Shown here piece after piece: positions 1 through 64,000 of a stretch of 64,000 nucleotides of DNA. Within the stretch, counting starts at the first letter, position 1; each line of letters starts with the position of its first letter. The translations under genes and the position numbers were made by a program. The notes under the pieces were generated by a model. It was not told where the DNA came from and did no database searches. It worked only from the letters and a program-made list of their open reading frames with translations. Location of the stretch: positions 62,001 through 126,000 of the forward strand of contig QBML01000009.1 in the NCBI GenBank assembly GCA_003242085.1. The letters are read 5' to 3'. Source of the DNA: Pseudanabaena frigida (GTDB lineage: Bacteria > Cyanobacteriota > Cyanobacteriia > Pseudanabaenales > Pseudanabaenaceae).

Positions 1-800
1 CGGGCTGAAACTGGTGAAGCTGCATTTAGTACATGTAGCTGCCCATGTGGGAAGAAAACTGTCAATTTGGCTGTAAAGGGAAGCCACACTTCAAACAGTC
101 GTCTCCATGAAAAGTCGGGCGGAGCCAGATGTTTCATTCCATGAGCATAGTTACTAACACTACTGACATAGTCAGCGCGAAAACCGTTAGCAGTCTGCTC
201 AACAGGATAATCTGGTACTTCTGGATTATCCCCCTCTCCAAAGGATTTGGCATGAATAAACGCAAAGTGGCTAACATCTAAAAATCCCTCTACTTGCCGA
301 CCTGCTGCCGCATTAATATCCACAGAAGGGGGTAATACTTGAATGTAATCAGGGTCATCCCATTCACTCATATCTGGAAGTGGTAGGGAGCCATTATCAA
401 TTAAGCGAGTCCATACTAAGCCATAACGCTCGATCACAGGATAGGTCTGGAGCTTGAGACGTGCGGGGATTGTGGCTTCGGGCTGAGCGGGAATACAAAC
501 ACATTTAGCACTGCGATCGTATTGCACGCCATGGTAGGGACAAACGAGGCGATCATTTTCAATCCAGCCGAGACTCAAGGGTGCGCCTCGGTGCAGACAG
601 AGATCACGGGCAACCACGATTGTGCCATCGGAGACTCGATAAATCACTAATCGTTCATCTAATAAGCGAGTGCCATAGGGTTTTTCGGGTGTGATTTCAT
701 GGGAAAACGCGACAGGATACCAAAAGGGTGCAAGTGCTTGCCAATCAGTGGGACTAAAGGTGCAATTACGCGGCAAAGTTACTTCTTGGGTCGCTACCAT
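1..800 (-). CDS. Rieske 2Fe-2S aromatic-oxygenase-type protein (C-terminus beyond window)
   Basis: The gene reads leftward from an ATG at 798-800 and is still open at base 1, so only about 266 N-terminal residues are seen. A Rieske cluster is plain: CLH (Cys68, His70), 16 residues, then CPYH (Cys87, His90), the spacing that holds a 2Fe-2S centre with two Cys and two His. The protein starts with WYPVAFSHEI-type sequence seen in cyanobacterial Rieske oxygenases of the phenoxybenzoate-dioxygenase or Pao/Tic55 kind. The mononuclear iron domain would follow, and a segment with HAKSFGEGDNPEVPDYPV lies near residue 200. Such proteins oxidise ring substrates with electrons from ferredoxin. The substrate cannot be told. 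It faces away from the GNAT gene and is not obviously in an operon. Confidence 0.85.
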   Translation of the reverse strand, partial: MVATQEVTLPRNCTFSPTDWQALAPFWYPVAFSHEITPEKPYGTRLLDERLVIYRVSDGTIVVARDLCLHRGAPLSLGWIENDRLVCPYHGVQYDRSAKCVCIPAQPEATIPARLKLQTYPVIERYGLVWTRLIDNGSLPLPDMSEWDDPDYIQVLPPSVDINAAAGRQVEGFLDVSHFAFIHAKSFGEGDNPEVPDYPVEQTANGFRADYVSSVSNYAHGMKHLAPPDFSWRRLFEVWLPFTAKLTVFFPHGQLHVLNAASPVSA

Positions 801-975
801 AAAAACATCACTCCTATGCTCAAGTCAATAGAAATGACGTTACAACGAGACAAAATTCTATTCTGTATAATCTTGCACGATAATTTTCTCAGTTGCTAAG
901 CTGTGCAATATTTTCAGCATTTGCACTTCTATGCTCTAATGCTGAATTATCAACCTTGCGATCGCAGATTAGTCT

Positions 976-1473
976 ATGAAAGTTCGAGCTGCCACTCCCG
1001 ATGACGTATCTCTAATTTTCTCATTTATCCAAAAGAAAGCAGAATTCGATCAAAATATTGGTGCTTTCTCTGGTGTATTACAAGTGTCTGAAGAAAAAAT
1101 CTACAAAACACTTTTCGGAGCAATTCCCTTTTCTTACGTTTTGTTTGCAGAGATGACAGACTGTACAATGCAAAGTCGAGAGGTCGGATTTGCATTGTAT
1201 GGATTTAGGTATTCATCGTTTGCAGGTCAGCCAAGCATTTGGCTTGACGATCTATACGTAGAAGATAAGATGAGAAGTCAAGGTGCGGGAGCAGCATTAA
1301 TGTCTCAACTAGCGCAAATTGCTAGAGAAAATGAATGTACGCATCTTGCATGGAATGCTGATGCTCGCAATATTCGTGGACTTCATTTTTACAGTCGTTT
1401 AGGTGCTGAAATTACAGAACAGCATGGCAATCGATGCTTTTTGCGATGGGTTCCTTCTTCTGAAAAAACTTGA
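976..1473 (+). CDS. GNAT family N-acetyltransferase
   Basis: 165 residues. The opening MKVRAATPDDVSLIFSF is typical of the GNAT fold's first strand and helix. The acetyl-CoA binding motif A is visible as LYVEDKMRSQGAGAALM (around residues 93-110, RxxGxG/A pattern), followed by AWNADARNIRGLHFYSRLGAE, the usual motif B with an N-x2-A-x2-FY core. It would transfer an acetyl group from acetyl-CoA to an amine. The sequence resembles the spermidine/thialysine acetyltransferase branch, but the substrate is not assignable. It is a stand-alone gene that converges on xdhC, with 8 bp between the stop codons. Confidence 0.85.
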   Translation: MKVRAATPDDVSLIFSFIQKKAEFDQNIGAFSGVLQVSEEKIYKTLFGAIPFSYVLFAEMTDCTMQSREVGFALYGFRYSSFAGQPSIWLDDLYVEDKMRSQGAGAALMSQLAQIARENECTHLAWNADARNIRGLHFYSRLGAEITEQHGNRCFLRWVPSSEKT

Positions 1474-1481
1474 CTAGAATG

Positions 1482-2459
1482 TTAAAATTTTCTACTGCTT
1501 TCTCTTAAGCTCGCTGATAGCGATCGCCCAGTACCACCACGCCGCAACATAATTAACTCTGCGCCGATACTGATGGCAATCTCCGCAGGGGTTAACGCTC
1601 CAATATCTAGACCGATCGGCGCGTGAATAGACTGTAGTTTCGAGGTGGGAATTCCTAGTCGTTTGACTTGTTCGTAGACCTGAGACACCCGTCTCTCACT
1701 GCCAATCATACCGATATAGGAACAGGATAAATCGCGATTTAGTAAAGCTATTAGGGCTTCCAAATCGTGATGATAGCTTCGCGTGACTAGAGCTGAATAG
1801 AGATAGATATGATTTGATAATTCTGTTAAAGCTTGATCGATATGCGAATAGATAAATGTTGCTTGGGGATAACGTTCTGAATTAGCCCATTCGGGACGAT
1901 CGTCCTGAATGGCAATCTGAAAGCCAATCAAGTGAGCGACTTTAGCAAGCTGTTCACCCACATGCCCTGCACCGACAATGAGGAGTATGGGTGCAGGCTC
2001 TAAAGTCTCAATAAAAGCCTCATCTTCTTTTTCCTTTTTCCTTTCTCCTTTTTCCTTAATAATGTAAGGATTTCCATCCCTAAAAGGTGTAACTAAAGTA
2101 AGCGATCGCCCCAACTTTAATTCTAAAATTATCTTCTGGACGAGCGCGATCGCCTGTTCTCCTTGCCATCGTTCCAAAAAAACCTGCATCCATCCGCCAC
2201 AAATGCCTTCAGTCTGACGAGTAGTTGCACCAGTTAGATCGATTTCTACAAAGGCTTTCTCTCCACTTTGTAAGACCTCCCGCGCCTTAGTAATTACCTT
2301 CGCCTCTCCTGCACCTCCGCCGATAGTGTCAATGCAGTGAGACTCAGGAATTAACATCTTTGCACCGATTTCTCGTGGCACTGAGCCTTTTACATTAATT
2401 ACGGTCGCCATAACTACCGAACCTTGACTGAGCGAGGCTAAAAGCTGATCGTAGATCAT
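1482..2459 (-). CDS. xdhC: XdhC/CoxI family molybdenum hydroxylase maturation protein
   Basis: 325 residues. XdhC proteins bind molybdenum cofactor and insert it, with sulfuration, into xanthine dehydrogenase-type enzymes. The N-terminal XdhC/CoxI domain shows VINVKGSVPREIGAKMLI, TIGGGAGEAKV and a CGGWMQVFLE segment. A C-terminal Rossmann domain begins with ILLIVGAGHVGEQLAKVA (around residue 158) and ends with GLDIGALTPAEIAISIGAELI. A charged Lys/Glu linker (KEKGERKKEKEDE) separates the two. It is the last gene of the xdhA-xdhB-xdhC operon, only 3 bp behind xdhB, which supports a chaperone role for that enzyme. Confidence 0.9.
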   Translation of the reverse strand: MIYDQLLASLSQGSVVMATVINVKGSVPREIGAKMLIPESHCIDTIGGGAGEAKVITKAREVLQSGEKAFVEIDLTGATTRQTEGICGGWMQVFLERWQGEQAIALVQKIILELKLGRSLTLVTPFRDGNPYIIKEKGERKKEKEDEAFIETLEPAPILLIVGAGHVGEQLAKVAHLIGFQIAIQDDRPEWANSERYPQATFIYSHIDQALTELSNHIYLYSALVTRSYHHDLEALIALLNRDLSCSYIGMIGSERRVSQVYEQVKRLGIPTSKLQSIHAPIGLDIGALTPAEIAISIGAELIMLRRGGTGRSLSASLRESSRKF

Positions 2460-2462
2460 AGG

Positions 2463-4808
2463 TTAGGCTTTTGCAGCAGTGAGAGAAGCCGCTTTCACGG
2501 ACTCGATCGCCCAAAGTATGGCTTCGGGAGTCGCAGGAATTGCTAATGCAACGCGATCGCTATTACCAAAAGCCGCAACAGCATTACGAATTGCTTCTCT
2601 GACTGACATTGCCAACATAAAGGGAGGTTCGCCGATCGCCTTACTACCAAAAATTACACCATCTTGGGCGGCTCTTTCCAATAGATGTACATGGAACTGT
2701 TCAGGGACTTCGCTAACGGTGGGAATTTTGTAAGTGCTAGGGGCAAACGTGAGTAAGCGTCCTTGGTCATTCCAGACTAATTCCTCCATCGTTAACCAAC
2801 CCAGACCCTGCACAAAGCCACCTTCAATTTGTCCTTTATCTATTAATGGATTAATTGATTCACCCACATCTTGAACGAGATCCACCTGTCGCAATTTGAA
2901 AGTTCCTGTAAATCCATCGACTTCCACTTCACTTACAGCCGTACCATAAGCGAAGTAATAGAAAGGACGACCTTTATTTAGCTTGGCATCCCAAAAAATA
3001 TTTGGCGTGCGATAAAAGCCATTTGCCGAGAGACTAATACGCTCGTTATAGGTCTGCTTCACTACCTCATCAAAACCAATACGAGCGCTAGGATAGGTGC
3101 GACAATAAATCCAATCATCCTCAAAAACGAGGTCTTCAGGTGCATCAAGATTGAGCATTTTTACGGCAACAGTTGCCATGCGTTTACGCAGGATTTCGCA
3201 GGCATCTTTAACGGCTTGACCGTTGAGATCGGAACCACTGGAAGCAGCAGTTGCAGATGTGTTCGGGACTTTGTCGGTACTGGTAGGCATAATCCGAAAG
3301 CGATCAAGTTTGACCCCAAGGGATTTTGCAGCAACTTGGAGCATTTTTGTATGTAGCCCCTGTCCCATTTCTGTACCGCCGTGATTCACCTGAATACTTC
3401 CATCAGTATAGATTAGAACGAGCGCACCTGCTTGGTTATACTCGGTTTTTGTGAAGGAAATTCCAAACTTAATAGGCGTAATTGCGATACCGCGCTTTTT
3501 GTAGGGACTAGTTTGATTAAACAGAGTAATTTTAGCTTGGCGATCGCTAAAATTAGATTTTGCCTTAGCTTCTGTCCACACGCGATCGATACGATTGTGA
3601 ACGATATCCTGACCGTAGTGAGTAGTGCTGGTTTCACCAGTACCATGATAGAAGTTCCGTTCGCGGACAATTTCTGGTGACAAACCGAGAGCACGCGCTA
3701 CGTGATCGATCACCTCTTCACAGACGATCATTCCTTGCGGCCCCCCAAACCCCCGATAAGCCGTGTTTGAGACGCGATTAGTTTTAGCAATCCATCCCTG
3801 TACTTCCAAATTGGGAATGTAGTAAGCGTTATCGATATGCATCATCGCTCGCATCAACACAGGTGGGGACAGGTCAACGCTCCAACCACCCTCAGCATAT
3901 AGCTCAGCCTTGAGAGCAGTGATTAATCCCTCGTCAGTAAAGCCAACTTGGTATTTGCCTAAAAAATTATGCCGCTTGCCTGTAACGATCATGTCTTGAT
4001 GACGGCGTAAGCTAACTCTAGCTGGACGACCAGTTTTATAAGCAGCTAAAGCTGCCGCCGCCGCAAAAGGATTTGCCTGAGATTCTTTACCACCAAATGC
4101 ACCGCCCATTCGCACGCAGGTAACAACAACGCGACTATTCGGCACTCCCAAAACTCTCGCCACAATTACTTGCGTCTCGCTAGGATGTTGAGTGGAGCTA
4201 TACACTTGATAGCCATTCTCTCCATCGGGAACCGCCCAACTGGTATGGGTTTCTAAATAGAAATGATCCTGTCCGCCGACTTCTAGTTCCCCTTCAAGAG
4301 TGCGATCGCTGTTTTGCAAAACCGTATTGGGTTCGCCACGTTTAATTACCTGTTTGGTGAGATGGTAGCTATCCGCAGCGATCGCTTCTTGAATACTGAG
4401 GATCGCAGGTAGAGGTTCATATTCCACAATCACTTTAGCGGCAGCTTGACGAGCCGCATCTTCAGTTTCGCCGATAACCCAGACGACCACTTGCCCCCAG
4501 TAACTCACCTCGTCGGTGGGAAGCAACACCTCATCATGAATGATTACGCCTGTGTTGTTTTCTCCAACTATATCTTCAGCGGTCAGAACTGTGACTAATC
4601 CTTCGATTTCATAGGCGGCGGTGCAATCAAGTTTAGTAATCTTGGCGCGGGCATGGGGAGACAGAACAGGATAGAGAGACAACATGCCTGCGGGTAATCG
4701 CTGATCGTCGGTATACAATGCTTTGCCAGTGACATGACCGATGGCGCTTTCGTGGCTATTTTTTTTACTGGCTTTTTGACCTGTAATAGTTTGATTGGTA
4801 ATAGTCAT
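2463..4808 (-). CDS. xdhB: Xanthine dehydrogenase, molybdopterin-binding subunit
   Basis: 781 residues, the usual length for the bacterial large subunit. The a/b hammerhead domain is at the N-terminus (GKALYTDDQRLP). The molybdopterin-binding domains follow, with GGAFGGKE, AYRGFGGPQGM and GGTEMGQGLHTKMLQVAA, and the catalytic glutamate lies in GEPPF (Glu727). The enzyme hydroxylates hypoxanthine or xanthine at Mo and passes electrons to the 2Fe-2S/FAD subunit encoded just upstream. The pairing with an NCS2 xanthine-type permease and moaA elsewhere in the window fits purine use. Substrates of other family members (aldehydes, other purines) cannot be excluded from sequence alone. Confidence 0.93.
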   Translation of the reverse strand: MTITNQTITGQKASKKNSHESAIGHVTGKALYTDDQRLPAGMLSLYPVLSPHARAKITKLDCTAAYEIEGLVTVLTAEDIVGENNTGVIIHDEVLLPTDEVSYWGQVVVWVIGETEDAARQAAAKVIVEYEPLPAILSIQEAIAADSYHLTKQVIKRGEPNTVLQNSDRTLEGELEVGGQDHFYLETHTSWAVPDGENGYQVYSSTQHPSETQVIVARVLGVPNSRVVVTCVRMGGAFGGKESQANPFAAAAALAAYKTGRPARVSLRRHQDMIVTGKRHNFLGKYQVGFTDEGLITALKAELYAEGGWSVDLSPPVLMRAMMHIDNAYYIPNLEVQGWIAKTNRVSNTAYRGFGGPQGMIVCEEVIDHVARALGLSPEIVRERNFYHGTGETSTTHYGQDIVHNRIDRVWTEAKAKSNFSDRQAKITLFNQTSPYKKRGIAITPIKFGISFTKTEYNQAGALVLIYTDGSIQVNHGGTEMGQGLHTKMLQVAAKSLGVKLDRFRIMPTSTDKVPNTSATAASSGSDLNGQAVKDACEILRKRMATVAVKMLNLDAPEDLVFEDDWIYCRTYPSARIGFDEVVKQTYNERISLSANGFYRTPNIFWDAKLNKGRPFYYFAYGTAVSEVEVDGFTGTFKLRQVDLVQDVGESINPLIDKGQIEGGFVQGLGWLTMEELVWNDQGRLLTFAPSTYKIPTVSEVPEQFHVHLLERAAQDGVIFGSKAIGEPPFMLAMSVREAIRNAVAAFGNSDRVALAIPATPEAILWAIESVKAASLTAAKA

Positions 4809-4872
4809 TTTATATTCCTTCCATAGCTACAAAAAATTCACCGCATAGTTGATGTTTCGCATTAACTACTTA

Positions 4873-6387
4873 TCAACTAATGTATTCAACAAAAAACTTC
4901 TCAAATAGATTCCCAATTAACATCTTGCGATAATTAGCACTACCACGCAGGTCACTCAAGGGGGTAAACACTTCATGAAGAGTAGACTTTACCGATCGCA
5001 CGGTTGCCATGCTCCAAGTCTGACCTATGAGCATCTCTTCCACCGCGATCGCCCGAATCGGAGTTGCGGCGACACCACCATAGGCAAGACGAGCATGGAG
5101 AATTTTGCGATCGGCATCCAGATCGATCGCAAAAGCCGCCGCCACAATGCTGATATCGTCAGTGCCACGTTTGCCAATTTTGTAGGACTGGCTGAGGCGT
5201 TTGGTTGCACCAGAGGTAATCTTTTTGGGAATAGTTACGGAATGGATGATTTCGCCTTGTTTTAGTTCTGTTTGACGATAGCCTTTAAAGAAATCAGCTA
5301 ATGGTAAAGTGCGATCGCCATCAGTACTGATCAGCTTCACGGTAGCATCAAGGGCTAGTAACACGGGCGGCAAATCGCCAATGGGAGAAGCTGTGCCAAT
5401 GTTGCCGCCGAGAGTTGCCCGATTGCGAACCTGTCGAGCTGCAAACCAATGCAGCATTTCATCAAGGCTAGGAAAAATACCATGTAGCAAGTCTTCGATA
5501 TGACTGAGGGGAACTGCTGCACCAATGTCTACATAGTCGTCAGTCTGGCTAATCTGCTTCAGTGTTTCAATTCCTTCCAAAGAAATCATTACAGGATAAA
5601 TCCGCCGATGCCAACTCATTTCTAGCCCTAAATCCGTCGCTCCTGCAACCAATGTTGCTTCGGGATATTGCTGTAGTAATTGCAATGCTTCCAATAGCTC
5701 AGTGGGACGATAAAATTGTTGCTCATTGCCTGTATAGGCGATCGCTGCCAGATCAGAAGTTTTATGAACTAACTCAGCGCTGAAATGATCATCAGGAACG
5801 GCTTCCGCTAATAGTTGCGCCGCCTTACGAATTGGCACATATCCCGTACAGCGACAGAGATTGCCCTCAATGCAGATGTCATCACTGAGACTGCCATCGT
5901 AGTAAGCCGCAAACATACTCATGATAAAACCGGGGGTGCAGTAGCCACACTGCGATCCCGCCAGTTCCACCATTACCGCTTGGACTGGATGTAATTGACC
6001 ATTGGCAATTCCTTCGGCAGTAATCACCTCACGCCCTGCTACTGCGCCAATCGGTACTAAGCAGCTATTAACGGCCTGATATTGAGGCTGTCCCTGACTA
6101 TCTTTACCTGCGATCGCTACTGTACAAGCGCCGCAGTCACCATCGCCACATCCTTCTTTGGTTCCCACATAGCCACGCTGTCGTAGATAGGCGAGCAGGG
6201 TCGTGGTGGGTGCAAGGTCTTTAATACGGGTAGTTGTACCGTTAATCGTGAGCGAAAATTGATTTGTGGGAACTGAAGTTGCTTGTTGAGTCACGGAAAT
6301 TTTTCTGTGTAGATTAGAAAACCAGCCGACGGGATCGATCTTTATTAATGAATGTCTAGGGCTTAAATAAAGTACCTCAAGATACAT
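4873..6387 (-). CDS. xdhA: Xanthine dehydrogenase small subunit: 2Fe-2S plus FAD domains in one chain
   Basis: 504 residues. The plant-ferredoxin-type cluster ligands are Cys80, Cys85, Cys88 and Cys109. The second, helical 2Fe-2S domain has CGYC (147, 150) and CRC (178, 180). The CO-dehydrogenase-type FAD domain follows, with VAGATDLG and TLGGNIGTASPIGDLPPVLLAL. It carries electrons from the Mo site in XdhB to NAD+ or another acceptor. The first 31 residues do not look like the family; a GTG at 6292-6294 just before TQQATSVPTNQF is a plausible true start, though no strong ribosome site is seen for either. It is first of three operon genes, 64 bp ahead of xdhB. Confidence 0.92.
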   Translation of the reverse strand: MYLEVLYLSPRHSLIKIDPVGWFSNLHRKISVTQQATSVPTNQFSLTINGTTTRIKDLAPTTTLLAYLRQRGYVGTKEGCGDGDCGACTVAIAGKDSQGQPQYQAVNSCLVPIGAVAGREVITAEGIANGQLHPVQAVMVELAGSQCGYCTPGFIMSMFAAYYDGSLSDDICIEGNLCRCTGYVPIRKAAQLLAEAVPDDHFSAELVHKTSDLAAIAYTGNEQQFYRPTELLEALQLLQQYPEATLVAGATDLGLEMSWHRRIYPVMISLEGIETLKQISQTDDYVDIGAAVPLSHIEDLLHGIFPSLDEMLHWFAARQVRNRATLGGNIGTASPIGDLPPVLLALDATVKLISTDGDRTLPLADFFKGYRQTELKQGEIIHSVTIPKKITSGATKRLSQSYKIGKRGTDDISIVAAAFAIDLDADRKILHARLAYGGVAATPIRAIAVEEMLIGQTWSMATVRSVKSTLHEVFTPLSDLRGSANYRKMLIGNLFEKFFVEYIS

Positions 6388-6445
6388 TTGAGAGTTTTTT
6401 CAGATTTGTCGCACTTATTCAATTAGCGATCGACAAGCTTCAAGG

Positions 6446-6482
6446 TAATAAAAAAGGTTCGCTAAGCGAACCTTTTTTATTA
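6446..6482. terminator. Bidirectional hairpin terminator
   Basis: Perfect 17-bp arms around a 3-nt loop (taa), with an A-run on the left and a T-run on the right, so it can stop transcription both ways. It touches the stop codon of the ExbB/MotA-type gene, which is transcribed toward it from the right. The xdhA promoter lies just to its left. Confidence 0.8.
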
Positions 6483-7115
6483 CGATCGTGTCTGAATGCG
6501 TTGCCAATGCTGGCGATAGACTAGCTCTAACTGATTGCCAAACTTCATAAATAGCTTAGCTTGCTGGTCTTGGAGTGCCAAAAAAAGACGATGGAATGCT
6601 GAAGTAAAAATCGCGATAATTAGACCTGTTGCAGTCGTAATTAGAGCCTCACCAATACCTTGAGTTAGCGAACCTGATTTAGTATTTGCGGCAACATCAC
6701 CAACTTTAAGAGAACCAAACGAAATAATTAGCCCAGTTACTGTTCCTAATAGACCTAGTAACGGAGCCAGAGTAATTGAAGCTTCCAACAGTTTTTCACC
6801 CTTAAGCATTCCTGCTAATTCTTCATCGGCAGAACTTTCAAGGGCAAGACAAAATAATTCTGGATCGGGATCTTCTAGAGCTAGGGGCGCATGTAGGAAG
6901 CGCCCAACTGGAACTTTTGCAGAATGTTCGGCAACTTGAGCCGCCAGTTTAAGATCTTGGCGAGCGATCGTCAAAATATTCTCTGCGGTTTTTTGTTCAA
7001 GTCTCAGAATGCCAAACCAGAAAATCAGGCGCTCCATGATCCCAGCCAAAGCAAAAACTGACAGCAACGCAAGTGGGTACATGACCAACCCACCCGCCTT
7101 AAACAACTCAATCAC
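6480..7115 (-). CDS. MotA/TolQ/ExbB proton channel family protein
   Basis: About 212 residues. There are three hydrophobic segments: one near the N-terminus ([23 protein letters not shown]), one in [22 protein letters not shown] and one in [20 protein letters not shown]. The last two form the classic TolQ/ExbB pore signature. Such proteins pair with an ExbD/TolR partner to couple proton flow to outer-membrane work, but no partner lies here. I prefer the GTG at 7113-7115: an AGGAG (7126-7130) sits 10 nt upstream. The alternative ATG at 7137-7139 would put that AGGAG inside the gene and overlap rbfA by 32 bp instead of 8. Confidence 0.87.
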
Positions 7116-7491
7116 TTGAATTGGACTCCTTCTCTTCACGTTCTCGACTGAGTTGATTGATCAATGACAACACTTTGACACCACGTTCAAAGGAGCGATC
7201 TTCGTGAAATACGACTTCAGGAACTCGACGCAAGGCAAGTCTTTGTCCAACTTCGCGCTTAATAAAGCCTGTAGCTGAGGCTAGGGCTTCCATCGTTTGT
7301 TGACGGGCTTCTTCAGTACCGTAGATACTGACAAAAATTTTCACATGCTGGAGATCGCCTGATAGTTCGGCATCGGTGACGCTAACCATGCCCATACCAA
7401 CGCGATCGTCTTTAATATCTTTCAGCAACATGTTGCTGACTTCTCGCTTAATTAGTTCGGCGACACGAGCAACTCGTCTTGTAGTAGCCAT
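7108..7491 (-). CDS. rbfA: 30S ribosome-binding factor RbfA
   Basis: 127 residues, the normal size for RbfA, a KH-fold protein that binds the immature 30S subunit and helps 16S 5'-end maturation, especially in the cold. Family sequence is clear: [47 protein letters not shown] and [28 protein letters not shown]. The ATG at 7489-7491 is the natural start. It is translationally coupled to the downstream channel gene by a short overlap, so the two are probably one transcript. Confidence 0.95.
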
Positions 7492-7562
7492 AGGTTTACG
7501 TTTACACGGTAAATTTTATTCTTGGAAATTTGCGATCGCAGTTCGCTTTAGACGAAACACGA

Positions 7563-7865
7563 TCATATGCTTTCGTATTGACGACAATCTTGGCATGGCC
7601 CACTAGGATTAACAGCACAACGAATGTAAAGCGATCGCGCATTGTACTTACAGCTAACTTTACCAATCACATATCCAAACCCATCAATACAAGTCATATC
7701 GGCTGGTGGCAATGCTTTAAGACGAGCAACTATGGGTGTGGCGATCGATGCATTCATCGTTTGCCTATAAGTGGCTTGGGCTCGATGAAGTATCCACAAA
7801 GATAGGATTGGTGGAGCAATACCGAGCAACAAAATTATGACGATGTCTAACATATTGTTTAACAA
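7563..7865 (-). CDS. DUF6464 family small membrane-anchored protein
   Basis: 100 residues. An N-terminal membrane helix (MLDIVIILLLGIAPPILSLWIL) precedes a short soluble tail with conserved cysteines: GFGYVIGKVSCKYNARSLYIRCAVNPSGPCQDCRQYE. This C-x-YNARSxxxRCAVNPxGPCxxC pattern is what I know as DUF6464, a cyanobacterial family of unknown function. The four Cys could bind a metal or form disulfides. Longer reading frames on the other strand have no such character and are taken as shadows. Confidence 0.75.
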   Translation of the reverse strand: MLNNMLDIVIILLLGIAPPILSLWILHRAQATYRQTMNASIATPIVARLKALPPADMTCIDGFGYVIGKVSCKYNARSLYIRCAVNPSGPCQDCRQYESI

Positions 7866-7930
7866 AGTGATATTTCAATATGCGTCAAAGTTACGTATTG
7901 AATCTAAGCCGAGTCTAGTCTCGTTCAAAA

Positions 7931-8134
7931 CTAAGCAATATCTAGTCCTAGCATAGCTCGTAATACAAGGGATACACCAATAAAACCACTAACTAGAGCC
8001 GTAATCATCGCGATCGCTGTTACAGGCTGTTTGAGTAATGGAACGATCGGGGCAATTACCACAGACAGGACACCACCAGTAATTAAAGCTAAAAATTTTG
8101 GGTAGCGGAGCAGATTTTGGATAAAGTTTTTCAT
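7931..8134 (-). CDS. ycf33: Ycf33 / DUF751 family protein
   Basis: 67 residues with two hydrophobic stretches and the family core RYPKFLALITGGVLSVVIAPIVPLLKQPVTAIAMITALVSGFIGVSLVLRAMLGL (the PLLK-PVTAI element is diagnostic). Ycf33 is found in cyanobacteria and red-algal plastids as a small thylakoid or inner-membrane protein of unknown role. ATG at 8132-8134. It is followed leftward, after a short gap, by the DUF6464 gene on the same strand. Confidence 0.85.
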   Translation of the reverse strand: MKNFIQNLLRYPKFLALITGGVLSVVIAPIVPLLKQPVTAIAMITALVSGFIGVSLVLRAMLGLDIA

Positions 8135-8224
8135 AATTTAATTAGTTTAATACGTTAGCTAAGAAAGTCACTAAGTGCCTTTCTTGGTATAACCATTTTT
8201 AATTAGGGAATTGCTATTAATTAA

Positions 8225-8290
8225 AGTCCCAAAACCTAAAGGAGGGCTGCGGTGACGCGCACAACAACTATTCTTTGAGTTTTGGGCTTG
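8225..8290. repeat. Imperfect long hairpin with G/C-rich loop, possible structured RNA or repeat
   Basis: AGTCCCAAAACCTAAAG at the left pairs imperfectly with CTTTGAGTTTTGGGCTT at the right around a 30-nt loop rich in gctgcggtgacgcgc. It lies in the gap between ycf33 and the DUF4337 gene. It could be a terminator for the DUF4337 gene, a small RNA or a dispersed repeat. Sequence alone does not decide. Confidence 0.35.
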
Positions 8291-8311
8291 TCCTAACATA
8301 ACTAACTACCA

Positions 8312-9028
8312 CTATAAATGTGGATAAGGTAGGGTTGAGATTGGATGATGCGGTCTATGGATAGCATTGTCCGACAAAATTTTTGTCAAAGCATCGGGAT
8401 GATAATCCCAGTTTAATAGACCTGCTAGCCCCATAAACAAACCGAAGGCAGCGGGAACCATTGCTGCACCATAGAGCCAACCTTTTTGAGTGAGAGAGGT
8501 CATAGCTAGTAAAGCGATCGCAAGAGCAAAGGCAGCCTCTGACAGGTCAAACTGATCGTCGTGGACGTTTAACTGTTCGTATAGCTTTTCAGCATCTTGA
8601 GCTTGTTGCTGCAATTTATCTTTTTCGGAATCTTGCTTAGAAGCGATCGCGCCGTACTTGGCAATCTCTTTTTCGTACTCAGCACGAAGCTTGGGTTGTT
8701 GAGCTGCCTGAGCTTGTAAGCTTAATTGAGCTACAGTCGATTTGGCGATCTCAGCACGAAGATTGCGCGCTTGATAAAACGACCACGTATCAATGCGATC
8801 GGCTTGTGCTTTTTGCATTGCTTGGACTACGTTGTCACTCTTGACTTTGCAAACTCCCATGAACGTGACAAACAAAACTACAGTGATCGCTACGTAATTG
8901 TTGAGTTGACTTTTAGGTTTTACTTTTTCGTCTTTTTTGGGATCGGTTGACTTTTGAGATTTGTCATTTTCCCCATGTTCATCATCGTCATTATCTTCAA
9001 TAATCTCAGAAATGTCAGATATTTCCAT
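8312..9028 (-). CDS. DUF4337 domain-containing membrane protein
   Basis: 238 residues. An acidic, lysine-rich N-terminus (residues 1-40) precedes a membrane helix (NNYVAITVVLFVTFMGVCKV). A long alpha-helical, coiled-coil-like stretch follows (SDNVVQAMQKAQADRIDTWSFYQARNLRAEIAKSTVAQL...), then two more membrane helices near residues 170-205. The SDNVxQAMxxAQAxxxDTWSFYQAR segment is characteristic of DUF4337 proteins, whose function is unknown. It runs divergently from the CHAT-TPR gene. Confidence 0.8.
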   Translation of the reverse strand: MEISDISEIIEDNDDDEHGENDKSQKSTDPKKDEKVKPKSQLNNYVAITVVLFVTFMGVCKVKSDNVVQAMQKAQADRIDTWSFYQARNLRAEIAKSTVAQLSLQAQAAQQPKLRAEYEKEIAKYGAIASKQDSEKDKLQQQAQDAEKLYEQLNVHDDQFDLSEAAFALAIALLAMTSLTQKGWLYGAAMVPAAFGLFMGLAGLLNWDYHPDALTKILSDNAIHRPHHPISTLPYPHL

Positions 9029-9164
9029 AACTTTTTGCTGTATTTTTTGATAAAAATATTTGTTAAATGGGAACCAATGATATACGCAGTGTGTCGCACT
9101 GTATATCTTATTAAGCTGTTAAATTATATGACAACCAGATGGGCGATCTAGTTTTAGAAAATTT

Positions 9165-12100
9165 ATGATGCAGAAATTTACGTTACAGAAAAAATCTATG
9201 CAAAGAAAATCCATAAGCGATCGCCGATCGATCCCATTTATTTTGGGGTTGATGCTAATTTTAGGGGAGCTTGGCATAAACCCTGTCAACGCTTTGAACA
9301 ATGTTGCTGCTGAAAAAACAACTGTCGAATCGAGCGATCGCTCAATCGCAAATACCATTTCCGAATCAACAACTAAATCCATCGATTCACTTTTGCAAAA
9401 TGCTGAAGTCCTATTTGATCAGGGAAAATTTCAGGATTCTTTGCGCCAGTACCAACAAGTTTTAAGTATCTATCGGCAACAGGGCGATCGCTTAGGGGAA
9501 TCGATCTCGCTTACAGGCATAGGGACGGTACAGATTAGCTTAAGTCAAGAATCGGCAGCGCTGGAGAATTTACAAAAGGCTCTGGCAATCGTCCAGACTC
9601 CACCTCAAAATTTAGCAGCGGCAGACAAATTACTCTATCGTAAAGCGGAAGGAGAAACTCGATATCAATTAGGTCGGGTATATATTAATCTCGAACAATA
9701 TGCCAATGCTTTGCCAATCCTCGAAAATGCTTTAGCGATTCGCAAAGAAGTCGGCGATCGCTATCGTGAGGGCAAAACCCTTGCTACCATTGGTGTTATC
9801 TCCGTCAAAAAATTTGAATTTCCCAAATCTTTAGAATATTTCGAGACTGCGTTAAAACTCAATCGAGCCGAGGGCAATCGCGGAGCAGAAGCGCAAACCC
9901 TCTTTTATCTAGCTTCCATTTATAGTTTACTCGGTCAAAAAGAGCGTGCCTTGGCATTAACTCAAGAAAGCGCGATCGCCTATCAAGCCATTGATAATTT
10001 ATTGGGACAGGCAAGTGCATTGAATCTGGAAGCAAATATTTATAGCTTAGCGTTGGAGTATACCAAGGTCGCACAAATTAATCTCCAAGCTTTAGAAATA
10101 GTGCGTCGAGTTGGCGATCGCCCTCGCGAGGCGGAACAGTTAAGTGCTGTTGCTGAATCCTATCGCAATCTCAGTGAATATCCCAAATCCATTGAGTTCT
10201 ATTTACAAGCTCAAAAGATCTATCAAAAACTACGCGATCGCTCTGGAGAAGGACGAAACTTAAAGAATATAGCTGAAGTCCGTCTTGCTCAAGGACAGAA
10301 TCGCGAAGCTTTAGCTCTTTACGAACAAGCAAAATCTATTTATGAAACTCTGATTAAGATTCCTAATCCTAAACCGAGTGACAAACAAATTCTTGCCAGT
10401 ATTCTCGTTGGAGAAGGTAGTCTCTACAACTCCATCAGTCAGTTTCCCAAAGCGATGAATACTCTAGAGGAAGCGCGATCGCTTTATCAGTCGCTCGGTG
10501 ATATCCAAGGTGAAGGTGTGGCTTCGATGTATTTGGCAGGAGTGTATTTGCAGTTAGGCGAAACTGCCAAAATAAATGAAATCTTGAAAAAGCTAACAGT
10601 TCTCACCAAAAACTCCCCACAACTACAAAAAATGGCAGAGTCATTGGTAGCAATGTTTAACGCTAATCCAGCTACAACAAATCCCCAAACACAATTACAA
10701 TCTACGTTGAGTTTATTAGAATTTTTTAAGCAAAATGGTAATCGAGCATCAGAAGCAGCAATGCTTTTGCAGGTTGGATCTTTATATTTTGATTTGAAAC
10801 AACTACCTCAATCGATCGCTGCCTATCAACAATCAATAGAAATATATAAAGCAATTGACGATCGCTCTGGTCTGAGCGAAGCGCTGACTAATCTTGGCTT
10901 AACCTACGCTCTGTCCAGCCAAAGCGATCGAGCCTTTACGACATTTCAGGGAGCATTACTTTTTGCCCGTGAAGTGGGCAATCGCAACAAGGAGAGTCGA
11001 TTGCTCGGTAATTTAGGCTTGTTAATTCAGAGCCAATATCCCGAACTGGCGATCGCCTTTTACAAGCAATCGGTGAATGTAACCGAATCCATTCGCAAAG
11101 AATTACGGGTACTCTCCATTGACCAACAAAAGTCTTATCAACAAACGGTTGCGTCTAACTATCGGTCTCTAGCAGATCTATTGTTAAAGCAAGGTCGAGT
11201 CATGGAAGCATTGCAGGTTTTGGATTTACTAAAGGTACAAGAACTCCAAGACTATTTGCAAAATGTGAAAGGGAACGAACGAACGGCGCAAGGTATCTAT
11301 ATATTTCCCGAAGAAGCTTCACAAATTCAGGCGATCGCTACGCAGCCGCTTAAGTCTTTACAACCTCTAATTGATGGTAATCAAAAGATCGTTCGAGCAT
11401 TAGCCAAGATTCCCCCAGCCGAACTCAATCGGGTTCCCGATTATTTACAAAAGCTACCTCAAGGTGATGCTTTACTCTATCCTCTAATTTTGGGCGATCG
11501 CTTAGAATTGATTCTCTTTATCCCTAATAAGCCACCCATCCATCGCTCCGTAATGGTTAAAGAATCAGAGATATCCCAGTTAGTTCAAGATTTTAAAATT
11601 GGCTTGCGCGATCCGAGTTCTTTAGATGTACTCGAACCTGCGACTAAGCTCTACAATCTACTCATTAAACCGATTGAAGCCGATCTCGCGCAAACGAATA
11701 CGATTCTCTATGCTCCTGACGGGCAATTGCGCTATGTGCCGATAGCTAGTCTCTATGATGGCAAACAATGGCTAATTGAAAAGTATCGCGTTAACAATCT
11801 AATCGCGTATAGTCTCAGTGACTTTACGCCAAAAGCCCAAAAGCCCCTTCGCATTTTTGCAGGAGCCTTTGGTGGTACGCCAAATTCTCAAAAATTCGGA
11901 CAAGTTGGGCTACCCGCAACCGTTACCGAAGTTCAAGCGATTTCTACGGCTTTGCCCGACACCACCAAACTAGTAGCGGATGATTTTAGTCGCAAAGCTA
12001 CTGAGTCACAAATGCAAAGCAAAAACATTATTCATTTAGCTACCCATGCTGAGTTCAATGCGGGTAAGCCTGAAAACTCTTTTCTGATTTTTGGCAATGG

Positions 12101-12449
12101 CGATCGCGTCTTGCTCAGCGAAATGAAAGATCTTCCTATGTCTAATGTAGATTTGATCGTTCTCAGTGCTTGCCAAACTGGAGTTGGGAAATTAGGCAAC
12201 GGTATCGAAATTTTGGGCTTTGGCTATCAAGTCCAAAGGGCAGGAGCAAAAGCAGCGATCGCCTCTCTCTGGCAGGTCAGCGATGAGGGAACACAAGCGC
12301 TCATGCAAGGGTTTTACAATGATGTGAAGAAAGGCGATCGTCCTAAGGCTGAGTCATTACGTCAAGCTCAAATTGAGACCATTCGTTCTAAAAATTTCTC
12401 CCATCCTTTCTACTGGTCGGCTTTTATCCTGATTAGTAATGGTTTGTAA
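9165..12449 (+). CDS. Tetratricopeptide-repeat protein with C-terminal CHAT protease domain
   Basis: 1094 residues. A likely signal or anchor segment is at residues 23-45 (IPFILGLMLILGELGINPVNA). About a dozen TPR units follow (residues 75-640), each with the gdR..Ea..l..ig..y pattern. A caspase-like CHAT domain makes up the last 300 residues. The catalytic pair is intact: His961 in HLATHAEF and Cys1003 in LSACQTG. CHAT-TPR proteins are abundant in cyanobacteria, and some act as proteases in regulated death or defence, but no partner gene or target is visible here. A hairpin terminator follows directly. Confidence 0.9.
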   Translation: MMQKFTLQKKSMQRKSISDRRSIPFILGLMLILGELGINPVNALNNVAAEKTTVESSDRSIANTISESTTKSIDSLLQNAEVLFDQGKFQDSLRQYQQVLSIYRQQGDRLGESISLTGIGTVQISLSQESAALENLQKALAIVQTPPQNLAAADKLLYRKAEGETRYQLGRVYINLEQYANALPILENALAIRKEVGDRYREGKTLATIGVISVKKFEFPKSLEYFETALKLNRAEGNRGAEAQTLFYLASIYSLLGQKERALALTQESAIAYQAIDNLLGQASALNLEANIYSLALEYTKVAQINLQALEIVRRVGDRPREAEQLSAVAESYRNLSEYPKSIEFYLQAQKIYQKLRDRSGEGRNLKNIAEVRLAQGQNREALALYEQAKSIYETLIKIPNPKPSDKQILASILVGEGSLYNSISQFPKAMNTLEEARSLYQSLGDIQGEGVASMYLAGVYLQLGETAKINEILKKLTVLTKNSPQLQKMAESLVAMFNANPATTNPQTQLQSTLSLLEFFKQNGNRASEAAMLLQVGSLYFDLKQLPQSIAAYQQSIEIYKAIDDRSGLSEALTNLGLTYALSSQSDRAFTTFQGALLFAREVGNRNKESRLLGNLGLLIQSQYPELAIAFYKQSVNVTESIRKELRVLSIDQQKSYQQTVASNYRSLADLLLKQGRVMEALQVLDLLKVQELQDYLQNVKGNERTAQGIYIFPEEASQIQAIATQPLKSLQPLIDGNQKIVRALAKIPPAELNRVPDYLQKLPQGDALLYPLILGDRLELILFIPNKPPIHRSVMVKESEISQLVQDFKIGLRDPSSLDVLEPATKLYNLLIKPIEADLAQTNTILYAPDGQLRYVPIASLYDGKQWLIEKYRVNNLIAYSLSDFTPKAQKPLRIFAGAFGGTPNSQKFGQVGLPATVTEVQAISTALPDTTKLVADDFSRKATESQMQSKNIIHLATHAEFNAGKPENSFLIFGNGDRVLLSEMKDLPMSNVDLIVLSACQTGVGKLGNGIEILGFGYQVQRAGAKAAIASLWQVSDEGTQALMQGFYNDVKKGDRPKAESLRQAQIETIRSKNFSHPFYWSAFILISNGL

Positions 12450-12455
12450 AACCCT

Positions 12456-12494
12456 AATAAATAGATGTGACGCTTCGCGCCGCATCTATTTATT
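12456..12494. terminator. Hairpin between the CHAT-TPR gene and recG
   Basis: AATAAATAGATG pairs with CATCTATTTATT around a gacgcttcgcgccg-type loop. The two genes converge here and their stops lie on either side, so it probably ends both transcripts. The loop core cgcttcgcgccgc recurs in the hairpin at 36446-36480. Confidence 0.7.
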
Positions 12495-12498
12495 ATTG

Positions 12499-14955
12499 CT
12501 ATGTAAAAATTGCGCCACCTTGTAAACGTTGATAATGAAGCTCAAACTCAGCTTTTAATGCGGGGAAATGTTCCAAAGTTGCATCTTTTTTAATAATGCG
12601 TTCAGCCGCTTCACGGGCAATCTGAAAGATTTCTTGACGCGCTGCTTCATCGGGCAAACGATCCTCAATAGAGAAGCCTGCATGACCTGACTGCTCGGTT
12701 CCTTCGTCCTTACCCTTGCCACGCATTTGGAAGTCTCGTTCCGCAATGAAAAATCCATCCTGTGACTGTTCGAGAACTTGTAAACGTTCCTGAGATGTCT
12801 GCGATTTAGAACCACTTAACAATAAACAATAGGACTGTGCCGCGCCACGACCGACTCTACCGCGCAATTGGTGCAGTTGAGCGAGACCAAAGCGATCGGC
12901 ATGTTCGATGAGCATCACTGATGCGTTAGGAATATCCACACCAACTTCAATCACCGTTGTCGCCACAAGGATTTGGGTTTCGCCTCTGCGGAAAGTATTG
13001 ATCGCCTCATCTTTTTCGACGGAAGACATTTGACCATGCAGTAAGCCAATTTGGAAGTTGGGGAAAACTACATTTTGTAGATGTTCGCGTTCTTGGGTTG
13101 CAGCCTTAATATCTTCCATTTTCTCTGACTCTTCCACTAGAGGAAAAACTATATAAGCCTGACGTTCTTGGGCAATTTCGCGACGGATTAAATCGTAGGC
13201 ATCTTTGCGCTGTGAAGGCTTGAGCAAAACAGTTTGAATCGGTTTACGTCCTGGGGGAAGTTCATCAATAATACTAACTTCGATTTCGGAATTAGTTAGA
13301 TATAAAGTTCGGGGAATTGGTGTAGCGGTCATGATCAATACATGGGGATCATTCCCTTTTTGTAAAAGTCGCGATCGCTGATCTCTGCCAAAACGATGCT
13401 GCTCATCGATTACCGCTAATCCCAATCGTGCAAAGTTTACGCCATCTTGGATTAAGGCATGGGTTCCAATTACTAGAGGTAATTCACCTGTCTCTAATTG
13501 GCGCAAAATTTCGCGCCGTTTTGCGGTTTTTGTCGAGCCTGTGAGGATTTCTACGGGCAGATTTAGCTGCATAAACCACTCGACAATTTTACGATAATGC
13601 TGCTCGGTGAGCACTTCGGTGGGAGACATTAATGCGGTTTGATAGCCAGCCTCGATCGCTGTCAAAAGTGCATACACTGCCACAATCGTTTTACCTGAGC
13701 CAACATCACCCTGCACCAGACGGTTCATTGGCGTTTGCCCCTGTAAATCAGCCCGAATTTCGGCAACAACGCGCTTTTGAGCATTGGTTAATTCAAAGGG
13801 AAGTAGTTTTTCGAGTTGGGCGATCGCTTGGCTTTGCGGCACAAACTGAATTGCTTTCTGTTGATGCCGACGGTAGAGAGAAACAAGGCGGCGATAAAAA
13901 TATTTATCAAAAGTTAGTCTAATTACCGCTTGTTCTAAAGTTTCGCTCGTATCAGGATAATGAACTTGGGCGATCGCATCGGGCAATCGCATCATTTTGT
14001 AATCATGCAGAAAGCGATCGGGCATCGGATCGACAATTTGGGAAACTGCTGGTAAACATTGGGCGACGAGGCGGCGAATCTGTTCGGGGCTAATTCCTTC
14101 CGTGAGGGGATAAACGGGAACGACACGCCCGACTGTTTTGGATTGAATCGTATCTTGGGTATGTTCGAGGACTTCTACTTCATAATTTTCTAAAGTCATT
14201 CCGAACTTACTCTGTTTGACTACTCCAGAAGCAGCTACCGTGCATCCTTGGGGATAAAGCTTTTTCTGCGATTCTTGCCAACCTCGATTGGAGTAGCGCT
14301 TTCCCGTCCAGAAGCGACTGAGTTTAATCTGTCCTGTATGGTCGCGCAGAATAATTTCGACAATCGTCAGATTTGGATTTTTAGGACTGGTGAAACAGCC
14401 AAACTTTTTAATCGTGCCGATCACTGTAACTGTATCGCCATCTTTGAGATCGCGAATGGGAATTTGCCGCGCATAGTCAATATGATCGCGGGGGTAGTAA
14501 TTAAGAACATCGCGTACTGTCTGTAGCTCTAAACGCAAAAATCTTTGTGCCATAAATGAGCCAACCCCTTCCACCTGTTGCAACAATGCATCGGGAGATA
14601 TTTTCTTGGCAGCTTTAGGTTCCGTTGCGGCGATCGCTTCAGTTTTGGGTTTCTTCTGTTTTGGCGCAGCGCTAGTTTCAGCTATTTCTCGACGACGAAC
14701 TTCATAGAGCAGTCGGCGTGTCTCGGCGACAAGGTGCTGCCTTCGTGCCATCGGCAAATCGTTGTATTGAGCATATTGGTTAGCCAGTGTATTAGCTTGG
14801 AGGCGATCGCTCATTTCCCAGTCTTCAGGCAAATCTTCCCGCAAGCTCACATTCAAAAAATCCGCAAACAAAAATTGCTTTCCCTGCAAATTGGAAAAGC
14901 CTTTCTCTGCCTCTATACTCAAGGCTTGTTGTAAACGATTGATATCAAGGGGCAC
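12499..14955 (-). CDS. recG: ATP-dependent DNA helicase RecG
   Basis: 818 residues. An extra N-terminal region of about 120 residues, rich in Lys/Ala (APKQKKPKTEAIAATEPKAAKKI), is typical of cyanobacterial and plant RecG. The wedge/OB domain follows (DGDTVTVIGTIKKFGCFTSPKNPNLTIVEIILRDHTGQIKLSRFW). The helicase motor has Walker A GDVGSGKT, a DEQHRFG box and the QLRGRVGRGAAQSYC motif VI. RecG remodels stalled replication forks and Holliday junctions. Start ATG at 14953-14955. Confidence 0.95.
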   Translation of the reverse strand: MPLDINRLQQALSIEAEKGFSNLQGKQFLFADFLNVSLREDLPEDWEMSDRLQANTLANQYAQYNDLPMARRQHLVAETRRLLYEVRRREIAETSAAPKQKKPKTEAIAATEPKAAKKISPDALLQQVEGVGSFMAQRFLRLELQTVRDVLNYYPRDHIDYARQIPIRDLKDGDTVTVIGTIKKFGCFTSPKNPNLTIVEIILRDHTGQIKLSRFWTGKRYSNRGWQESQKKLYPQGCTVAASGVVKQSKFGMTLENYEVEVLEHTQDTIQSKTVGRVVPVYPLTEGISPEQIRRLVAQCLPAVSQIVDPMPDRFLHDYKMMRLPDAIAQVHYPDTSETLEQAVIRLTFDKYFYRRLVSLYRRHQQKAIQFVPQSQAIAQLEKLLPFELTNAQKRVVAEIRADLQGQTPMNRLVQGDVGSGKTIVAVYALLTAIEAGYQTALMSPTEVLTEQHYRKIVEWFMQLNLPVEILTGSTKTAKRREILRQLETGELPLVIGTHALIQDGVNFARLGLAVIDEQHRFGRDQRSRLLQKGNDPHVLIMTATPIPRTLYLTNSEIEVSIIDELPPGRKPIQTVLLKPSQRKDAYDLIRREIAQERQAYIVFPLVEESEKMEDIKAATQEREHLQNVVFPNFQIGLLHGQMSSVEKDEAINTFRRGETQILVATTVIEVGVDIPNASVMLIEHADRFGLAQLHQLRGRVGRGAAQSYCLLLSGSKSQTSQERLQVLEQSQDGFFIAERDFQMRGKGKDEGTEQSGHAGFSIEDRLPDEAARQEIFQIAREAAERIIKKDATLEHFPALKAEFELHYQRLQGGAIFT

Positions 14956-15020
14956 AAATCAACAAGCTCATTAAATGTCTGTTACTCAGACTGCAAACAT
15001 TTTAGCCTTTGATGTATGAT

Positions 15021-15090
15021 GAAAAACTAAAAAAACAGGGTGGGTGCTTTGCACTCCTCTACTTTTTTGTTTTTACAGCACTTTGTGCTG
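15021..15090 (-). terminator. Imperfect terminator hairpins after the alpha-amylase gene
   Basis: An A-rich left arm followed by gggtgc-ttt-gcactc and a T-rich right arm forms an imperfect stem. A second small stem, CAGCAC-ttt-GTGCTG (15076-15090), lies just downstream of the amylase stop. Both use a 3-nt loop like the other terminators of this window. Confidence 0.5.
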
Positions 15091-15096
15091 AAATGA

Positions 15097-16554
15097 CTAT
15101 TGTTGCAACCAAACTGAGACCGAACCTCCATTACAGAGAAAATTGCCCCATCCTTGACTATTAGTTTGAACGAGTTCTTTAATATGACCAGTAGAGTCAT
15201 AGAACTTGGTATTAGGGCGAAAGGTATTCATCCATTTGTTCCCAGCAGCACTATTTGTTAAGACCACAGCCATCGCTCCTGGGTGCTCTTGGTTGCCCAG
15301 TCTCATCCAACCAATCGTATTTGGATGGTCGAAATAGTCATGCTGATCGCCATACCCATAGGCTTTACGCGCAAATAGGAACTTATTAATCAGAAAACTA
15401 TGGTCTGTCAACCAAATCTCATAGCCTTTATCCTCGTAATGCGCCCCATAATAATCAGCATAGAAAACACAAGGATAGCCATCGCGCCGCAGCAAAATCA
15501 ATGCATAAGCCATTGGTTTAAACCAAGATTCAACTACTGATTCCAAGGACTGAAGCGGTTGGGTATCATGGTTCTCAACAAATGTAACTGCGAGAGCAGG
15601 TTGCTCTTTAACCAGAGTGCGATCGAAGATAGTTCGCATATCAAAGCTACTGCCAGACTTACTGGCACTACTCAGCTTTTGGTGTAGTGGCACATCAAAT
15701 AGAGATAGTCGCCCCTCGCTAGCAGAAATATACCAATGTATGTCATCAACGTTAGATGACCAATATTCACCCATGCTAAAGAGTTCTCTACCACTAAAGT
15801 GAACTCGCAAATGATTGAGCCAATCTTTGAAGAAACTAGAGCGAATATGTTTGACAGCATCAATTCTAAAGCCATCAACTTGGGTAGTATCAACAAACCA
15901 GCGTCCCCAATAGAATAGCTCTCCTCTCACAAATTCATTACCTATATCTAGGTCATTTGCCATGAGGTAGTCGTAGTTGCCATGTTCGTGACTAACTTCT
16001 GTTGAGAAGGTTTTATTCTGAAGACGGTAAAGCTTATCGTTACTTTTAGTTAAATCATTGTAAGTTAAAGCATCAAAGCACCACCAATGCCACTTCATGC
16101 TGGAGTATGTATCTCCACGTCCAAGGAAATTAAATCCTGTATAGCATTGAATTTTGTACCATTCACTCATTGGTCGGTTGCGATCGTTCCAATCTACTTC
16201 CTGCGCCCAGACCTCTTCGATCGCATCTCCACCATCTTTGTGATTAAAAACCACATCAGCATATACCTGCATCCCATTAAGCTGAAGAGTTTTAATCGCC
16301 TCTAAAAGCAGTGATTTAGTACCATATTTTGTCCGCAGCGATCCTTTTTGATCGAATTCACCTAAGTCAAACAAATCATAGACTCCATAGCCCACATCAA
16401 AGCCACCGCCTTGCCCCTTATAAGAAGGCGGAATCCATACAGCCGTAAATCCTGCATCCGCTAATTCTTTTGCCTTTCCTTTGAGTTCATCCCAGAGCGA
16501 ACCATCAGCAGGGTTATACCACTGGAAAAATTGGATAATTACCCCATTAGCCAT
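15097..16554 (-). CDS. Alpha-amylase, GH13 liquefying type, cytoplasmic
   Basis: 485 residues, matching the bacillary liquefying amylases in length and in catalytic spacing: nucleophile Asp232 (GFRIDAVKHI), acid/base Glu263 (SMGEYW) and transition-state Asp330 (FVENHDTQPL). Region I is visible as YADVVFNHK. No signal peptide is present (MANGVIIQFFQWYNPADG), so it should act inside the cell on glycogen-like alpha-1,4-glucans. It is a single-gene transcript with a hairpin downstream. Confidence 0.93.
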   Translation of the reverse strand: MANGVIIQFFQWYNPADGSLWDELKGKAKELADAGFTAVWIPPSYKGQGGGFDVGYGVYDLFDLGEFDQKGSLRTKYGTKSLLLEAIKTLQLNGMQVYADVVFNHKDGGDAIEEVWAQEVDWNDRNRPMSEWYKIQCYTGFNFLGRGDTYSSMKWHWWCFDALTYNDLTKSNDKLYRLQNKTFSTEVSHEHGNYDYLMANDLDIGNEFVRGELFYWGRWFVDTTQVDGFRIDAVKHIRSSFFKDWLNHLRVHFSGRELFSMGEYWSSNVDDIHWYISASEGRLSLFDVPLHQKLSSASKSGSSFDMRTIFDRTLVKEQPALAVTFVENHDTQPLQSLESVVESWFKPMAYALILLRRDGYPCVFYADYYGAHYEDKGYEIWLTDHSFLINKFLFARKAYGYGDQHDYFDHPNTIGWMRLGNQEHPGAMAVVLTNSAAGNKWMNTFRPNTKFYDSTGHIKELVQTNSQGWGNFLCNGGSVSVWLQQ

Positions 16555-16845
16555 CCGTACATCCTCCTAGTAAGTTAATTAAGACCCTTTTATATTATTC
16601 TCTCAAATTATTCTTTTAAATTATATTATCTGAACCCCACTGATCGTCAATCTTGATAAATACTTTTCGTGTTTTCGTAGGTGCTAACTATAGATACAGA
16701 CTTTTTAAACTTTCTTAAAGCCCAAAGCGCTGTAAATAAAAAATATCCTCAATAAGTTAGCTTTTTAGGTTATGATCGGTAACTGTCGCGAATTGTATTA
16801 AATTTTTAGACTTACCTTACCTCTACATCACCTGATAGAACCGCA

Positions 16846-17151
16846 ATGGCTAAGAAAAGCATGATCGAGCGCGAAAAAAAGCGCGCTAAGTTAGTTGAAA
16901 AATATGCAACTAAGCTCGAAGCACTTAAAGAAAAGTTTGCCAGTCCTGAACTGACACAACAACAAAAAGTTGCTGTACACCGTGAAATTCAGCAAATCCC
17001 CCGTAATGCCAACCCTACCCGTCACCGTAACCGTTGCTGGGCGACTGGTCGTCCTCGTGGCTATTACAAAGATTTCGGCTTATGCCGTAACGTTTTGCGT
17101 GAGATGGCTCACCAAGGCTTGTTACCTGGTGTAGTTAAATCTAGCTGGTAA
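16846..17151 (+). CDS. rpsN: 30S ribosomal protein S14
   Basis: 101 residues, the long, zinc-free form of S14 (no CxxC motif). [20 protein letters not shown] and [43 protein letters not shown] are family hallmarks. The gene stands alone, as is usual in cyanobacteria where rpsN is outside the spc operon. A strong long-armed terminator follows immediately. Confidence 0.98.
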
Positions 17152-17155
17152 TTTT

Positions 17156-17212
17156 CACTACGAAATAAAAAAGAGAGGTCGCAAAGCGACCTCTCTTTTT
17201 TATTTCGTAGTG
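17156..17212. terminator. Perfect 27-bp-arm bidirectional terminator after rpsN
   Basis: Two 27-nt arms match without a mismatch around a 3-nt loop (aaa). The centre is ggtcgc-aaa-gcgacc and the outer arms hold A/T tracts that serve as U-tracts on either strand. Confidence 0.9.
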
Positions 17213-17243
17213 CAGGACAATCTAAACTTTATAGCTTGGAAAC

Positions 17244-17397
17244 CAATAATTTTATTAAAAGTGCTGCTCAGCAGCACTTTTAGTTAGCTAGGCATAATTA
17301 AAAAACTAGATTAAAAACCTGTAGCGCTCGCTGCGAGAGCGCTACAGGTTTTTAGGTTTTATATTTAATTGCGCCCAGCTACTTAATAAAATTATTG
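17244..17397. repeat. Nested inverted-repeat element (MITE-like)
   Basis: Outer 15-bp perfect ends CAATAATTTTATTAA / TTAATAAAATTATTG enclose two internal hairpins: TAAAAGTGCTGC-tca-GCAGCACTTTTA (17256-17282) and a longer one with arms AAAAACCTGTAGCGCT / AGCGCTACAGGTTTTT (17313-17353). Between them are partly paired tagcta / agctgg segments. It fills the space between the rpsN terminator and the ilvE stop and could also end ilvE transcription. It has no coding potential. Confidence 0.6.
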
Positions 17398-17408
17398 TAG
17401 AAAAGTTT

Positions 17409-18329
17409 TTAAACTTTAGTAAGCCAATGGTGATAATCATGCAAAAGACCTTGAACGGCTTTGCTATATAAATCGCGAAGTTTCTTCGTGATTTCGCCAA
17501 CGGTTCCATCTCCAACAGGACGATGATCGAAACTGATGATTGGTGCTAGCTCAGTGGCAGTACCGACAAAAAATGCTTCATCGGCAATGTATAGCTCAGT
17601 ACGATCGATTGTGCGTGATACGGTTTCTAATCCTAATTCCTTAGCAGCTAGCTCCATTACCGAACTGCGAGTAATACCTTCAAGGATATTGTCAGTGATA
17701 GAACTAGTGATTAGTTTTCCTTCCCTCACTAAAAAGAGATTCATTGCACTTCCCTCTGCAACATGCCCTTCATTAGTCAAAACAACCACATCATCAAAAC
17801 CAGAAGCATAGCCATCGGTTTTGGCAAGAGCCGTATTCACATAAGCGCCATTAACTTTGGCACGGGCAGGAATTGCATTGTCATCCAACCGTCTCCATGA
17901 AGACACACCGACTTTAATACCGTTGCTGGTGTCAAGATAGCCATCCATCGGCACACTGAACAAACAAAAATCATCATGGGTATGGGGAACTTTAAGAATT
18001 GGACCAATACGGAGATCGGATTTGTAGATGATGGGACGAACGTATGTGGCTGAGTTACATTGATTGCGGCGCAGTAATTCAACGGTAAGATCTATCATTG
18101 CGGCAACATCAAGTGGATGCTGCAAACCGATAATACGGCAGCTCTGGATCAGACGTTGGTAATGCTCCTCTAGGCGAAATGCCGCCATGCGGTTTTCTTC
18201 AGGTAGCCAATACGCCTTAATCCCTTCAAAAACAGCCGTACCATATAGAAATGCGTGGGTGCGGATATTAATTGTGGCATCTTCGAGAGGGACGAATGTT
18301 CCGCGTATATAGGCGTACTGTGAGGTCAT
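17409..18329 (-). CDS. ilvE: Branched-chain amino acid aminotransferase (class IV PLP)
   Basis: 306 residues. It makes valine, leucine and isoleucine from their 2-oxo acids with glutamate as donor. The PLP lysine is Lys158 in RAKVNGAYVN. THAFLYGTAVFEGIKAYW near the N-terminus and EGSAMNLFLVREGKL, DNILEGITRSSVMELA are class IV hallmarks. Length and motifs agree with the bacterial IlvE family. It is divergent from moaA. Confidence 0.94.
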   Translation of the reverse strand: MTSQYAYIRGTFVPLEDATINIRTHAFLYGTAVFEGIKAYWLPEENRMAAFRLEEHYQRLIQSCRIIGLQHPLDVAAMIDLTVELLRRNQCNSATYVRPIIYKSDLRIGPILKVPHTHDDFCLFSVPMDGYLDTSNGIKVGVSSWRRLDDNAIPARAKVNGAYVNTALAKTDGYASGFDDVVVLTNEGHVAEGSAMNLFLVREGKLITSSITDNILEGITRSSVMELAAKELGLETVSRTIDRTELYIADEAFFVGTATELAPIISFDHRPVGDGTVGEITKKLRDLYSKAVQGLLHDYHHWLTKV

Positions 18330-18451
18330 GGTTTAAAACATCTTGATCAATTATTTTTCTATCATATAGCTAGGACAAATTAAAACCTAAAAATTAGTTG
18401 CGGCACTTTGCGACTTAACTTCTGAAATGTACGCCATGAGGACATAAATCT

Positions 18452-19435
18452 GTGAATACTGTTGACTACCTTCGCATCAGTTTGATTGATCGCTGCAATT
18501 TTCGTTGCACCTACTGTATGCCTGAAGGCTCGGAAGTCGATTATATTCTTGCCCAAGAGAGCCTCACCAATGCTGAGCTAATTGACTTATTAAAAGAGGT
18601 ATTTATTCCTCTAGGCTTTAAAAAATTTCGATTGACTGGCGGTGAACCTTTACTGCGGCGAGATCTAGTAGGTTTGGTAGAAGCGATTGCCAATTTGCAA
18701 GGGGTCGAAGATTTATCGATGACCACCAATGGTTTTTTACTGGGGGATTTAGCAAAACCTTTGTTCGAAGCTGGTTTACGGCGAATTAATATTAGTCTCG
18801 ATTCTCTCGATCGCGATGTGTTTCGCCAAATCACAGGAAGGGATCTCTGGGAAAAAGTATGGGCAGGAATTTTAGCCGCCTATGAGGTGGGATTCGATCC
18901 TCTGAAATTAAATGTGGTGGTCGTGCCAAGTGTAAACGATCGCGAAGTTTTGGATTTAGCGGCTTTAAGTATCGCTCGCCGTTGGCATATTCGCTTTATT
19001 GAGTTTATGCCGATTGGTAATGACAGTTTATTTACCCATAAAGGTTGGGTGGACTCGTCAACTCTGCGCCAACAAATCAGCGATCGCTATGGCTTAGATG
19101 CGGGCAAATGCAAAGGCAACGGACCCGCTGATGTGTTTCAGATTCCCAATGCAAAAGGGACTTTGGGCTTTATCAGTCAAATGTCTGAGTGTTTTTGCGA
19201 TCGTTGCAATCGGATGCGTCTCTCTGCTGATGGGTTGCTGCGTCCGTGCTTATTAAATGAATCTGGACAGATCGATCTCAAAACATTACTGCGTCAGGGT
19301 AAAGATTTTGCTGAGTTACGAATAGCTGTACGCGAGTTGCTAAGTCTCAAAGACGAAATTAACTTTAAAGAGCGCGATCGGGGTACTGGCGAACAAAAAA
19401 GCTATTTCCGTACCATGTCTCAAATTGGTGGCTAG
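18452..19435 (+). CDS. moaA: GTP 3',8-cyclase MoaA (molybdopterin biosynthesis)
   Basis: 327 residues from a GTG start preceded by an aggac ribosome-site candidate. It is a radical SAM enzyme for the first step of molybdenum cofactor synthesis. The N-terminal SAM cluster ligands are Cys15, Cys19 and Cys22 (CNFRCTYC). The C-terminal second cluster is in [20 protein letters not shown], and the GTP/SAM region is seen in [13 protein letters not shown]. An upstream ATG in another frame hits a stop at once. Its product supports the Xdh enzyme encoded in this window. Confidence 0.95.
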
Positions 19436-19467
19436 GGACAGGAATTCTTAGTGCGAATTCTTATTAC

Positions 19468-19502
19468 AAAAAATAAAGCTCGCTAAGCGAGCTTTATTTT
19501 TT
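19468..19502. terminator. Terminator after moaA
   Basis: Perfect 16-bp arms AAAAAATAAAGCTCGC / GCGAGCTTTATTTTTT around the loop taa, with T-runs on both strands. Confidence 0.85.
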
Positions 19503-19767
19503 ATTTAGTTGTAATAATACAAAATATCCCTTCGGCATCAGTAGCCACCATACCGTATATGTAGCGGATAGCTCTAGGTCTACTGATTTGCGCTTACCCC
19601 TTTCGGAAGTAATTGCCATTTCGGGGATACTAGACCCACACGGGGGGGAATAGGATGGGTCTGACATTAATGTACAACAATTAAAATATATTTGCAAGAT
19701 CTTTTGAAAAAATCTGTAATTGCCATTGTGGAAATCTAGTTTTCTAACATACTTTTGAAAATACACC
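19503..19767. other. Gene-free spacer between moaA and the NCS2 permease
   Basis: This stretch lies between two hairpin terminators. An open frame on the minus strand spans it but starts and ends inside the terminators and shows no family sequence. I see nothing else in it beyond a degenerate ataccgtatat resembling the GTATAC motifs further right. Confidence 0.5.
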
Positions 19768-19818
19768 AAACGCAAAAGGTAAAAGCGTCGCAAAGTGATG
19801 CTTTTACCTTTTGCGTTT
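19768..19818. terminator. Terminator after the NCS2 permease gene
   Basis: AAACGCAAAAGGTAAAAGC pairs exactly with GCTTTTACCTTTTGCGTTT; the loop region is gtcgcaaagtgat. It lies 21 bp beyond the permease stop. Confidence 0.8.
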
Positions 19819-19839
19819 ATAAGTTACGTTAAGTTAATA

Positions 19840-21288
19840 CTATTCTGCTTCCATAACTATTTCTTCTTCTGAGACTTTCGATTGTTGCCGAGGCTTAGGA
19901 ACCACAAGATTTAGCACTAAAGCACAAATGGAACCAGTAGCAATACCAGACTCTAAAACACTTCTCACAGCGCTAGGGAAATGTTCGAGAGCTTCTGGAA
20001 GAAACGTTACGCCCAATCCAGCAGCAAGTGATACAGCCAAAATCACAAACGAGCGATTATCCATCTCCACTTCACGCAGAATATTGAATCCAGCAACGGC
20101 AACAGTCCCAAACATGAGCATTACGGCTCCTCCAAATACTGATGTAGGAATGGCTAGCAACACCCCCCCCACTAAGGGGAACAAGCCTAAAAAAGTCAAA
20201 ATCGCGGCGATGTAGTAGCCCACATACCGACTACCTACACCTGTAAGTTGGATAATGCCATTGTTTTGAGCAGGAGTCACAATCGGGAAAGAGCCTAGGA
20301 TGGAAGCAATCAGTGAATTTGTACCATCACCTAAAATTCCACCCTTAAGACGCTTCATATAGATATGACCGCTGATCGGCTCACCTGAAACCATAGAAGT
20401 TGCCGTAATATCACCCAAAACCTCTAATGTTAGTGCAATGTAAATTACAGCAAAACCAATAAAAGTTACGAGGTCAAAATCCAGACCGAAGCGGAACGGA
20501 ATTGGAACGTTAACAATTGGTAGTGTGGACATCTTGCTGAAGTCAGCAATGCCCAAACAGAGGGATGTGACAAAGCCAACAAACAAACCAATAATGACGG
20601 AACCCATCCGCAAATAGCGATTTGGACTAGCACTGCAAACTCCAACAATCGTAAAAACAGTGAGTGCTAATGCCCAGTTCTGTAAACTACCGAATGCTTG
20701 GGGGCTATCAGGCATTTTGGCAGCGATCGCCTTCGCTTTACCTCCACCTGCCATGTAGAACATACCGACTTTAATCAAACACAATCCGATCAAGGTCACC
20801 GCAGTCCCAGTTACCAGAGGCGTAAAAATCTTCCGAGTGAGATGCAAAAATCGACTAAGAATAATGGGAATGAATGAGCCAGCAAAGCATAATCCCATGA
20901 TCAAAGCCAGCGTCTGCTCAGGGGTTTTGCCAGCTTGCAATGAAGTTGTCACAACCGCCAAAATAGGCGTTACAAAAGCAAAGCTAGTACCTTGAACTGC
21001 CAAGAGTCCAGAACCAACTGGACCTAATCGATGTACCTGAATAAATGTGCCGAGTCCCGAAACGAATAGCGACATTCCCAAAATGTAAGATGACTTATTT
21101 GCATCTAGACCTAGTGCTGCAGTAATTAACAATCCAGGAGTAACAACGGGGATAAAAATTGCACAGACATGTTGAAATGCAACAAATAAGGCATCTTTGA
21201 CTGGCGGCTTATCATTAAGATTATAGAGAAGTCGAGGACGAGTAGTAACTTCACCCTCACTTAGTCCGTGAACTTCAGTATGTGCCAT
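19840..21288 (-). CDS. NCS2 family nucleobase permease, probably xanthine
   Basis: 482 residues with 12-14 hydrophobic segments. The NAT/NCS2 signature QNNGIIQLTGVGSRYVG is intact and close to E. coli XanQ/XanP, which carry xanthine by proton symport. The substrate-site Glu region is ALTLEVLGDITATS. The N-terminal hydrophilic part (LYNLNDKPPVKDALFVAFQHV) is typical. A xanthine dehydrogenase operon lies 13 kb to the left, which fits purine uptake, but uracil or urate transport is not excluded. Its upstream region has a GTATAC-N-GTATAC motif about 100 bp from the start. Confidence 0.88.
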   Translation of the reverse strand: MAHTEVHGLSEGEVTTRPRLLYNLNDKPPVKDALFVAFQHVCAIFIPVVTPGLLITAALGLDANKSSYILGMSLFVSGLGTFIQVHRLGPVGSGLLAVQGTSFAFVTPILAVVTTSLQAGKTPEQTLALIMGLCFAGSFIPIILSRFLHLTRKIFTPLVTGTAVTLIGLCLIKVGMFYMAGGGKAKAIAAKMPDSPQAFGSLQNWALALTVFTIVGVCSASPNRYLRMGSVIIGLFVGFVTSLCLGIADFSKMSTLPIVNVPIPFRFGLDFDLVTFIGFAVIYIALTLEVLGDITATSMVSGEPISGHIYMKRLKGGILGDGTNSLIASILGSFPIVTPAQNNGIIQLTGVGSRYVGYYIAAILTFLGLFPLVGGVLLAIPTSVFGGAVMLMFGTVAVAGFNILREVEMDNRSFVILAVSLAAGLGVTFLPEALEHFPSAVRSVLESGIATGSICALVLNLVVPKPRQQSKVSEEEIVMEAE

Positions 21289-21383
21289 TAAAAATCCTCA
21301 TCCACTTCGGCAATTTAATATTTTTTTGCTCGCATTCCGATCGTGCACTAACGGCAATAATCAAAATGGAGACTTTAATTTCT

Positions 21384-21396
21384 GTATACTGTATAC
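21384..21396. promoter_or_regulatory. GTATAC-t-GTATAC motif upstream of the NCS2 permease
   Basis: Two self-complementary GTATAC hexamers separated by one base. The same arrangement occurs at 21986-21998, upstream of the antiporter gene. Symmetry and duplication suggest a regulator-binding site. No regulator is visible nearby. Confidence 0.4.
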
Positions 21397-21609
21397 TGAA
21401 AAAAATAGGACATTTGTATCATTAAAGACTTTAGTCTATGCATTAAATAGAAACCACAAACATGTTTGTTACCTGTGTTAAAATAAACTAATAAAATGTA
21501 GCTTAAGGCACTGTAAAAGATTCGGACATGTAGTCTTTAAATTAATTATAAGACTGTATGGTGACAGGTTTGAATGTGCCTCCTGCGATGTAAATTGAGG
21601 AGGTTCACT

Positions 21610-21891
21610 ATGAAGTTTTTAAATAGCAAATCAACAACTAGTTCGCAGTGGAAAATTTATAAGCAACTGGAGATGATTCCTAACTCCATTCCTAACCCGC
21701 TTAATAAAGCTAATTATTTCAATTCCGCTCTTAATCTAGGTTGGCGACCACTGCTTAATTTATTGATTGATGAATTAATTGAAGAGCAAAGAGTTGACTA
21801 TCTGGAGCGCTGTTGGTCTTCAAATGAGTTCGAGGAAGATAAGAAATCACAATCTAATTCACTGCATAAGTTCTTTGTATTGATTAGTTAA
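21610..21891 (+). CDS. Small protein of unknown function
   Basis: 93 residues from the ATG at 21610, chosen because a strong gaggagg ribosome site stands 6-8 nt upstream; an in-frame ATG 36 nt earlier lacks one. The protein is soluble, with sequence IPNPLNKANYFNSALNLGWRPLLNLLIDELIEEQRVDYLERCWS. I do not recognise the family. It has its own long-armed terminator directly after the stop, so it is likely a real monocistronic gene. It lies between the NCS2 permease and a Na+/H+ antiporter, and is flanked by two copies of the GTATAC-N-GTATAC motif. Confidence 0.65.
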   Translation: MKFLNSKSTTSSQWKIYKQLEMIPNSIPNPLNKANYFNSALNLGWRPLLNLLIDELIEEQRVDYLERCWSSNEFEEDKKSQSNSLHKFFVLIS

Positions 21892-21892
21892 T

Positions 21893-21947
21893 TTCATAGC
21901 AAAAGAGAGAGGCATCGCTTGGCGATGCCTCTCTCTTTTGCTATGAA
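21893..21947. terminator. Perfect 26-bp-arm terminator after the small protein gene
   Basis: Arms of 26 nt match without mismatch around ttg, with centre ggcatcgc-ttg-gcgatgcc. The stop codon of the gene lies directly before it. Confidence 0.85.
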
Positions 21948-21985
21948 CTGATGTAACTGCTAGTACAAAACTCTTCTGGCTAGAA

Positions 21986-21998
21986 GTATACCGTATAC
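21986..21998. promoter_or_regulatory. GTATAC-c-GTATAC motif upstream of the antiporter gene
   Basis: Second copy of the paired hexamer, 143 bp before the antiporter ATG and in the same arrangement as the copy near the NCS2 permease. Confidence 0.4.
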
Positions 21999-22140
21999 AA
22001 AATATTAAGAGCTTCAATATAAAGCCTTAAATTCCTGCACTGAACGCGCAGTAAATGGTGTAAGTCTTAAATCTGGGTTTTACTTATACCGAGGCACTTG
22101 ATTTTTGATGTTCTGTAGAAATTAGTAGGCAAGGAGTGTC

Positions 22141-23697
22141 ATGAATTTTTTGACCAGTGCTAGTGATGTTGTCATCGAAGAAGATCTCAAAAAGTTTTTG
22201 GCGATCTTGTTGATTGCTCTAGGCGCATCAATTTTGCCTAAAATCTTCGTTGTGCTGCGTCAAGTTCCCTATACGCTGCTACTGCTCATGGTGGGTTTAG
22301 GATTAGCCTTGGTTGATGTGCATTTACTTGACCTATCTCCAGGTTTAATTCTGATGGTGTTTCTACCACCTCTGTTATTTGAGGCAGGTTGGAATACAAG
22401 ATGGTCAGAGCTACGAGAGAATATACTGCCTTGCAGTTTCTACGCGGTAGGCGGAGTTTTACTATCCATCGCTTCAGTCGGATGGGCGCTGCACCAATTT
22501 ATGAACATTCCTTGGATGGTTTCCCTGCTAGTTGGTGCGTGCTTAGCTGCAACCGATTCGGCAGCGGTAATTGGTTTATTTCGAGACGTTGGCGCGGGTA
22601 ACCGACTGACTACTTTATTGGAAGGAGAAAGCCTATTTAATGATGGTGCATCAGTGGTAGCTTTTGGGATTTTGGTGGAGCTAGCCCTCGATCCACAACC
22701 ATTTCAGCTTTCGACAGCGATTCTCGACTTCTTTGTGGTTACGGGGATTGGACTGGGGATTGGTGGCATCATTGGTGTATGTGTTGCCTTTTTAACCCAG
22801 CGTTATGAGCTGGGATGGGTAGAGCAAACGCTTACTCTCGCCACTGCTTACGGTACTTATCTATTGGTCGAAGAATTAGGTGGCTCTGGGGTGATTGGAG
22901 TCGTCACCGCTGGTTTGGTGATTGGTAACTTTTCAGTGCAACCGGGAGTAGCACCAGTCAAGCGATCGACAATGATCGAATTTTGGGAATTTGCGATCTT
23001 TTTTGTGAACTCTATTCTATTTCTGCTACTAGGCGACCAAATCCATTTACCGAGACTGATTCAGAACATTCAGACAACATCGATCGCCATCCTAGCCATT
23101 ATTTTGTCGAGGGCGATCGCGATTTATGGTTTCAGTGCTTTGAGTAACTGGCTTCACCAAGCCAAAATTCCTTGGCGAGAGCAAACTGTCCTCTGGTGGT
23201 CTGGTTTGCGCGGTTCGGTATCGATCGCCCTTGCTCTGAGTATTCCTGTAATGGTGATGGGACGTAGCGAAATTATTGCTAACTCCTTCGGTGTAGTGTG
23301 GTTTACCTTGCTGGTACAGGGGTTAACGACTAAATTGCTATTACAAAAGCTCAATTTGTTGGAGGATCGATCGTTACTTCAGCAATACATCGAACTAATT
23401 GCGCGTCGAGACGCTCTAGAACAAGTACTAATTCACTTGATGCGGCCTCAACAACTCAATATCGATCCAACATTGCATCAATCTCAACGGGAGTTTGTGG
23501 AACAGCAACTTCAGCAAATTCAGATCGATATAATCTATATGCAAGAACAACATCAACAACTCCAAGCATTTAGCCTGCAACAACATCAGGAGGAAATCCT
23601 ATCAATCGAGTCGCGTATTTATACGAAATTCGTCCAGGCTGGATTGCTAAAAAAATCTCTTTCTCCATTTATGCATAAAGCCTTCAACGAAGGCTAA
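22141..23697 (+). CDS. CPA1 family Na+/H+ antiporter
   Basis: 518 residues. About 12 membrane segments fill residues 15-400. The CPA1 core motif GESLFNDGASVVAFG holds the Asn-Asp pair of the transport site, and CLAATDSAAVIGLFRDVG gives the preceding unwound helix. RGSVSIALALSIP is the conserved late motif. A Gln-rich hydrophilic tail of about 110 residues (LQQHQEEILSIE...) follows. It exchanges Na+ (or K+) for H+ across the plasma membrane. The start ATG has aaggag 6-11 nt upstream. Confidence 0.92.
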   Translation: MNFLTSASDVVIEEDLKKFLAILLIALGASILPKIFVVLRQVPYTLLLLMVGLGLALVDVHLLDLSPGLILMVFLPPLLFEAGWNTRWSELRENILPCSFYAVGGVLLSIASVGWALHQFMNIPWMVSLLVGACLAATDSAAVIGLFRDVGAGNRLTTLLEGESLFNDGASVVAFGILVELALDPQPFQLSTAILDFFVVTGIGLGIGGIIGVCVAFLTQRYELGWVEQTLTLATAYGTYLLVEELGGSGVIGVVTAGLVIGNFSVQPGVAPVKRSTMIEFWEFAIFFVNSILFLLLGDQIHLPRLIQNIQTTSIAILAIILSRAIAIYGFSALSNWLHQAKIPWREQTVLWWSGLRGSVSIALALSIPVMVMGRSEIIANSFGVVWFTLLVQGLTTKLLLQKLNLLEDRSLLQQYIELIARRDALEQVLIHLMRPQQLNIDPTLHQSQREFVEQQLQQIQIDIIYMQEQHQQLQAFSLQQHQEEILSIESRIYTKFVQAGLLKKSLSPFMHKAFNEG

Positions 23698-23721
23698 ATG
23701 AGACTTGCAATATTTTAAAAC

Positions 23722-23780
23722 TTAAAAACCAGAAGCGCTTACCAGCCGCATATCGGGCGACACACACTTCAGGTTTTTAA
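23722..23780. terminator. Long-loop hairpin between convergent genes
   Basis: TTAAAAACCaGAAG and CTTCaGGTTTTTAA are inverted around a loop of about 30 nt containing further short pairings. It lies between the antiporter stop and the stop of the gene to its right. Confidence 0.45.
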
Positions 23781-23794
23781 CTATGATGAGCTAC

Positions 23795-24472
23795 TTATTG
23801 TCGGAAGATAATCGCTTGATTACCGCCTTTTTGCAGTTCGTAAGTCACTTGAATAATTTCTGAGCTAATTCCTTCTTGGGCTAAGGTACTACATATTTCA
23901 TCGATATACTGCGATCGCAATTGAGAAAGAGTCAGTAATGGAAAAATTCGAACTTCTTCAGCAATCCGACATAGTTCGCGAATTGAGTCTAAATGGAATT
24001 CAAAACTGAGATGCTCGGAATAGAGAAATAGAAAATGCGAACATAGAGCAAGCTGAAATTGGCGATCTTGAAAATCCAGTTTTGGTAATTCTGCATTGAG
24101 ATATCTGCCTTCTGACTTGCCGCGATCGTAATCTTCGAGAAATAGAGAAATAGCCTTTTCGCGATTAGCTCGTAAATCGTCGGGTGATTTGTGGTAGTTC
24201 CAGCCCCAATTATTCGGACTATTGCGTACCTGCTCGATAATGCCATCAATGCAAGCATCAAAGCGACTTTTAATTTCTGCACTAGTAAATTGATAAATCG
24301 GATCGATTGAAGTGACTGCATAACCTGCGGCTGTCATTTCTGCGTTAAAGCTGGCGGGGCCATCACCAATGCCAACTATCGATTTAGAGCGATCGCTTTC
24401 CGACAGAGCAAACATCAATTCATATTCAGCTTTAGACCTTCCAAACGGGATAACACTATCTAAAATCATCAT
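23795..24472 (-). CDS. SAM-dependent methyltransferase-like protein
   Basis: About 226 residues from the ATG at 24470-24472; a TTG four codons earlier is possible but less likely. SIVGIGDGPASFNAEMTAAGYAVTSIDPIYQF has the form of methyltransferase motif I (glycine-rich loop) and the acidic end of strand 2. LDFQDRQFQLALCSHFLFLYSEHLS resembles motif IV. I recall conserved, unstudied proteins of this form in cyanobacteria. Substrate unknown. It lies 30 bp downstream of the cold-shock/sunset gene on the same strand. Confidence 0.65.
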   Translation of the reverse strand: MMILDSVIPFGRSKAEYELMFALSESDRSKSIVGIGDGPASFNAEMTAAGYAVTSIDPIYQFTSAEIKSRFDACIDGIIEQVRNSPNNWGWNYHKSPDDLRANREKAISLFLEDYDRGKSEGRYLNAELPKLDFQDRQFQLALCSHFLFLYSEHLSFEFHLDSIRELCRIAEEVRIFPLLTLSQLRSQYIDEICSTLAQEGISSEIIQVTYELQKGGNQAIIFRQ

Positions 24473-24502
24473 GATTGATTCCAAAATATGATTTTTTTAC
24501 TT

Positions 24503-25090
24503 TTATCTTGGTGCTTTGCTCCAGCCATTAGCGATCGCCTCAGACTCTGAACAAAACCATTTCTCACCCTTGCTCGCATCAATGTTAGTCGTAGCATAAT
24601 CTTCCATATTTGGCAGGTGATACAACTTGATTCCCGTACTTGCCGATATATTGCCTTTAATATTGCAACCACGCACAGAATTTATTGCCACAGAAATTAA
24701 GCTCATTCCTAAACCAATCAAAAACACAATGGGTATTAACTTCCGCGCCAATTTACGCATATCGCGTTTGTTGATTGGTGTATTTCCATCTATCCGTTTA
24801 ACTGTAGATTCCTTGTTAAAGTCTTGATTAGAGTTACGCGATCTTTTAGTTAATACTGTAGGTTGGTTGATAACATCTTGAATAGAAGCTTTAGAAGCCC
24901 GTATCTTTCCATTTGCTTCGATAGTTTTTTCGTAAAAGATAGTATCTCCCACTATGGGACGACGACCTGCTCCTTTTAATACACTGATATGTAAGAAAAC
25001 TTCTTTACTCCCATCATCAGGTTTAATAAATCCAAACCCTCGATCGTCTTTCCAAGTTGTTAATTGCCCCTTATGTGGTAAAGATTTCAT
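24503..25090 (-). CDS. Cold-shock domain protein with membrane helix and C-terminal sunset-type domain
   Basis: 195 residues in three parts. Residues 5-65 are a cold-shock OB fold with the RNP1 motif DRGFGFIKPDD and RNP2-like VFLHIS. Residues 113-137 form a hydrophobic, probably membrane, helix (LIPIVFLIGLGMSLISVAI). The C-terminal part CNIKGNISASTGIKLYHLPNMEDYATTNI...GEKWFCSESEAIANGW matches the small sunset-type module often found next to nucleases. The cold-shock domain should bind RNA or single-stranded DNA; the last module's role is unknown. Confidence 0.75.
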   Translation of the reverse strand: MKSLPHKGQLTTWKDDRGFGFIKPDDGSKEVFLHISVLKGAGRRPIVGDTIFYEKTIEANGKIRASKASIQDVINQPTVLTKRSRNSNQDFNKESTVKRIDGNTPINKRDMRKLARKLIPIVFLIGLGMSLISVAINSVRGCNIKGNISASTGIKLYHLPNMEDYATTNIDASKGEKWFCSESEAIANGWSKAPR

Positions 25091-25161
25091 AAAATATCGT
25101 TATTTTGTCTTTTTTCTAGATTAGCCCAAAATGACAACTTAGATTTTCAAGAAAAACATAA

Positions 25162-25196
25162 AAAATACAGACGATACAACGTATCGTCTGTATTTT
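25162..25196. terminator. Terminator after ftsH
   Basis: 16-bp perfect arms AAAATACAGACGATAC / GTATCGTCTGTATTTT around aac, 27 bp beyond the ftsH stop. Confidence 0.85.
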
Positions 25197-25223
25197 GTGG
25201 AAATTAATTTAAAGCACTTCTGA

Positions 25224-27140
25224 TTACAAAGCTGCTGCCAACTTCAAATCGTTGGTTTCTAGAATTTGCTGAAGCTCCTCTGCATCAACGGTTTCACGCT
25301 CAATCAGATCGTGGGCAATCTTATCTAGAACATGACGGTTATCAACTAAAAGTTGCTTCGCTCTACGATAAGCATCAGCTACAAGAATACCGACTTCTTC
25401 ATCAATGGTTGCAGCAGTTTCTTCAGAGAAGTCACGCTCAGCTGCAATGTCACGACCGAGGAACATATTTCCATTGGAACGACCAAGTGCAACTGGTCCT
25501 AGTTTTTCACTCATGCCGAAACGCATCACCATTTGACGGGCAACCGAGGCAACTTGCTGCAAATCACTCGATGCACCTGTAGTAACTTCTTCTTCACCAA
25601 AAACAATTTCTTCAGCGATGCGACCACCGAGGGCTACAGCCATCTGGTTTTGCAAATAGGCGCGGCTTTGCATTCTTTCTTCAGTTGGCAAGAACCATGT
25701 AAGACCACCAGCACGACCACGAGGAATGATTGTCACCTTTTGGATTGCGTCGTAGTCGGGCATCAAAGCACCAACTAGAGCATGACCTGCTTCATGGTAA
25801 GCAACTAATTCTTTACGCTTTTCGCTCATGACGCGATCTTTCTTTTCAGGCCCCACTAAGACGCGATCCACTGCATCATTGATTTCATCCATCGAAATTT
25901 CGGTCAAGTTACGACGGGCAGCCAAAATTGCTGCTTCGTTTAACAAGTTGGACAGGTCAGCTCCTGTAAAGCCGGGGGTGCGACGGGCAATCTTTTCAAG
26001 ATCGACATCCTTAGATAGGGTCTTCCCGCGTGCATGAACTCCGAGAATTTCTAAACGACCTGCAAAATCGGGGCGATCGACAACAACTTGGCGATCGAAA
26101 CGACCTGGACGTAGCAATGCTGCATCCAAAACATCAGGACGGTTAGTAGCCGCAACAATGATGATGCCCGTGTTACCTTCAAAACCATCCATTTCGGTGA
26201 GCAATTGGTTCAATGTTTGTTCGCGCTCATCATTACCACCGCCTAAACCAGCGCCACGCTGACGACCGACCGCATCAATTTCATCGATGAAGACGATACA
26301 AGGTGCATTAGCTTTAGCTTGTTCGAATAGGTCGCGCACGCGAGATGCACCAACACCAACGAACATTTCTACAAATTCAGAACCAGAGATACTAAAGAAA
26401 GGTACACCAGCTTCACCTGCAACAGCTCTAGCAAGTAGAGTTTTACCTGTTCCGGGAGGACCAACGAGCAATACCCCCTTAGGAATCTTTGCACCGACAG
26501 CTGTGAAGCGATCGGGATTTTTAAGGAAGTCTACAACTTCGGTAAGCTCAAACTTAGCTTGCTCAATACCAGCCACATCGGTAAATGTCACCTGTGTTTG
26601 AGGCTCCATTTGCACGCGAGCGCGGGACTTGCCAAAGTTCATGGCTTGGTTGCCAGGTCCAGATTGGGCGCGACGTAGTAGGAAAAATAAACCAACCAAA
26701 AGCAAAATTGGCAAAATTAGGCTACTCAAGGTTTGAACCAATGCGCCATCGGTACGACGGGGAGCGACATCAAGTTCAACGTTATTTTCTCTTAGAGTTT
26801 TAATAAATTCAGGGTCGTTAGGCAGATTCACGCGAACCTTTTTCTTTCCTTCTGGTCCCCCTGGTACGGTTGCTTCAGCAAAAGTGCGATCGGGACTAAG
26901 GGTGACTCTAGAAACACCTGCTGGTTTCTTCCTAACTTCTTCAAGTAGCTTGCTATAGCGCCATTCACCTTGAGCGGCTGGCTGACTATCGAGGAGAGTT
27001 GTCCCTAAGGTAATGACGACAATGCCAAGCAGTGCGTACAGACCAAAATTTTTCCACTTTTTATTATTATTGTCGTTTTTATTATTGCTTTTCACTACTA
27101 CTGCTCCATCGATAGAGTTGTTCTTAGATGATTTTGCCAA
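25224..27140 (-). CDS. ftsH: ATP-dependent zinc metalloprotease FtsH
   Basis: 638 residues. An Asn/Lys-rich N-terminus precedes a membrane helix near residues 32-52. A periplasmic or lumenal domain and a second helix ([20 protein letters not shown]) follow. The AAA motor has Walker A GPPGTGKT (227-234), Walker B FIDEID, and the zinc site HEAGH (His449, Glu450, His453). It degrades damaged membrane proteins such as photosystem II D1. It is the last host gene before the transposon boundary and is read away from it. Confidence 0.96.
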
Positions 27141-27444
27141 GAACGAATGATTTAATTAACTAATCTTAACGCAAGCAGTCTTGGATCTGTCTAAACGGCA
27201 TCAGAATCCATCTTTGGATCGATAATTCGGCAATGTATTGAGATTAAAAATAGTTTACGCAACGCCTTATATCTAGATTTTAAGCAAGCTTTTGATGTCA
27301 GTATTATGATGCTACTTTCAAAATCAAATCGGTAGCAACTCAGTACCTCATATTAAAAAAGCTAATTTGCAGGCTTTGTATGTAAATCAGCTTCATTGAT
27401 TTTTCGTTTTTAATTGTGACGAAGTACTTAGAAATATAAATACC
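27141..27444. other. ftsH upstream region and left flank of the transposon
   Basis: About 300 bp without a gene. It must hold the ftsH promoter. The last 5 bp before the transposon terminus (atacc) do not match the 5 bp beyond the other end exactly. I see no tRNA fragment or attachment-site duplicate here. Confidence 0.5.
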
Positions 27445-27658
27445 TGTCGATTAACACATTATTTGTCGCCGTTAACAAATTAGTGTCATACCTTTAAACT
27501 AAGTCATTGCAGGCATTTCAACTCTTTTACTATATGTAGGCTCAAAAGCTTAGTTTAACAACTTAATTGTCGTGAAGCAGAATTTTAACAATTTAGTTGT
27601 CATTTCTTCAAAAGCTAGAGTTCTTGATTCTTCAAAGAGATTAACGAATTGATTGTCA
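27445..27658 (+). repeat. tnsB-side transposon end with five TnsB-type binding repeats
   Basis: After the terminal TGTCGA come five related 18-bp units with the form TTAACAnnTTAnTTGTCn: 27451-27468, 27472-27489, 27555-27572, 27585-27602 and 27641-27658. The first two are close together and later ones are spread, like the TnsB-site arrangement in Tn7-like ends. All point the same way. Confidence 0.85.
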
Positions 27659-27670
27659 TTTCTTGTGGCG

Positions 27671-27689
27671 CTATAGTAACATAGTGTTA
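27671..27689 (-). promoter_or_regulatory. Candidate CvkR operator upstream of tnsB
   Basis: CTATAGTAACATAGTGTTA contains the dyad TAACA-tag-TGTTA. Its reverse complement shares AACA-nnn-TGTTACTATA with the site upstream of cas12k. It lies 24 bp before the tnsB ATG, where a repressor would block transcription. Confidence 0.5.
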
Positions 27690-27712
27690 TTAAAAAATAA
27701 GGGGTAACGCAA

Positions 27713-29434
27713 ATGCGTGAATATCCTTCTTTAGATGACGTATCACAACAATCATCGTTAAATAGTGAATCAGACTCTCAAGAGTCAAATAAGATAGCGA
27801 CTCAGCTTTCTAGTGAAGCAATTCTCAAACAGGAAGTAATTCTTAGTTTGCTAGAACCTTGTGATCGAAGCACCTATGGGCAAAAACTAATTGAGGCTGC
27901 GGCTAGACTGGGTTGTTCTACTCGGACTGTTCAGAGGTTGGCAAAGAAATGGGAGCAAGTGGGTTCGGTCGCTTTTACTCAAACCCAAAGAGCCGACAAA
28001 GGACAACATCGAATTGATGATGACTGGACAAAGTTTATTACCAAGACTTATGTAGAGGGAAATAAAAATAGTAAGCGTATTACACCCGCACAGGTAGCGA
28101 TCCGTGTAAAAGCTAGGGCGCATGAACTAGGGCTGGAGAAATATCCCAGCCACATGACCGTCTATAGAGTTTTAGAACCTGTGATCGCAAAGCAGCAGGA
28201 ATCTAAGAGCGTTCGGAGTGTGGGCTGGAAAGGATCGCGACTGGCACATAAAACAAAAGATGGTTCATATCTTCAGCCGTCGTATAGCAATCACGTTTGG
28301 CAGTGCGATCATACTCGCGCAGATGTCATGTTGGTAGATCAACATGGAGAGCTAATAGGTCGCCCTTGGTTAACGACGGTGGTTGACTCATATTCGCGTT
28401 GCATCGTAGGTATCAACTTAGGTTTTGACGCACCAAGTTCTCAAGTGGTGGCTTTAGCTTTGCGTCATGCAATTTTGTCGAAAAATTATGGCTTAAACTA
28501 TAAGCTCAATTGTGAATGGGGTACTTATGGAAGACCAGAGCATATCTTTACTGATAGCGGCAAGGACTTTAGATCGAATCACGCCCAGCAAATTTCTTTA
28601 CAGTTAGGTATTAGTTGGCATTTTCGTGATCGCCCTTCAGAGGGCGGTATAGTCGAGCGTCCGTTTGGAGTTTTGAATACACAGTTTTTCTCTACACTAT
28701 TGGGGTATACAGGCTCAAACGTACAAGAACGTCCTGAAGATGCTGAAAAGAGTGCCTGTCTCACATTAAGGGAATTAGAACTGCTGCTGGTACGATTCCT
28801 AGTAGATCAATACAATCAAAGCCTTGATGCACGTATGGGAAATCAGACAAGGTTTCAACGATGGGAAGCGGGTTTGATTGCTACCCCAAGTACAGTTTCA
28901 GAAAGAGAGTTAGATATTTGCTTAATGAAGCAAACTCGACGCACTATCTATAAAAACGGCTACGTGCAGTTTGAAAATCTGATGTATCGAGGCGAAAACC
29001 TCGCAGGGTATGCAGGCGAAAATGTAGTGCTGCGATACGACCCTAGAGATATGACAACTGTCTGGGTGTATCGCCAAGAAGGTGGTGTAGAAGTATTTCT
29101 TGCTCGTGCTTTTGCTCAAGATCTGGAAACGGAACAGGTATCTCTGGATGAGACGAAGGCTGCTAGCCGACAGATTAGGAAAGAAGGCAAGACAATTAAC
29201 AACCGAGCTATTTCAGAAGAGGTGCGCGATCGGGATATTTTCCTATCTCAAAAGAAAAACCGCAAACAGAGGCAGAAGGAAGAACAAGCTCTTGTACGAG
29301 AAGGATCTCAAAGCTCTTTACCAAAGCCAATAGAAGAGGCAGAGGGGTCAGAGGAACAACCTAAACCTAAACTAATTGCAGAGCGCCCCAAGGTTCTGGA
29401 TTACGACCAACTTCAAGATGATTATGGATGGTAA
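27713..29434 (+). CDS. tnsB: Transposase TnsB (DDE recombinase) of the V-K CAST
   Basis: 573 residues, about the size of ShCAST TnsB. N-terminal DNA-binding helix-turn-helix parts (residues 40-155, with LGCSTRTVQRLAKKW) bind the end repeats. The RNase H-fold catalytic domain has Asp199 (WQCDHT), Asp281 (FTDSGKDF) and Glu315 (GGIVERPFG), the DDE triad, all present. The C-terminal mu-type barrel and a charged tail (residues 480-573) should contact TnsC. It cuts and joins the 3' ends of the element. No TnsA is encoded, as expected for V-K, which makes cointegrates. It is followed after 3 bp by tnsC. Confidence 0.95.
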   Translation: MREYPSLDDVSQQSSLNSESDSQESNKIATQLSSEAILKQEVILSLLEPCDRSTYGQKLIEAAARLGCSTRTVQRLAKKWEQVGSVAFTQTQRADKGQHRIDDDWTKFITKTYVEGNKNSKRITPAQVAIRVKARAHELGLEKYPSHMTVYRVLEPVIAKQQESKSVRSVGWKGSRLAHKTKDGSYLQPSYSNHVWQCDHTRADVMLVDQHGELIGRPWLTTVVDSYSRCIVGINLGFDAPSSQVVALALRHAILSKNYGLNYKLNCEWGTYGRPEHIFTDSGKDFRSNHAQQISLQLGISWHFRDRPSEGGIVERPFGVLNTQFFSTLLGYTGSNVQERPEDAEKSACLTLRELELLLVRFLVDQYNQSLDARMGNQTRFQRWEAGLIATPSTVSERELDICLMKQTRRTIYKNGYVQFENLMYRGENLAGYAGENVVLRYDPRDMTTVWVYRQEGGVEVFLARAFAQDLETEQVSLDETKAASRQIRKEGKTINNRAISEEVRDRDIFLSQKKNRKQRQKEEQALVREGSQSSLPKPIEEAEGSEEQPKPKLIAERPKVLDYDQLQDDYGW

Positions 29435-29437
29435 ATA

Positions 29438-30268
29438 ATGACTGAAGCACAGGCAGTTGCCCAGCAACTAGGCGGAATTAAGCTAGATAGCGATGACTTG
29501 CGAATAGAAATCGAACGACTAAGACGTAAGAACATTGTAGAACTTACACAGGTACAAGCTTTACATGACTGGCTGGAGGGTAAGCGCAAATCAAGGCAAT
29601 CTTGTCGAGTAGTTGGAGAATCTCGTACTGGTAAGACAGTTGCTTGCGATGCATATCGGCTAAGGCACAAGCCGACACAGGTAGCAGGTCAGCCGCCGAT
29701 TGTGCCTGTCGTCTACGTTCAGCCTCCTCAAGATTGTGGTTCTAGGGAATTATTTGGGGTAATTATCGAGCATCTGAAGTATCAGATGACGAAAGGAACG
29801 GTTGCCGAAATCCGCGATCGCGCGTTTCGGGTGCTTAAGGGTTGTGGAGTGGAGATGTTGATCGTTGATGAGGCTGACCGTCTTAAACCCAAGACCTTTG
29901 CTGATGTGCGCGATCTTTTTGATAAATTGGCGATTGCTGTGGTTCTGATTGGAACCGACCGACTCGATGCCGTAATTAAGCGGGACGAACAAGTATATAA
30001 CCGCTTTCGCGCTTGTTACCGATTTGGAACCATTTCAGGAGAGCAGTTTAGGCAGACTGTAGAAACTTGGGAATTAGATGTTCTACGATTGCCAGTAGCT
30101 TCTAACTTGACAAGCAAAGACATGATGCAAATCTTGGCTAAAGCTACAGGAGGCTACATAGGCTTGCTGGATATGGTATTGCGCGAAGCAGCAATTCGGT
30201 CATTGCAAAGAGGGCTAAAGAAAATTGATAAGGCGATTCTAAAAGAGGTATGTGAGGAGTATAGATGA
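29438..30268 (+). CDS. tnsC: AAA+ transposition regulator TnsC
   Basis: 276 residues, the same length as ShCAST TnsC. Walker A is GESRTGKT (60-67) and Walker B MLIVDEAD (Asp144, Glu145). TnsC forms ATP-bound filaments on DNA that link the Cas12k/TniQ target complex to TnsB and set the insertion distance. Its stop overlaps the tniQ start by 4 bp (ATGA), so the two are translationally coupled. Confidence 0.95.
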   Translation: MTEAQAVAQQLGGIKLDSDDLRIEIERLRRKNIVELTQVQALHDWLEGKRKSRQSCRVVGESRTGKTVACDAYRLRHKPTQVAGQPPIVPVVYVQPPQDCGSRELFGVIIEHLKYQMTKGTVAEIRDRAFRVLKGCGVEMLIVDEADRLKPKTFADVRDLFDKLAIAVVLIGTDRLDAVIKRDEQVYNRFRACYRFGTISGEQFRQTVETWELDVLRLPVASNLTSKDMMQILAKATGGYIGLLDMVLREAAIRSLQRGLKKIDKAILKEVCEEYR

Positions 30269-30780
30269 TCGAATCGCTAGAAATTCAGCCTTGGTTCTTT
30301 TGGGTTGAACCTTATGAAGGAGAGAGCATCAGCCATTTTTTAGGGCGATTTAAACGCGCTAACGATCTGACTTCAAGTGGCTTAGGTAAAGCCGCAGGTA
30401 TTGGTGGGACTTTGGCAAGATGGGAAAAGTTTTGGTTTAACCCTCGTCCTAGCCAGCAAGAGTTAGAAGCACTCGCCAAGGTTGTAGGGATTGATGCTTT
30501 CCGTTTGGCGCAAATGTTGCCAACTATGGGTGAGGGTATGGATTGTGAACCGATTAAGTTATGCGGGGCTTGCTATGCTGAGTCAGCTTGCCATCTTATT
30601 AGGTGGCAGCTTAAGGCAACACGAGGATGCAGTCGGCATGGGTTGCGTTTGATATCAGAGTGTCCAAAATGTGGGGCTAAGTTTAAGATTCCTGCTTTGT
30701 GGATTGATGGGCATTGCCACAGATGCTTTACAACTTTTGCAGAAATGAGGAAATACCAAAAGCCTGTAAAGCCTACTTAA
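30265..30780 (+). CDS. tniQ: Target-selection adaptor TniQ (short V-K form)
   Basis: 171 residues, close to the short TniQ of ShCAST. WVEPYEGESISHFLGRFKRAN is the usual TniQ N-terminus. Zinc-binding pairs follow: Cys100/Cys103, Cys122/His125, Cys133/Cys136 and Cys151/Cys154. TniQ caps the TnsC filament at the tracrRNA/Cas12k complex. It ends the tnsB-tnsC-tniQ operon and converges on the next gene. Confidence 0.94.
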   Translation: MIESLEIQPWFFWVEPYEGESISHFLGRFKRANDLTSSGLGKAAGIGGTLARWEKFWFNPRPSQQELEALAKVVGIDAFRLAQMLPTMGEGMDCEPIKLCGACYAESACHLIRWQLKATRGCSRHGLRLISECPKCGAKFKIPALWIDGHCHRCFTTFAEMRKYQKPVKPT

Positions 30781-30832
30781 AAGACCTAAATCATAGCTTC
30801 AGAGAACTTTACAGTTCATATTTAAGATTGCT

Positions 30833-31303
30833 CTATATCAAACTTAATAACAGCGTCTGTAGTTCGATCCGACCAGTACCGCGATAAACATTACCTTCCC
30901 AGAGACATTCTGATGAATTCGGAGAGTATAGACACAAATAGCCTTTGGCTGGTTCGCGAAAATAGAATAATGGCATTTTTGCAAGCCGAAGTAAGGCTGC
31001 TTTTTTCCGATCGCGCAATTGCTGCACCGCAGTATCGTGATAGATGCCTTGGTACTCAAAGCAAGCTTTAACGAATATGCCTAACTGAGATCGCTGTACG
31101 AGGGAGTAGTCAATAGTACTGCACGAGAAATAAAAGTCACGCAGTTCTGCATTGGCTACACTCTCAACAGAAATCACCTGCGCGACAACTCTACTTAGTC
31201 CTAATTCTGGCAGGATAACTAAATTAGATTTATCTTCAATCAGTCCTTCAAGAAGCTCTTGAACAGCTAGCTGACTTTGGGTCATTAAAGATTTTGCAGT
31301 CAT
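30833..31303 (-). CDS. DUF2726-like putative nuclease-fold protein (cargo)
   Basis: 156 residues. FYFSCSTIDYSLVQRSQLGIFVKACFEYQGIYHDTAVQQLRDRKKAALLRLAKMPLFYFRE has the outline of DUF2726-type restriction-endonuclease folds (an Asp in the first strand, an acidic residue in the second, and a K-x-x-l helix). The usual E-x-D-G-x-H element is altered to FEYQGIYHD, so activity is doubtful. It is divergent from the ribbon-helix-helix gene across a perfect palindrome. The family call is tentative. Confidence 0.45.
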   Translation of the reverse strand: MTAKSLMTQSQLAVQELLEGLIEDKSNLVILPELGLSRVVAQVISVESVANAELRDFYFSCSTIDYSLVQRSQLGIFVKACFEYQGIYHDTAVQQLRDRKKAALLRLAKMPLFYFREPAKGYLCLYSPNSSECLWEGNVYRGTGRIELQTLLLSLI

Positions 31304-31346
31304 CGCGAACCTTTATTGATTAGAAGCAAACGATAGATACAATAAT

Positions 31347-31361
31347 ACCTTAAGTTAAGGT
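31347..31361. promoter_or_regulatory. Perfect palindrome between divergent cargo genes
   Basis: ACCTTAA-G-TTAAGGT, seven matched bases on each side. It stands between the nuclease-like gene and the ribbon-helix-helix gene, 37 bp before the latter's ATG, where an autoregulator would bind. A partial repeat (acttaggt) follows. Confidence 0.5.
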
Positions 31362-31397
31362 AACTTAGGTTATTCAGCATTAAGTAAAGGTATTACG

Positions 31398-31601
31398 ATG
31401 GATTTTGTTGAGTCATTGTTTGAATTAATGCCGAGTAGAAGCGGTCAGAATGTCGGAATTAGTACCTACGTCTCGCCAGAGGTGAAAGAGGCTTTGGAGA
31501 AGTGGGCTGCGGAGCAAGACCGTTCGCTGTCGTGGTTGATGGCAAAGATTTTGGTTGATGCACTTGAAAATCAAGGACGACTGGGTAAGCAGAAATCTTG
31601 A
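31398..31601 (+). CDS. Ribbon-helix-helix (CopG-like) DNA-binding protein
   Basis: 67 residues. GISTYVSPEVKEALEKWAAEQDRSLSWLMAKILVDALENQ has the beta strand followed by two helices with hydrophobic spacing expected of a dimeric ribbon-helix-helix regulator. The likely operator is the palindrome just upstream, which would give control of itself and of the divergent nuclease-like gene. Such pairs often act as antitoxin-type or maintenance regulators; that is inference only. Confidence 0.65.
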   Translation: MDFVESLFELMPSRSGQNVGISTYVSPEVKEALEKWAAEQDRSLSWLMAKILVDALENQGRLGKQKS

Positions 31602-31657
31602 GGTCAGACAATTTTTAATGTCAGATTTGTTAGATAGATTCTCCTAATAAAGCCTAT

Positions 31658-31744
31658 TACAGCCTGTTGAGTTTTGTGGGATACAACTAAAGTTTCATCC
31701 CTGCCATAACCTTAATGTGCTACACCTTTCCTCAACAGGCTGTA
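31658..31744 (+). repeat. Palindrome-ended repeat, copy 1 (left of AT-rich gene)
   Basis: 87 bp with inverted ends TACAGCCTGTTGAG / CTCAACAGGCTGTA. The interior (gtgggatacaactaaagtttc ... accttaatgtgctacacct) is nearly identical to copy 2 at 32799-32895 and in the same orientation. It looks like a small non-autonomous repeat, or a scar that could recombine. Confidence 0.85.
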
Positions 31745-31843
31745 GTTATAGTAAACAATAAGTGAATCCTACTTCATACTGAAATAAAGCAGCAGATAAA
31801 TTAAAATACATTTTCCAATTTACACTTACATAATAAATTTTTT

Positions 31844-32737
31844 ATGATTAAATTTGATTTAAATAGTATTGAAGAATATTTAGTAACTAAGTTTGAGAAA
31901 TCCCTTTTTAAAGCATCAATTTCATATTTATCTAATTCAAATGATCCATTAAGGTTCAATAGCTTTGCTTACTCTATGAGAGAATTATACAGACATGTAC
32001 TGTCTAGATTATCACCAGAAGATCAAGTTATAAAGTGCGATTGGTTTAATATCAAAGATAGTAACGAGGGTAAATCCACCAGAAAACAGAAGTTAATGTA
32101 TGCAATTCAAGGTGGACTAGCAAATGCTTATGTCATAGATGAACTAGGCATAGAAGTTGATGATTTTTGGTTAAAGATAAAAGATAGTCAAGATTTACTC
32201 TCAAAATACACGCATGTGAATGAAGATACTTTTGATATTTCAAGTGAAGATTGTGATAAATTTTCAGTTCAAATATTAGAGTCTCTTTGGACAATTTTTA
32301 AGGCTATATCTGATACAAGACATGAAATCATATGTCAACTTTATCATCAAATAAGTGATGAAATGATTGATACTTTCGTCTCTAATACTATGTCAGAAAT
32401 TGATATATTAAGCACTCATTCTTATATAGATTCTGTAGATATTGAAGAATATAAAATAATAGATATTGATTCCAAAAAAATATACTTTTTTGGCAATGGG
32501 AATGTTTGTGTTTCACTGAATTATGGTAGTAGTAGAGATGAACCTACAGAATTACAAGACGAATTCCCCTTTGAAGTTAACTTTTTTAGCCCTGTGAATG
32601 ATCTAAAATCAATACAGATAAATCCTGAAGAAATATTTATTGATACTAGTAGTTGGTTTGGAGATGGTGATAATGATGACGAGTTAAACAACGACAGTAT
32701 TCAGATTGATCATGATAACAGCTTTGATGACTTTTAA
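31844..32737 (+). CDS. AT-rich cargo gene, possible pPIWI-associated-nuclease-type protein
   Basis: 297 residues, far more AT-rich than its neighbours and with codon use unlike them, so recently acquired. LFKASISYLSNSNDPLRFNSFAYSMRELYRHVLSRLSP and STRKQKLMYAIQGGLANAYV...LLSKYTHVNEDTFDI resemble a domain I know from predicted nucleases associated with pPIWI systems and stand-alone defence genes. The last 100 residues are acidic (DGDNDDELNNDSIQIDHDNSFDDF). No pPIWI gene is present. It is bracketed by two direct copies of a 90-bp repeat. Function unproved. Confidence 0.5.
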   Translation: MIKFDLNSIEEYLVTKFEKSLFKASISYLSNSNDPLRFNSFAYSMRELYRHVLSRLSPEDQVIKCDWFNIKDSNEGKSTRKQKLMYAIQGGLANAYVIDELGIEVDDFWLKIKDSQDLLSKYTHVNEDTFDISSEDCDKFSVQILESLWTIFKAISDTRHEIICQLYHQISDEMIDTFVSNTMSEIDILSTHSYIDSVDIEEYKIIDIDSKKIYFFGNGNVCVSLNYGSSRDEPTELQDEFPFEVNFFSPVNDLKSIQINPEEIFIDTSSWFGDGDNDDELNNDSIQIDHDNSFDDF

Positions 32738-32798
32738 GAAACTTGAAAAAACTTAGTTTAGCTAACCGCGTGAGCAAAATATAACCGCAATAAGAGGA

Positions 32799-32895
32799 TA
32801 CAGCCTGTTGAGGTTTTGTGGGATACAGCTAAAGTTTCATCCCTAGGGTATTTGCCATAACCTTAATGTGCTACACCTTTCCTCAACAGGCTGTA
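32799..32895 (+). repeat. Palindrome-ended repeat, copy 2 (right of AT-rich gene)
   Basis: 97 bp with the same inverted ends TACAGCCTGTTGAG / CTCAACAGGCTGTA and the same interior as copy 1, plus about 9 extra bases (agggtattt). It ends 25 bp beyond the brxHI stop and has the same orientation as copy 1. Confidence 0.85.
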
Positions 32896-32920
32896 AGGTT
32901 TTGATCGGTAGCGGTTACTT

Positions 32921-35056
32921 TTATGTTTGAGTTTGAAGAAATTCCCTAGTTTTTTCCCAATTAAGTAGATAACGTTCGATAATCTCAACTGAATAAGGGT
33001 CTGGGAGAAGTGGCTGAAACTTGCTAAAGCGGTATGGCGGAAGTTGAGCAAGAATTTCTGTACGGTGTTCGCTACTTTGCCAATCAAAGTTCGATCTTAC
33101 TTGGTCTAAAACGTAACGAAGTGATTGCACACTTGCATCAGGGGATTCAATGCTGATTTTGAAATTGTCTGCCACAATCTTCCAATTAGAACGAAGGTAA
33201 ACAAAAAGATATTTGAGGGTGTAGTTAACTTGTCCGCCTGCAAATGTCCACCATGTAACGCGATGACCATCATCGATCATACAAAAGGGTTGTTGGCGAA
33301 GTAGCACGCCTAGCTCGTTCCTCTTTTCGACTAGGGAATACCGCGATTGTTCGTCTATGTAGGGATAGTCAGTATCTTCGATGAGAATAGAATGGATTTT
33401 TCGGCAGAGTTCATAGCTGAGGATTTGAGGTGAAAAACCGCCCCAACTTGGTTTTGTACCGCGTGGGGCGATCTCCACACGAATCGAGCGCTCCTTGTGG
33501 TCAATCGCTTCTACCAGCCAAGCACGTCCACCTAAAAGAAACGAACTCATGGTTGGCACAAGCTTGTCAACAAAGTCTTGTTCGAGGGAGCCAACAACAT
33601 ACCCTGTAGCGGTTTTGACTTTGTAAAGGATGGGGCTGCTGAAAACTGCATAGAGTTCCATAAAGTTTTTACGCCCAAAGATTTTCTCAGCGCGTTCACC
33701 TATGGATAGTAAGCCGCCTGAGTAAAAGAGATAACCTTCTGCAATTGCATGGTCAATGAGAGTTTTGTATTCTTCATCGGTAATACCTCGAAAGTCTGGG
33801 ATGAAGGACAACTGCTGCCAAGCCCGTTCTGGACTAATTGCACCAAATTGTAAAGTTAATGCCAGCAATTGGTGTACTAGGACTGTCCAAGCCCGATCGC
33901 TACATCGTACTGATTCCACCCAGCCCGATCGCGCTAACTCAACAATGGCGATCGCTTGCAACACCGTCTCCATATCTTCACAGTAGAAGGTTGTATTAGC
34001 TGTTTGCCCTGCTCTCCTGCCCGTTCGTCCAAGACGCTGGAGAAAGGAGGAAACGGTACTGGGGGCATTGGCTTGCAGAACATTATCGAGATCGCCAATA
34101 TCAATACCTAATTCAAGGGTACTGGTGCAGAGAATACAAACGTTATTTCCGTTTTGAAAGCTTTCTTCGGCGGCTTCGCGTTCGGTGCGAGATACGGAAC
34201 TATGATGCACGAAGACCTCAGTGCTACGATCGCGCATCCGTTCGGCAACATCTTCAGCAAGGGCGCGACTTTGGCAAAAAAATAGGCTTTTCTGACCGAG
34301 GGCTTTGCGACTGGCTTCACGGGCGATCGCTCCTAAGACATCGCGCTGAAAGATCGCAATTTCCCGTTTAGCAGGAATTTTAGGCGGATCGATTACTACG
34401 CCTTGACGTTGGGATGAACCCTGCAACCAGATTAAAATTTGCTCAGGATTTCCCACAGTGGCGCTTAATCCTACACGCTGTACGTCACGATTAGGTGAAT
34501 TATCAAGCGGATTAGCGGCAGTAATTAGGCGTTCGAGTACAGAAAGTAAGTGTGTACCGCGATCGCTACCTGCGAGGGCATGGATTTCATCGATAATTAT
34601 GGCGCGGAGATCCCCGAAAAGTTTGGTATGAGGTACTTTTGCCGATAGCAACATTACTTCGAGCGATTCGGGCGTAGTTAGCAAAACCTCTGCTGGCTCC
34701 TTGAGAAAAGCTTGCTTATCTTTACCTTTGATATCGCCATGCCAAACGAAGCTACGCAAGCCGACCATTTCTGCATAGGTCGCAAAGCGATCGCACTGAT
34801 TGTTTAGCAATGCTTTGATTGGTGCTATGTAAAGTAAACCTACTCCTTGTGGTTCCCGTTCAATAAGTCCTGCTAGAAGAGGAAAGGTAGCAGCTTCGGT
34901 CTTACCGCCTGCGGTAGGAGCTAGGACGATCGCATTTTTACCATCAAGGATGGCTTGACCTGCGAGTTCTTGGACTGGGCGCAGTGATGACCAGCCTAAC
35001 CTTGTGGCGATCGCCTGTTGTAATCTGGGTGGAAAACGGGCAAAAGTGGAACTCAC
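32921..35056 (-). CDS. brxHI: BREX helicase BrxHI (Lhr-like DEAD/DEAH box)
   Basis: 711 residues. It is an SF2 helicase with Walker A APTAGGKT (46-53), DEIH at 157-160, LSATVGN motif III and QRLGRTGRRAG motif VI. The C-terminal half is Lhr-like. In BREX types 2 and 6 such a helicase ends the operon; its exact task in phage exclusion is not known. It is the last gene, 15 bp after brxD. Confidence 0.85.
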   Translation of the reverse strand: MSSTFARFPPRLQQAIATRLGWSSLRPVQELAGQAILDGKNAIVLAPTAGGKTEAATFPLLAGLIEREPQGVGLLYIAPIKALLNNQCDRFATYAEMVGLRSFVWHGDIKGKDKQAFLKEPAEVLLTTPESLEVMLLSAKVPHTKLFGDLRAIIIDEIHALAGSDRGTHLLSVLERLITAANPLDNSPNRDVQRVGLSATVGNPEQILIWLQGSSQRQGVVIDPPKIPAKREIAIFQRDVLGAIAREASRKALGQKSLFFCQSRALAEDVAERMRDRSTEVFVHHSSVSRTEREAAEESFQNGNNVCILCTSTLELGIDIGDLDNVLQANAPSTVSSFLQRLGRTGRRAGQTANTTFYCEDMETVLQAIAIVELARSGWVESVRCSDRAWTVLVHQLLALTLQFGAISPERAWQQLSFIPDFRGITDEEYKTLIDHAIAEGYLFYSGGLLSIGERAEKIFGRKNFMELYAVFSSPILYKVKTATGYVVGSLEQDFVDKLVPTMSSFLLGGRAWLVEAIDHKERSIRVEIAPRGTKPSWGGFSPQILSYELCRKIHSILIEDTDYPYIDEQSRYSLVEKRNELGVLLRQQPFCMIDDGHRVTWWTFAGGQVNYTLKYLFVYLRSNWKIVADNFKISIESPDASVQSLRYVLDQVRSNFDWQSSEHRTEILAQLPPYRFSKFQPLLPDPYSVEIIERYLLNWEKTREFLQTQT

Positions 35057-35071
35057 AGCGAAAACTCCGAC

Positions 35072-36391
35072 CTAAAATTCAACAACGGCGTAGGTTTCAT
35101 TTTCTTCTGGTGCAGAATCGTAATAGGGTAATCCCGATTTGAGGCGACGTTCATCGTCATTGAGATTATCGTCAGATATGCTCAATGTGCTGCTCGGATC
35201 GAAGTCGGGATTATCAGCAACGAGATCGAGGATGTTCACAAACTGACGCAAAAACTGACGCGGCACTACGCCCACATCTCCCTTAAAGCCTTTGGTAACT
35301 TCAGCAATCAGGCGATCGATAAACTCAAGGGTGATTTTTCGTTCGAGGTGAATTGGGTCGGGAGCGTTGAAGAGTTCCCGCAATCGTAGGGCTACTTCTT
35401 TCAAACGGACGGCATCAAAGGGGGTGAGTTCGAGTTGGGGCTGGCGAGGGTTGCTGAAACCGCCGTAGGTCTCAAATTTAATCCGATCGTGGAGAGGTGG
35501 CAATCCCGCAATGCCGCGCTTCGTGTCAAAAAAATCGGGTGTGCCTGTAAAGATCCAGAGCAGTCCATGAAAGCGATCGGCAGCATCGCAGATTTGTCTG
35601 ATGCCGTTGAGGGATTTACCACGCACGTCCTGGCGCATCCGCAAAATAGTTTCTGCTTCATCGATGACGATCGCCCAACCTTTGTAACCCGCCGCTTTGA
35701 CAATTTGTAAAATGCCAAGTAGGTAATCGAGAGCTTCACGACTGCCAATGTCGCCTTTAATTCCTGCGGCTTTTTTGGCACTGGCGGCGACATTTTCACT
35801 ACCTGATAGCCAAGAAATCAGGGCGCTAGCTTCGGCAAAGTTGCCCTGTTGCTTGAAGGTGAAAATTGTTCGCAATACCCTTGTCATATCTTCAGGAACT
35901 TGTCCCCCTGTCATGGAGGCGAGTTCTTCATCAAGGCGATCGCGCACGGCATCATCAAAATTTGGATCGTTTTCATCGCGTCCTCCTGCGATCAGCATAT
36001 CCTCCACCCTTGCAATCCAGCGATCGAGGATGTCTCCCAGTGCACCACGCGGGCAAACATTTGTGCCTATTTCTTGTATTGCCTTGCGATAGACATCATC
36101 AAATTTGTGGAAATGCAAGTCATTGTCGGACACAACAATGAAACTGGTAGCAAATCCCCGATCTCGTGCTTCAAGAGTAGCAAGTCGAGACATAAAGGTT
36201 TTGCCACAGCCATACCCACCGCGCAAAAATTTAAACACTCCTTCCCCTGATGCAGCAAGATTGAGTTGACGTTGGATTTCTTGGCGCGATCGGTCAATAC
36301 CAACAGCAAAGGCTTCTAGTCCACGTTCGGGAACGACTCCCGATCGCAGTTTTTCAAAAACGTGTTCTGTATCCTTGATGCTTAGACCCAT
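35072..36391 (-). CDS. brxD: BREX ATP-binding protein BrxD
   Basis: 439 residues. It is a P-loop ATPase of the DUF2791 type with Walker A RGGYGCGKTF (core 58-65) and Walker B WAIVIDEAETIL (about residue 245). PERGLEAFAVGIDRSRQEIQRQL is the usual N-terminus. BrxD occurs in BREX types 2 and 6 next to a BrxHI helicase, as here. It starts 91 bp after pglZ, with a hairpin between. Confidence 0.85.
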   Translation of the reverse strand: MGLSIKDTEHVFEKLRSGVVPERGLEAFAVGIDRSRQEIQRQLNLAASGEGVFKFLRGGYGCGKTFMSRLATLEARDRGFATSFIVVSDNDLHFHKFDDVYRKAIQEIGTNVCPRGALGDILDRWIARVEDMLIAGGRDENDPNFDDAVRDRLDEELASMTGGQVPEDMTRVLRTIFTFKQQGNFAEASALISWLSGSENVAASAKKAAGIKGDIGSREALDYLLGILQIVKAAGYKGWAIVIDEAETILRMRQDVRGKSLNGIRQICDAADRFHGLLWIFTGTPDFFDTKRGIAGLPPLHDRIKFETYGGFSNPRQPQLELTPFDAVRLKEVALRLRELFNAPDPIHLERKITLEFIDRLIAEVTKGFKGDVGVVPRQFLRQFVNILDLVADNPDFDPSSTLSISDDNLNDDERRLKSGLPYYDSAPEENETYAVVEF

Positions 36392-36445
36392 AGCTATTTC
36401 TTCACTTGGTATAACTGGTACAACTTAACGTCAGTTCCACTTTCT

Positions 36446-36480
36446 GTGATTTATGCAGCGCTTCGCGCCGCATAAATCAC
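36446..36480. terminator. Hairpin between pglZ and brxD
   Basis: GTGATTTATG pairs with CATAAATCAC around cagcgcttcgcgccg. There is no long T-run, so it may attenuate or protect mRNA rather than fully stop transcription. The core matches the hairpin after the CHAT-TPR gene. Confidence 0.5.
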
Positions 36481-36482
36481 CT

Positions 36483-39365
36483 CTAATCAACTTTGATATA
36501 GCGCTTGCCTGATGCAGCAATTTCAACTTGAACATCGAAGGGAACTAAGCTCGCGAATGTCTCAAACTGGGTCGAAAAGCGTCGTGCTTGACGAGGTGAG
36601 CCGAGCATCTGCGATAGTTCCGTTTCGACAATCGAGCCATGCTTAGCTAAATGCTCAAATACTTTAACGATCGCAGGATCGTCGAAATTTTCTTGCCAAT
36701 TATCTAGTATTTGGTCTTTAGTTTGGTCTTTAGATCCTACAACCTCAGATATGACTTTCGGTTGTGAGCCTGCCACATTGAAATAGGTGCTGGGGCTAAC
36801 TGCTTTTAATTGGACATTTGCCGATGGGTGATAAACCTCAACACGAGATCGACAGTCACGAAGCCCCTTGAGGGCAAAAAATAGCTCAGCCCATTGTTCC
36901 CCCACAGGAACGATCGCCTGTTGCCCCTCAAGCCTTGCCCCAGGAGCATCGCGCAATTCAACTAAAATATCGGGATTATCGGGAACGCGAAGCGCAATTG
37001 CAACTTGATTGATGGCAGCAAAGGAGAGAATCCCTTGGGCATTGGGGACAGTGACCACGCGGACACGCAAGCGACTTACTCCCAAAACGTCACTCGCAGG
37101 CTCGACTTGGAGGTCATAGGTTTCGAGGGAAGTTACGGATGACTTGATAGACTGGGAGCGCACTGCGAGAGTCAGCACAGGAATGACTCGCTCTTGGAGT
37201 GTGTTGCCGCCATGAGCAAAGGATGCACCGCTAGCCTTACCTTTAAATAGGGCAGTATCGCGTCGAAATAACAAATATCCCTCTTGACCTTCGTAGTTTA
37301 GCGATCGCAGTGAGACTGTCACCGTATCGGATTCATTGCGGTATTCATCGAGGCGGACGTAGCGCCGCGTTGCGCTGGAATAGGCAACCTCAGTGACAGT
37401 GCGATCTAACAACATAAAACCGTGATCGGCGGTTAAGACAAAGGCATCAATCCCGATTTTCTGGAGGTTAGCAAGGGCGGCGGCTAGTTGTTGCAGCCAG
37501 ATATCAAAGCTTGCGGTTCCGACATTAGCCTCACCAGCATCGTCAATTTCACGACTATGGATAACTACCAAATCAGCACCAGCACATCGGCGTTTGAGAG
37601 TGTCTGTGCCATCTTGAGTAACCTGCGTCAATTGCAAACTGCGCGACGATCGCTTCCCCTGACTGACGTTATCAATGCTGCGTTCACCCATGGCGCGAAC
37701 TCTAGTATCTGGGTCTTTGACGGTGTACTCTCCCATCCGTAACCCTTTCTTGAAATCTTTCCCATCAGGGAGTCTGATGCGTCCGTTGGTGCTGACGGGG
37801 GCAAGGGCATTCATGCCGATCGCAGTAATAGTTGGTAGCTCGGCATAGATGCCAGAAAGTTGAGCATTATGCCCAACTTTTTCGAGCATTGCCATTAGAT
37901 CGACTGCCATTTCATAGCGGAAGGCATCAACGAGAAAAAGAGCTACTCGTTTGCCTTCATTGAGGCGAGGCATCACATAACGCTCAAATAACTGCCTTTG
38001 TTGCAGTTCGGCTTCAGGTAAAAAGCCCTCATGATCGCATAGATCGGCAAAGGCACGGGCAGTTGCATCTGCCCAATGGCGATAGAGATCGCGCAGTTCA
38101 TCTGAGGCAGAAACAATTTCTGAAAATTGGGGCGAGCCTGCATCTAGTAACTTCAGGCGGGTCTGTTCAAAATGACGGTGGGCAAGATCGACGGTATAGC
38201 CAGATTTGGTGTAACAGTCTAAGGCATCGCGGAGTGTAGCTGCTCTAGCCATAAAAGCAGTTTGTTGAGCGATCGCTTGCCCAAACTTGCCAGCAGCTAA
38301 GACAAGTTGCCAAACGTCTCGCCGCTTTGGTTCTCGCTGTAACCAGAGTGAAGGTGCATTGACTCGCTCCTGTCCCCATCTCAACGCAAGCTGCCAGTCT
38401 TGATTTTGCAAGGCACTCACAGCAGCAATGAGTACGGCGCGATCTTCTTTTTGAAAGGTGTCGATTTTGCCTAAGTCTTCAGGAGCGATCGCATCAAATT
38501 CTTTAACAAGTTTGGCTTCAACCTGCATAGCAAATTCAACGTAGCGGTCGGGATGGCGATCGCGTAAGCGATTGATCAAGGTTACACAGGTATCTTGCAA
38601 TGGCTTGGACAGCGATCGCAGGGGTTGCAGTTCTGGTAGGTGGGGCGATCGGGTGAGGTCATTGACATATTCGACACACATTAGCCAAGCAGCGAGGGTG
38701 AATTCTAGCTCGTCAGCAGAGTTAGGCTCGCGCTCAAGGAAGAACTGCAAGAAATCTCGATCTAGCCCCGTGCGCCGATGTAAGTATGCAGATAGCGTTT
38801 GCACATCATCATATGTTGATAGTTTAGCGCGGAGAGAACTGCGGCTATCTAACAATCCTTCCAAAATCCAAGGCAGTTCTAATCCTTCAAGATAGGCAGC
38901 AAAGTTGCCAATGGGTCGCTCTATTTCTTGCTGCAACCAGTTTTCGGCAACGGTGAGAGTGAGGTTAGGGGTCTTGAGAAAATTTTCGATCGCATCGGGG
39001 GCAACTTTGCCACTCGCCGCATCACGAATCAGGGTAGTTAGCGCTTTTTCGTAGCGCTTGCCAGCCCGATAGAGTTCTAGTAGTGGTGTTTGTCGGACGG
39101 TGGTCGAGTTGTGGTTTGGGAGGTGAATTAGAATTCGCTCAGGGTCTATACCGTTGCCATAGGAGGCTAGTTGCAGCAACATTTCCAGATAGCTCCCCCG
39201 AAAACCGATCGCAGGAAAATCAAAATCGCCTTTTTGGTGACGTTCGACAAGGCGATCGACAAATTCGGTATAGCGGCTATCAGCGTCGAGCCAAACGACG
39301 ATCCCATGACGGCGTAGATTATCTTTGATGTCTTCTTCGAGATAGGAGGCGATCGCGTTGGTCAT
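36483..39365 (-). CDS. pglZ: BREX phosphatase-fold protein PglZ
   Basis: 960 residues. The N-terminal VVWLDADSRYTEFVDRLVERH and the PglZ alkaline-phosphatase-fold core with LFLVDAFRYEMAVDLM (Asp480) and LTADHGFML (Asp647, His648) are typical of BREX PglZ. PglZ is essential in BREX and binds PglX; it acts as a metal-dependent phosphodiesterase in related systems. A gap of 197 bp separates it from pglX, so the pglZ-brxD-brxHI part may have its own promoter. Confidence 0.9.
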   Translation of the reverse strand: MTNAIASYLEEDIKDNLRRHGIVVWLDADSRYTEFVDRLVERHQKGDFDFPAIGFRGSYLEMLLQLASYGNGIDPERILIHLPNHNSTTVRQTPLLELYRAGKRYEKALTTLIRDAASGKVAPDAIENFLKTPNLTLTVAENWLQQEIERPIGNFAAYLEGLELPWILEGLLDSRSSLRAKLSTYDDVQTLSAYLHRRTGLDRDFLQFFLEREPNSADELEFTLAAWLMCVEYVNDLTRSPHLPELQPLRSLSKPLQDTCVTLINRLRDRHPDRYVEFAMQVEAKLVKEFDAIAPEDLGKIDTFQKEDRAVLIAAVSALQNQDWQLALRWGQERVNAPSLWLQREPKRRDVWQLVLAAGKFGQAIAQQTAFMARAATLRDALDCYTKSGYTVDLAHRHFEQTRLKLLDAGSPQFSEIVSASDELRDLYRHWADATARAFADLCDHEGFLPEAELQQRQLFERYVMPRLNEGKRVALFLVDAFRYEMAVDLMAMLEKVGHNAQLSGIYAELPTITAIGMNALAPVSTNGRIRLPDGKDFKKGLRMGEYTVKDPDTRVRAMGERSIDNVSQGKRSSRSLQLTQVTQDGTDTLKRRCAGADLVVIHSREIDDAGEANVGTASFDIWLQQLAAALANLQKIGIDAFVLTADHGFMLLDRTVTEVAYSSATRRYVRLDEYRNESDTVTVSLRSLNYEGQEGYLLFRRDTALFKGKASGASFAHGGNTLQERVIPVLTLAVRSQSIKSSVTSLETYDLQVEPASDVLGVSRLRVRVVTVPNAQGILSFAAINQVAIALRVPDNPDILVELRDAPGARLEGQQAIVPVGEQWAELFFALKGLRDCRSRVEVYHPSANVQLKAVSPSTYFNVAGSQPKVISEVVGSKDQTKDQILDNWQENFDDPAIVKVFEHLAKHGSIVETELSQMLGSPRQARRFSTQFETFASLVPFDVQVEIAASGKRYIKVD

Positions 39366-39562
39366 TAAAGCTGCTATTCAAATTTCACACCTAACCTTTT
39401 TAACATACCAACAGCAAGCCACTTGCATATTGGTAGGACTTATGCAGAAGTTGCTATAACCCTCACCCCTTGCCCCTTTCCTATTTGGGCGATTTAAATA
39501 TAAAGACTCTAGATGTTTATTCGTTGATGAGATCGCTTGCTAATTTGTGGCTACTATGACGA
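39366..39562. other. Spacer between pglX and pglZ
   Basis: The largest gap in the BREX operon. It has no open frame of note. A gttgctataaccctcacccc-type stretch resembles the remnants of small cyanobacterial repeats. It could hold a promoter for the downstream three genes. Confidence 0.35.
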
Positions 39563-42500
39563 TTATTCTTCGCTAAAATCCTCGTCCATATCTATAGGAA
39601 TTTGATCTTCTTCTTTATTTTTTTTACGTTCCTTGCGTTTTTTTTCTTTTTGTTCCAATTCTTTCACTAGCTCAGGATTGCCTTTGATAAATTCATCGCG
39701 CAGGGATTGGGAATCGGGTTCTTCAATATGAAAATCAGGGGCGATTTCATCTTGCAAACGCAGTTCCCACTCGTAGGCTTTGGCGGGGTGATATTTCCAG
39801 AAGACTCTGTGGGCAACGGCTAGGGATGGGTCTTTCTGGCATTTTTCATCGACTCGACTGGGGAAATAGCGGGCGACGAGGTGTGACCAGTCATAGTCTT
39901 TTTTGTTTTGGGCGGTGCTGAGTTCTGACCACCATGTTTTGGGCTTTGTCCATTGGGGTTCGAGCAATGTCCAGAGGGCGGCGCTATTGATCATGACACC
40001 ATCATCAAGATCCATTTTGAAGGTTGCATCGACTTCACGGGGCGGATCGCTGGGTTTGGTGGGTAGTGCGCCACGTTCGGCGATTTCTTGGACTTTGGTG
40101 ATGAGGGCTTGCAGTTCTTCTTGGAATTTGCATAGTTCGCTATAGCGTTTTTCGGCTGTGGCTCTTGCTTTACTATCACCTTGGCTACGCGCCGCCATGA
40201 GATCGTTGATTTCACCGATGAGGTGGTTTTGGTCGGGGAGGAGGTGGTCAGCGAGGAGGGTTTGCAGGGTGTTGTCTGTCCATTGGTGAATGGGGATGAT
40301 GGCGACGAAGTTCTTTTTGGTAGATGAGATGGGGAAGTAGATCGGGCGTTGGTCGTAGCGTTTGACGTGAACTTCTTTGAAGTAGTCTTGGCGCAACCAT
40401 TCGCGGAGTGCTTTTTTTGTGATTTGGGAGCCATGTTCTGCCCATGCCTGATGGATGGGGGCGGCGGCGGGGTGGATGAGGCTGTCGCCGATTTCGGGGA
40501 GGTCTTGGCTATAGGCGGAGAGGTAGAGGATGGGTAGAGAAAAGCTAGGCTGGCTGAGCGGAGTCGAAGCCAAAACCCCACTAGCATCTTCGACTGCTCT
40601 TGCTACGTTTACCGTCCCTTCGACTTCGCTCAGGGAGCTAGATTTAGAAAACCGTCCCAACGCTAACCCCACAGCATAGGAAATTATGTCTTGGGCGGTG
40701 GGTAGGTCGTAGTGGGGATGGTAGGGGGGAAGGGGTGTGCCTGCGGGTCGGTCTACGGCGGTTTGCGCCCATGTTTGGGCGGTGCGCCAAGGGCTAGGAC
40801 GGGGGCTAATAAATTCTACGGATGTCTCGCGTCCTGCTTCATGTTCGCTAAATGCTTTTTCAAGTTCACTAAATATTTCGTCTGCGGATTCTATGGGGAA
40901 TAGGGGAAGTCGGTTTACATCTCCAATAACAAAGTTTACGGTTGGATTTAATGAACTAAGTAATTGCCTTGATCTATCACTATTCATCAAACAAGTAATA
41001 TTTTCCAAATTAGCACCATAAACTGATGATCCTGCATCACTAAATATTCCTGCATGACGGTGTAATCTTGCAGAAAATCTATTGCCAATTGGAGTAAAAG
41101 CTACCCCCTGCCTAAAATAATAGATTTCGTTACGAATGTATTGACCAGGGCTTTTTAATCTATATTTTTCTATCCAAACTCTTACCTCTAACCCATCTAA
41201 ATTCCATAGAACTATGTCAGATAGTGGTTCAAACCATTCACGACCAGCAGCACCTTTAATAAAAGGAATCCACTTAAGTTTCCTAAGATCTGTAATGTTT
41301 GTAATATCTGAATAAGGACAAATTAGGACATCTGACAACTTTACTTCCCAGTAATTTCTTTCAAATCGAATGCCATTACGAGTGCCCATTCCCTGTCCCA
41401 CAAATGAGGTATCCTCAATTTTTGGAGTTTCGGCGTAGCGTTTGAGAAAGGCATCATCCCACCAGTAAATTAGAGGCTTTTCTTTGATGACATTAAAATT
41501 TTGTGTTTTGAACTCATATCTTCCCACTTGAGCCAATAAAGCCGCCCGTTTATTTGGTGTTTGTTGAGGAGCTTCGCTAATCTGTAAAGTCTTCGGTTGA
41601 ATTGCAATACTTAATCGATCAGAAGGTTTTAATTTTTGAAAAATAGTCATAGAAACCGATACAACTTGACCAGAAATTCCTTCAAACGCACCCGTTTCTA
41701 AATCCCCTAACAATCGCAAATCATAATTCTCAATCAAAAACTCCCGAATCGCTGAATACTGACTGATAAACATCCAATTTCGCATCGTCAGCAACGCCGA
41801 AAAACCACCATCCTTCGCCAACTCCAAACCACGCTGCAAAAACGCCGCATAGAGATCCGCCTTCCCCTTGGGGTAATGCTTCGATAAATAGACAGCATCC
41901 GCCATCTTACTCGTCCCCTGATACGGCGGATTCCCAATCACCAGATCATACTGACCCTCCCGCACCATCCGCACAAACCTCACCCCCGCCGCCAACTGCT
42001 CACCCCACAACCGCACCCCCAGATCATCACTGCCCGATCTCTTATTTAAAAACTTTTCCAGTGACGCTAAAATCGCTTGATGCTCTCTCAGAGTTGCTGA
42101 AGTTTCCCAAAATTGACCCACTAGACCTTCAAGTACATCTCCTTCTCGATCTTGGAAAGCCTTACCCACCGCCTGATTCACCTTCAACAAACTTCCCCAC
42201 ACATCCGCACCCTTCAGCGCCTCCACAATCTGCATCGTCAGTTCTGGCGGAATCCCCGTCTCCTGCTCCACCTCATCATAAAAATTCAACAACTCAGGAT
42301 CATCCTTCGGCAAATTCGCCAAATTCAAATTCGCCGCCACCAAATTAATCTGCTTCGGTGCAGCCTTTTTGCAAAACCCCTTCGCCTTTAGCCACAACGC
42401 CGCCGCCGCCATCTGCACCGCCCGCGCATCAATATCAATCCCATAGAGATTATTTTCTAAAATGCTATTGGCGATCGCCGCATCCGTCCAAACTTCCCCC

Positions 42501-43711
42501 CGATGCCGCGCCTCCTCTTGATAAAAAGCAAACAGCAAATCAAAAGCAATCACAAGGAAATGCCCCGACCCACAGGCAGGATCGATCAGTTTGAGATTGC
42601 GGAGGGAAAGATTGCGCTGATTGGCTTCGTTTACCGTCCCTTCGACTTCGCTCAGGGAGCTAGGGAAACTATGCTGGCTGAGCGAAGTCGAAGCCAAAAC
42701 CTCACTAGAATCTCTGACTAAGTTTGCCGTCCCTTCGACTTCGCTCAGGGAGCTAGATCTCACCCAATACTTCCAACGCTGTTCTTGTTCATTCTCAATG
42801 GGCATCAACTCATCCAGCGCCACATCTCCCGCCTCGCGCCTTTGCCGCCAATCTTGTCGCCTTGCCTCTAGATTTTCGAGAGTGCGATCGCTCACTGCCT
42901 CCGCAACCCAACCATTCGCCGCACAAATATCCAGCCATTGATTATTCAAGCTATTTTGCAATAGCCACTCCACCATATAGCGCTCCGTAAACATTTGCGT
43001 CTTACTGGCGATTTCGTGCGGCTCCACCTTACCGCCATCATTCATCTTTTGATCAATACTCTCCCGTTCAGGATCATTCCAATATTGATAGATCCAGCCT
43101 AAGGTCGTATCGTCGCGCCACACATCGGGATCGAGCTTCTCTAACTCCTCCACTAGATAGCGCAAAGTAGTCGCTGGCATCGGGATTAAAGCGATCGCGC
43201 CACCACGCCCAAACAGACCCGAAAGATCGAGCGCCAGTTCGTCAAATAGTAACCGCAGTAATAGCCCAAAGCCTTCCGTCTCATCCTGCAATAGCTCAGG
43301 TGCAAACTCCCGAAATTCTTTGTATGCTTGGCTTTGCCATCCCCCCGTCAATACCTTCGGCTTGATTAAATCCATCGCCTCCAGATGCTTGATGACTGCT
43401 AACCGATTCAGCCATGTCGCCGCCGCCAGTTTTTCGAGAGCGCACCGATGGCGATCGGACATTTCCTGCCGTTGCTTCTCTGACACCCTCCCTTTTTTAA
43501 GCGTCAGTTCCCCCTTCACCTGCATCGCCAGCCAATCCTCTAACCTTTGGCGGTTACGGCGGCGTTCTTCATCGAGCGTCACCCGATCTAGCTTTGCCCC
43601 CATCAAATAAGCGGACTCGACAGCATTATGTAAGTCATTTAGCAGGCGATCGCGCAAATTGCGAATGGTTTTAGAAAGTTGAGCTTTAGCAGAAGTCGTA
43701 AGGTAGGACAT
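39563..43711 (-). CDS. pglX: BREX adenine-specific methyltransferase PglX
   Basis: 1382 residues, longer than usual. Methyltransferase motif I DPACGSGHFLV starts at Asp377 and the catalytic NPPY is at 594-597, so an N6-adenine methylase is expected. BREX uses it to mark host DNA and it is needed for exclusion. Two stretches, about residues 318-361 and 1024-1056, are encoded by a dispersed palindromic repeat (SSSLSEVEGT...VLAST-LSQ motifs), which explains the extra length. The reading frame stays open through both. The tail is Lys/Glu-rich. It starts 7 bp after brxC. Confidence 0.93.
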   Translation of the reverse strand: MSYLTTSAKAQLSKTIRNLRDRLLNDLHNAVESAYLMGAKLDRVTLDEERRRNRQRLEDWLAMQVKGELTLKKGRVSEKQRQEMSDRHRCALEKLAAATWLNRLAVIKHLEAMDLIKPKVLTGGWQSQAYKEFREFAPELLQDETEGFGLLLRLLFDELALDLSGLFGRGGAIALIPMPATTLRYLVEELEKLDPDVWRDDTTLGWIYQYWNDPERESIDQKMNDGGKVEPHEIASKTQMFTERYMVEWLLQNSLNNQWLDICAANGWVAEAVSDRTLENLEARRQDWRQRREAGDVALDELMPIENEQEQRWKYWVRSSSLSEVEGTANLVRDSSEVLASTSLSQHSFPSSLSEVEGTVNEANQRNLSLRNLKLIDPACGSGHFLVIAFDLLFAFYQEEARHRGEVWTDAAIANSILENNLYGIDIDARAVQMAAAALWLKAKGFCKKAAPKQINLVAANLNLANLPKDDPELLNFYDEVEQETGIPPELTMQIVEALKGADVWGSLLKVNQAVGKAFQDREGDVLEGLVGQFWETSATLREHQAILASLEKFLNKRSGSDDLGVRLWGEQLAAGVRFVRMVREGQYDLVIGNPPYQGTSKMADAVYLSKHYPKGKADLYAAFLQRGLELAKDGGFSALLTMRNWMFISQYSAIREFLIENYDLRLLGDLETGAFEGISGQVVSVSMTIFQKLKPSDRLSIAIQPKTLQISEAPQQTPNKRAALLAQVGRYEFKTQNFNVIKEKPLIYWWDDAFLKRYAETPKIEDTSFVGQGMGTRNGIRFERNYWEVKLSDVLICPYSDITNITDLRKLKWIPFIKGAAGREWFEPLSDIVLWNLDGLEVRVWIEKYRLKSPGQYIRNEIYYFRQGVAFTPIGNRFSARLHRHAGIFSDAGSSVYGANLENITCLMNSDRSRQLLSSLNPTVNFVIGDVNRLPLFPIESADEIFSELEKAFSEHEAGRETSVEFISPRPSPWRTAQTWAQTAVDRPAGTPLPPYHPHYDLPTAQDIISYAVGLALGRFSKSSSLSEVEGTVNVARAVEDASGVLASTPLSQPSFSLPILYLSAYSQDLPEIGDSLIHPAAAPIHQAWAEHGSQITKKALREWLRQDYFKEVHVKRYDQRPIYFPISSTKKNFVAIIPIHQWTDNTLQTLLADHLLPDQNHLIGEINDLMAARSQGDSKARATAEKRYSELCKFQEELQALITKVQEIAERGALPTKPSDPPREVDATFKMDLDDGVMINSAALWTLLEPQWTKPKTWWSELSTAQNKKDYDWSHLVARYFPSRVDEKCQKDPSLAVAHRVFWKYHPAKAYEWELRLQDEIAPDFHIEEPDSQSLRDEFIKGNPELVKELEQKEKKRKERKKNKEEDQIPIDMDEDFSEE
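40545..40642. repeat. Dispersed palindromic repeat inside pglX (C-terminal copy)
   Basis: GGCTGAGCGgAGTCGAAGCC-type half and CTTCGACTTCGCTCAGGGAG half, joined by a spacer, in the same layout as at 42629-42757. It is read in frame as part of PglX. Confidence 0.8.
42629..42757. repeat. Dispersed palindromic repeat inside pglX (N-terminal copy, one and a half units)
   Basis: Two copies of TTCGACTTCGCTCAGGGAGC (the half-unit preceded by ttaccgtccc or ttgccgtccc) flank a CTGGCTGAGCGAAGTCGAAG half. The whole stretch of 129 bp is a multiple of three and lies just upstream of methylase motif I. Confidence 0.8.
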
Positions 43712-43718
43712 AGGGGAA

Positions 43719-46700
43719 TCAAATTAAGCGAATACGAATATTTTTCTGGTTTTGTAACTGCCTTAATAGGCGATCGCGCAGGGTATCGACTAAGGCATTG
43801 ACCTCTTCGGGGGTACTGAGTTCGCGGTAGCGTAAATCAGCGAGTACTTCCACCGTTAACACCTGCTCTTTGGTATCTTCAGAAATTAAGAGATCGAGCA
43901 ATTCATTTGCCTCAACCTCCGCTTGTTCTAACTTTCGCGCCACCGAGTCACGCAATTCGGCTAGGGTCGGATATAGAGCCTCCGCAGTTGTGTCAATTGC
44001 TGCTTGACGAATCGGGCGAATCACATAGTCAGAATTCTTTTCATTCAGACGGGCAAAACCCTTTCTAGCCTTGACTTTGGTGGTGATGGCTTCCACTTGC
44101 TGCAATTGACTATCGAGCAGTTCGCGGCGTACCTCTTGATAGCGGGTGGCGATCGCTTGCACATGGGGACGCAAGGCAGCAATATCTCGCCAAGGACGTT
44201 CATTTTTTAGGTGTTGGCTAATCGCATGGGCTTCTTCATCCAGTCCTTCTAACTTGCCAATTCCCCTTAATTGATCGATGCGATGGGTCTTAACCTCATC
44301 GGCATCTCTGACTAAAGCGATCGCCTCGCTAGTGAGTTCGCTATTATCAATACCGAGCTTTTGCAGTCCATCTCGTAGGGTATCAAGATGTTTTTTAACG
44401 GCTCGCACCGTATCTTCAATTTGGCGAGACTTGCAACAATCGATCAGGGCAGCTTGCAACTTTTCTAGAGATTGCGGCAATTGAGGACGATTGGGCAGTT
44501 GATTGTACTTATTCTCTAACTCCCGCAGGTCTTTCGCCTTATTGGGAAAGTATTTAAACACAGCATCGGCAATCGCCTCGTTCTCGCGATCGAGTTCAAC
44601 AAGGAGGCTATCTTTAAAAAACTTACAGATCGCATTGCGATCGCGCCCTGTAATATCACTCTCGGCGGCTGGCAAGATTTCGGCACGGCGCAAGTCTCGA
44701 TCTTTTTTGAACAGGTCTTCTACGCCCTGATCGCGATAGGAGGTGACAACCTGATTAGTCTCAGTACGAATCCGAATTTTGTTGCCACGCAGCAAACCCA
44801 ATAAACAAGCTCTCACCACATCCAAGGGATAGCCATAGGGTGCGCCGCCAAATTGGGCGAATAGCACATTGCCAGCAAGTCCATTATTTGTTTCAACTGC
44901 CTGCTGGATGCGCTTAGGAATTTCACCGTCACAGGTAGGCACATACTTGCCTGCATCCATGCTCAAAATGCCCAACTCATTGTCCATGAATTTATGAGAA
45001 ACCCCAGATAGTTGTGGTTTCAGCAGTTGCTCCAGTTCAGAGGGAAAAATCGCAATGTCCTTAAAGTGGACATAAATCTCTGGCAGAATACTTTCCGCCG
45101 ATCGCTGTAGCAGGCTAGAAAATGTGCTTCCTTGAGCGCGATCGAGTTGACGACCGCGAAAATACATTGACCCCTGAATGAAAGCATTGGCTATAGCATC
45201 TTTCACTGCTGTATCTAAGCGATCGCGATTGCTCTGTTCTTCAATTAGCAAGCGTTGTTTGTCCTGAGAAAGCGTCGCAGTCCGCCCCTGATATTTGTCG
45301 ATGATGTGGCGCGATCTTACTAACTGCCTTGCGAGGTCGGGGATGTCACCGCCACTACCTGACACCCAAACCAAGCGATCGCGCAGGACTTCCTGACCAC
45401 TCTGAGCAATCCAGATTGTGGCATCTCGTTGCTTGGCATCGCGGCTATAGCGTAAATCAACAATCATCGTTGCCGCATCATTGGGCGAGATCAATCGTTC
45501 GTCTTTTCGGAGTCGATCGTCGCTAAAGAATGCCTGCCAACGAAAAGAGCGTCCCTTGTAACGGGGAAGCTCGCTATTGCCCACAATGTCTTTCAGCTTT
45601 TCAGCCAAGATAGTGATGATGGCATCATCGTTAACGCTGTAACTATCGCGATCGCGCTGCCATTCCTGACCTGCCGAGCTTTGCAGTTTGTAGCCCAGCT
45701 TTTCTGAGTAAGTGATGTGACCGCGATCGCGCAGTTTATCCAATGCCGCCTGTACTGCTGGCTCTTTGTTGCCACTACCGACGCGATCGTAAAGACATTG
45801 CCCGATGAACTTGGCAGTTGTCTCACAGTTTTTCTGCTCTTGAATCAATTGCAACAGGGCGATCGCCTTAGCCACCCGCACCGCCATGTCATCTTCCGCG
45901 ATTATGTCGTCACCAAATAAACGCGCCAGAGTATTTTGCGTATCAACATTTAATGCCGATTGTTGAATCTCGTAAATACTGTCAATGGTCACCAATTCCC
46001 CCACTTCGCGATCGCCTAGCTTTTGGGTGCGAAACAGTTCGCCTAGCATTTGCAGCAAGCCACGCACAGCATAGTCATCCCCTTTGGCGCGAGAAGAACT
46101 GAGGCGCAAACTACTGGTAATTGCCATTAGCAGATCGATATAACTAGGCAGTAGCGGATAGACATCGACAAAATCCTCCTCCGACATATTTTCGCAATCA
46201 TAGGCATAGATCTTGAGATCGGGACGATGTTGCTGAAAGAGTTGTCGCAGATGAGCTTCTTGGGCTGGGTCTTTTTTCAGCAAGCGTTTGTGGACAACAT
46301 CGCGAATATTTGTGGGTGCTAAGTGAACGCGAAACTTTGCTGGAAAGCGATCTTTGAGTTTGCCAATATTGCTTTGGTCGATACTGTCTTCGAGTTGTTG
46401 CTGACCTGTCGCCAATAGCCAAACTCGACCTTTAAGCTTCTGCCCAAGGTCTTCAACAAAGGATTGCAACTTCAGCATCCGATTGTCTTTTTGGTGAATG
46501 TACTGGCTAACTTCGTCAATGGTAATAAACAATGTTTTATGAGGTGCGCGGCGATCGAGCATATAGGCGATCGCCTTTGTTGTCTCATCCACTGAAGACC
46601 CCAAGCCAGTTTTGCTTCCAGCACGACTATCAATCCAACTCATTGGATCGGTGTACTTTTCAGGTTCGAGGCGATGTAAAACCAAAGAGAAATCCTCTTC

Positions 46701-47360
46701 TGCCAATTGACGATCCTTAACTTCTTCCCAAGGTCGATTTAATGTTTGCATTGCACAGGCGATAAAGTCATCCCAAAGCCCGTCAACTTCGAGCTTCAGT
46801 TCATGATCGGCAACATAGTTGCTAGTTTTGCAGTAGCCCAGTCGCTTTTGGACTTCTCGCTTAGCTACTTGGTGGATGTCTTCGTTATCACGGGCTGAAG
46901 AACCGATATCAAATACCACAGCGATCGCATCAACCAACCCCATCAACCTTTGCCAAACTGCTCTAAATTCCGCAGCTTTAGGCGAATCGTCACGAGATAG
47001 CAAAGCATCTGCCAGTTGTTCTCCGTTCGGCAATGTCATCCCATTGAGCGCTAGCCCTAGCAACTTGGCAAAACTAGATTTACCCGAACCGTAGAAACCT
47101 GAAATCCAAGCAGCAGGGAGAGCAACCCCCGATTTGTCTTTTTGCTCTAAATCACGGGCGATCGCCTCAAGTAAGCGCACAAATTGTTCGTGTATGCCTT
47201 GAGGGATGCGGATACGGCGTGGATCGCCTTCGGTATAGCCCCCAGTAATGATGTACTCGGAAACTTCTTCGAGCACCTTATCGGGTGACTGTTCGTGAAA
47301 ATAGACAACAGGGGCAATATCCCTCGTTACATCCCTAACAAAAATATCTTTGACGAACAT
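43719..47360 (-). CDS. brxC: BREX AAA-type ATPase BrxC (PglY-like)
   Basis: 1213 residues. It is a large P-loop ATPase with Walker A ISGFYGSGKSSF (core 88-95) and a Walker B-like LFITIDEVSQYI. MFVKDIFVRDVTRDIAPVVYFHEQ is the BREX BrxC N-terminus. The long C-terminal region is helical. BrxC is the hallmark ATPase of BREX and is thought to power the complex with PglX and PglZ. It starts 13 bp after brxB. Confidence 0.92.
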   Translation of the reverse strand: MFVKDIFVRDVTRDIAPVVYFHEQSPDKVLEEVSEYIITGGYTEGDPRRIRIPQGIHEQFVRLLEAIARDLEQKDKSGVALPAAWISGFYGSGKSSFAKLLGLALNGMTLPNGEQLADALLSRDDSPKAAEFRAVWQRLMGLVDAIAVVFDIGSSARDNEDIHQVAKREVQKRLGYCKTSNYVADHELKLEVDGLWDDFIACAMQTLNRPWEEVKDRQLAEEDFSLVLHRLEPEKYTDPMSWIDSRAGSKTGLGSSVDETTKAIAYMLDRRAPHKTLFITIDEVSQYIHQKDNRMLKLQSFVEDLGQKLKGRVWLLATGQQQLEDSIDQSNIGKLKDRFPAKFRVHLAPTNIRDVVHKRLLKKDPAQEAHLRQLFQQHRPDLKIYAYDCENMSEEDFVDVYPLLPSYIDLLMAITSSLRLSSSRAKGDDYAVRGLLQMLGELFRTQKLGDREVGELVTIDSIYEIQQSALNVDTQNTLARLFGDDIIAEDDMAVRVAKAIALLQLIQEQKNCETTAKFIGQCLYDRVGSGNKEPAVQAALDKLRDRGHITYSEKLGYKLQSSAGQEWQRDRDSYSVNDDAIITILAEKLKDIVGNSELPRYKGRSFRWQAFFSDDRLRKDERLISPNDAATMIVDLRYSRDAKQRDATIWIAQSGQEVLRDRLVWVSGSGGDIPDLARQLVRSRHIIDKYQGRTATLSQDKQRLLIEEQSNRDRLDTAVKDAIANAFIQGSMYFRGRQLDRAQGSTFSSLLQRSAESILPEIYVHFKDIAIFPSELEQLLKPQLSGVSHKFMDNELGILSMDAGKYVPTCDGEIPKRIQQAVETNNGLAGNVLFAQFGGAPYGYPLDVVRACLLGLLRGNKIRIRTETNQVVTSYRDQGVEDLFKKDRDLRRAEILPAAESDITGRDRNAICKFFKDSLLVELDRENEAIADAVFKYFPNKAKDLRELENKYNQLPNRPQLPQSLEKLQAALIDCCKSRQIEDTVRAVKKHLDTLRDGLQKLGIDNSELTSEAIALVRDADEVKTHRIDQLRGIGKLEGLDEEAHAISQHLKNERPWRDIAALRPHVQAIATRYQEVRRELLDSQLQQVEAITTKVKARKGFARLNEKNSDYVIRPIRQAAIDTTAEALYPTLAELRDSVARKLEQAEVEANELLDLLISEDTKEQVLTVEVLADLRYRELSTPEEVNALVDTLRDRLLRQLQNQKNIRIRLI

Positions 47361-47373
47361 ACATTCTCCTAAC

Positions 47374-48009
47374 TTACGAATAAATTCGCGGACGATAGTC
47401 GCGATCGGCAGGCTGTTCTCCCATGAATGAGAGTGAACTAATATCTTGTCTTTCCCCTGGATATAGCAATATGACTGGTAGATTGCCTGTTTTGCCGTCG
47501 ATATATCTCAGCAATCCCGAAGAACGGAAGAAAGGGTACAAACCTCCCGTTCGCCCCAATAATATGAGTGTCTTTTCGGGAGCTAGTTTGTTGCTCCTCA
47601 CAAACTCCTCAATCTTATTAATTACATCTTGAGCTAATCCTTCCTGTCCTTCAATTTCAGGTGCAAGTTTTTCTTTAAGGTAGTTCAATCCTCGTTCGCT
47701 TTGACGGGCTGTCAGACTTTTTTCGCGAGCAATCATCATTTCAAGATAGCTTGGCTCCATTGCTTTGAGTCTGTCTAGAAATAGTTGAAAAAGCGATACA
47801 AACAGAACACTCCAGCCTGCGGCTTGCAATTCATCTCGCATCTGTCGTAGCTTTTGACGCATCTTAAATTCCTTGTCGGGAGAATAGACGGCGATCGCAA
47901 ATTGATAGTTACGCATAGGGCTAATTTTTGCTCCCCCTTCCGCCATCAAATCAGTTTTGATGGCATCCACAATGCGATCAATAGAACTGCTATCCATAAA
48001 ATTTGTCAT
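47374..48009 (-). CDS. brxB: BREX protein BrxB (DUF1788)
   Basis: 211 residues. RNYQFAIAVYSPDKEFKMRQKLRQMRDEL...GWSVLFVSLFQLFLDRL and LLGRTGGLYPFFRSSGLLRYIDGKTGNLPVILLYPGER are family sequence of DUF1788/BrxB. It is required in BREX; its biochemistry is not settled. It overlaps brxA by 4 bp (ATGA), showing translational coupling. Confidence 0.88.
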   Translation of the reverse strand: MTNFMDSSSIDRIVDAIKTDLMAEGGAKISPMRNYQFAIAVYSPDKEFKMRQKLRQMRDELQAAGWSVLFVSLFQLFLDRLKAMEPSYLEMMIAREKSLTARQSERGLNYLKEKLAPEIEGQEGLAQDVINKIEEFVRSNKLAPEKTLILLGRTGGLYPFFRSSGLLRYIDGKTGNLPVILLYPGERQDISSLSFMGEQPADRDYRPRIYS

Positions 48010-48890
48010 ACAGCATCCCCATCATCTGACAGTTCACCATTTGCCCAGCCCTCTAAGTTCTTGTATTTCCAACCAAAATCAGAAAGTTCGCCCATGCGAC
48101 GAAACAAAATACTTGGTAAGCGATGCAACCTAGTTTCCAAAAAGCTATCAGTTAAGCCAACCGATCGCCAGTAAGGATTGTCGAGCAATGTACCTACAAA
48201 GTTGAGATGGCGCAAAAAGTATAGCCAGTACTCTAAGGCGCGATCGCTAACCTGCGGATATTCTAGAGTCCGCTTGCCTATATTTGTTGAACATAGTCCC
48301 GCCGATGCTGTGGCGGCAATTAAACCAGTTGCCATGCGAGATAAGGTGGCAGGAGCCCATCCTTCTATTCCCGTTTGCTGGCTTGCCCATCGCGCAACCG
48401 TATCTCGGTCAATCGTTGGCTGAGGAAGCGTCCGCCGATGCAGGAGATAGGTGTCGGTAAACGAGCGATAAAGCGGATCGACCAGTTGCAAATGCCAATG
48501 ACAAAGATTTCGGCGCAAGACTGGATCGCGTGGTTGCCAACGATGCAACACCGATATAGCTGCGGGATAAGCGTTGTAGCGTTGGGCAAATTCTTTGATG
48601 AGTAGTTGCGTGCGTGCCATGCTCCTACTACCAAACCAGCGTTCCTCAAAAGCCCTTTTGGTAATTTCTCCAAGGAGCAGATTGTTGGATATATCAGAGC
48701 GATAGTGTTGCCAGTAGCTATAGCTTTCTTCGGTGACTAGAGACACGCGCAGCAATCGTGTGTGAAATTGAACGACTTCTGCACCATAACTTTGTAAATC
48801 TGTATCAACACTTTGCTCAGTAACTTTCTTAGTGTCTTGTGGCGAATCTTGAAGCACCTGTAAAGGATTAGGATTAGTAGTCACAATCAT
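48006..48890 (-). CDS. brxA: BREX protein BrxA (DUF1819)
   Basis: 294 residues. The BrxA core RVSLVTEESYSYWQHYRSDISNNLLLGEITKRAFEERWFGSRSMARTQLLIKEFAQRYNAYPAAISVLHRW is clear. BrxA is a NusB-like helical fold that can bind DNA. An extension of about 45 residues precedes the core, which is longer than in many homologues; a later start would still keep the core. It starts 5 bp after brxE. Confidence 0.87.
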   Translation of the reverse strand: MIVTTNPNPLQVLQDSPQDTKKVTEQSVDTDLQSYGAEVVQFHTRLLRVSLVTEESYSYWQHYRSDISNNLLLGEITKRAFEERWFGSRSMARTQLLIKEFAQRYNAYPAAISVLHRWQPRDPVLRRNLCHWHLQLVDPLYRSFTDTYLLHRRTLPQPTIDRDTVARWASQQTGIEGWAPATLSRMATGLIAATASAGLCSTNIGKRTLEYPQVSDRALEYWLYFLRHLNFVGTLLDNPYWRSVGLTDSFLETRLHRLPSILFRRMGELSDFGWKYKNLEGWANGELSDDGDAV

Positions 48891-48895
48891 AAAAG

Positions 48896-49441
48896 CTAAT
48901 CCTCAACACGATAAAACGGCATAGGGTATTCTTTATCCCACGGAGTAAGTGCTGCTACCAACGCCGAAAAATTCCTTGCTGTTGTACCAGTATTAATTAC
49001 TTCTCTCCCCCCGAAGACAGTTCGATATTCACTACTACCACAGCGATCGCAAATTTGTTTTGCCAGTGCCTCACAATCAAAACCATTTCCCCAGTCAATT
49101 GGCAAGGTCAGCTTTTTGTTAAGTCGTTTCCTTTCGGCTAGGCGATCGTTTAACTGCTCGTCAATATCAAACCCACAAAAGAACAGAGTGCGAATTTCGT
49201 CAGGGGCTGCCATCCTTTGCCGAGCACGTCGATCTACGGCGATCGCGGCATCACGAACTGCTTCCCATCCAGCATAGAATTTTGTCCGAGGAAAAAGACG
49301 CGATAGTAGATCGGCTCCCCCATCTTCATCGATTAAATCAGTACGCCACCATCCTAAGCGTGTCGGCTGGCAAATTCCTTCCCCTGACCATGCGATCGCC
49401 ATTTGCCAGTCCAAGATTAGATCTAATGTCTGCACATCCAT
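48896..49441 (-). CDS. brxE: BREX type 6 protein BrxE
   Basis: 181 residues. It is the first gene of the operon. LDLILDWQMAIAWSGEGICQPTRLGWWRTDLIDEDGGADLLSRLFPRT..WAVLEAVRDAA-like sequence (here WEAVRDAAIAVDRRAR) agrees with what I know of BrxE, a protein found only in the type 6 BREX layout. No enzymatic motif is visible. A perfect 8-bp dyad lies 16 bp upstream of its ATG. Confidence 0.75.
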   Translation of the reverse strand: MDVQTLDLILDWQMAIAWSGEGICQPTRLGWWRTDLIDEDGGADLLSRLFPRTKFYAGWEAVRDAAIAVDRRARQRMAAPDEIRTLFFCGFDIDEQLNDRLAERKRLNKKLTLPIDWGNGFDCEALAKQICDRCGSSEYRTVFGGREVINTGTTARNFSALVAALTPWDKEYPMPFYRVED

Positions 49442-49456
49442 TTTTTAATACCTTCG

Positions 49457-49482
49457 ATGTTTCAGCCATTTTCGTGAAACAT
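49457..49482. promoter_or_regulatory. Dyad upstream of the BREX operon
   Basis: ATGTTTCA and TGAAACAT are perfect inverted copies separated by 10 nt, just before brxE. The geometry (18-bp centre-to-centre) suits a dimeric repressor at the operon promoter. No dedicated regulator gene lies next to it. Confidence 0.5.
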
Positions 49483-49526
49483 TCCATGAAATCTCGTCTA
49501 CTTTTTTCATCTTTAGTGTAGCGAGT

Positions 49527-50084
49527 TTAGCGCCTAATTACTATTTGATTAGGAGGAAGAAATACCTTTTCATGCTGTTTGATGGCTTGAGTATACTTTT
49601 GAGACTCGGTTTTGTATTCTTCAAAAGTCTGTAGTCTTTGCCCAAAAGCTCTAAGAGTAAGTGCTAACTTCTGACCAACTATCCCAGTCCAAAAAGGGAT
49701 GACAGGCTGACCGTTACAAATAGCAGAAAGAGCCTTCTGTGGATCAAAATCAAGAAAAGTGGGCTTTTTGCCATATTCAGATTGCCACAACATAAACTTT
49801 CGCATAGCTTTGTATTCAAACGGCTTATCAAAAAAGTCAGGTTCTACCTTTTTAACTTCATCTAAAGTCTCTTGAGACAATTCAAAACTCAGCCCCGCAG
49901 TCAGAAAATATTGCATGACCGTCAATTGCAATAAATCTGACACCGTGTAATAGACATTACGTCCTGTCCCAGCAGTATTTACAGTTGGTACAATCACCCC
50001 TTTCAATCGCCAATGCTGTAACTGACGGGAAGTACAGCCTGTGATTTTCGCAGTTTCAGTACTTGTAAAAAAGTTACTACTCAT
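49527..50084 (-). CDS. cvkR: MerR-type regulator, CvkR-like (Cas V-K repressor)
   Basis: 185 residues. The N-terminal MerR-like winged helix is FFTSTETAKITGCTSRQLQHWRLKGVIVPTVNTAGTGRNVYYTVSDLLQL. The C-terminal part has no metal-binding Cys set. It is divergent from cas12k, the position of CvkR in other V-K CASTs, where it represses cas12k and other transposon transcripts. Sites sharing AACA-nnn-TGTTACTATA precede both tnsB and cas12k, and a weaker catagtgt overlaps its own start codon. Confidence 0.85.
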   Translation of the reverse strand: MSSNFFTSTETAKITGCTSRQLQHWRLKGVIVPTVNTAGTGRNVYYTVSDLLQLTVMQYFLTAGLSFELSQETLDEVKKVEPDFFDKPFEYKAMRKFMLWQSEYGKKPTFLDFDPQKALSAICNGQPVIPFWTGIVGQKLALTLRAFGQRLQTFEEYKTESQKYTQAIKQHEKVFLPPNQIVIRR

Positions 50085-50132
50085 AGTGTGAATCGTCTAC
50101 AAAATCACTGCATATTGAAATCATAGCGGTAA

Positions 50133-50246
50133 TATAGCAGTCCTAAATCATTTATGAGAAAAATAGGGCTTCGACTTCGCTCAGCCAACGATATAAGCAG
50201 GCTGAGCGAAGTCGAAGCCTCTCACAACTCATTTAGGATTGCTATA
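50133..50246. mobile_element. MITE-like nested palindrome between cvkR and cas12k
   Basis: Outer ends tatagcagtcctaaat / atttaggattgctata (one mismatch) enclose perfect 20-bp arms GGCTTCGACTTCGCTCAGCC (50167-50186) and GGCTGAGCGAAGTCGAAGCC (50200-50219) with a 13-nt loop. The inner arms are the same palindrome family found inside pglX. It sits between the two divergent promoters. Confidence 0.75.
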
Positions 50247-50300
50247 CAGACAATATGTTCCTATTAATACACTTTTTTCAGCATATGCATTCTATAAATA

Positions 50301-50330
50301 TTGACTTATAAAAACATAGTGTTACTATAA
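50301..50330 (+). promoter_or_regulatory. cas12k promoter with overlapping candidate CvkR operator
   Basis: TTGACT (50301-50306) and TACTAT (50323-50328), 16 bp apart, form a sigma70-like promoter. The dyad AACATAGTGTTACTATA (50313-50329) overlaps the -10 and matches, in opposite orientation, the site before tnsB. The start point predicted from the -10 falls at the ATG, so the mRNA may be leaderless; no ribosome site is seen. Confidence 0.5.
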
Positions 50331-50334
50331 GCTC

Positions 50335-52257
50335 ATGAGTAATATAACTATTCAGTGCCGCCTTATTACCAATGAATCTACCCGTCAAATGCTCTGGCAA
50401 CTGATGGCAGAAAGGAACACACCCTTAGTTAATGAATTGCTTGAGCAAGTTGGACAACACCCAAAATTTGATGCTTGGCGGCAATCTGGCAGATTACCTA
50501 CTCACGTCGTGCGAGAGTTTTGCAAAGTCTTGAAGGTTGACTCTCGATTCATCGGTCAACCTGCACGGTTCTATGAATCAGCGATCCGAGTAGTTGACTA
50601 TATCTATAAGTCTTGGTTAGCAATTCAGCGAAAGCTACAGCGCAAACTAGAAGGTAAAATTCGCTGGCTTGAAATGCTTAAAAGTGATATCGAACTAGCA
50701 GAAAATTGCGATCGCGATTTAGAAGCTATTCGTACTAAAGCAACTGAAATTTTGTCTCAAATTACCACTGCATCAGTCAAATCTAATACTCAGCAGAAAG
50801 GTTCAAAGAATAAGAAAACCAAAAAAAATACCGTCTCCGAAGGTAATCGGAGTATATCTAGCATCCTTTTCGACCAGTACGCAGAATATGAAGACTCTTT
50901 CAGTAAGTGCGCGATCGCTTATCTGCTAAAAAATGGTTGCAAAGTCAATAGCAATGAAGAAGACCCAGATAAATTTAAAAAGCGTCATAACGTACTAAAA
51001 AATCAAGTTAAGCGATTGACCGAGCAGCTTATTGCCAGAATGCCCAAAGGTCGAGATTTAACAGGGCAGAGTTGGTTTGAAACCTTGATAACTGCTGCAA
51101 CTACCGCCCCTGAAAATGAAGAAGAAGCAAGTTCTTGGCAAGCTAATCTTCTCAGGAAATCTATTGCTGTACCTTTCCCTATAACCTTTGAAACCAACGA
51201 GGATATGTCTTGGTCTGTCAACCAGAAAGGAAAGCTATGTGTGCGCTTCAATGGTTTATCCGAGTGCTCTTTTGAGGTTTACTGCGATAAAAGACAAATT
51301 CACTGGTTTAAGCGCTTCCTAGAAGACCAGCAGATTAAACGAGACAGTAAAGACCAGTTCTCTAGCGCACTATTTACCCTTCGTTCAGGTCGTCTGGCAT
51401 GGCAAGAAAATGAAGACAAGGGCGATCCTTGGACTGTCCATCGCTTAACCCTGTTCTGCACTATTGATACACGTTTATGGAGTGCTGAAGGCACAGAACA
51501 GGTGCGCCAAGAAAAGGCTACTGAAATTGTTAAAACAATTACGCAAACCGAAGCGAAAGGTAGTCTAAATAAGAATCAGGAATCTTTTATTAAACGAAAG
51601 AAATCTACACTTGCTCGAATCAATAACCCATTCCCCCGTCCTCACAAATTAATATATGCGGGGCAACCTCATATTTCTGTTGGGGTAAGTCTTGGTTTAA
51701 AACAACCAGCAACCGTTGCAGTGGTAGATGTCAATACTGGCAAAGTATTAATCTATCGCAGTATTCGACAACTACTAGGTGATGATTACAACTTGCTCCA
51801 TCGTCAAAGATATCAACAACGGACAAGCGCTCATCAACGGCATAAAGCTCAAAAGACCTTTACATTTAGCCAATCTAATCAAGCCGAGCTAGGGCAGCAC
51901 GTCGATCGCTTAATAGCCAAAGCTGTCCTAGCGATCGCTCAAGAATTTAAAGCCAGCAGTATCGTCTTACCAAAGTTAGGTGATGTAAGGGAAATAGTTC
52001 AAACCGAAATCCAAACCAGAGCCGAGGAAAAAATTCCTGGTTGTGTTGAGGTTCAAAAGAAATACGCTAAGCAATTTCGAGTAAACATTCATCAATGGAG
52101 CTATTCTCGCCTAATCCAAAGCATCCAAAGTCAAGCTGTAAAAATTGGTATTGCTATTGAAGAAGGACAACAGCCTGCAAGGGGAAGTCCACAGGAAAAA
52201 GCAAGAGAACTAGCGATCGCCGCCTATCAATCTCGGCATTTAGTTCAAGTTAATTAG
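50335..52257 (+). CDS. cas12k: Cas12k, nuclease-dead type V-K effector
   Basis: 640 residues, one more than ShCas12k as I recall it. MSNITIQCRLITNESTRQMLWQLMAERNTPLVNELL is the family N-terminus. The RuvC catalytic acids are gone: the first motif reads VGVSLGLKQPATVAVVD with Ser452 in place of Asp, the second VLPKLGDVRE lacks the expected Glu, and the third RELAIAAYQSR lacks the Asp. It therefore binds target DNA through tracrRNA/crRNA at a GTN PAM without cutting, and recruits TniQ-TnsC-TnsB. It is followed by the tracrRNA. Confidence 0.96.
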   Translation: MSNITIQCRLITNESTRQMLWQLMAERNTPLVNELLEQVGQHPKFDAWRQSGRLPTHVVREFCKVLKVDSRFIGQPARFYESAIRVVDYIYKSWLAIQRKLQRKLEGKIRWLEMLKSDIELAENCDRDLEAIRTKATEILSQITTASVKSNTQQKGSKNKKTKKNTVSEGNRSISSILFDQYAEYEDSFSKCAIAYLLKNGCKVNSNEEDPDKFKKRHNVLKNQVKRLTEQLIARMPKGRDLTGQSWFETLITAATTAPENEEEASSWQANLLRKSIAVPFPITFETNEDMSWSVNQKGKLCVRFNGLSECSFEVYCDKRQIHWFKRFLEDQQIKRDSKDQFSSALFTLRSGRLAWQENEDKGDPWTVHRLTLFCTIDTRLWSAEGTEQVRQEKATEIVKTITQTEAKGSLNKNQESFIKRKKSTLARINNPFPRPHKLIYAGQPHISVGVSLGLKQPATVAVVDVNTGKVLIYRSIRQLLGDDYNLLHRQRYQQRTSAHQRHKAQKTFTFSQSNQAELGQHVDRLIAKAVLAIAQEFKASSIVLPKLGDVREIVQTEIQTRAEEKIPGCVEVQKKYAKQFRVNIHQWSYSRLIQSIQSQAVKIGIAIEEGQQPARGSPQEKARELAIAAYQSRHLVQVN

Positions 52258-52280
52258 CTATCAGAACCTTGAAAACTAAA

Positions 52281-52506
52281 TAGTTTAATAGCGCCGCAAT
52301 TCATGTTTCTTTGAAGCCTCTGTGTTGTGATAAATATGGGTTAGTTTGGCTGTTGTAAGACAGTCTTGCTTTCTGACCCTAGTAGCTGCCAACCCCGATG
52401 CTGCTGTCTGAATAAGACAGGAATAAGGTGCGCTCCCAGCAATAAGGGCGCGGGTAGACCGATATGGTGGCTACTAAATCACCCCCGATCGAGGGGGAAC
52501 CCTCTC
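52281..52506 (+). ncRNA. V-K CAST tracrRNA
   Basis: The segment starts with taatagcgccgcaattcatg and contains gtcttgctttctgaccct, ggtgcgctcccagcaataag and caccccc-gatc-gagggggaa. These blocks match the ShCAST tracrRNA as I recall it. The 3' end aaccctc is the short anti-repeat that pairs with gggtt of the CRISPR repeat. Same strand as cas12k and the array. Ends are set by comparison only and may differ by several bases. Confidence 0.9.
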
Positions 52507-52705
52507 TCATTCTTGATTTGAAGCCCATTAGGAAGGTTTAAAATTCTTGTGGGTTCGCGCAAATCTTAAATCACATACTCCGCAATGGTTTAATGTGTAA
52601 CTCCTTGCTCGAACTCAAACAAGAAATTATGCTCTGGCAGGGCGTTTATTAGATTCGCGGAAACCTCATTTGAAATATATCTAGATGTATGTTTCAGAAG
52701 GCAGG

Positions 52706-53261
52706 GTCGCAATCGCCCTCCCAGACATAGGCGGGTTGAAAGGAGAACATGGGTTGGTACAAGTTTTTAAAAAAAAGTCGCAATCGCCCTCCCAGACATA
52801 GGCGGGTTGAAAGACCGCAGTTAATGCCTCAACATATACTGCTACCGCTGTCGCAATCGCCCTCCCAGCCATAGGCGGGTTGAAAGTTAAACTTTGATGG
52901 ACATTGCCCATGCGATCGCGAGTCGCAATCGCCCTCCCAGACATGGGCGGGTTGAAAGACAATATACTCCCGCCAATCACTATGATGCAGGTGTCGCAAT
53001 CGCCCTCCCAGACATGGGCGGGTTGAAAGCTATTAGAGTTGGGTTTGATAGTTTGAAGCGGCGATGTCGCAATCGCCCTCCCAGACATGGGCGGGTTGAA
53101 AGAATAGCCATTTTATTGATTGCGACCCCAGCAAAGTGTCGCAATCGCCCTCCCAGACATGGGGCGGGTTGAAAGATAGTCTTAGAAAAGTCTTAGAGCA
53201 GATAATTGTCAGTTATTTGCCATAAGGTCGCAACCGCCCTCTGAGACATGGGCGGGTTGAG
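52706..53261 (+). CRISPR. CRISPR array of the V-K CAST, 7 repeats plus 1 degenerate
   Basis: 37-nt repeats begin gtcgcaatcgccctcccaga and end ggcgggttgaaag, at 52706, 52777, 52850, 52922, 52993, 53066 and 53138. The third has ccagccat for ccagacat, and the seventh has an extra g (38 nt). Spacers are 34, 36, 35, 34, 36 and 35 nt. After a 51-nt spacer comes a degenerate repeat (53227) with aaccgccctctgagac and without the final aaag. Drift increases toward the transposon end, so the leader end should be near cas12k. Open frames across the array are artefacts. Confidence 0.97.
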
Positions 53262-53299
53262 CTAGAGTAAATACCTCAATCTTTCAAGATAGGTAATAA

Positions 53300-53328
53300 G
53301 AGGGTTGAAAGAGAGCACCACGTTGACA
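53300..53328 (+). ncRNA. Delocalized homing crRNA unit: truncated repeat plus tRNA-Val spacer
   Basis: gagggttgaaag (only the 3' part of the repeat, 53300-53311) is followed by the 17-nt spacer agagcaccacgttgaca (53312-53328). The spacer is identical to a stretch of the tRNA-Val gene (minus strand of 53517-53533), and base 18 differs. The bases before the protospacer are GTT, a fitting Cas12k PAM. Truncated-repeat units aimed at tRNA genes are the known homing device of V-K CASTs. Confidence 0.93.
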
Positions 53329-53362
53329 CATTATTTATTTTTTATATAAGCTTAAGCTCCGA

Positions 53363-53472
53363 CGACATCAATTTGTTGTCGCCACTAAACGACATTAATT
53401 AGTTAAACTGGAAGTTAAAGAGCGTAAATGACACTAATTTGTTAACGATGACAAATAAAGTGTTACTCGACT
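53363..53472 (-). repeat. CRISPR-side (target-proximal) transposon end with four TnsB-type repeats
   Basis: Inverted copies of the TnsB-type unit are at 53363-53380, 53390-53407, 53429-53446 and 53449-53466, of the form TGACACTAATTTGTTAAC. Reading inward from the tRNA, the end is AGTCGAGTAACACTTTATTT, matching TGTCGATTAACACATTATTT of the other end except for the terminal base and two inner ones. A TGT 6 bp further out (53476-53478) is an alternative terminus. Confidence 0.8.
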
Positions 53473-53480
53473 ACTACAAA

Positions 53481-53554
53481 TGAACACAAGTGGACTCGAA
53501 CCACCGACCCCCACGATGTCAACGTGGTGCTCTAACCAACTGAGCTATGCGTTC
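53481..53554 (-). tRNA. tRNA-Val (anticodon GAC), CAST target
   Basis: A 74-nt cloverleaf folds fully: acceptor gaacgca/tgtgttc, D-stem gctc/gagc, anticodon stem ccacg/cgtgg with loop ttgacat (GAC), and T-stem ggtgg/ccact with ttcgagt. CCA is not encoded. The homing spacer of the transposon covers the D-arm-to-anticodon segment. Because insertion fell beyond the 3' end, the gene stays intact. Confidence 0.96.
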
Positions 53555-53603
53555 TGACGGACTAATAATATAACATAGTGAAAGTGAATTCAACAGAGAA
53601 TCT

Positions 53604-53861
53604 ATGAAATTAATTTTGTATAGCAAGCAGGGCTGCTGTCTGTGCGAGGGATTGCTAACAAAATTACAACAGGTTAAAAATGTGGATTTTGAGCTAGAAA
53701 TTAGGGACATTAATAGCAACTCTAACTGGTTCGATCGCTATCAATATGAAATACCTGTACTTTGCCTACTCAACGATCGTCAGCAAGAACAAGAACTGCC
53801 TAGATTCCCCCCGCGATCGCCTATCGAAAAACTAGAAGCAATGCTCCAACGCTACAACTAA
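53604..53861 (+). CDS. Glutaredoxin-like (DUF836) protein
   Basis: 85 residues. The thioredoxin-fold start KLILYSKQGCCLCEGLLTKL carries a C-x-x-C-like CCLC set (Cys11, Cys12, Cys14), and YEIPVLCL supplies the cis-Pro. Such small proteins probably act in thiol-disulfide exchange. It converges on the ProA-like gene with 12 bp between stops. The start ATG is supported by the typical N-terminal strand. Confidence 0.85.
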   Translation: MKLILYSKQGCCLCEGLLTKLQQVKNVDFELEIRDINSNSNWFDRYQYEIPVLCLLNDRQQEQELPRFPPRSPIEKLEAMLQRYN

Positions 53862-53873
53862 ACTTCTCAAACT

Positions 53874-55172
53874 TTATGGTAACCATGAACTTGTAAGCAC
53901 TTGCTTAGTTGTAGTAAGGGCATAGATATCAATAACCCCTGGATATCTAGATGCGCCCCGCGTTTTTAAACTAGACATGCCCAATGCAATTTTGATATTG
54001 CCATTATCACCAGATTTACCATAGCGGCTGAAGCGGCTATGGGCATTGACAAAGATCGTACTGCTGTTAATCCGACTAACAAAGCGATCGCGCTCAGACA
54101 GAGAGTCAGTTAGCAAAACATCAGCATGACCGCTACTGTACTGATTGATCCAAGCGATCGCCTCTTCAGTATCATCTACAACTTTGATCGCGAGTGTCTC
54201 ATCTAGATAAGCCTGCCCCCAAATATCTTCAAGCTCAATCGCCTGTTCAAGCAGAACTTGGCTTTGTTTATCAGTTTCATCGCTATGGGACTCTTCTAGA
54301 AACTGCCGAAAATACGCAGTTGTTTCTGAGCATCCCCGTACCACTAGACCCTGCTTTTTTAAACCTCGAATCCATTCACATAAGCCGCGATCGAGCCATG
54401 ATTGATGGACTATCACTTTTTCGATCGCGTTGACCGCGTCAGGGTCACCCTTACGGCTATTTAAAATAATCTCTTTCGCAAAGTCCAAATTTCCAGAAGC
54501 TGATAGATATAAGTAGCAATTACCCATCGCGATCGGCAAAGCTGAGATCGTCGCCTGTTTACTCACTTGTTGCACAAAGCTAGGACGACCGTAAGGAATC
54601 ACTAAGCGTAAATATTTTTCTTGGACGATTAACTCCTTTAGCGTCACCCCTTTCGGTACAGAGGTCATACAAGCTTCAGGGAAACCTCTAGAAATCAGCA
54701 CATCTTTAGCAATCGCAGCGATCGCCTCTTGAGTATTAGTACCTTCGTTGCCACCTTTAAGAACGATTGTATTACCGACCTTCAGACACATTCCCGCCGC
54801 AATTAATCCTAGCTGGGGAAAGCCTTCATATACAAAAGCGACTACACCTAGAGGAATACGCTGATAACCATTAATCCCGACATGAAGAGTTAAGGGATCG
54901 GGCAAATTTGAAAGCTGTTTAAGACATTCGATCGCATGGTTAAGACGTTCTGGAGTTAGTTTAAGCCATTCTAGAAGCAGCTCAGGCACAGCCATATCGC
55001 GACTTGCTTCCAAGTCTAGCGTATTCGCTTCTAGAATCGAATTTTTATGCTGCTTAATCGCCTCAGCAAGTTCTAATAGCATCGCATCGCGATCTCTAGT
55101 TGAGATTTGCGCTAGTTGCAGTGCTGCTGTATGGGATTTATAAATGAAGCCTGTAAGGTCTTCTGGTGACAT
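53874..55172 (-). CDS. proA: ProA-like glutamate-5-semialdehyde dehydrogenase (catalytic Cys apparently absent)
   Basis: 432 residues, the normal length for gamma-glutamyl phosphate reductase, the second step of proline synthesis. The fold and NADPH-binding parts are clear (PLGVVAFVYEGFPQ, VLKGGNEGTNTQEAI). The segment where the family has its nucleophile, normally xCNAxETLLVH, reads DAVNAIEKVIVH: Val247 replaces Cys. Cyanobacteria often have two ProA-like proteins; this could be the divergent paralog with reduced or altered activity. Nucleotide reading here looks clean, so I do not think it is an error. Confidence 0.8.
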   Translation of the reverse strand: MSPEDLTGFIYKSHTAALQLAQISTRDRDAMLLELAEAIKQHKNSILEANTLDLEASRDMAVPELLLEWLKLTPERLNHAIECLKQLSNLPDPLTLHVGINGYQRIPLGVVAFVYEGFPQLGLIAAGMCLKVGNTIVLKGGNEGTNTQEAIAAIAKDVLISRGFPEACMTSVPKGVTLKELIVQEKYLRLVIPYGRPSFVQQVSKQATISALPIAMGNCYLYLSASGNLDFAKEIILNSRKGDPDAVNAIEKVIVHQSWLDRGLCEWIRGLKKQGLVVRGCSETTAYFRQFLEESHSDETDKQSQVLLEQAIELEDIWGQAYLDETLAIKVVDDTEEAIAWINQYSSGHADVLLTDSLSERDRFVSRINSSTIFVNAHSRFSRYGKSGDNGNIKIALGMSSLKTRGASRYPGVIDIYALTTTKQVLTSSWLP

Positions 55173-55188
55173 ATCTGTAGTAAGTAAT

Positions 55189-55605
55189 TTAAAGATTGTG
55201 GCTACGCAGCAAGAGCAATCGCCATATTATCAAAATCAAAAGGGCAAACAACAAAATAGCTAGGGGAATAACAAACGCTGATTTCAGATTTAGTGTCCAC
55301 AAGATTACTAATGCAAAAAAAAGTAAAGAGGCTATGTAAATCAAAACTGTTTCTAGCAAAGGATGCTGATTATATTCACGAATGGCTTTCCATCTACCAA
55401 CCCATTGCCATACATGGCGTTGAGAGTCAATACCACCCAATTGCAATAAATTGTAACCATCATTCTCCAACTCAAATAACAGAGAGCAGCGATCGCACCC
55501 AAAAGCATCAGTTAGTGCGATCGGTTTCAGCTTTCCTCGTTTGCGCGGACAAGGACAAGGATAAATTTGCTCTAGATCGATTTTTTGAGGCTTATGAATA
55601 TGCAC
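55189..55605 (-). CDS. Zinc-ribbon-like two-helix membrane protein of unknown function
   Basis: 138 residues. CPCPRKRGKLKPIALTDAFGCDRC near the N-terminus (C-x-C and C-x2-C) looks like a small metal-binding ribbon. The C-terminal half holds two membrane helices (LIYIASLLFFALVILWTL and FVIPLAILLFALLILIIWRLLL). I do not recognise a named family. It lies 16 bp upstream of the ProA-like gene on the same strand. Confidence 0.65.
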   Translation of the reverse strand: MHIHKPQKIDLEQIYPCPCPRKRGKLKPIALTDAFGCDRCSLLFELENDGYNLLQLGGIDSQRHVWQWVGRWKAIREYNQHPLLETVLIYIASLLFFALVILWTLNLKSAFVIPLAILLFALLILIIWRLLLLRSHNL

Positions 55606-55844
55606 TAGTCAAACATGCTCAACAGAAAAGCTAAAGGTAAATGCTAAAGGTAGACTCAGAGCAGAAAATAGATTAAAACGATTGTATAGCAATAAAACCG
55701 AGAAAATAAAGATGCACTTGGAGATGGCATTTTAGCCACGGAGGCAGAGGCTCAAACAAAACTTTCTCATTTGCTACAAATTTTTGCAGTAAATCACCTA
55801 TATTGCTGTATCATTCTATTCGGTGTAAAAAACACTTTACCCAA

Positions 55845-55925
55845 GCGGATGTGGCGGAATTGGTAGACGCGCTAGATTTAGGTTCTAGTATCTTTGATGT
55901 GAGAGTTCGAGTCTCTCCATCCGCA
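55845..55925 (+). tRNA. tRNA-Leu (anticodon TAG)
   Basis: 81 nt with a class II variable arm. Acceptor gcggatg/catccgc; anticodon stem ctaga/tctag with loop tttaggt, giving TAG (UAG in RNA) for CUN codons. gttcgagtctc gives the T-loop. A terminator follows within 8 bp. Confidence 0.95.
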
Positions 55926-55932
55926 TTACGAC

Positions 55933-55965
55933 AAAGAGAGACGGCACAAAGTGCCGTCTCTCTTT
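55933..55965. terminator. Terminator after tRNA-Leu
   Basis: Perfect 15-bp arms AAAGAGAGACGGCAC / GTGCCGTCTCTCTTT around aaa. Confidence 0.85.
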
Positions 55966-56055
55966 ATTTGGCTTTGCATTGATGATTGCTATAAGATGAA
56001 ATTAAGGTTGATTTCGACAGACAGCTAACCTTGATTTTATTAATGGCTCTAACCT

Positions 56056-57084
56056 ATGACGACTGCAAATAGAGAAAATCGATCTTTTTGGCGCTGGATT
56101 ATCAACGATACGACAGTTTTTGTAATCAAGCGGCTGGGACAGGCGATCGTTGTGGTTTTGGGCGTTTCGATCTTAAGTTTTTTTGCAATTACCAAATCTC
56201 CAGGAAATTGTTTTTCGGAGTTGCGAAACAATCCCAGCACGCCGAAAAAGACCATCGAGCAGTTGGAAAAGCAACTAAACTACGATAAACCAGAGGCAGT
56301 TCAATATCTTTTATGGCTGCGGAATACTTTAAACGGGGATCTAGGAGTACGTTGTCAAGGTTTAGCACCTGTCACACCGCTAATTGTTGAACGAGCTGGC
56401 AATACTTTGCTTATGTCCATTGCTTCGCTGGTAACAACATGGTTGTTGGCGATTCCTCTCGGGATCTACAGTGCTGTTAAGCAAAATACTTGGAGCGATC
56501 GCATAATCCAAGTAATTAGTTATGCCACACAGGGTTTCCCTAGTTTTGTATTGGCAATTTTGCTACTGATGCTTGCCCAAAATACTGGCTGGTTTCCCGT
56601 TGGTGGCATGACTAGTATCGAATTTGCCGATCTATCACCCTTTGGCAAATTTTTGGATGTTGCCCACCATATGATCTTGCCAACTTTGACTTTGACTGTA
56701 GTCAGTTTTGCGGGGCTACAACGAATTATGCGCGGAAGCTTGCTGGATGTGTTGAGGCAAGACTATATCAAAACTGCTCGCGCCAAGGGCTTACCTGAAG
56801 GGAAAGTGATCTATGTTCATGCGTTGCGTAATGCGATTAACCCTTTGATTACTTTGCTAGGATTTGAATTTGGGGGGTTACTGGGCGGGGCATTTATTAC
56901 AGAGTTCTTTTTTAGCTGGCCGGGCTTGGGAAAATTGCTATTGGACGCAACTAAAGAAAAAGATACTAATTTAGTGATGGCAGGTCTGATGTTGGGTACT
57001 TTGATGTTAGTTGGTGGGAATCTGATCGGTGATTTACTTCTCAAAGCCGTCGATCCTCGCATCAAGCTAGATGATATGGATTAG
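56056..57084 (+). CDS. ABC transporter permease, oligopeptide/nickel (DppB) type
   Basis: 342 residues. Six membrane segments, the first near residues 27-48. The EAA loop is QDYIKTARAKGLPEGKVIYVHALRNAINPLI, with the conserved ARAKGL. It would form half of the membrane channel for a peptide or nickel importer. The partner permease, ATPases and binding protein are not in this window; cyanobacteria often scatter them. A terminator follows the stop. Confidence 0.9.
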   Translation: MTTANRENRSFWRWIINDTTVFVIKRLGQAIVVVLGVSILSFFAITKSPGNCFSELRNNPSTPKKTIEQLEKQLNYDKPEAVQYLLWLRNTLNGDLGVRCQGLAPVTPLIVERAGNTLLMSIASLVTTWLLAIPLGIYSAVKQNTWSDRIIQVISYATQGFPSFVLAILLLMLAQNTGWFPVGGMTSIEFADLSPFGKFLDVAHHMILPTLTLTVVSFAGLQRIMRGSLLDVLRQDYIKTARAKGLPEGKVIYVHALRNAINPLITLLGFEFGGLLGGAFITEFFFSWPGLGKLLLDATKEKDTNLVMAGLMLGTLMLVGGNLIGDLLLKAVDPRIKLDDMD

Positions 57085-57086
57085 AG

Positions 57087-57123
57087 CAAAAGAAAAGCGG
57101 CGAAAACCGCCGCTTTTCTTTTG
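57087..57123. terminator. Terminator after the DppB-type gene
   Basis: CAAAAGAAAAGCGGCG pairs with CGCCGCTTTTCTTTTG around aaaac. It starts 2 bp after the stop codon. Confidence 0.85.
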
Positions 57124-57127
57124 ATTT

Positions 57128-57183
57128 GGATTTATACCAATTCACAAAAGTGTGACGACACTTTTGTGAATTGGTATAAATCC
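57128..57183. repeat. Perfect 56-bp palindrome (26-bp arms, 4-nt loop)
   Basis: Left arm ggatttataccaattcacaa... mirrors the right arm exactly, with loop gacg. The ttataccaattcac core resembles ends of small cyanobacterial repeats. It has no T-run suited to termination and follows a separate terminator. Confidence 0.75.
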
Positions 57184-57196
57184 AGTAAGGGTTTTA

Positions 57197-57229
57197 AAAA
57201 CAGAAAATGGCGTAGCCACTTTCTGTTTT
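57197..57229. terminator. Terminator after the CigR-like gene
   Basis: AAAACAGAAAaTGGC / GCCAcTTTCTGTTTT around gta, one mismatch. It lies just beyond the gene's stop on the minus strand. Confidence 0.75.
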
Positions 57230-57233
57230 GGTA

Positions 57234-57707
57234 TTAGAGAATATTCGAGATTATATCGAGAATAATATTTTTAAGTGGATCGATTACAACTACATTAGAG
57301 CCAACGACAAGAATATTTGTATTGGCAGGCAAATTGACATAGTTCACAACAGTTGTAGGAATTAAGATCTTCTTGGCGATCCCAGGTGGTAAACCTTTAC
57401 CACGAGCTAGGTTTTTCTGAATTCCGGGTGGTAAGGAACTGACTTGGGTATAGATTTGCTGACGTAAACCATTATCGATGAGGTAGCTATATGTGCTTGT
57501 ACCACGAATAATCTCAACAATTTGAGTGCGTTGAAGTGCGGTCAAGCTGAGTAACTGTATGGAAGTAGTAGTGGTAGTAGTAGTTACGCTGTTTGTCGTA
57601 GGTTTACCTTTATTTGGATTTTTAGCTTCAACAGCACTGCCAAGCAAAGCGCCGCTCCCCAAAGCTAAAGTACACAGTATCAAAGTAGTTTTTTGATGCC
57701 ATTGCAT
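57234..57707 (-). CDS. Secreted CigR/RcnB-like protein
   Basis: 157 residues. A signal peptide (KTTLILCTLALGSGALLGSAVEA) ends near residue 28. A low-complexity Thr run follows (VTTTTTTTS). SSLPPGIQKNLARGKGLPPGIAKKILIP and VVGSNVVVIDPLKNIILDIISNI are the two elements of the CigR (anti-virulence regulator) / RcnB group, periplasmic proteins of unclear function. It would sit in the periplasm or inner-membrane face. Confidence 0.75.
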   Translation of the reverse strand: MQWHQKTTLILCTLALGSGALLGSAVEAKNPNKGKPTTNSVTTTTTTTSIQLLSLTALQRTQIVEIIRGTSTYSYLIDNGLRQQIYTQVSSLPPGIQKNLARGKGLPPGIAKKILIPTTVVNYVNLPANTNILVVGSNVVVIDPLKNIILDIISNIL

Positions 57708-57803
57708 GACTCATCAATCTCCATAATTATTGAAATTATTTAATCTTTATCCCCTAGTAATTTGTAGACTCATAAATTTTTAATTAGTTCCTTCGGACAA
57801 AGA

Positions 57804-57848
57804 CATTAAATAGAGTTGCGGCGCGGAGCATCGCAACTCTATTTAATG
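57804..57848. terminator. Inverted repeat upstream of the rhomboid gene
   Basis: 17-bp perfect arms CATTAAATAGAGTTGCG / CGCAACTCTATTTAATG around gcgcggagcat. It stands between two genes that point apart, so it may be a dispersed repeat rather than a terminator. Confidence 0.5.
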
Positions 57849-57932
57849 CTTGAATTTGGCTTAGCCAATTAAGCGATCGCGATCTGATGGCAATATTGTT
57901 AAAATCGATAAAACTGTCGCTTATGGTTAACA

Positions 57933-58583
57933 ATGTTTCCTTTACATGATGATAATCCGACTCAAGATACTTCTATAGTTGTCTATACATTGATTCTGAT
58001 CAACGTGCTGATTTTTGGATATCAAGTCAGTTTACCAAATTTCCAGCTTACAGAATGGATTGGGAGTTGGGCATTAGTGCCAAAGGAATTCATCGCGAAC
58101 CCCTCAAAACAGGCGATCGCGCTAATATCATCACAATTTCTCCATGCTAGTATCTTTCATTTAGTAGGAAACATGTGGTTTCTCTATCTATTTGGCAATA
58201 ATATTGAAGATACACTTGGGCATTGGAAATTTCTGTTCTTCTATTTACTTTGTGGCATAGTAGCAGGAGGAGTGCAGGTAATAACCGCACCGATGTCAAT
58301 GGTTCCGATGGTGGGAGCTAGCGGCGCTATATCAGGTGTAATGGGCGCTTATCTAGTGAGATTCCCCCGCGCTAGAATTTTGAGTTTAGTATTTCTAGGA
58401 TTTTTTATTACCGCAATTCCAATTCCGTCAGCAGTATTTTTGGGATTATGGATTGCTGGACAAACCATCTATGCGGCGATGGCTAATCCAAATATGCCAG
58501 GAATAGCTTATTTAGCACATGTCAGCGGTTTTGTCATTGGCGCGATCGCCATCTTCTTATTCTCGAAGCGATCTGAGCATTAA
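57933..58583 (+). CDS. Rhomboid family intramembrane serine protease
   Basis: 216 residues with six to seven membrane helices. The nucleophile motif GASGAISGVMGAY has Ser130, and the catalytic His lies in LAHVSGFVIGA. HxxGNMWFLYLFGNNIED is the conserved second-helix element. It cuts membrane proteins within the bilayer; its substrate is unknown. It converges on the histidine kinase gene. Confidence 0.92.
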   Translation: MFPLHDDNPTQDTSIVVYTLILINVLIFGYQVSLPNFQLTEWIGSWALVPKEFIANPSKQAIALISSQFLHASIFHLVGNMWFLYLFGNNIEDTLGHWKFLFFYLLCGIVAGGVQVITAPMSMVPMVGASGAISGVMGAYLVRFPRARILSLVFLGFFITAIPIPSAVFLGLWIAGQTIYAAMANPNMPGIAYLAHVSGFVIGAIAIFLFSKRSEH

Positions 58584-58591
58584 ACTCTGAG

Positions 58592-59917
58592 TTATTTAAC
58601 TTGCGCTCCTAAGTTAACTGTAAAAGTTGTGCCCTGTCCGACTTTGCTCTCCACTTCAATCTGTCCCTGATGACTATCAGCTATCGCCTTTGCGATCGCT
58701 AAGCCTAGACCCGATCCACTAGTGGAAGGATTTAGAGATTTAGAGCTAGATTTACTACTTTTTTGCGGTTGGTAGCGATAGAAACGCTCAAAAACCTGAG
58801 ATAACTCTGCTTCAGGAATGCCAATCCCAGTATCTTTAATTTGAACTTGAATTTGATTTTGAGAAGGAATAGGCTGTACGATCATCTGCACCTTACCGCC
58901 TGCAGGAGTAAACGCGATCGCATTGCTGACTAGATTCGTAAATAAGCGTCCTAAGCGATCGCGATCGCCTAATATCACTAAATTTTGTTCGTCGCTAGGC
59001 AATTCTAAAGTGACTTGCTTTTGTTGAGCGATCGCCTGTTGTTCTTCTCCGACTTCATGCAAGATTTGCGATAGATTGCAAGATTCGCGTATTTGACTCG
59101 TAATACCTCCGTCATGACGCGCCAAAAAGAGCAAATCTTCAATTAATCGACTAAGACGACGGGTGATCCGTTCGATCGTTTCAAACTGCGATCGCTGAAA
59201 TTCTGGATCGGGCTTCGGGTCAGCAAGAGCCACTTGGACATTGGTTTGAATTACCGCGATCGGATTGCGAAGCTCATGGGAAGCATCGGCTGTAAATTGT
59301 TTTAGGCGTTGATAGGATTCGCGTACGGGTTCCATAGCGATGCCTGCTAACCACCATCCGCACAATACAACTACTCCTACCATCAGCACTGTGCCAACCG
59401 CAAGGTCGAGAAATAGCTGCCTGACTGGTTTCGTAACTTCAAACCAAGGGTGACTAATCCGCAGATAACCTAGTAGTTTTCCATTAATTACAATTGGCTC
59501 TGTCATCTGTCGCAATGGCTCTGCTTCTGACAAATGTACAGTGCGGTAAACTGGCTGTAAGATTCCTTTTTCGCGTTCTTGTAAAGACTCCACATTTCCG
59601 TTAGTCGTCCAGAGTATTTCTCCTTTTGGGCTAAACCAATCAATATCTATATGGTCGGCGTCGATCGCTTGTGCATTTGCCGAAAAATTACCACTAAAGT
59701 CTGACTCTAGGTCAATCAAATTAGAACGAATTAGCGATCGCTCGATTACTTCAGCAACATGATCGATCGTGTCATCAATGCGATCGATCAGAGTTGATTG
59801 TACATACAGATAAAAGCCTGTCGCAAACACAACTAACAGAATTGCCGTTACAATTGCATACCATAGTGCAAGACGGCGACGCATAGCCTGAAAAACAGCG
59901 TTAGGAGAAGAAGTCAT
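58592..59917 (-). CDS. Membrane sensor histidine kinase
   Basis: 441 residues. Two membrane helices (about 16-36 and 170-195) flank an external sensor region of about 130 residues. The phospho-acceptor is His214 in FTADASHELRNP. The N box (FTNLVSNAIAFTP), G1 (DTGIGIPE), F (FERFYR) and G2 (GSGLGLAIAKAI) motifs are all present. No HAMP linker is evident. No response regulator lies next to it, so the partner is unknown; the layout recalls RppB/ManS-type kinases. Confidence 0.92.
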   Translation of the reverse strand: MTSSPNAVFQAMRRRLALWYAIVTAILLVVFATGFYLYVQSTLIDRIDDTIDHVAEVIERSLIRSNLIDLESDFSGNFSANAQAIDADHIDIDWFSPKGEILWTTNGNVESLQEREKGILQPVYRTVHLSEAEPLRQMTEPIVINGKLLGYLRISHPWFEVTKPVRQLFLDLAVGTVLMVGVVVLCGWWLAGIAMEPVRESYQRLKQFTADASHELRNPIAVIQTNVQVALADPKPDPEFQRSQFETIERITRRLSRLIEDLLFLARHDGGITSQIRESCNLSQILHEVGEEQQAIAQQKQVTLELPSDEQNLVILGDRDRLGRLFTNLVSNAIAFTPAGGKVQMIVQPIPSQNQIQVQIKDTGIGIPEAELSQVFERFYRYQPQKSSKSSSKSLNPSTSGSGLGLAIAKAIADSHQGQIEVESKVGQGTTFTVNLGAQVK

Positions 59918-59957
59918 AAAGCCTTGTTAACATAGTGCTTATGCCACTTTACCTGTT

Positions 59958-60248
59958 CTAATATTCGAAGTCTTCTAAAATAGTCAATAGTCTATTTTGA
60001 CAAGAATTAGGAATCAGATCGCTAAGGGGAATCTCGCGTTTACCACCACCAATCGCGATCGCAGTCTCATTCAATACTTTACTAACATCTACTGATGTAA
60101 TTCCCTTCACTAACAAGGGATAAAACTTTTCGGCAAGCGGACGATGCAGATGGGCATCATTTAGGTACAAATGCCACTTGGCTATATCAATGTAAACATC
60201 TTCAGCGATCGCGGCTGCTAGTTGTTCGATACGTTCTGAGGTACTCAT
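59958..60248 (-). CDS. DUF3181 family protein
   Basis: 96 residues. ERIEQLAAAIAEDVYIDIAKWHLYLNDAHLHRPLAEKFYPLL fits DUF3181, a cyanobacterial family of unknown function. It is soluble and helical. It lies upstream of the histidine kinase on the same strand, with a 40-bp gap, so the two may share a transcript. Confidence 0.8.
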   Translation of the reverse strand: MSTSERIEQLAAAIAEDVYIDIAKWHLYLNDAHLHRPLAEKFYPLLVKGITSVDVSKVLNETAIAIGGGKREIPLSDLIPNSCQNRLLTILEDFEY

Positions 60249-60303
60249 TTATTCAGTGCTTGATTCTTAATGATTAAAATAAGTGTAATCGGATCGGTTA
60301 AAA

Positions 60304-60869
60304 CTAAAACTTAAGTAAATCGAACACATTCTGAACCGACATTTGCCAATCACTAAAAATATCTAGCATCGGTAAAAGATCTACACCTTGGAAGCTATTA
60401 AAATTGTCTTCCCTAAACGTTAAAACCATTCTTTCCTTAGGTACGATCAGCCAGCCAAGTTTTGTACCATGTTTTAAAGCGAATCCAATTTTATCAATAA
60501 TTAAAAATGGTGATTGAGCGGGTGAGAGAATCTCAATCATCCAATCGGGAGCAATTTGAATTTTATTTAACGGTTCGCCATCATCATCAAGGGGAATATT
60601 CGCCCACTCAAATACTGAAATATCTGGCACAATTGACCGCCGACCAAAGGTACAACGCAGCTCAGGGAAAGCATAAGCAAGCTTTTTGGGCTTGCTATCT
60701 GGTTAATAGCCACGATCGTTTCCGCTTGCAATGTGCTGTGTTTACCTTGTGGTATAGGTTTTTGATGTATTTGATCGCCAATATATTCACTAGCAGGTTT
60801 AGTTTCTGGTAAATCAAGAAACGCTTCTAGCGATAATGTATTTGTGTTAGTTTGTGCTGTGATCGCCAT
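60304..60869 (-). pseudogene. Uma2 (DUF820) family nuclease gene with a frameshift
   Basis: The N-terminal part from ATG 60867-60869 (MAITAQTNTNTLSLEAFLDLPETKPASEYIG) runs to about residue 62. The rest (KLAYAFPELRCTF, then VPDISVFEWANIPL...IQIAPDWMIEILSPAQS...DKIGFALKHGTKLGWLIVP) is in another frame. The change falls at a run of five A (minus strand, 60683-60687). One base inserted there restores a normal PD-(D/E)xK Uma2 protein with all its active-site residues. It may be a recent loss, a slippage site or a sequencing error. Confidence 0.8.
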
Positions 60870-60925
60870 AGTTCTTGACTCACTATTGGAAATTCCAGAT
60901 TGAGACCTTTGCACAGCTCGAAATG

Positions 60926-60956
60926 AGAGAGGGTGGTACTAAGTACTACCCTCTCT
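60926..60956. terminator. Terminator after the 2TM gene
   Basis: AGAGAGGGTgGTAC / GTACtACCCTCTCT around taa, one mismatch; lies just beyond the 2TM gene's stop on the minus strand. Confidence 0.75.
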
Positions 60957-60960
60957 TATT

Positions 60961-61203
60961 CTAAACTTTTTGTATTTGCTTTTCTTTAGATAATACCCAG
61001 ATCCCATGCCCAATGATGAATACAGCCCAAATAACTGATAGCCAAATCGACCATATCCATACCTTTTCAGTAATTGATTGCACAAACCACATACAGGTAC
61101 TACAAGCAGAATAGATGGCAAGATGCAAATAAAAGTTAACTCTTCTTTCAAGACTTTGATATTCAGGATCGTTAGGATCTGGTGGTTTTGATAGCTTGGG
61201 CAT
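60961..61203 (-). CDS. 2TM domain-containing small membrane protein
   Basis: 80 residues from ATG 61201-61203; an upstream start adds nine residues without clear family sequence. PNDPEYQSLERRVNFYLHLAIYSACSTCMWFV and VWIWSIWLSVIWAVFIIGHGIWVL form the two helices of the 2TM domain (a short pair often seen at the N-terminus of regulators, here alone). Function unknown. Confidence 0.75.
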   Translation of the reverse strand: MPKLSKPPDPNDPEYQSLERRVNFYLHLAIYSACSTCMWFVQSITEKVWIWSIWLSVIWAVFIIGHGIWVLSKEKQIQKV

Positions 61204-61395
61204 AGGAAATTGAGAATTCAGCAATTGCAACTAAAACTTATGCTAACGCAAAACCTGATTATCGCAATCTCGAAATTTCGCTCTATCAGATGATGCTAGG
61301 TGAAGAATATAGTGCTAATTTACTGTTATTACATATGCGGCAATTTGTCGCGTATAAGTTTTGTCTAGTTGTAGAGAACTCAGGAACACTTAACA

Positions 61396-62622
61396 ATGGA
61401 TACTTGGGAAAGCCTACGCATGGCGGGAAAAACTCTCGCAGCTAATCGTTTGCGTAGCACGTTGACCATGTTAGGTATCATTATCGGTAATGCTTCAGTA
61501 ATTTTAATGGTTGGGGTCGGACAGGGAGCACAACGCTATGCTTCGGAACAATTTCAGAACCTTGGTACTGACGTAATTTTTATCATCACTGGCACTGATA
61601 ATGCTCGCCGTAATGTGATCGCGCCACCAAATCGGTTAGTTCTAGCAGATGCTGAAGCGATCGCTACTCAAGTCCCCACTGTTCGTAGTGTCGCACCGCA
61701 GATTAATGGCTCGGAGCTAGCGATCGCTGGCAATAATACCAAACGCGCGACTCTAATCGGCACGACTGATGCTTACGCAATTGTCCGCAATGCTGAAGTT
61801 AGCTCTGGAAGATTTTTTAATGAAGAAGATATCAAGCGTAATGCAAGGGTCATAACGTTAGGTGCAGCAATTGCAAGAGATCTATTTCCACAAGGAACGG
61901 CGATCGGTCAGACCGTGAGAATACGCGGCACCAGTTATGAAGTCATTGGCATCATGTCTGAAAAAGGAGCGTTTCTGGGTACGAACCAAGACGACACAAT
62001 CTTTTTACCGATCACAACTATGACTGGCCGACTCACTGGTAAAACTTCACCCTATGGTGTTGCTGTAGCGGTTATTAACGTCTCAGCGACAAGCAATGAT
62101 AATGTGAGCGCCGCCCAATTCCAAATTTCTAACCTATTGCGATTGCGTCACAGGACTTCTGATATTAATGCCGATGACACTTTTACAGTGCGGACTCAGC
62201 AGGATGCACTAGAAATAGTTGGCAATATTACAGGCGCATTAACAATTATGCTTGCCGCGATCGCTGGGATTTCTCTCTTTGTCGGTGGAATTGGCATCAT
62301 GAATATCATGTTGGTGTCAGTCACCGAACGCACAAGCGAAATCGGACTTCGCAAAGCGATCGGTGCTTCACCTAGTGATATCCTCACGCAGTTTACGATT
62401 GAAGCCGTAATTCTATCGTTACTCGGTGGGGCGATCGGCACGGCGATCGGTATTGGTGGAATTTTTCTAATCGCCGCAGTTTCGCCGTTACAAGCGGGCG
62501 TATCTGTTGGAGCAATTTGTCTTTCTGTTGGTGTATCTGGGGGAATTGGACTATTTTTTGGCATCTTCCCTGCCCGCCAAGCGTCCCGACTCGATCCAAT
62601 TGTTGCTTTAAGAAGTATTTAA
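61396..62622 (+). CDS. MacB-type ABC transporter permease (FtsX-like)
   Basis: 408 residues. An N-terminal membrane helix (LTMLGIIIGNASVILMVGVGQG) precedes a periplasmic MacB-PCD domain of about 220 residues. Three C-terminal helices make up the FtsX part (GGIGIMNIMLVSVTERTSEIGLRKAIGAS is the conserved coupling element). With the ATPase encoded 54 bp downstream it forms a mechanotransmission-type transporter. Its cargo is unknown; a fusion-type partner is not in the window. Confidence 0.93.
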   Translation: MDTWESLRMAGKTLAANRLRSTLTMLGIIIGNASVILMVGVGQGAQRYASEQFQNLGTDVIFIITGTDNARRNVIAPPNRLVLADAEAIATQVPTVRSVAPQINGSELAIAGNNTKRATLIGTTDAYAIVRNAEVSSGRFFNEEDIKRNARVITLGAAIARDLFPQGTAIGQTVRIRGTSYEVIGIMSEKGAFLGTNQDDTIFLPITTMTGRLTGKTSPYGVAVAVINVSATSNDNVSAAQFQISNLLRLRHRTSDINADDTFTVRTQQDALEIVGNITGALTIMLAAIAGISLFVGGIGIMNIMLVSVTERTSEIGLRKAIGASPSDILTQFTIEAVILSLLGGAIGTAIGIGGIFLIAAVSPLQAGVSVGAICLSVGVSGGIGLFFGIFPARQASRLDPIVALRSI

Positions 62623-62676
62623 CACATCAGCTTCTAACTATTTATTTTCAATACATCAACCGATTACTAATTAATC

Positions 62677-63432
62677 ATGATTACCACCAACGAAATCGTG
62701 CCTCTCCCGCAAGTATCAGATTCTAAACGCGAAATTGTTCGCCTGAATGAGGTCTGTAAGTACTATGGTCAGGAAGATACGCTGGTAAAAGCTTTAGATG
62801 ATGTGAGCTTTGTGATTAATGAAGGGGAATATTGCGCAATTATGGGAGCGTCGGGTTCTGGCAAGTCAACCTGCATGAATATCATCGGCTGTCTGGATAG
62901 CACCACATCAGGGCAATATTTTTTGGATGAAGAAGATGTCTCAAATATGGCAGAACGAGATTTAGCTAGAGTTCGTAATCTTAAAATTGGCTTTGTATTT
63001 CAGCAATATCATCTCTTACCACAACTCTCCGCCCTAGAGAATGTGATGCTACCGATGGCCTATGCCAATATTCGCCCCAAAGAACAAAAAGAGCGAGCGA
63101 CAGCAGCCCTAGAAAGAGTTGCCATGGGACATCGGTTAAATAATCGACCTAACCAAATGTCTGGTGGGCAACAGCAAAGAGTCGCGATCGCTAGAGCGAT
63201 CGTTAATAATCCCGTGATGCTACTAGCCGATGAACCGACAGGTGCGCTCGATTCGCACACTACTGCCGAAGTTATGGAGTTATTTGGTGAATTGAATATT
63301 AGTGGCATCACCGTGATCATGGTTACCCATGAAGCTGATGTTGCCAGAAATACGCAGCGAATTATCTGGTTCCGTGATGGTCAAATTGTTCACGATCGCC
63401 TATCCCCTTCAGATCTCAATCATGTTCTGTAG
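62677..63432 (+). CDS. ABC transporter ATP-binding protein, MacB/LolD type
   Basis: 251 residues. Walker A GASGSGKST (57-65), signature MSGGQQQRVAIARAI, Walker B LLADEPTGALD and H-loop VTHEADVA are all present. Close in form to the ATPases that pair with MacB or LolCE permeases. It is in an operon with the preceding permease. Confidence 0.95.
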   Translation: MITTNEIVPLPQVSDSKREIVRLNEVCKYYGQEDTLVKALDDVSFVINEGEYCAIMGASGSGKSTCMNIIGCLDSTTSGQYFLDEEDVSNMAERDLARVRNLKIGFVFQQYHLLPQLSALENVMLPMAYANIRPKEQKERATAALERVAMGHRLNNRPNQMSGGQQQRVAIARAIVNNPVMLLADEPTGALDSHTTAEVMELFGELNISGITVIMVTHEADVARNTQRIIWFRDGQIVHDRLSPSDLNHVL

Positions 63433-63442
63433 TGCAGTAAGC

Positions 63443-64000
63443 TTAAGTCTTTTCTTCAAAGTCTGGAGCGTATGCTTGGAGTAAATTACTGAGCTGTGAA
63501 AGTACAGAATCCTTATTAACCGAGCCAAAGGTAGATCGATCTGGGAAAAATTCTGGACGGTCAATGTTACGGTCGATCGCTTCTTTGACCTGCTGGGCGA
63601 TCAAATGTTGCAAATCTGCTAATGCTCTATCTCTTTGATAATTTGCCCCTTGCTCGGTAGTAGCGTACAAAGGCGGTAAACGGTTTAGTGCATATGCAGC
63701 AATATCCCCTAAGTCTAAGACTTTATTACTATTGGCTTCGATCTCTGCGACCCTTGCCACAGCTTCGCTAAGCACTAACTCTTCCATCACATTTATAAAC
63801 TGTTTGCGAGGGACAGCGACTACCTCTCCCGTCAGCAAAGCACCCATTAGGCGATCAAGTGCCATGTACTCCTCTACTGAGAGTTCAAAGGCACTATCAC
63901 AGATACGACCGACTTCAGCTTCCATGGCAGGAGTTAGGTAGCCATCTTGTAAAGCCTGTTCGACAATAGACTCAATGCTGGTTTTTTCTATCTTTTCCAC
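63443..64000 (-). CDS. ComFB family protein (possibly 5'-truncated by the window edge)
   Basis: About 185 residues are visible; the first codon seen is a GTG at the edge, so the true start may be outside. VDLGDIAAYALNRLPPLYATTEQG-type sequence (here VLDLGDIAAYALNRLPPLYATTEQGANYQ) is the late-competence ComFB signature, a domain that in cyanobacteria can bind cyclic di-AMP or cyclic di-GMP and affects DNA uptake. Two related helical parts are present. Confidence 0.75.
   Translation of the reverse strand: MEKIEKTSIESIVEQALQDGYLTPAMEAEVGRICDSAFELSVEEYMALDRLMGALLTGEVVAVPRKQFINVMEELVLSEAVARVAEIEANSNKVLDLGDIAAYALNRLPPLYATTEQGANYQRDRALADLQHLIAQQVKEAIDRNIDRPEFFPDRSTFGSVNKDSVLSQLSNLLQAYAPDFEEKT

Follow-up and report, generated by a model that had tools for sequence, protein, structure and literature searches.

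Results

A type V-K CAST ends beside a tRNA-Val gene

The window (the whole stretch of 64,000 nucleotides of Pseudanabaena frigida DNA analysed here) contains an element of 26,028 bp, measured from its right-end (RE) tip at 27445 to its left-end (LE) tip at 53472. From RE to LE, it carries tnsB, tnsC, tniQ, a BREX operon, a gene for a MerR-type regulator, cas12k, a tracrRNA, a CRISPR array, a truncated repeat (R*) and a guide, followed by the LE tip and, beyond it, tRNA-Val:

27445–27474, plus strand: RE tip, TGTCGATTAACAC..., TGT; 5 mismatches in 30 relative to the LE tip
27713–29434, plus: tnsB (DDE transposase); phmmer match to TnsB of PDB 7svw, 804 bits; Mu-transpos_C
29438–30268, plus: tnsC (AAA+ / TniB); Pfam TniB, 114.6 bits
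30265–30780, plus: tniQ; phmmer match to TniQ of PDB 7n6i, 252 bits
32921–49441, minus: cargo BREX operon (BrxHI, BrxD, PglZ, PglX, BrxC, BrxB, BrxA, BrxE); PADLOC, NCBIfam, Pfam
49527–50084, minus: MerR-type regulator in the position of CvkR (position as given in PMC9938897); Pfam MerR_1, 51.5 bits
50335–52257, plus: cas12k; NF038191, 958.5 bits (cut-off 150 bits); Cas12k of PDB 7n3o, 869 bits
52285–52517, plus: tracrRNA, one copy found; nhmmer, 226.5 bits, with a profile built in this analysis that has the window sequence among its members
52498–52505, plus: tracrRNA anti-repeat AACCCTCT; 8 contiguous pairs with AGAGGGTT (53299–53306)
52706–53263, plus: CRISPR array, 8 repeats of ~37 nt and 7 spacers
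53300–53311, plus: truncated repeat R* (gagggttgaaag = GAGGGTTGAAAG, 12 nt), outside the array
53312–53328, plus: homing (anchor) guide agagcaccacgttgaca, 17 nt
53472: LE tip; terminal base T, A in relatives
53481–53554, minus: intact tRNA-Val(GAC), directed toward the transposon; ARAGORN and Rfam concordant
53517–53533, minus: protospacer in tRNA-Val, starting at tRNA position 22 and covering the anticodon
53534–53536, minus: PAM GTT, in the D-loop part of the tRNA gene

The frames of tnsB, tnsC, tniQ and cas12k are open over their full length, and cas12k has a single match in the whole 5.39-Mb genome. No match to TnsA was found among the element's 15 main ORFs (12 by Pfam; PglZ, PglX and BrxC by PADLOC only). 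In the array, repeat 7 carries one extra base and the last (8th) repeat is degenerate. The cargo gene set (BrxE, A, B, C, PglX, PglZ, BrxD and BrxHI) is what we take to be BREX type 6. BREX systems have been tabulated in 40 cases in Tn7-like transposons, cyanobacteria among them (PMC8649781). SSLSEVEGT-type peptide repeats occur in two or more parts of PglX (39563–43711) and may derive from in-frame insertion of a small DNA repeat. Between tniQ and BREX, the ORF at 31844–32737 matches PADLOC Aga_Nuclease (273.7 bits) as well as Pfam predicted pPIWI-associating nuclease domains.

A 29-nt unit between the array and LE matches the tRNA

R* and the guide together form a 29-nt unit (53300–53328) placed between the array and LE. 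A preliminary description of this DNA had claimed a truncated repeat followed by a 17-nt perfect match to tRNA-Val with a GTT PAM, and all of these coordinates check: between the guide and the protospacer at 53517–53533 (minus strand), there are 0 mismatches over 17 nt. In the 64 kb, the 17-mer occurs once on the plus strand and once as a reverse complement (53517–53533), and the first 10 guide bases are present only at these two sites. A 17-nt inverted match is expected by chance anywhere in the window with a probability of ~7e-6 (128,000 x 4^-17), and we reject a chance match. The preliminary description had also placed the transposon tip at 53472, about 61 bp from the PAM; the distance holds, with 61 bases (53473–53533) separating the tip from the PAM, but the tip base itself is altered relative to other elements. 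Promoter-like sites in the region show no excess over chance (3 found versus 2.1 expected).

In the window, the end of R* lies 48 nt (36 + 12) from the end of the last, degenerate repeat. The idea that R* is an in-register array repeat without its 5' part was dropped as a general rule; in relatives, the distance from the last recognisable repeat is spread over 40 to 353 without a peak.

The guide follows the adjacent tRNA in related elements

The window's guide was also sought without using the tRNA. As a query, we used the repeat end plus the window guide with two bases left free, in 386 genomes of the phylum and 217 of one family; it is present in 2 and 13 of them, respectively (14 genomes in all), and 13 of the 14 could be read as loci, the window included. 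The preliminary description had held that the same spacer at unrelated sites would speak against homing; an inverted match to tRNA-Val(GAC) is found in 11 of the 13 loci (all except L267 and L269), 158–256 nt away and always with a GTT PAM. At L269, no tRNA is seen in the only 720 bases before the contig end. L267 has the same R* and guide with no tRNA in 1517 bases, which makes it a real candidate for an element inserted elsewhere; the cas12k match nearest to it is incomplete, with an inner stop. Among the loci of the survey described below, the pattern is confined to copies of the window itself, L003 (the same locus as L185), L016 and L153. The guide of L016 is identical to that of the window despite a Cas12k that is 57% identical, and the other carriers of the pattern show the variant bases found in the tRNA of their own host.

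The survey comprised a first set of 60 V-K loci (the window, 19 from contig searches and 40 stretches from further genomes) and a held-out set of 74 (80 new stretches less 5 duplicates and 1 too short), some of them near-identical (L108/L109, L115/L116). Guides were located in 95 of the 134 loci (42 of 60 in the first set and 53 of 74 held out); loci without one include cut contigs, broken elements and loci lacking a recognised tRNA. At 93 loci, the adjacent tRNA on the opposite strand is the target, with 23 isoacceptors represented and 0, 1 or 2 mismatches over 17 nt in 63, 24 and 6 cases, respectively. Since the guides were chosen for matching a tRNA with 0–2 mismatches, the PAM is the sole independent test, and it is GTN in 92 of the 93 (GTA 47, GTT 22, GTG 18, GTC 5); the lone exception, GCG, is at L128, beside a truncated cas12k. 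When the guides are compared with tRNAs of other amino acids, 2 or fewer mismatches are seen in 38 of 7,564 comparisons.

Targets start most often at tRNA positions 21–24 (50 loci), then 55–69 (18), 28–51 (13) and 17–18 (12). A G-T is conserved in both the D-loop and the T-loop of tRNAs, and the two commonest registers seem to put the PAM on it, an arrangement that would let one rule serve many tRNAs. The distance from the PAM to the tip is centred on 59–63 (52 of the 83 loci with a recognised tip; 10 of the 93 have none). As a side observation, guides for tRNA-Ala(cgc) in register 22–23 (e.g., L092, L095, L158 and L184) lack the octamer GCGATCGC in 10 of 11 cases, mostly through a single differing base (A, T or G) at guide position 15; L217 alone keeps it, with a perfect match to its own tRNA.

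These data bear on the possibility that the 17-nt match is a leftover tRNA fragment, such as an attachment-site duplication of the integrase type, rather than a guide. The 3' regions of tRNA genes are often integration sites, and within the genus L082 has another gene at the same tRNA-Val, one encoding a type I restriction subunit R domain. However, the copy is inverted and internal to the tRNA (from position 22, not at the 3' end), it abuts the end of a CRISPR repeat exactly, it stops at 17 nt next to a GTN PAM, and the same layout tracks 23 isoacceptors in relatives. We consider an attachment-site remnant extremely improbable and reject it, as it is contradicted by the covariation with other tRNAs.

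The insertion site and the state of the window copy

Same-genus loci become homologous to the right flank at a point between 53472 and 53480, which is what an insertion of the element there would produce; the exception is L058, with a start at 53588. A precise empty site was not found among these relatives, in which the sequence to the left of the tRNA varies. What L074 and L082 have in common with the window's left flank is just a stretch of 53 or 48 bp, corresponding to the end of a restriction-subunit gene. In the window, a short remnant of this gene, which codes for a type I restriction subunit R domain, lies beside RE at 27271–27323, and in the same two congeners the remnant's stretch adjoins the same tRNA-Val. 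The tRNA-Val spot may thus be a turnover hotspot.

At the place homologous to the LE tip, the window has AGT instead of TGT, while the RE tip is TGT. In the 23 relatives compared (aligned by eye), ACA ends the aligned terminal repeat, 52–63 nt from the PAM; at the aligned place, the window reads ...CGACT|ACTAC, i.e., ACT instead of ACA. The sole nearby ACA in the window would give an alternative tip at 53478, 55 bases from the PAM. No matching 5-bp duplication flanks the window element (ATACC outside RE, ACTAC outside LE). We discounted this as specific evidence that the window insertion is odd: an exact 5-bp target-site duplication is seen in 0 of the 13 V-K elements with both ends located (the window and 12 relatives, 12 of 12 of which lack it), the end repeats being mostly clear in these 13. 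The flanks of L104 agree at 4 of 5 duplication bases. In this survey of ends, the match to the right end of L112 was weak, no right end was located for L095 or L107, and in 6 of 20 cases tnsB lay beyond the 20 kb examined or was not found. V-K elements transpose replicatively (PMC11406308), and we conjecture that repeated use of one site and later recombination could separate the flanks.

The AGT tip and the absent duplication mean that, judging from sequence, the window copy may have lost its mobility, so that the unit would once have guided an insertion and now sits in an immobile copy. We regard such a fossil as rather unlikely. The guide still matches its target perfectly, tnsB, tnsC, tniQ and cas12k still have full-length frames, and the tracrRNA, R* and guide are all present; moreover, since none of the sampled elements has an exact duplication, the tip base is the only feature peculiar to the window copy.

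The tracrRNA anti-repeat pairs better with R* than with the array repeat

The last parts of the tracrRNA are a hairpin and, after it, the anti-repeat. In the window, the anti-repeat forms 8 contiguous pairs with R* and 5 with the array repeat GGGCGGGTT, where pairing stops because of a C-T mismatch at pair 6. We compared the two pairings in the 30 first-set loci that have an array, an anti-repeat and a tracrRNA not fused to the homing unit. R* pairs better in 28 of 30 (1 worse, 1 tied), and its duplex energy is stronger in 28 and weaker in 2. The mean pairing of R* with the tracrRNA of its own locus is 8.73 versus 5.82 when R* is shuffled between loci, with 0 of 5000 shuffles as high; for the array repeat, the mean is 5.23 versus 5.99 shuffled.

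As the pattern had been spotted in the first set, the same measure was then applied to the 74 held-out loci, using a slightly different guide search. R* is better in 39 of 45 (5 worse, 1 tied) and its duplex stronger in 39 and weaker in 6; its mean pairing is 8.49 versus 6.43 shuffled (highest shuffle, 7.58), and that of the array repeat 5.49 versus 6.10. Combined, R* is better in 67 of 75 loci, worse in 6 (L005, L159, L164, L181, L208 and L216) and tied in 2 (L091 and L150), counts that overstate independence because the elements are related. By distinct combinations, 40 of 48 are better, 6 worse and 2 tied, and by distinct 9-nt anti-repeats 16 of 19 are better and 2 worse. In 13 of the 75 loci, the array repeat is known from a single copy; without them, R* is better in 56 of 62. 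Elements at tRNA-Leu(tag) break the rule: there is a pair-6 mismatch in the R* of L150 and L159, the array repeat of L159 is the better tracrRNA partner, and no anti-repeat was read in L157.

The difference is concentrated at pair 6, which is broken in 61 of 75 array repeats versus 4 of 75 R* sequences. The anti-repeat base at this position is mostly A or T: the anti-repeat/R* pair is A-T in 38 and T-A in 29 of the 75, and the anti-repeat/array combination is A-C in 27 and T-T in 27. The array repeat is paired at position 6 in 8 A-T, 3 T-A and 3 G-C cases. The comparison suggests, on sequence grounds, a tracrRNA tailored to the homing guide and not to the guides of the main array.

The better pairing of R* might instead be functionless, the arrays being constrained by borrowed adaptation or processing machinery while the tracrRNA drifted with R* as its only free partner. 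Such drift is a serious possibility, although we lean against it. The array repeats are self-complementary 37-mers in which positions 1–5 and 7–9 of the segment that binds the anti-repeat are paired in the repeat's own predicted hairpin in 88–98% of 57, as would suit a constrained repeat. Position 6, the one most often mismatched, is paired in that hairpin in only 47% of the 57, on which ground we rejected the hairpin as the sole cause of the position-6 mismatch; furthermore, the anti-repeat has A or T at this position and R* changes with it, while the array is mismatched in 61 of 75.

In one clade, a tracrRNA copy is fused to R* and the guide

In 9 of the 60 first-set loci (L007, L009, L096, L103, L114, L115, L116, L126 and L130), a copy of the tracrRNA continues without a break into R* and the guide. 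In L114 (4361–4591, minus strand), for example, the sequence reads ...GAATTCTC-TTT-GAGAATTGAAAG, after which come 17 nt matching the neighbouring tRNA-Arg, with a GTT PAM. Seven of the nine fused guides match the adjacent tRNA with 0–1 mismatch and that of L130 has 4 mismatches; for the guide of L116, no target was found nearby. When the 55-nt tail is folded with RNAfold, a hairpin between R* and the anti-repeat is predicted in L096, L103, L115, L116 and L130, another fold is preferred in L114, L126 and L009, and L007 forms a different stem.

In a Cas12k tree (FastTree, 53 of the 60 loci, midpoint root, support values not displayed), the nine fused loci fall in one clade, which also includes the unfused L118. 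Five of the nine also have a second tracrRNA, along with an array and an anti-repeat that could be read; in all 5, the first tracrRNA is a better pairing partner for the array than for R*. With the fused copy of L114 as a query, 15 genomes of one family yielded nine near-full-length copies reaching the R* end, in 6 genomes. The pattern could be read in 7 of 11 loci (the nine copies and two short matches), several of these seven being the same loci as the nine above; five guides have at most 1 mismatch to the adjacent tRNA, one has 4 and one has no match. The 53 held-out loci that have a guide showed no fused unit. The fused units are candidate natural single-guide RNAs for homing, predicted from their sequence.

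Discussion

The 29-nt unit is of a kind already described for V-K elements as R* and anchor spacer (PMC9938897), and the preliminary description's reading of it as the homing spacer of a V-K element agrees both with the full anatomy of the element and with that published R*/17-nt architecture. Taken as a whole, we are strongly confident that R* and the guide form the gene for the homing crRNA of this type V-K CAST, in which the array guides would be handicapped and homing favoured.

In the mechanism that we propose, R* and the guide would be transcribed in line with the array, and R* would pair in vivo with the tracrRNA anti-repeat through the 8 contiguous pairs found in the sequence. The resulting guide RNA would load Cas12k, which would recognise the GTT PAM lying in the D-loop of tRNA-Val(GAC) together with the 17-nt target that follows. 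TniQ, TnsC and TnsB would then insert the element ~61 bp downstream, just past the 3' end of the tRNA, so that the tRNA stays intact; the Cas12k targeting and the insertion steps are taken by analogy from known V-K systems. Because R* is a better match to the tracrRNA than the array repeats are, we infer that the tracrRNA preferentially serves homing, with the array guides presumably held at a one-mismatch handicap.

More broadly, V-K guide classes might be sorted by their pairing with the tracrRNA, the homing repeat making a continuous stem with the anti-repeat and the array repeats being kept at one mismatch, at pair 6, such that homing outcompetes jumps directed by the array, and one Cas12k clade might have completed the separation by fusing a duplicated tracrRNA to the homing unit and leaving the first tracrRNA to the array. 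We put this forward tentatively, as having close to an even chance of being right. If the tracrRNA is indeed tuned to the homing repeat, this would be a simple reason for the preference for homing over the array and would bear on the choice of repeat in tools built on V-K systems; if the fused guides are what they appear to be, evolution has reached the layout of the engineered single guide. Together, the tracrRNA/homing-repeat match and the fused guides make guide choice in V-K CASTs directly testable. In the CAST literature searched, a set without key V-K homing papers, we found no prior mention of the anti-repeat/R* match or of natural fused guides.

Comparison with known systems

A study of cyanobacterial V-K elements describes 118 CAST systems with 37-nt repeats, an R* of ~12 nt, a 17-nt anchor spacer and a GTN PAM located 46–82 nt from LE, with the tRNA directed toward the transposon (PMC9938897). 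The window shares the ~12-nt R*, the 17-nt spacer, the GTN PAM, the PAM–LE range, the tRNA pointing toward LE and the order of cas12k, regulator, tracrRNA and array; in the features that this source sets out, it shows no difference of layout, its particulars being the tRNA-Val(GAC) target and the altered left tip base. The R*/anchor-spacer unit is called a delocalized crRNA in reviews (PMC11656645; PMC12719977), and its role in V-K homing is summarised in PMC11406308, PMC11656645 and PMC12719977. According to one of these, integrated CASTs are not adjacent to protospacers of their own arrays, and V-K homing proceeds via the delocalized crRNA, whose origin it calls unclear (PMC11656645). Another gives tRNA-Leu as an example of a V-K target (PMC12719977); in the window, it is tRNA-Val. 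The Cas12k, TnsB and TniQ of the window are related over nearly their full length to those of ShCAST (PDB 7n3o/7pla, 7svw and 7n6i/7oxd, respectively). From ShCAST, the window element differs by its BREX cargo.

Type I-F3 CASTs are Cascade-based and are not known to have a tracrRNA. In those with atypical guide repeats, the homing guide is likewise set apart from the array guides (PMC11406308). In the window, by comparison, the distinction lies in the pairing with the tracrRNA. For Cas9, there is a natural single-guide RNA, in which the tracrRNA is fused to the guide and which serves autoregulation of Cas9, not transposition. The fused units of L114, L096 and others resemble it, unlike the window, where the tracrRNA and R* stand separate.
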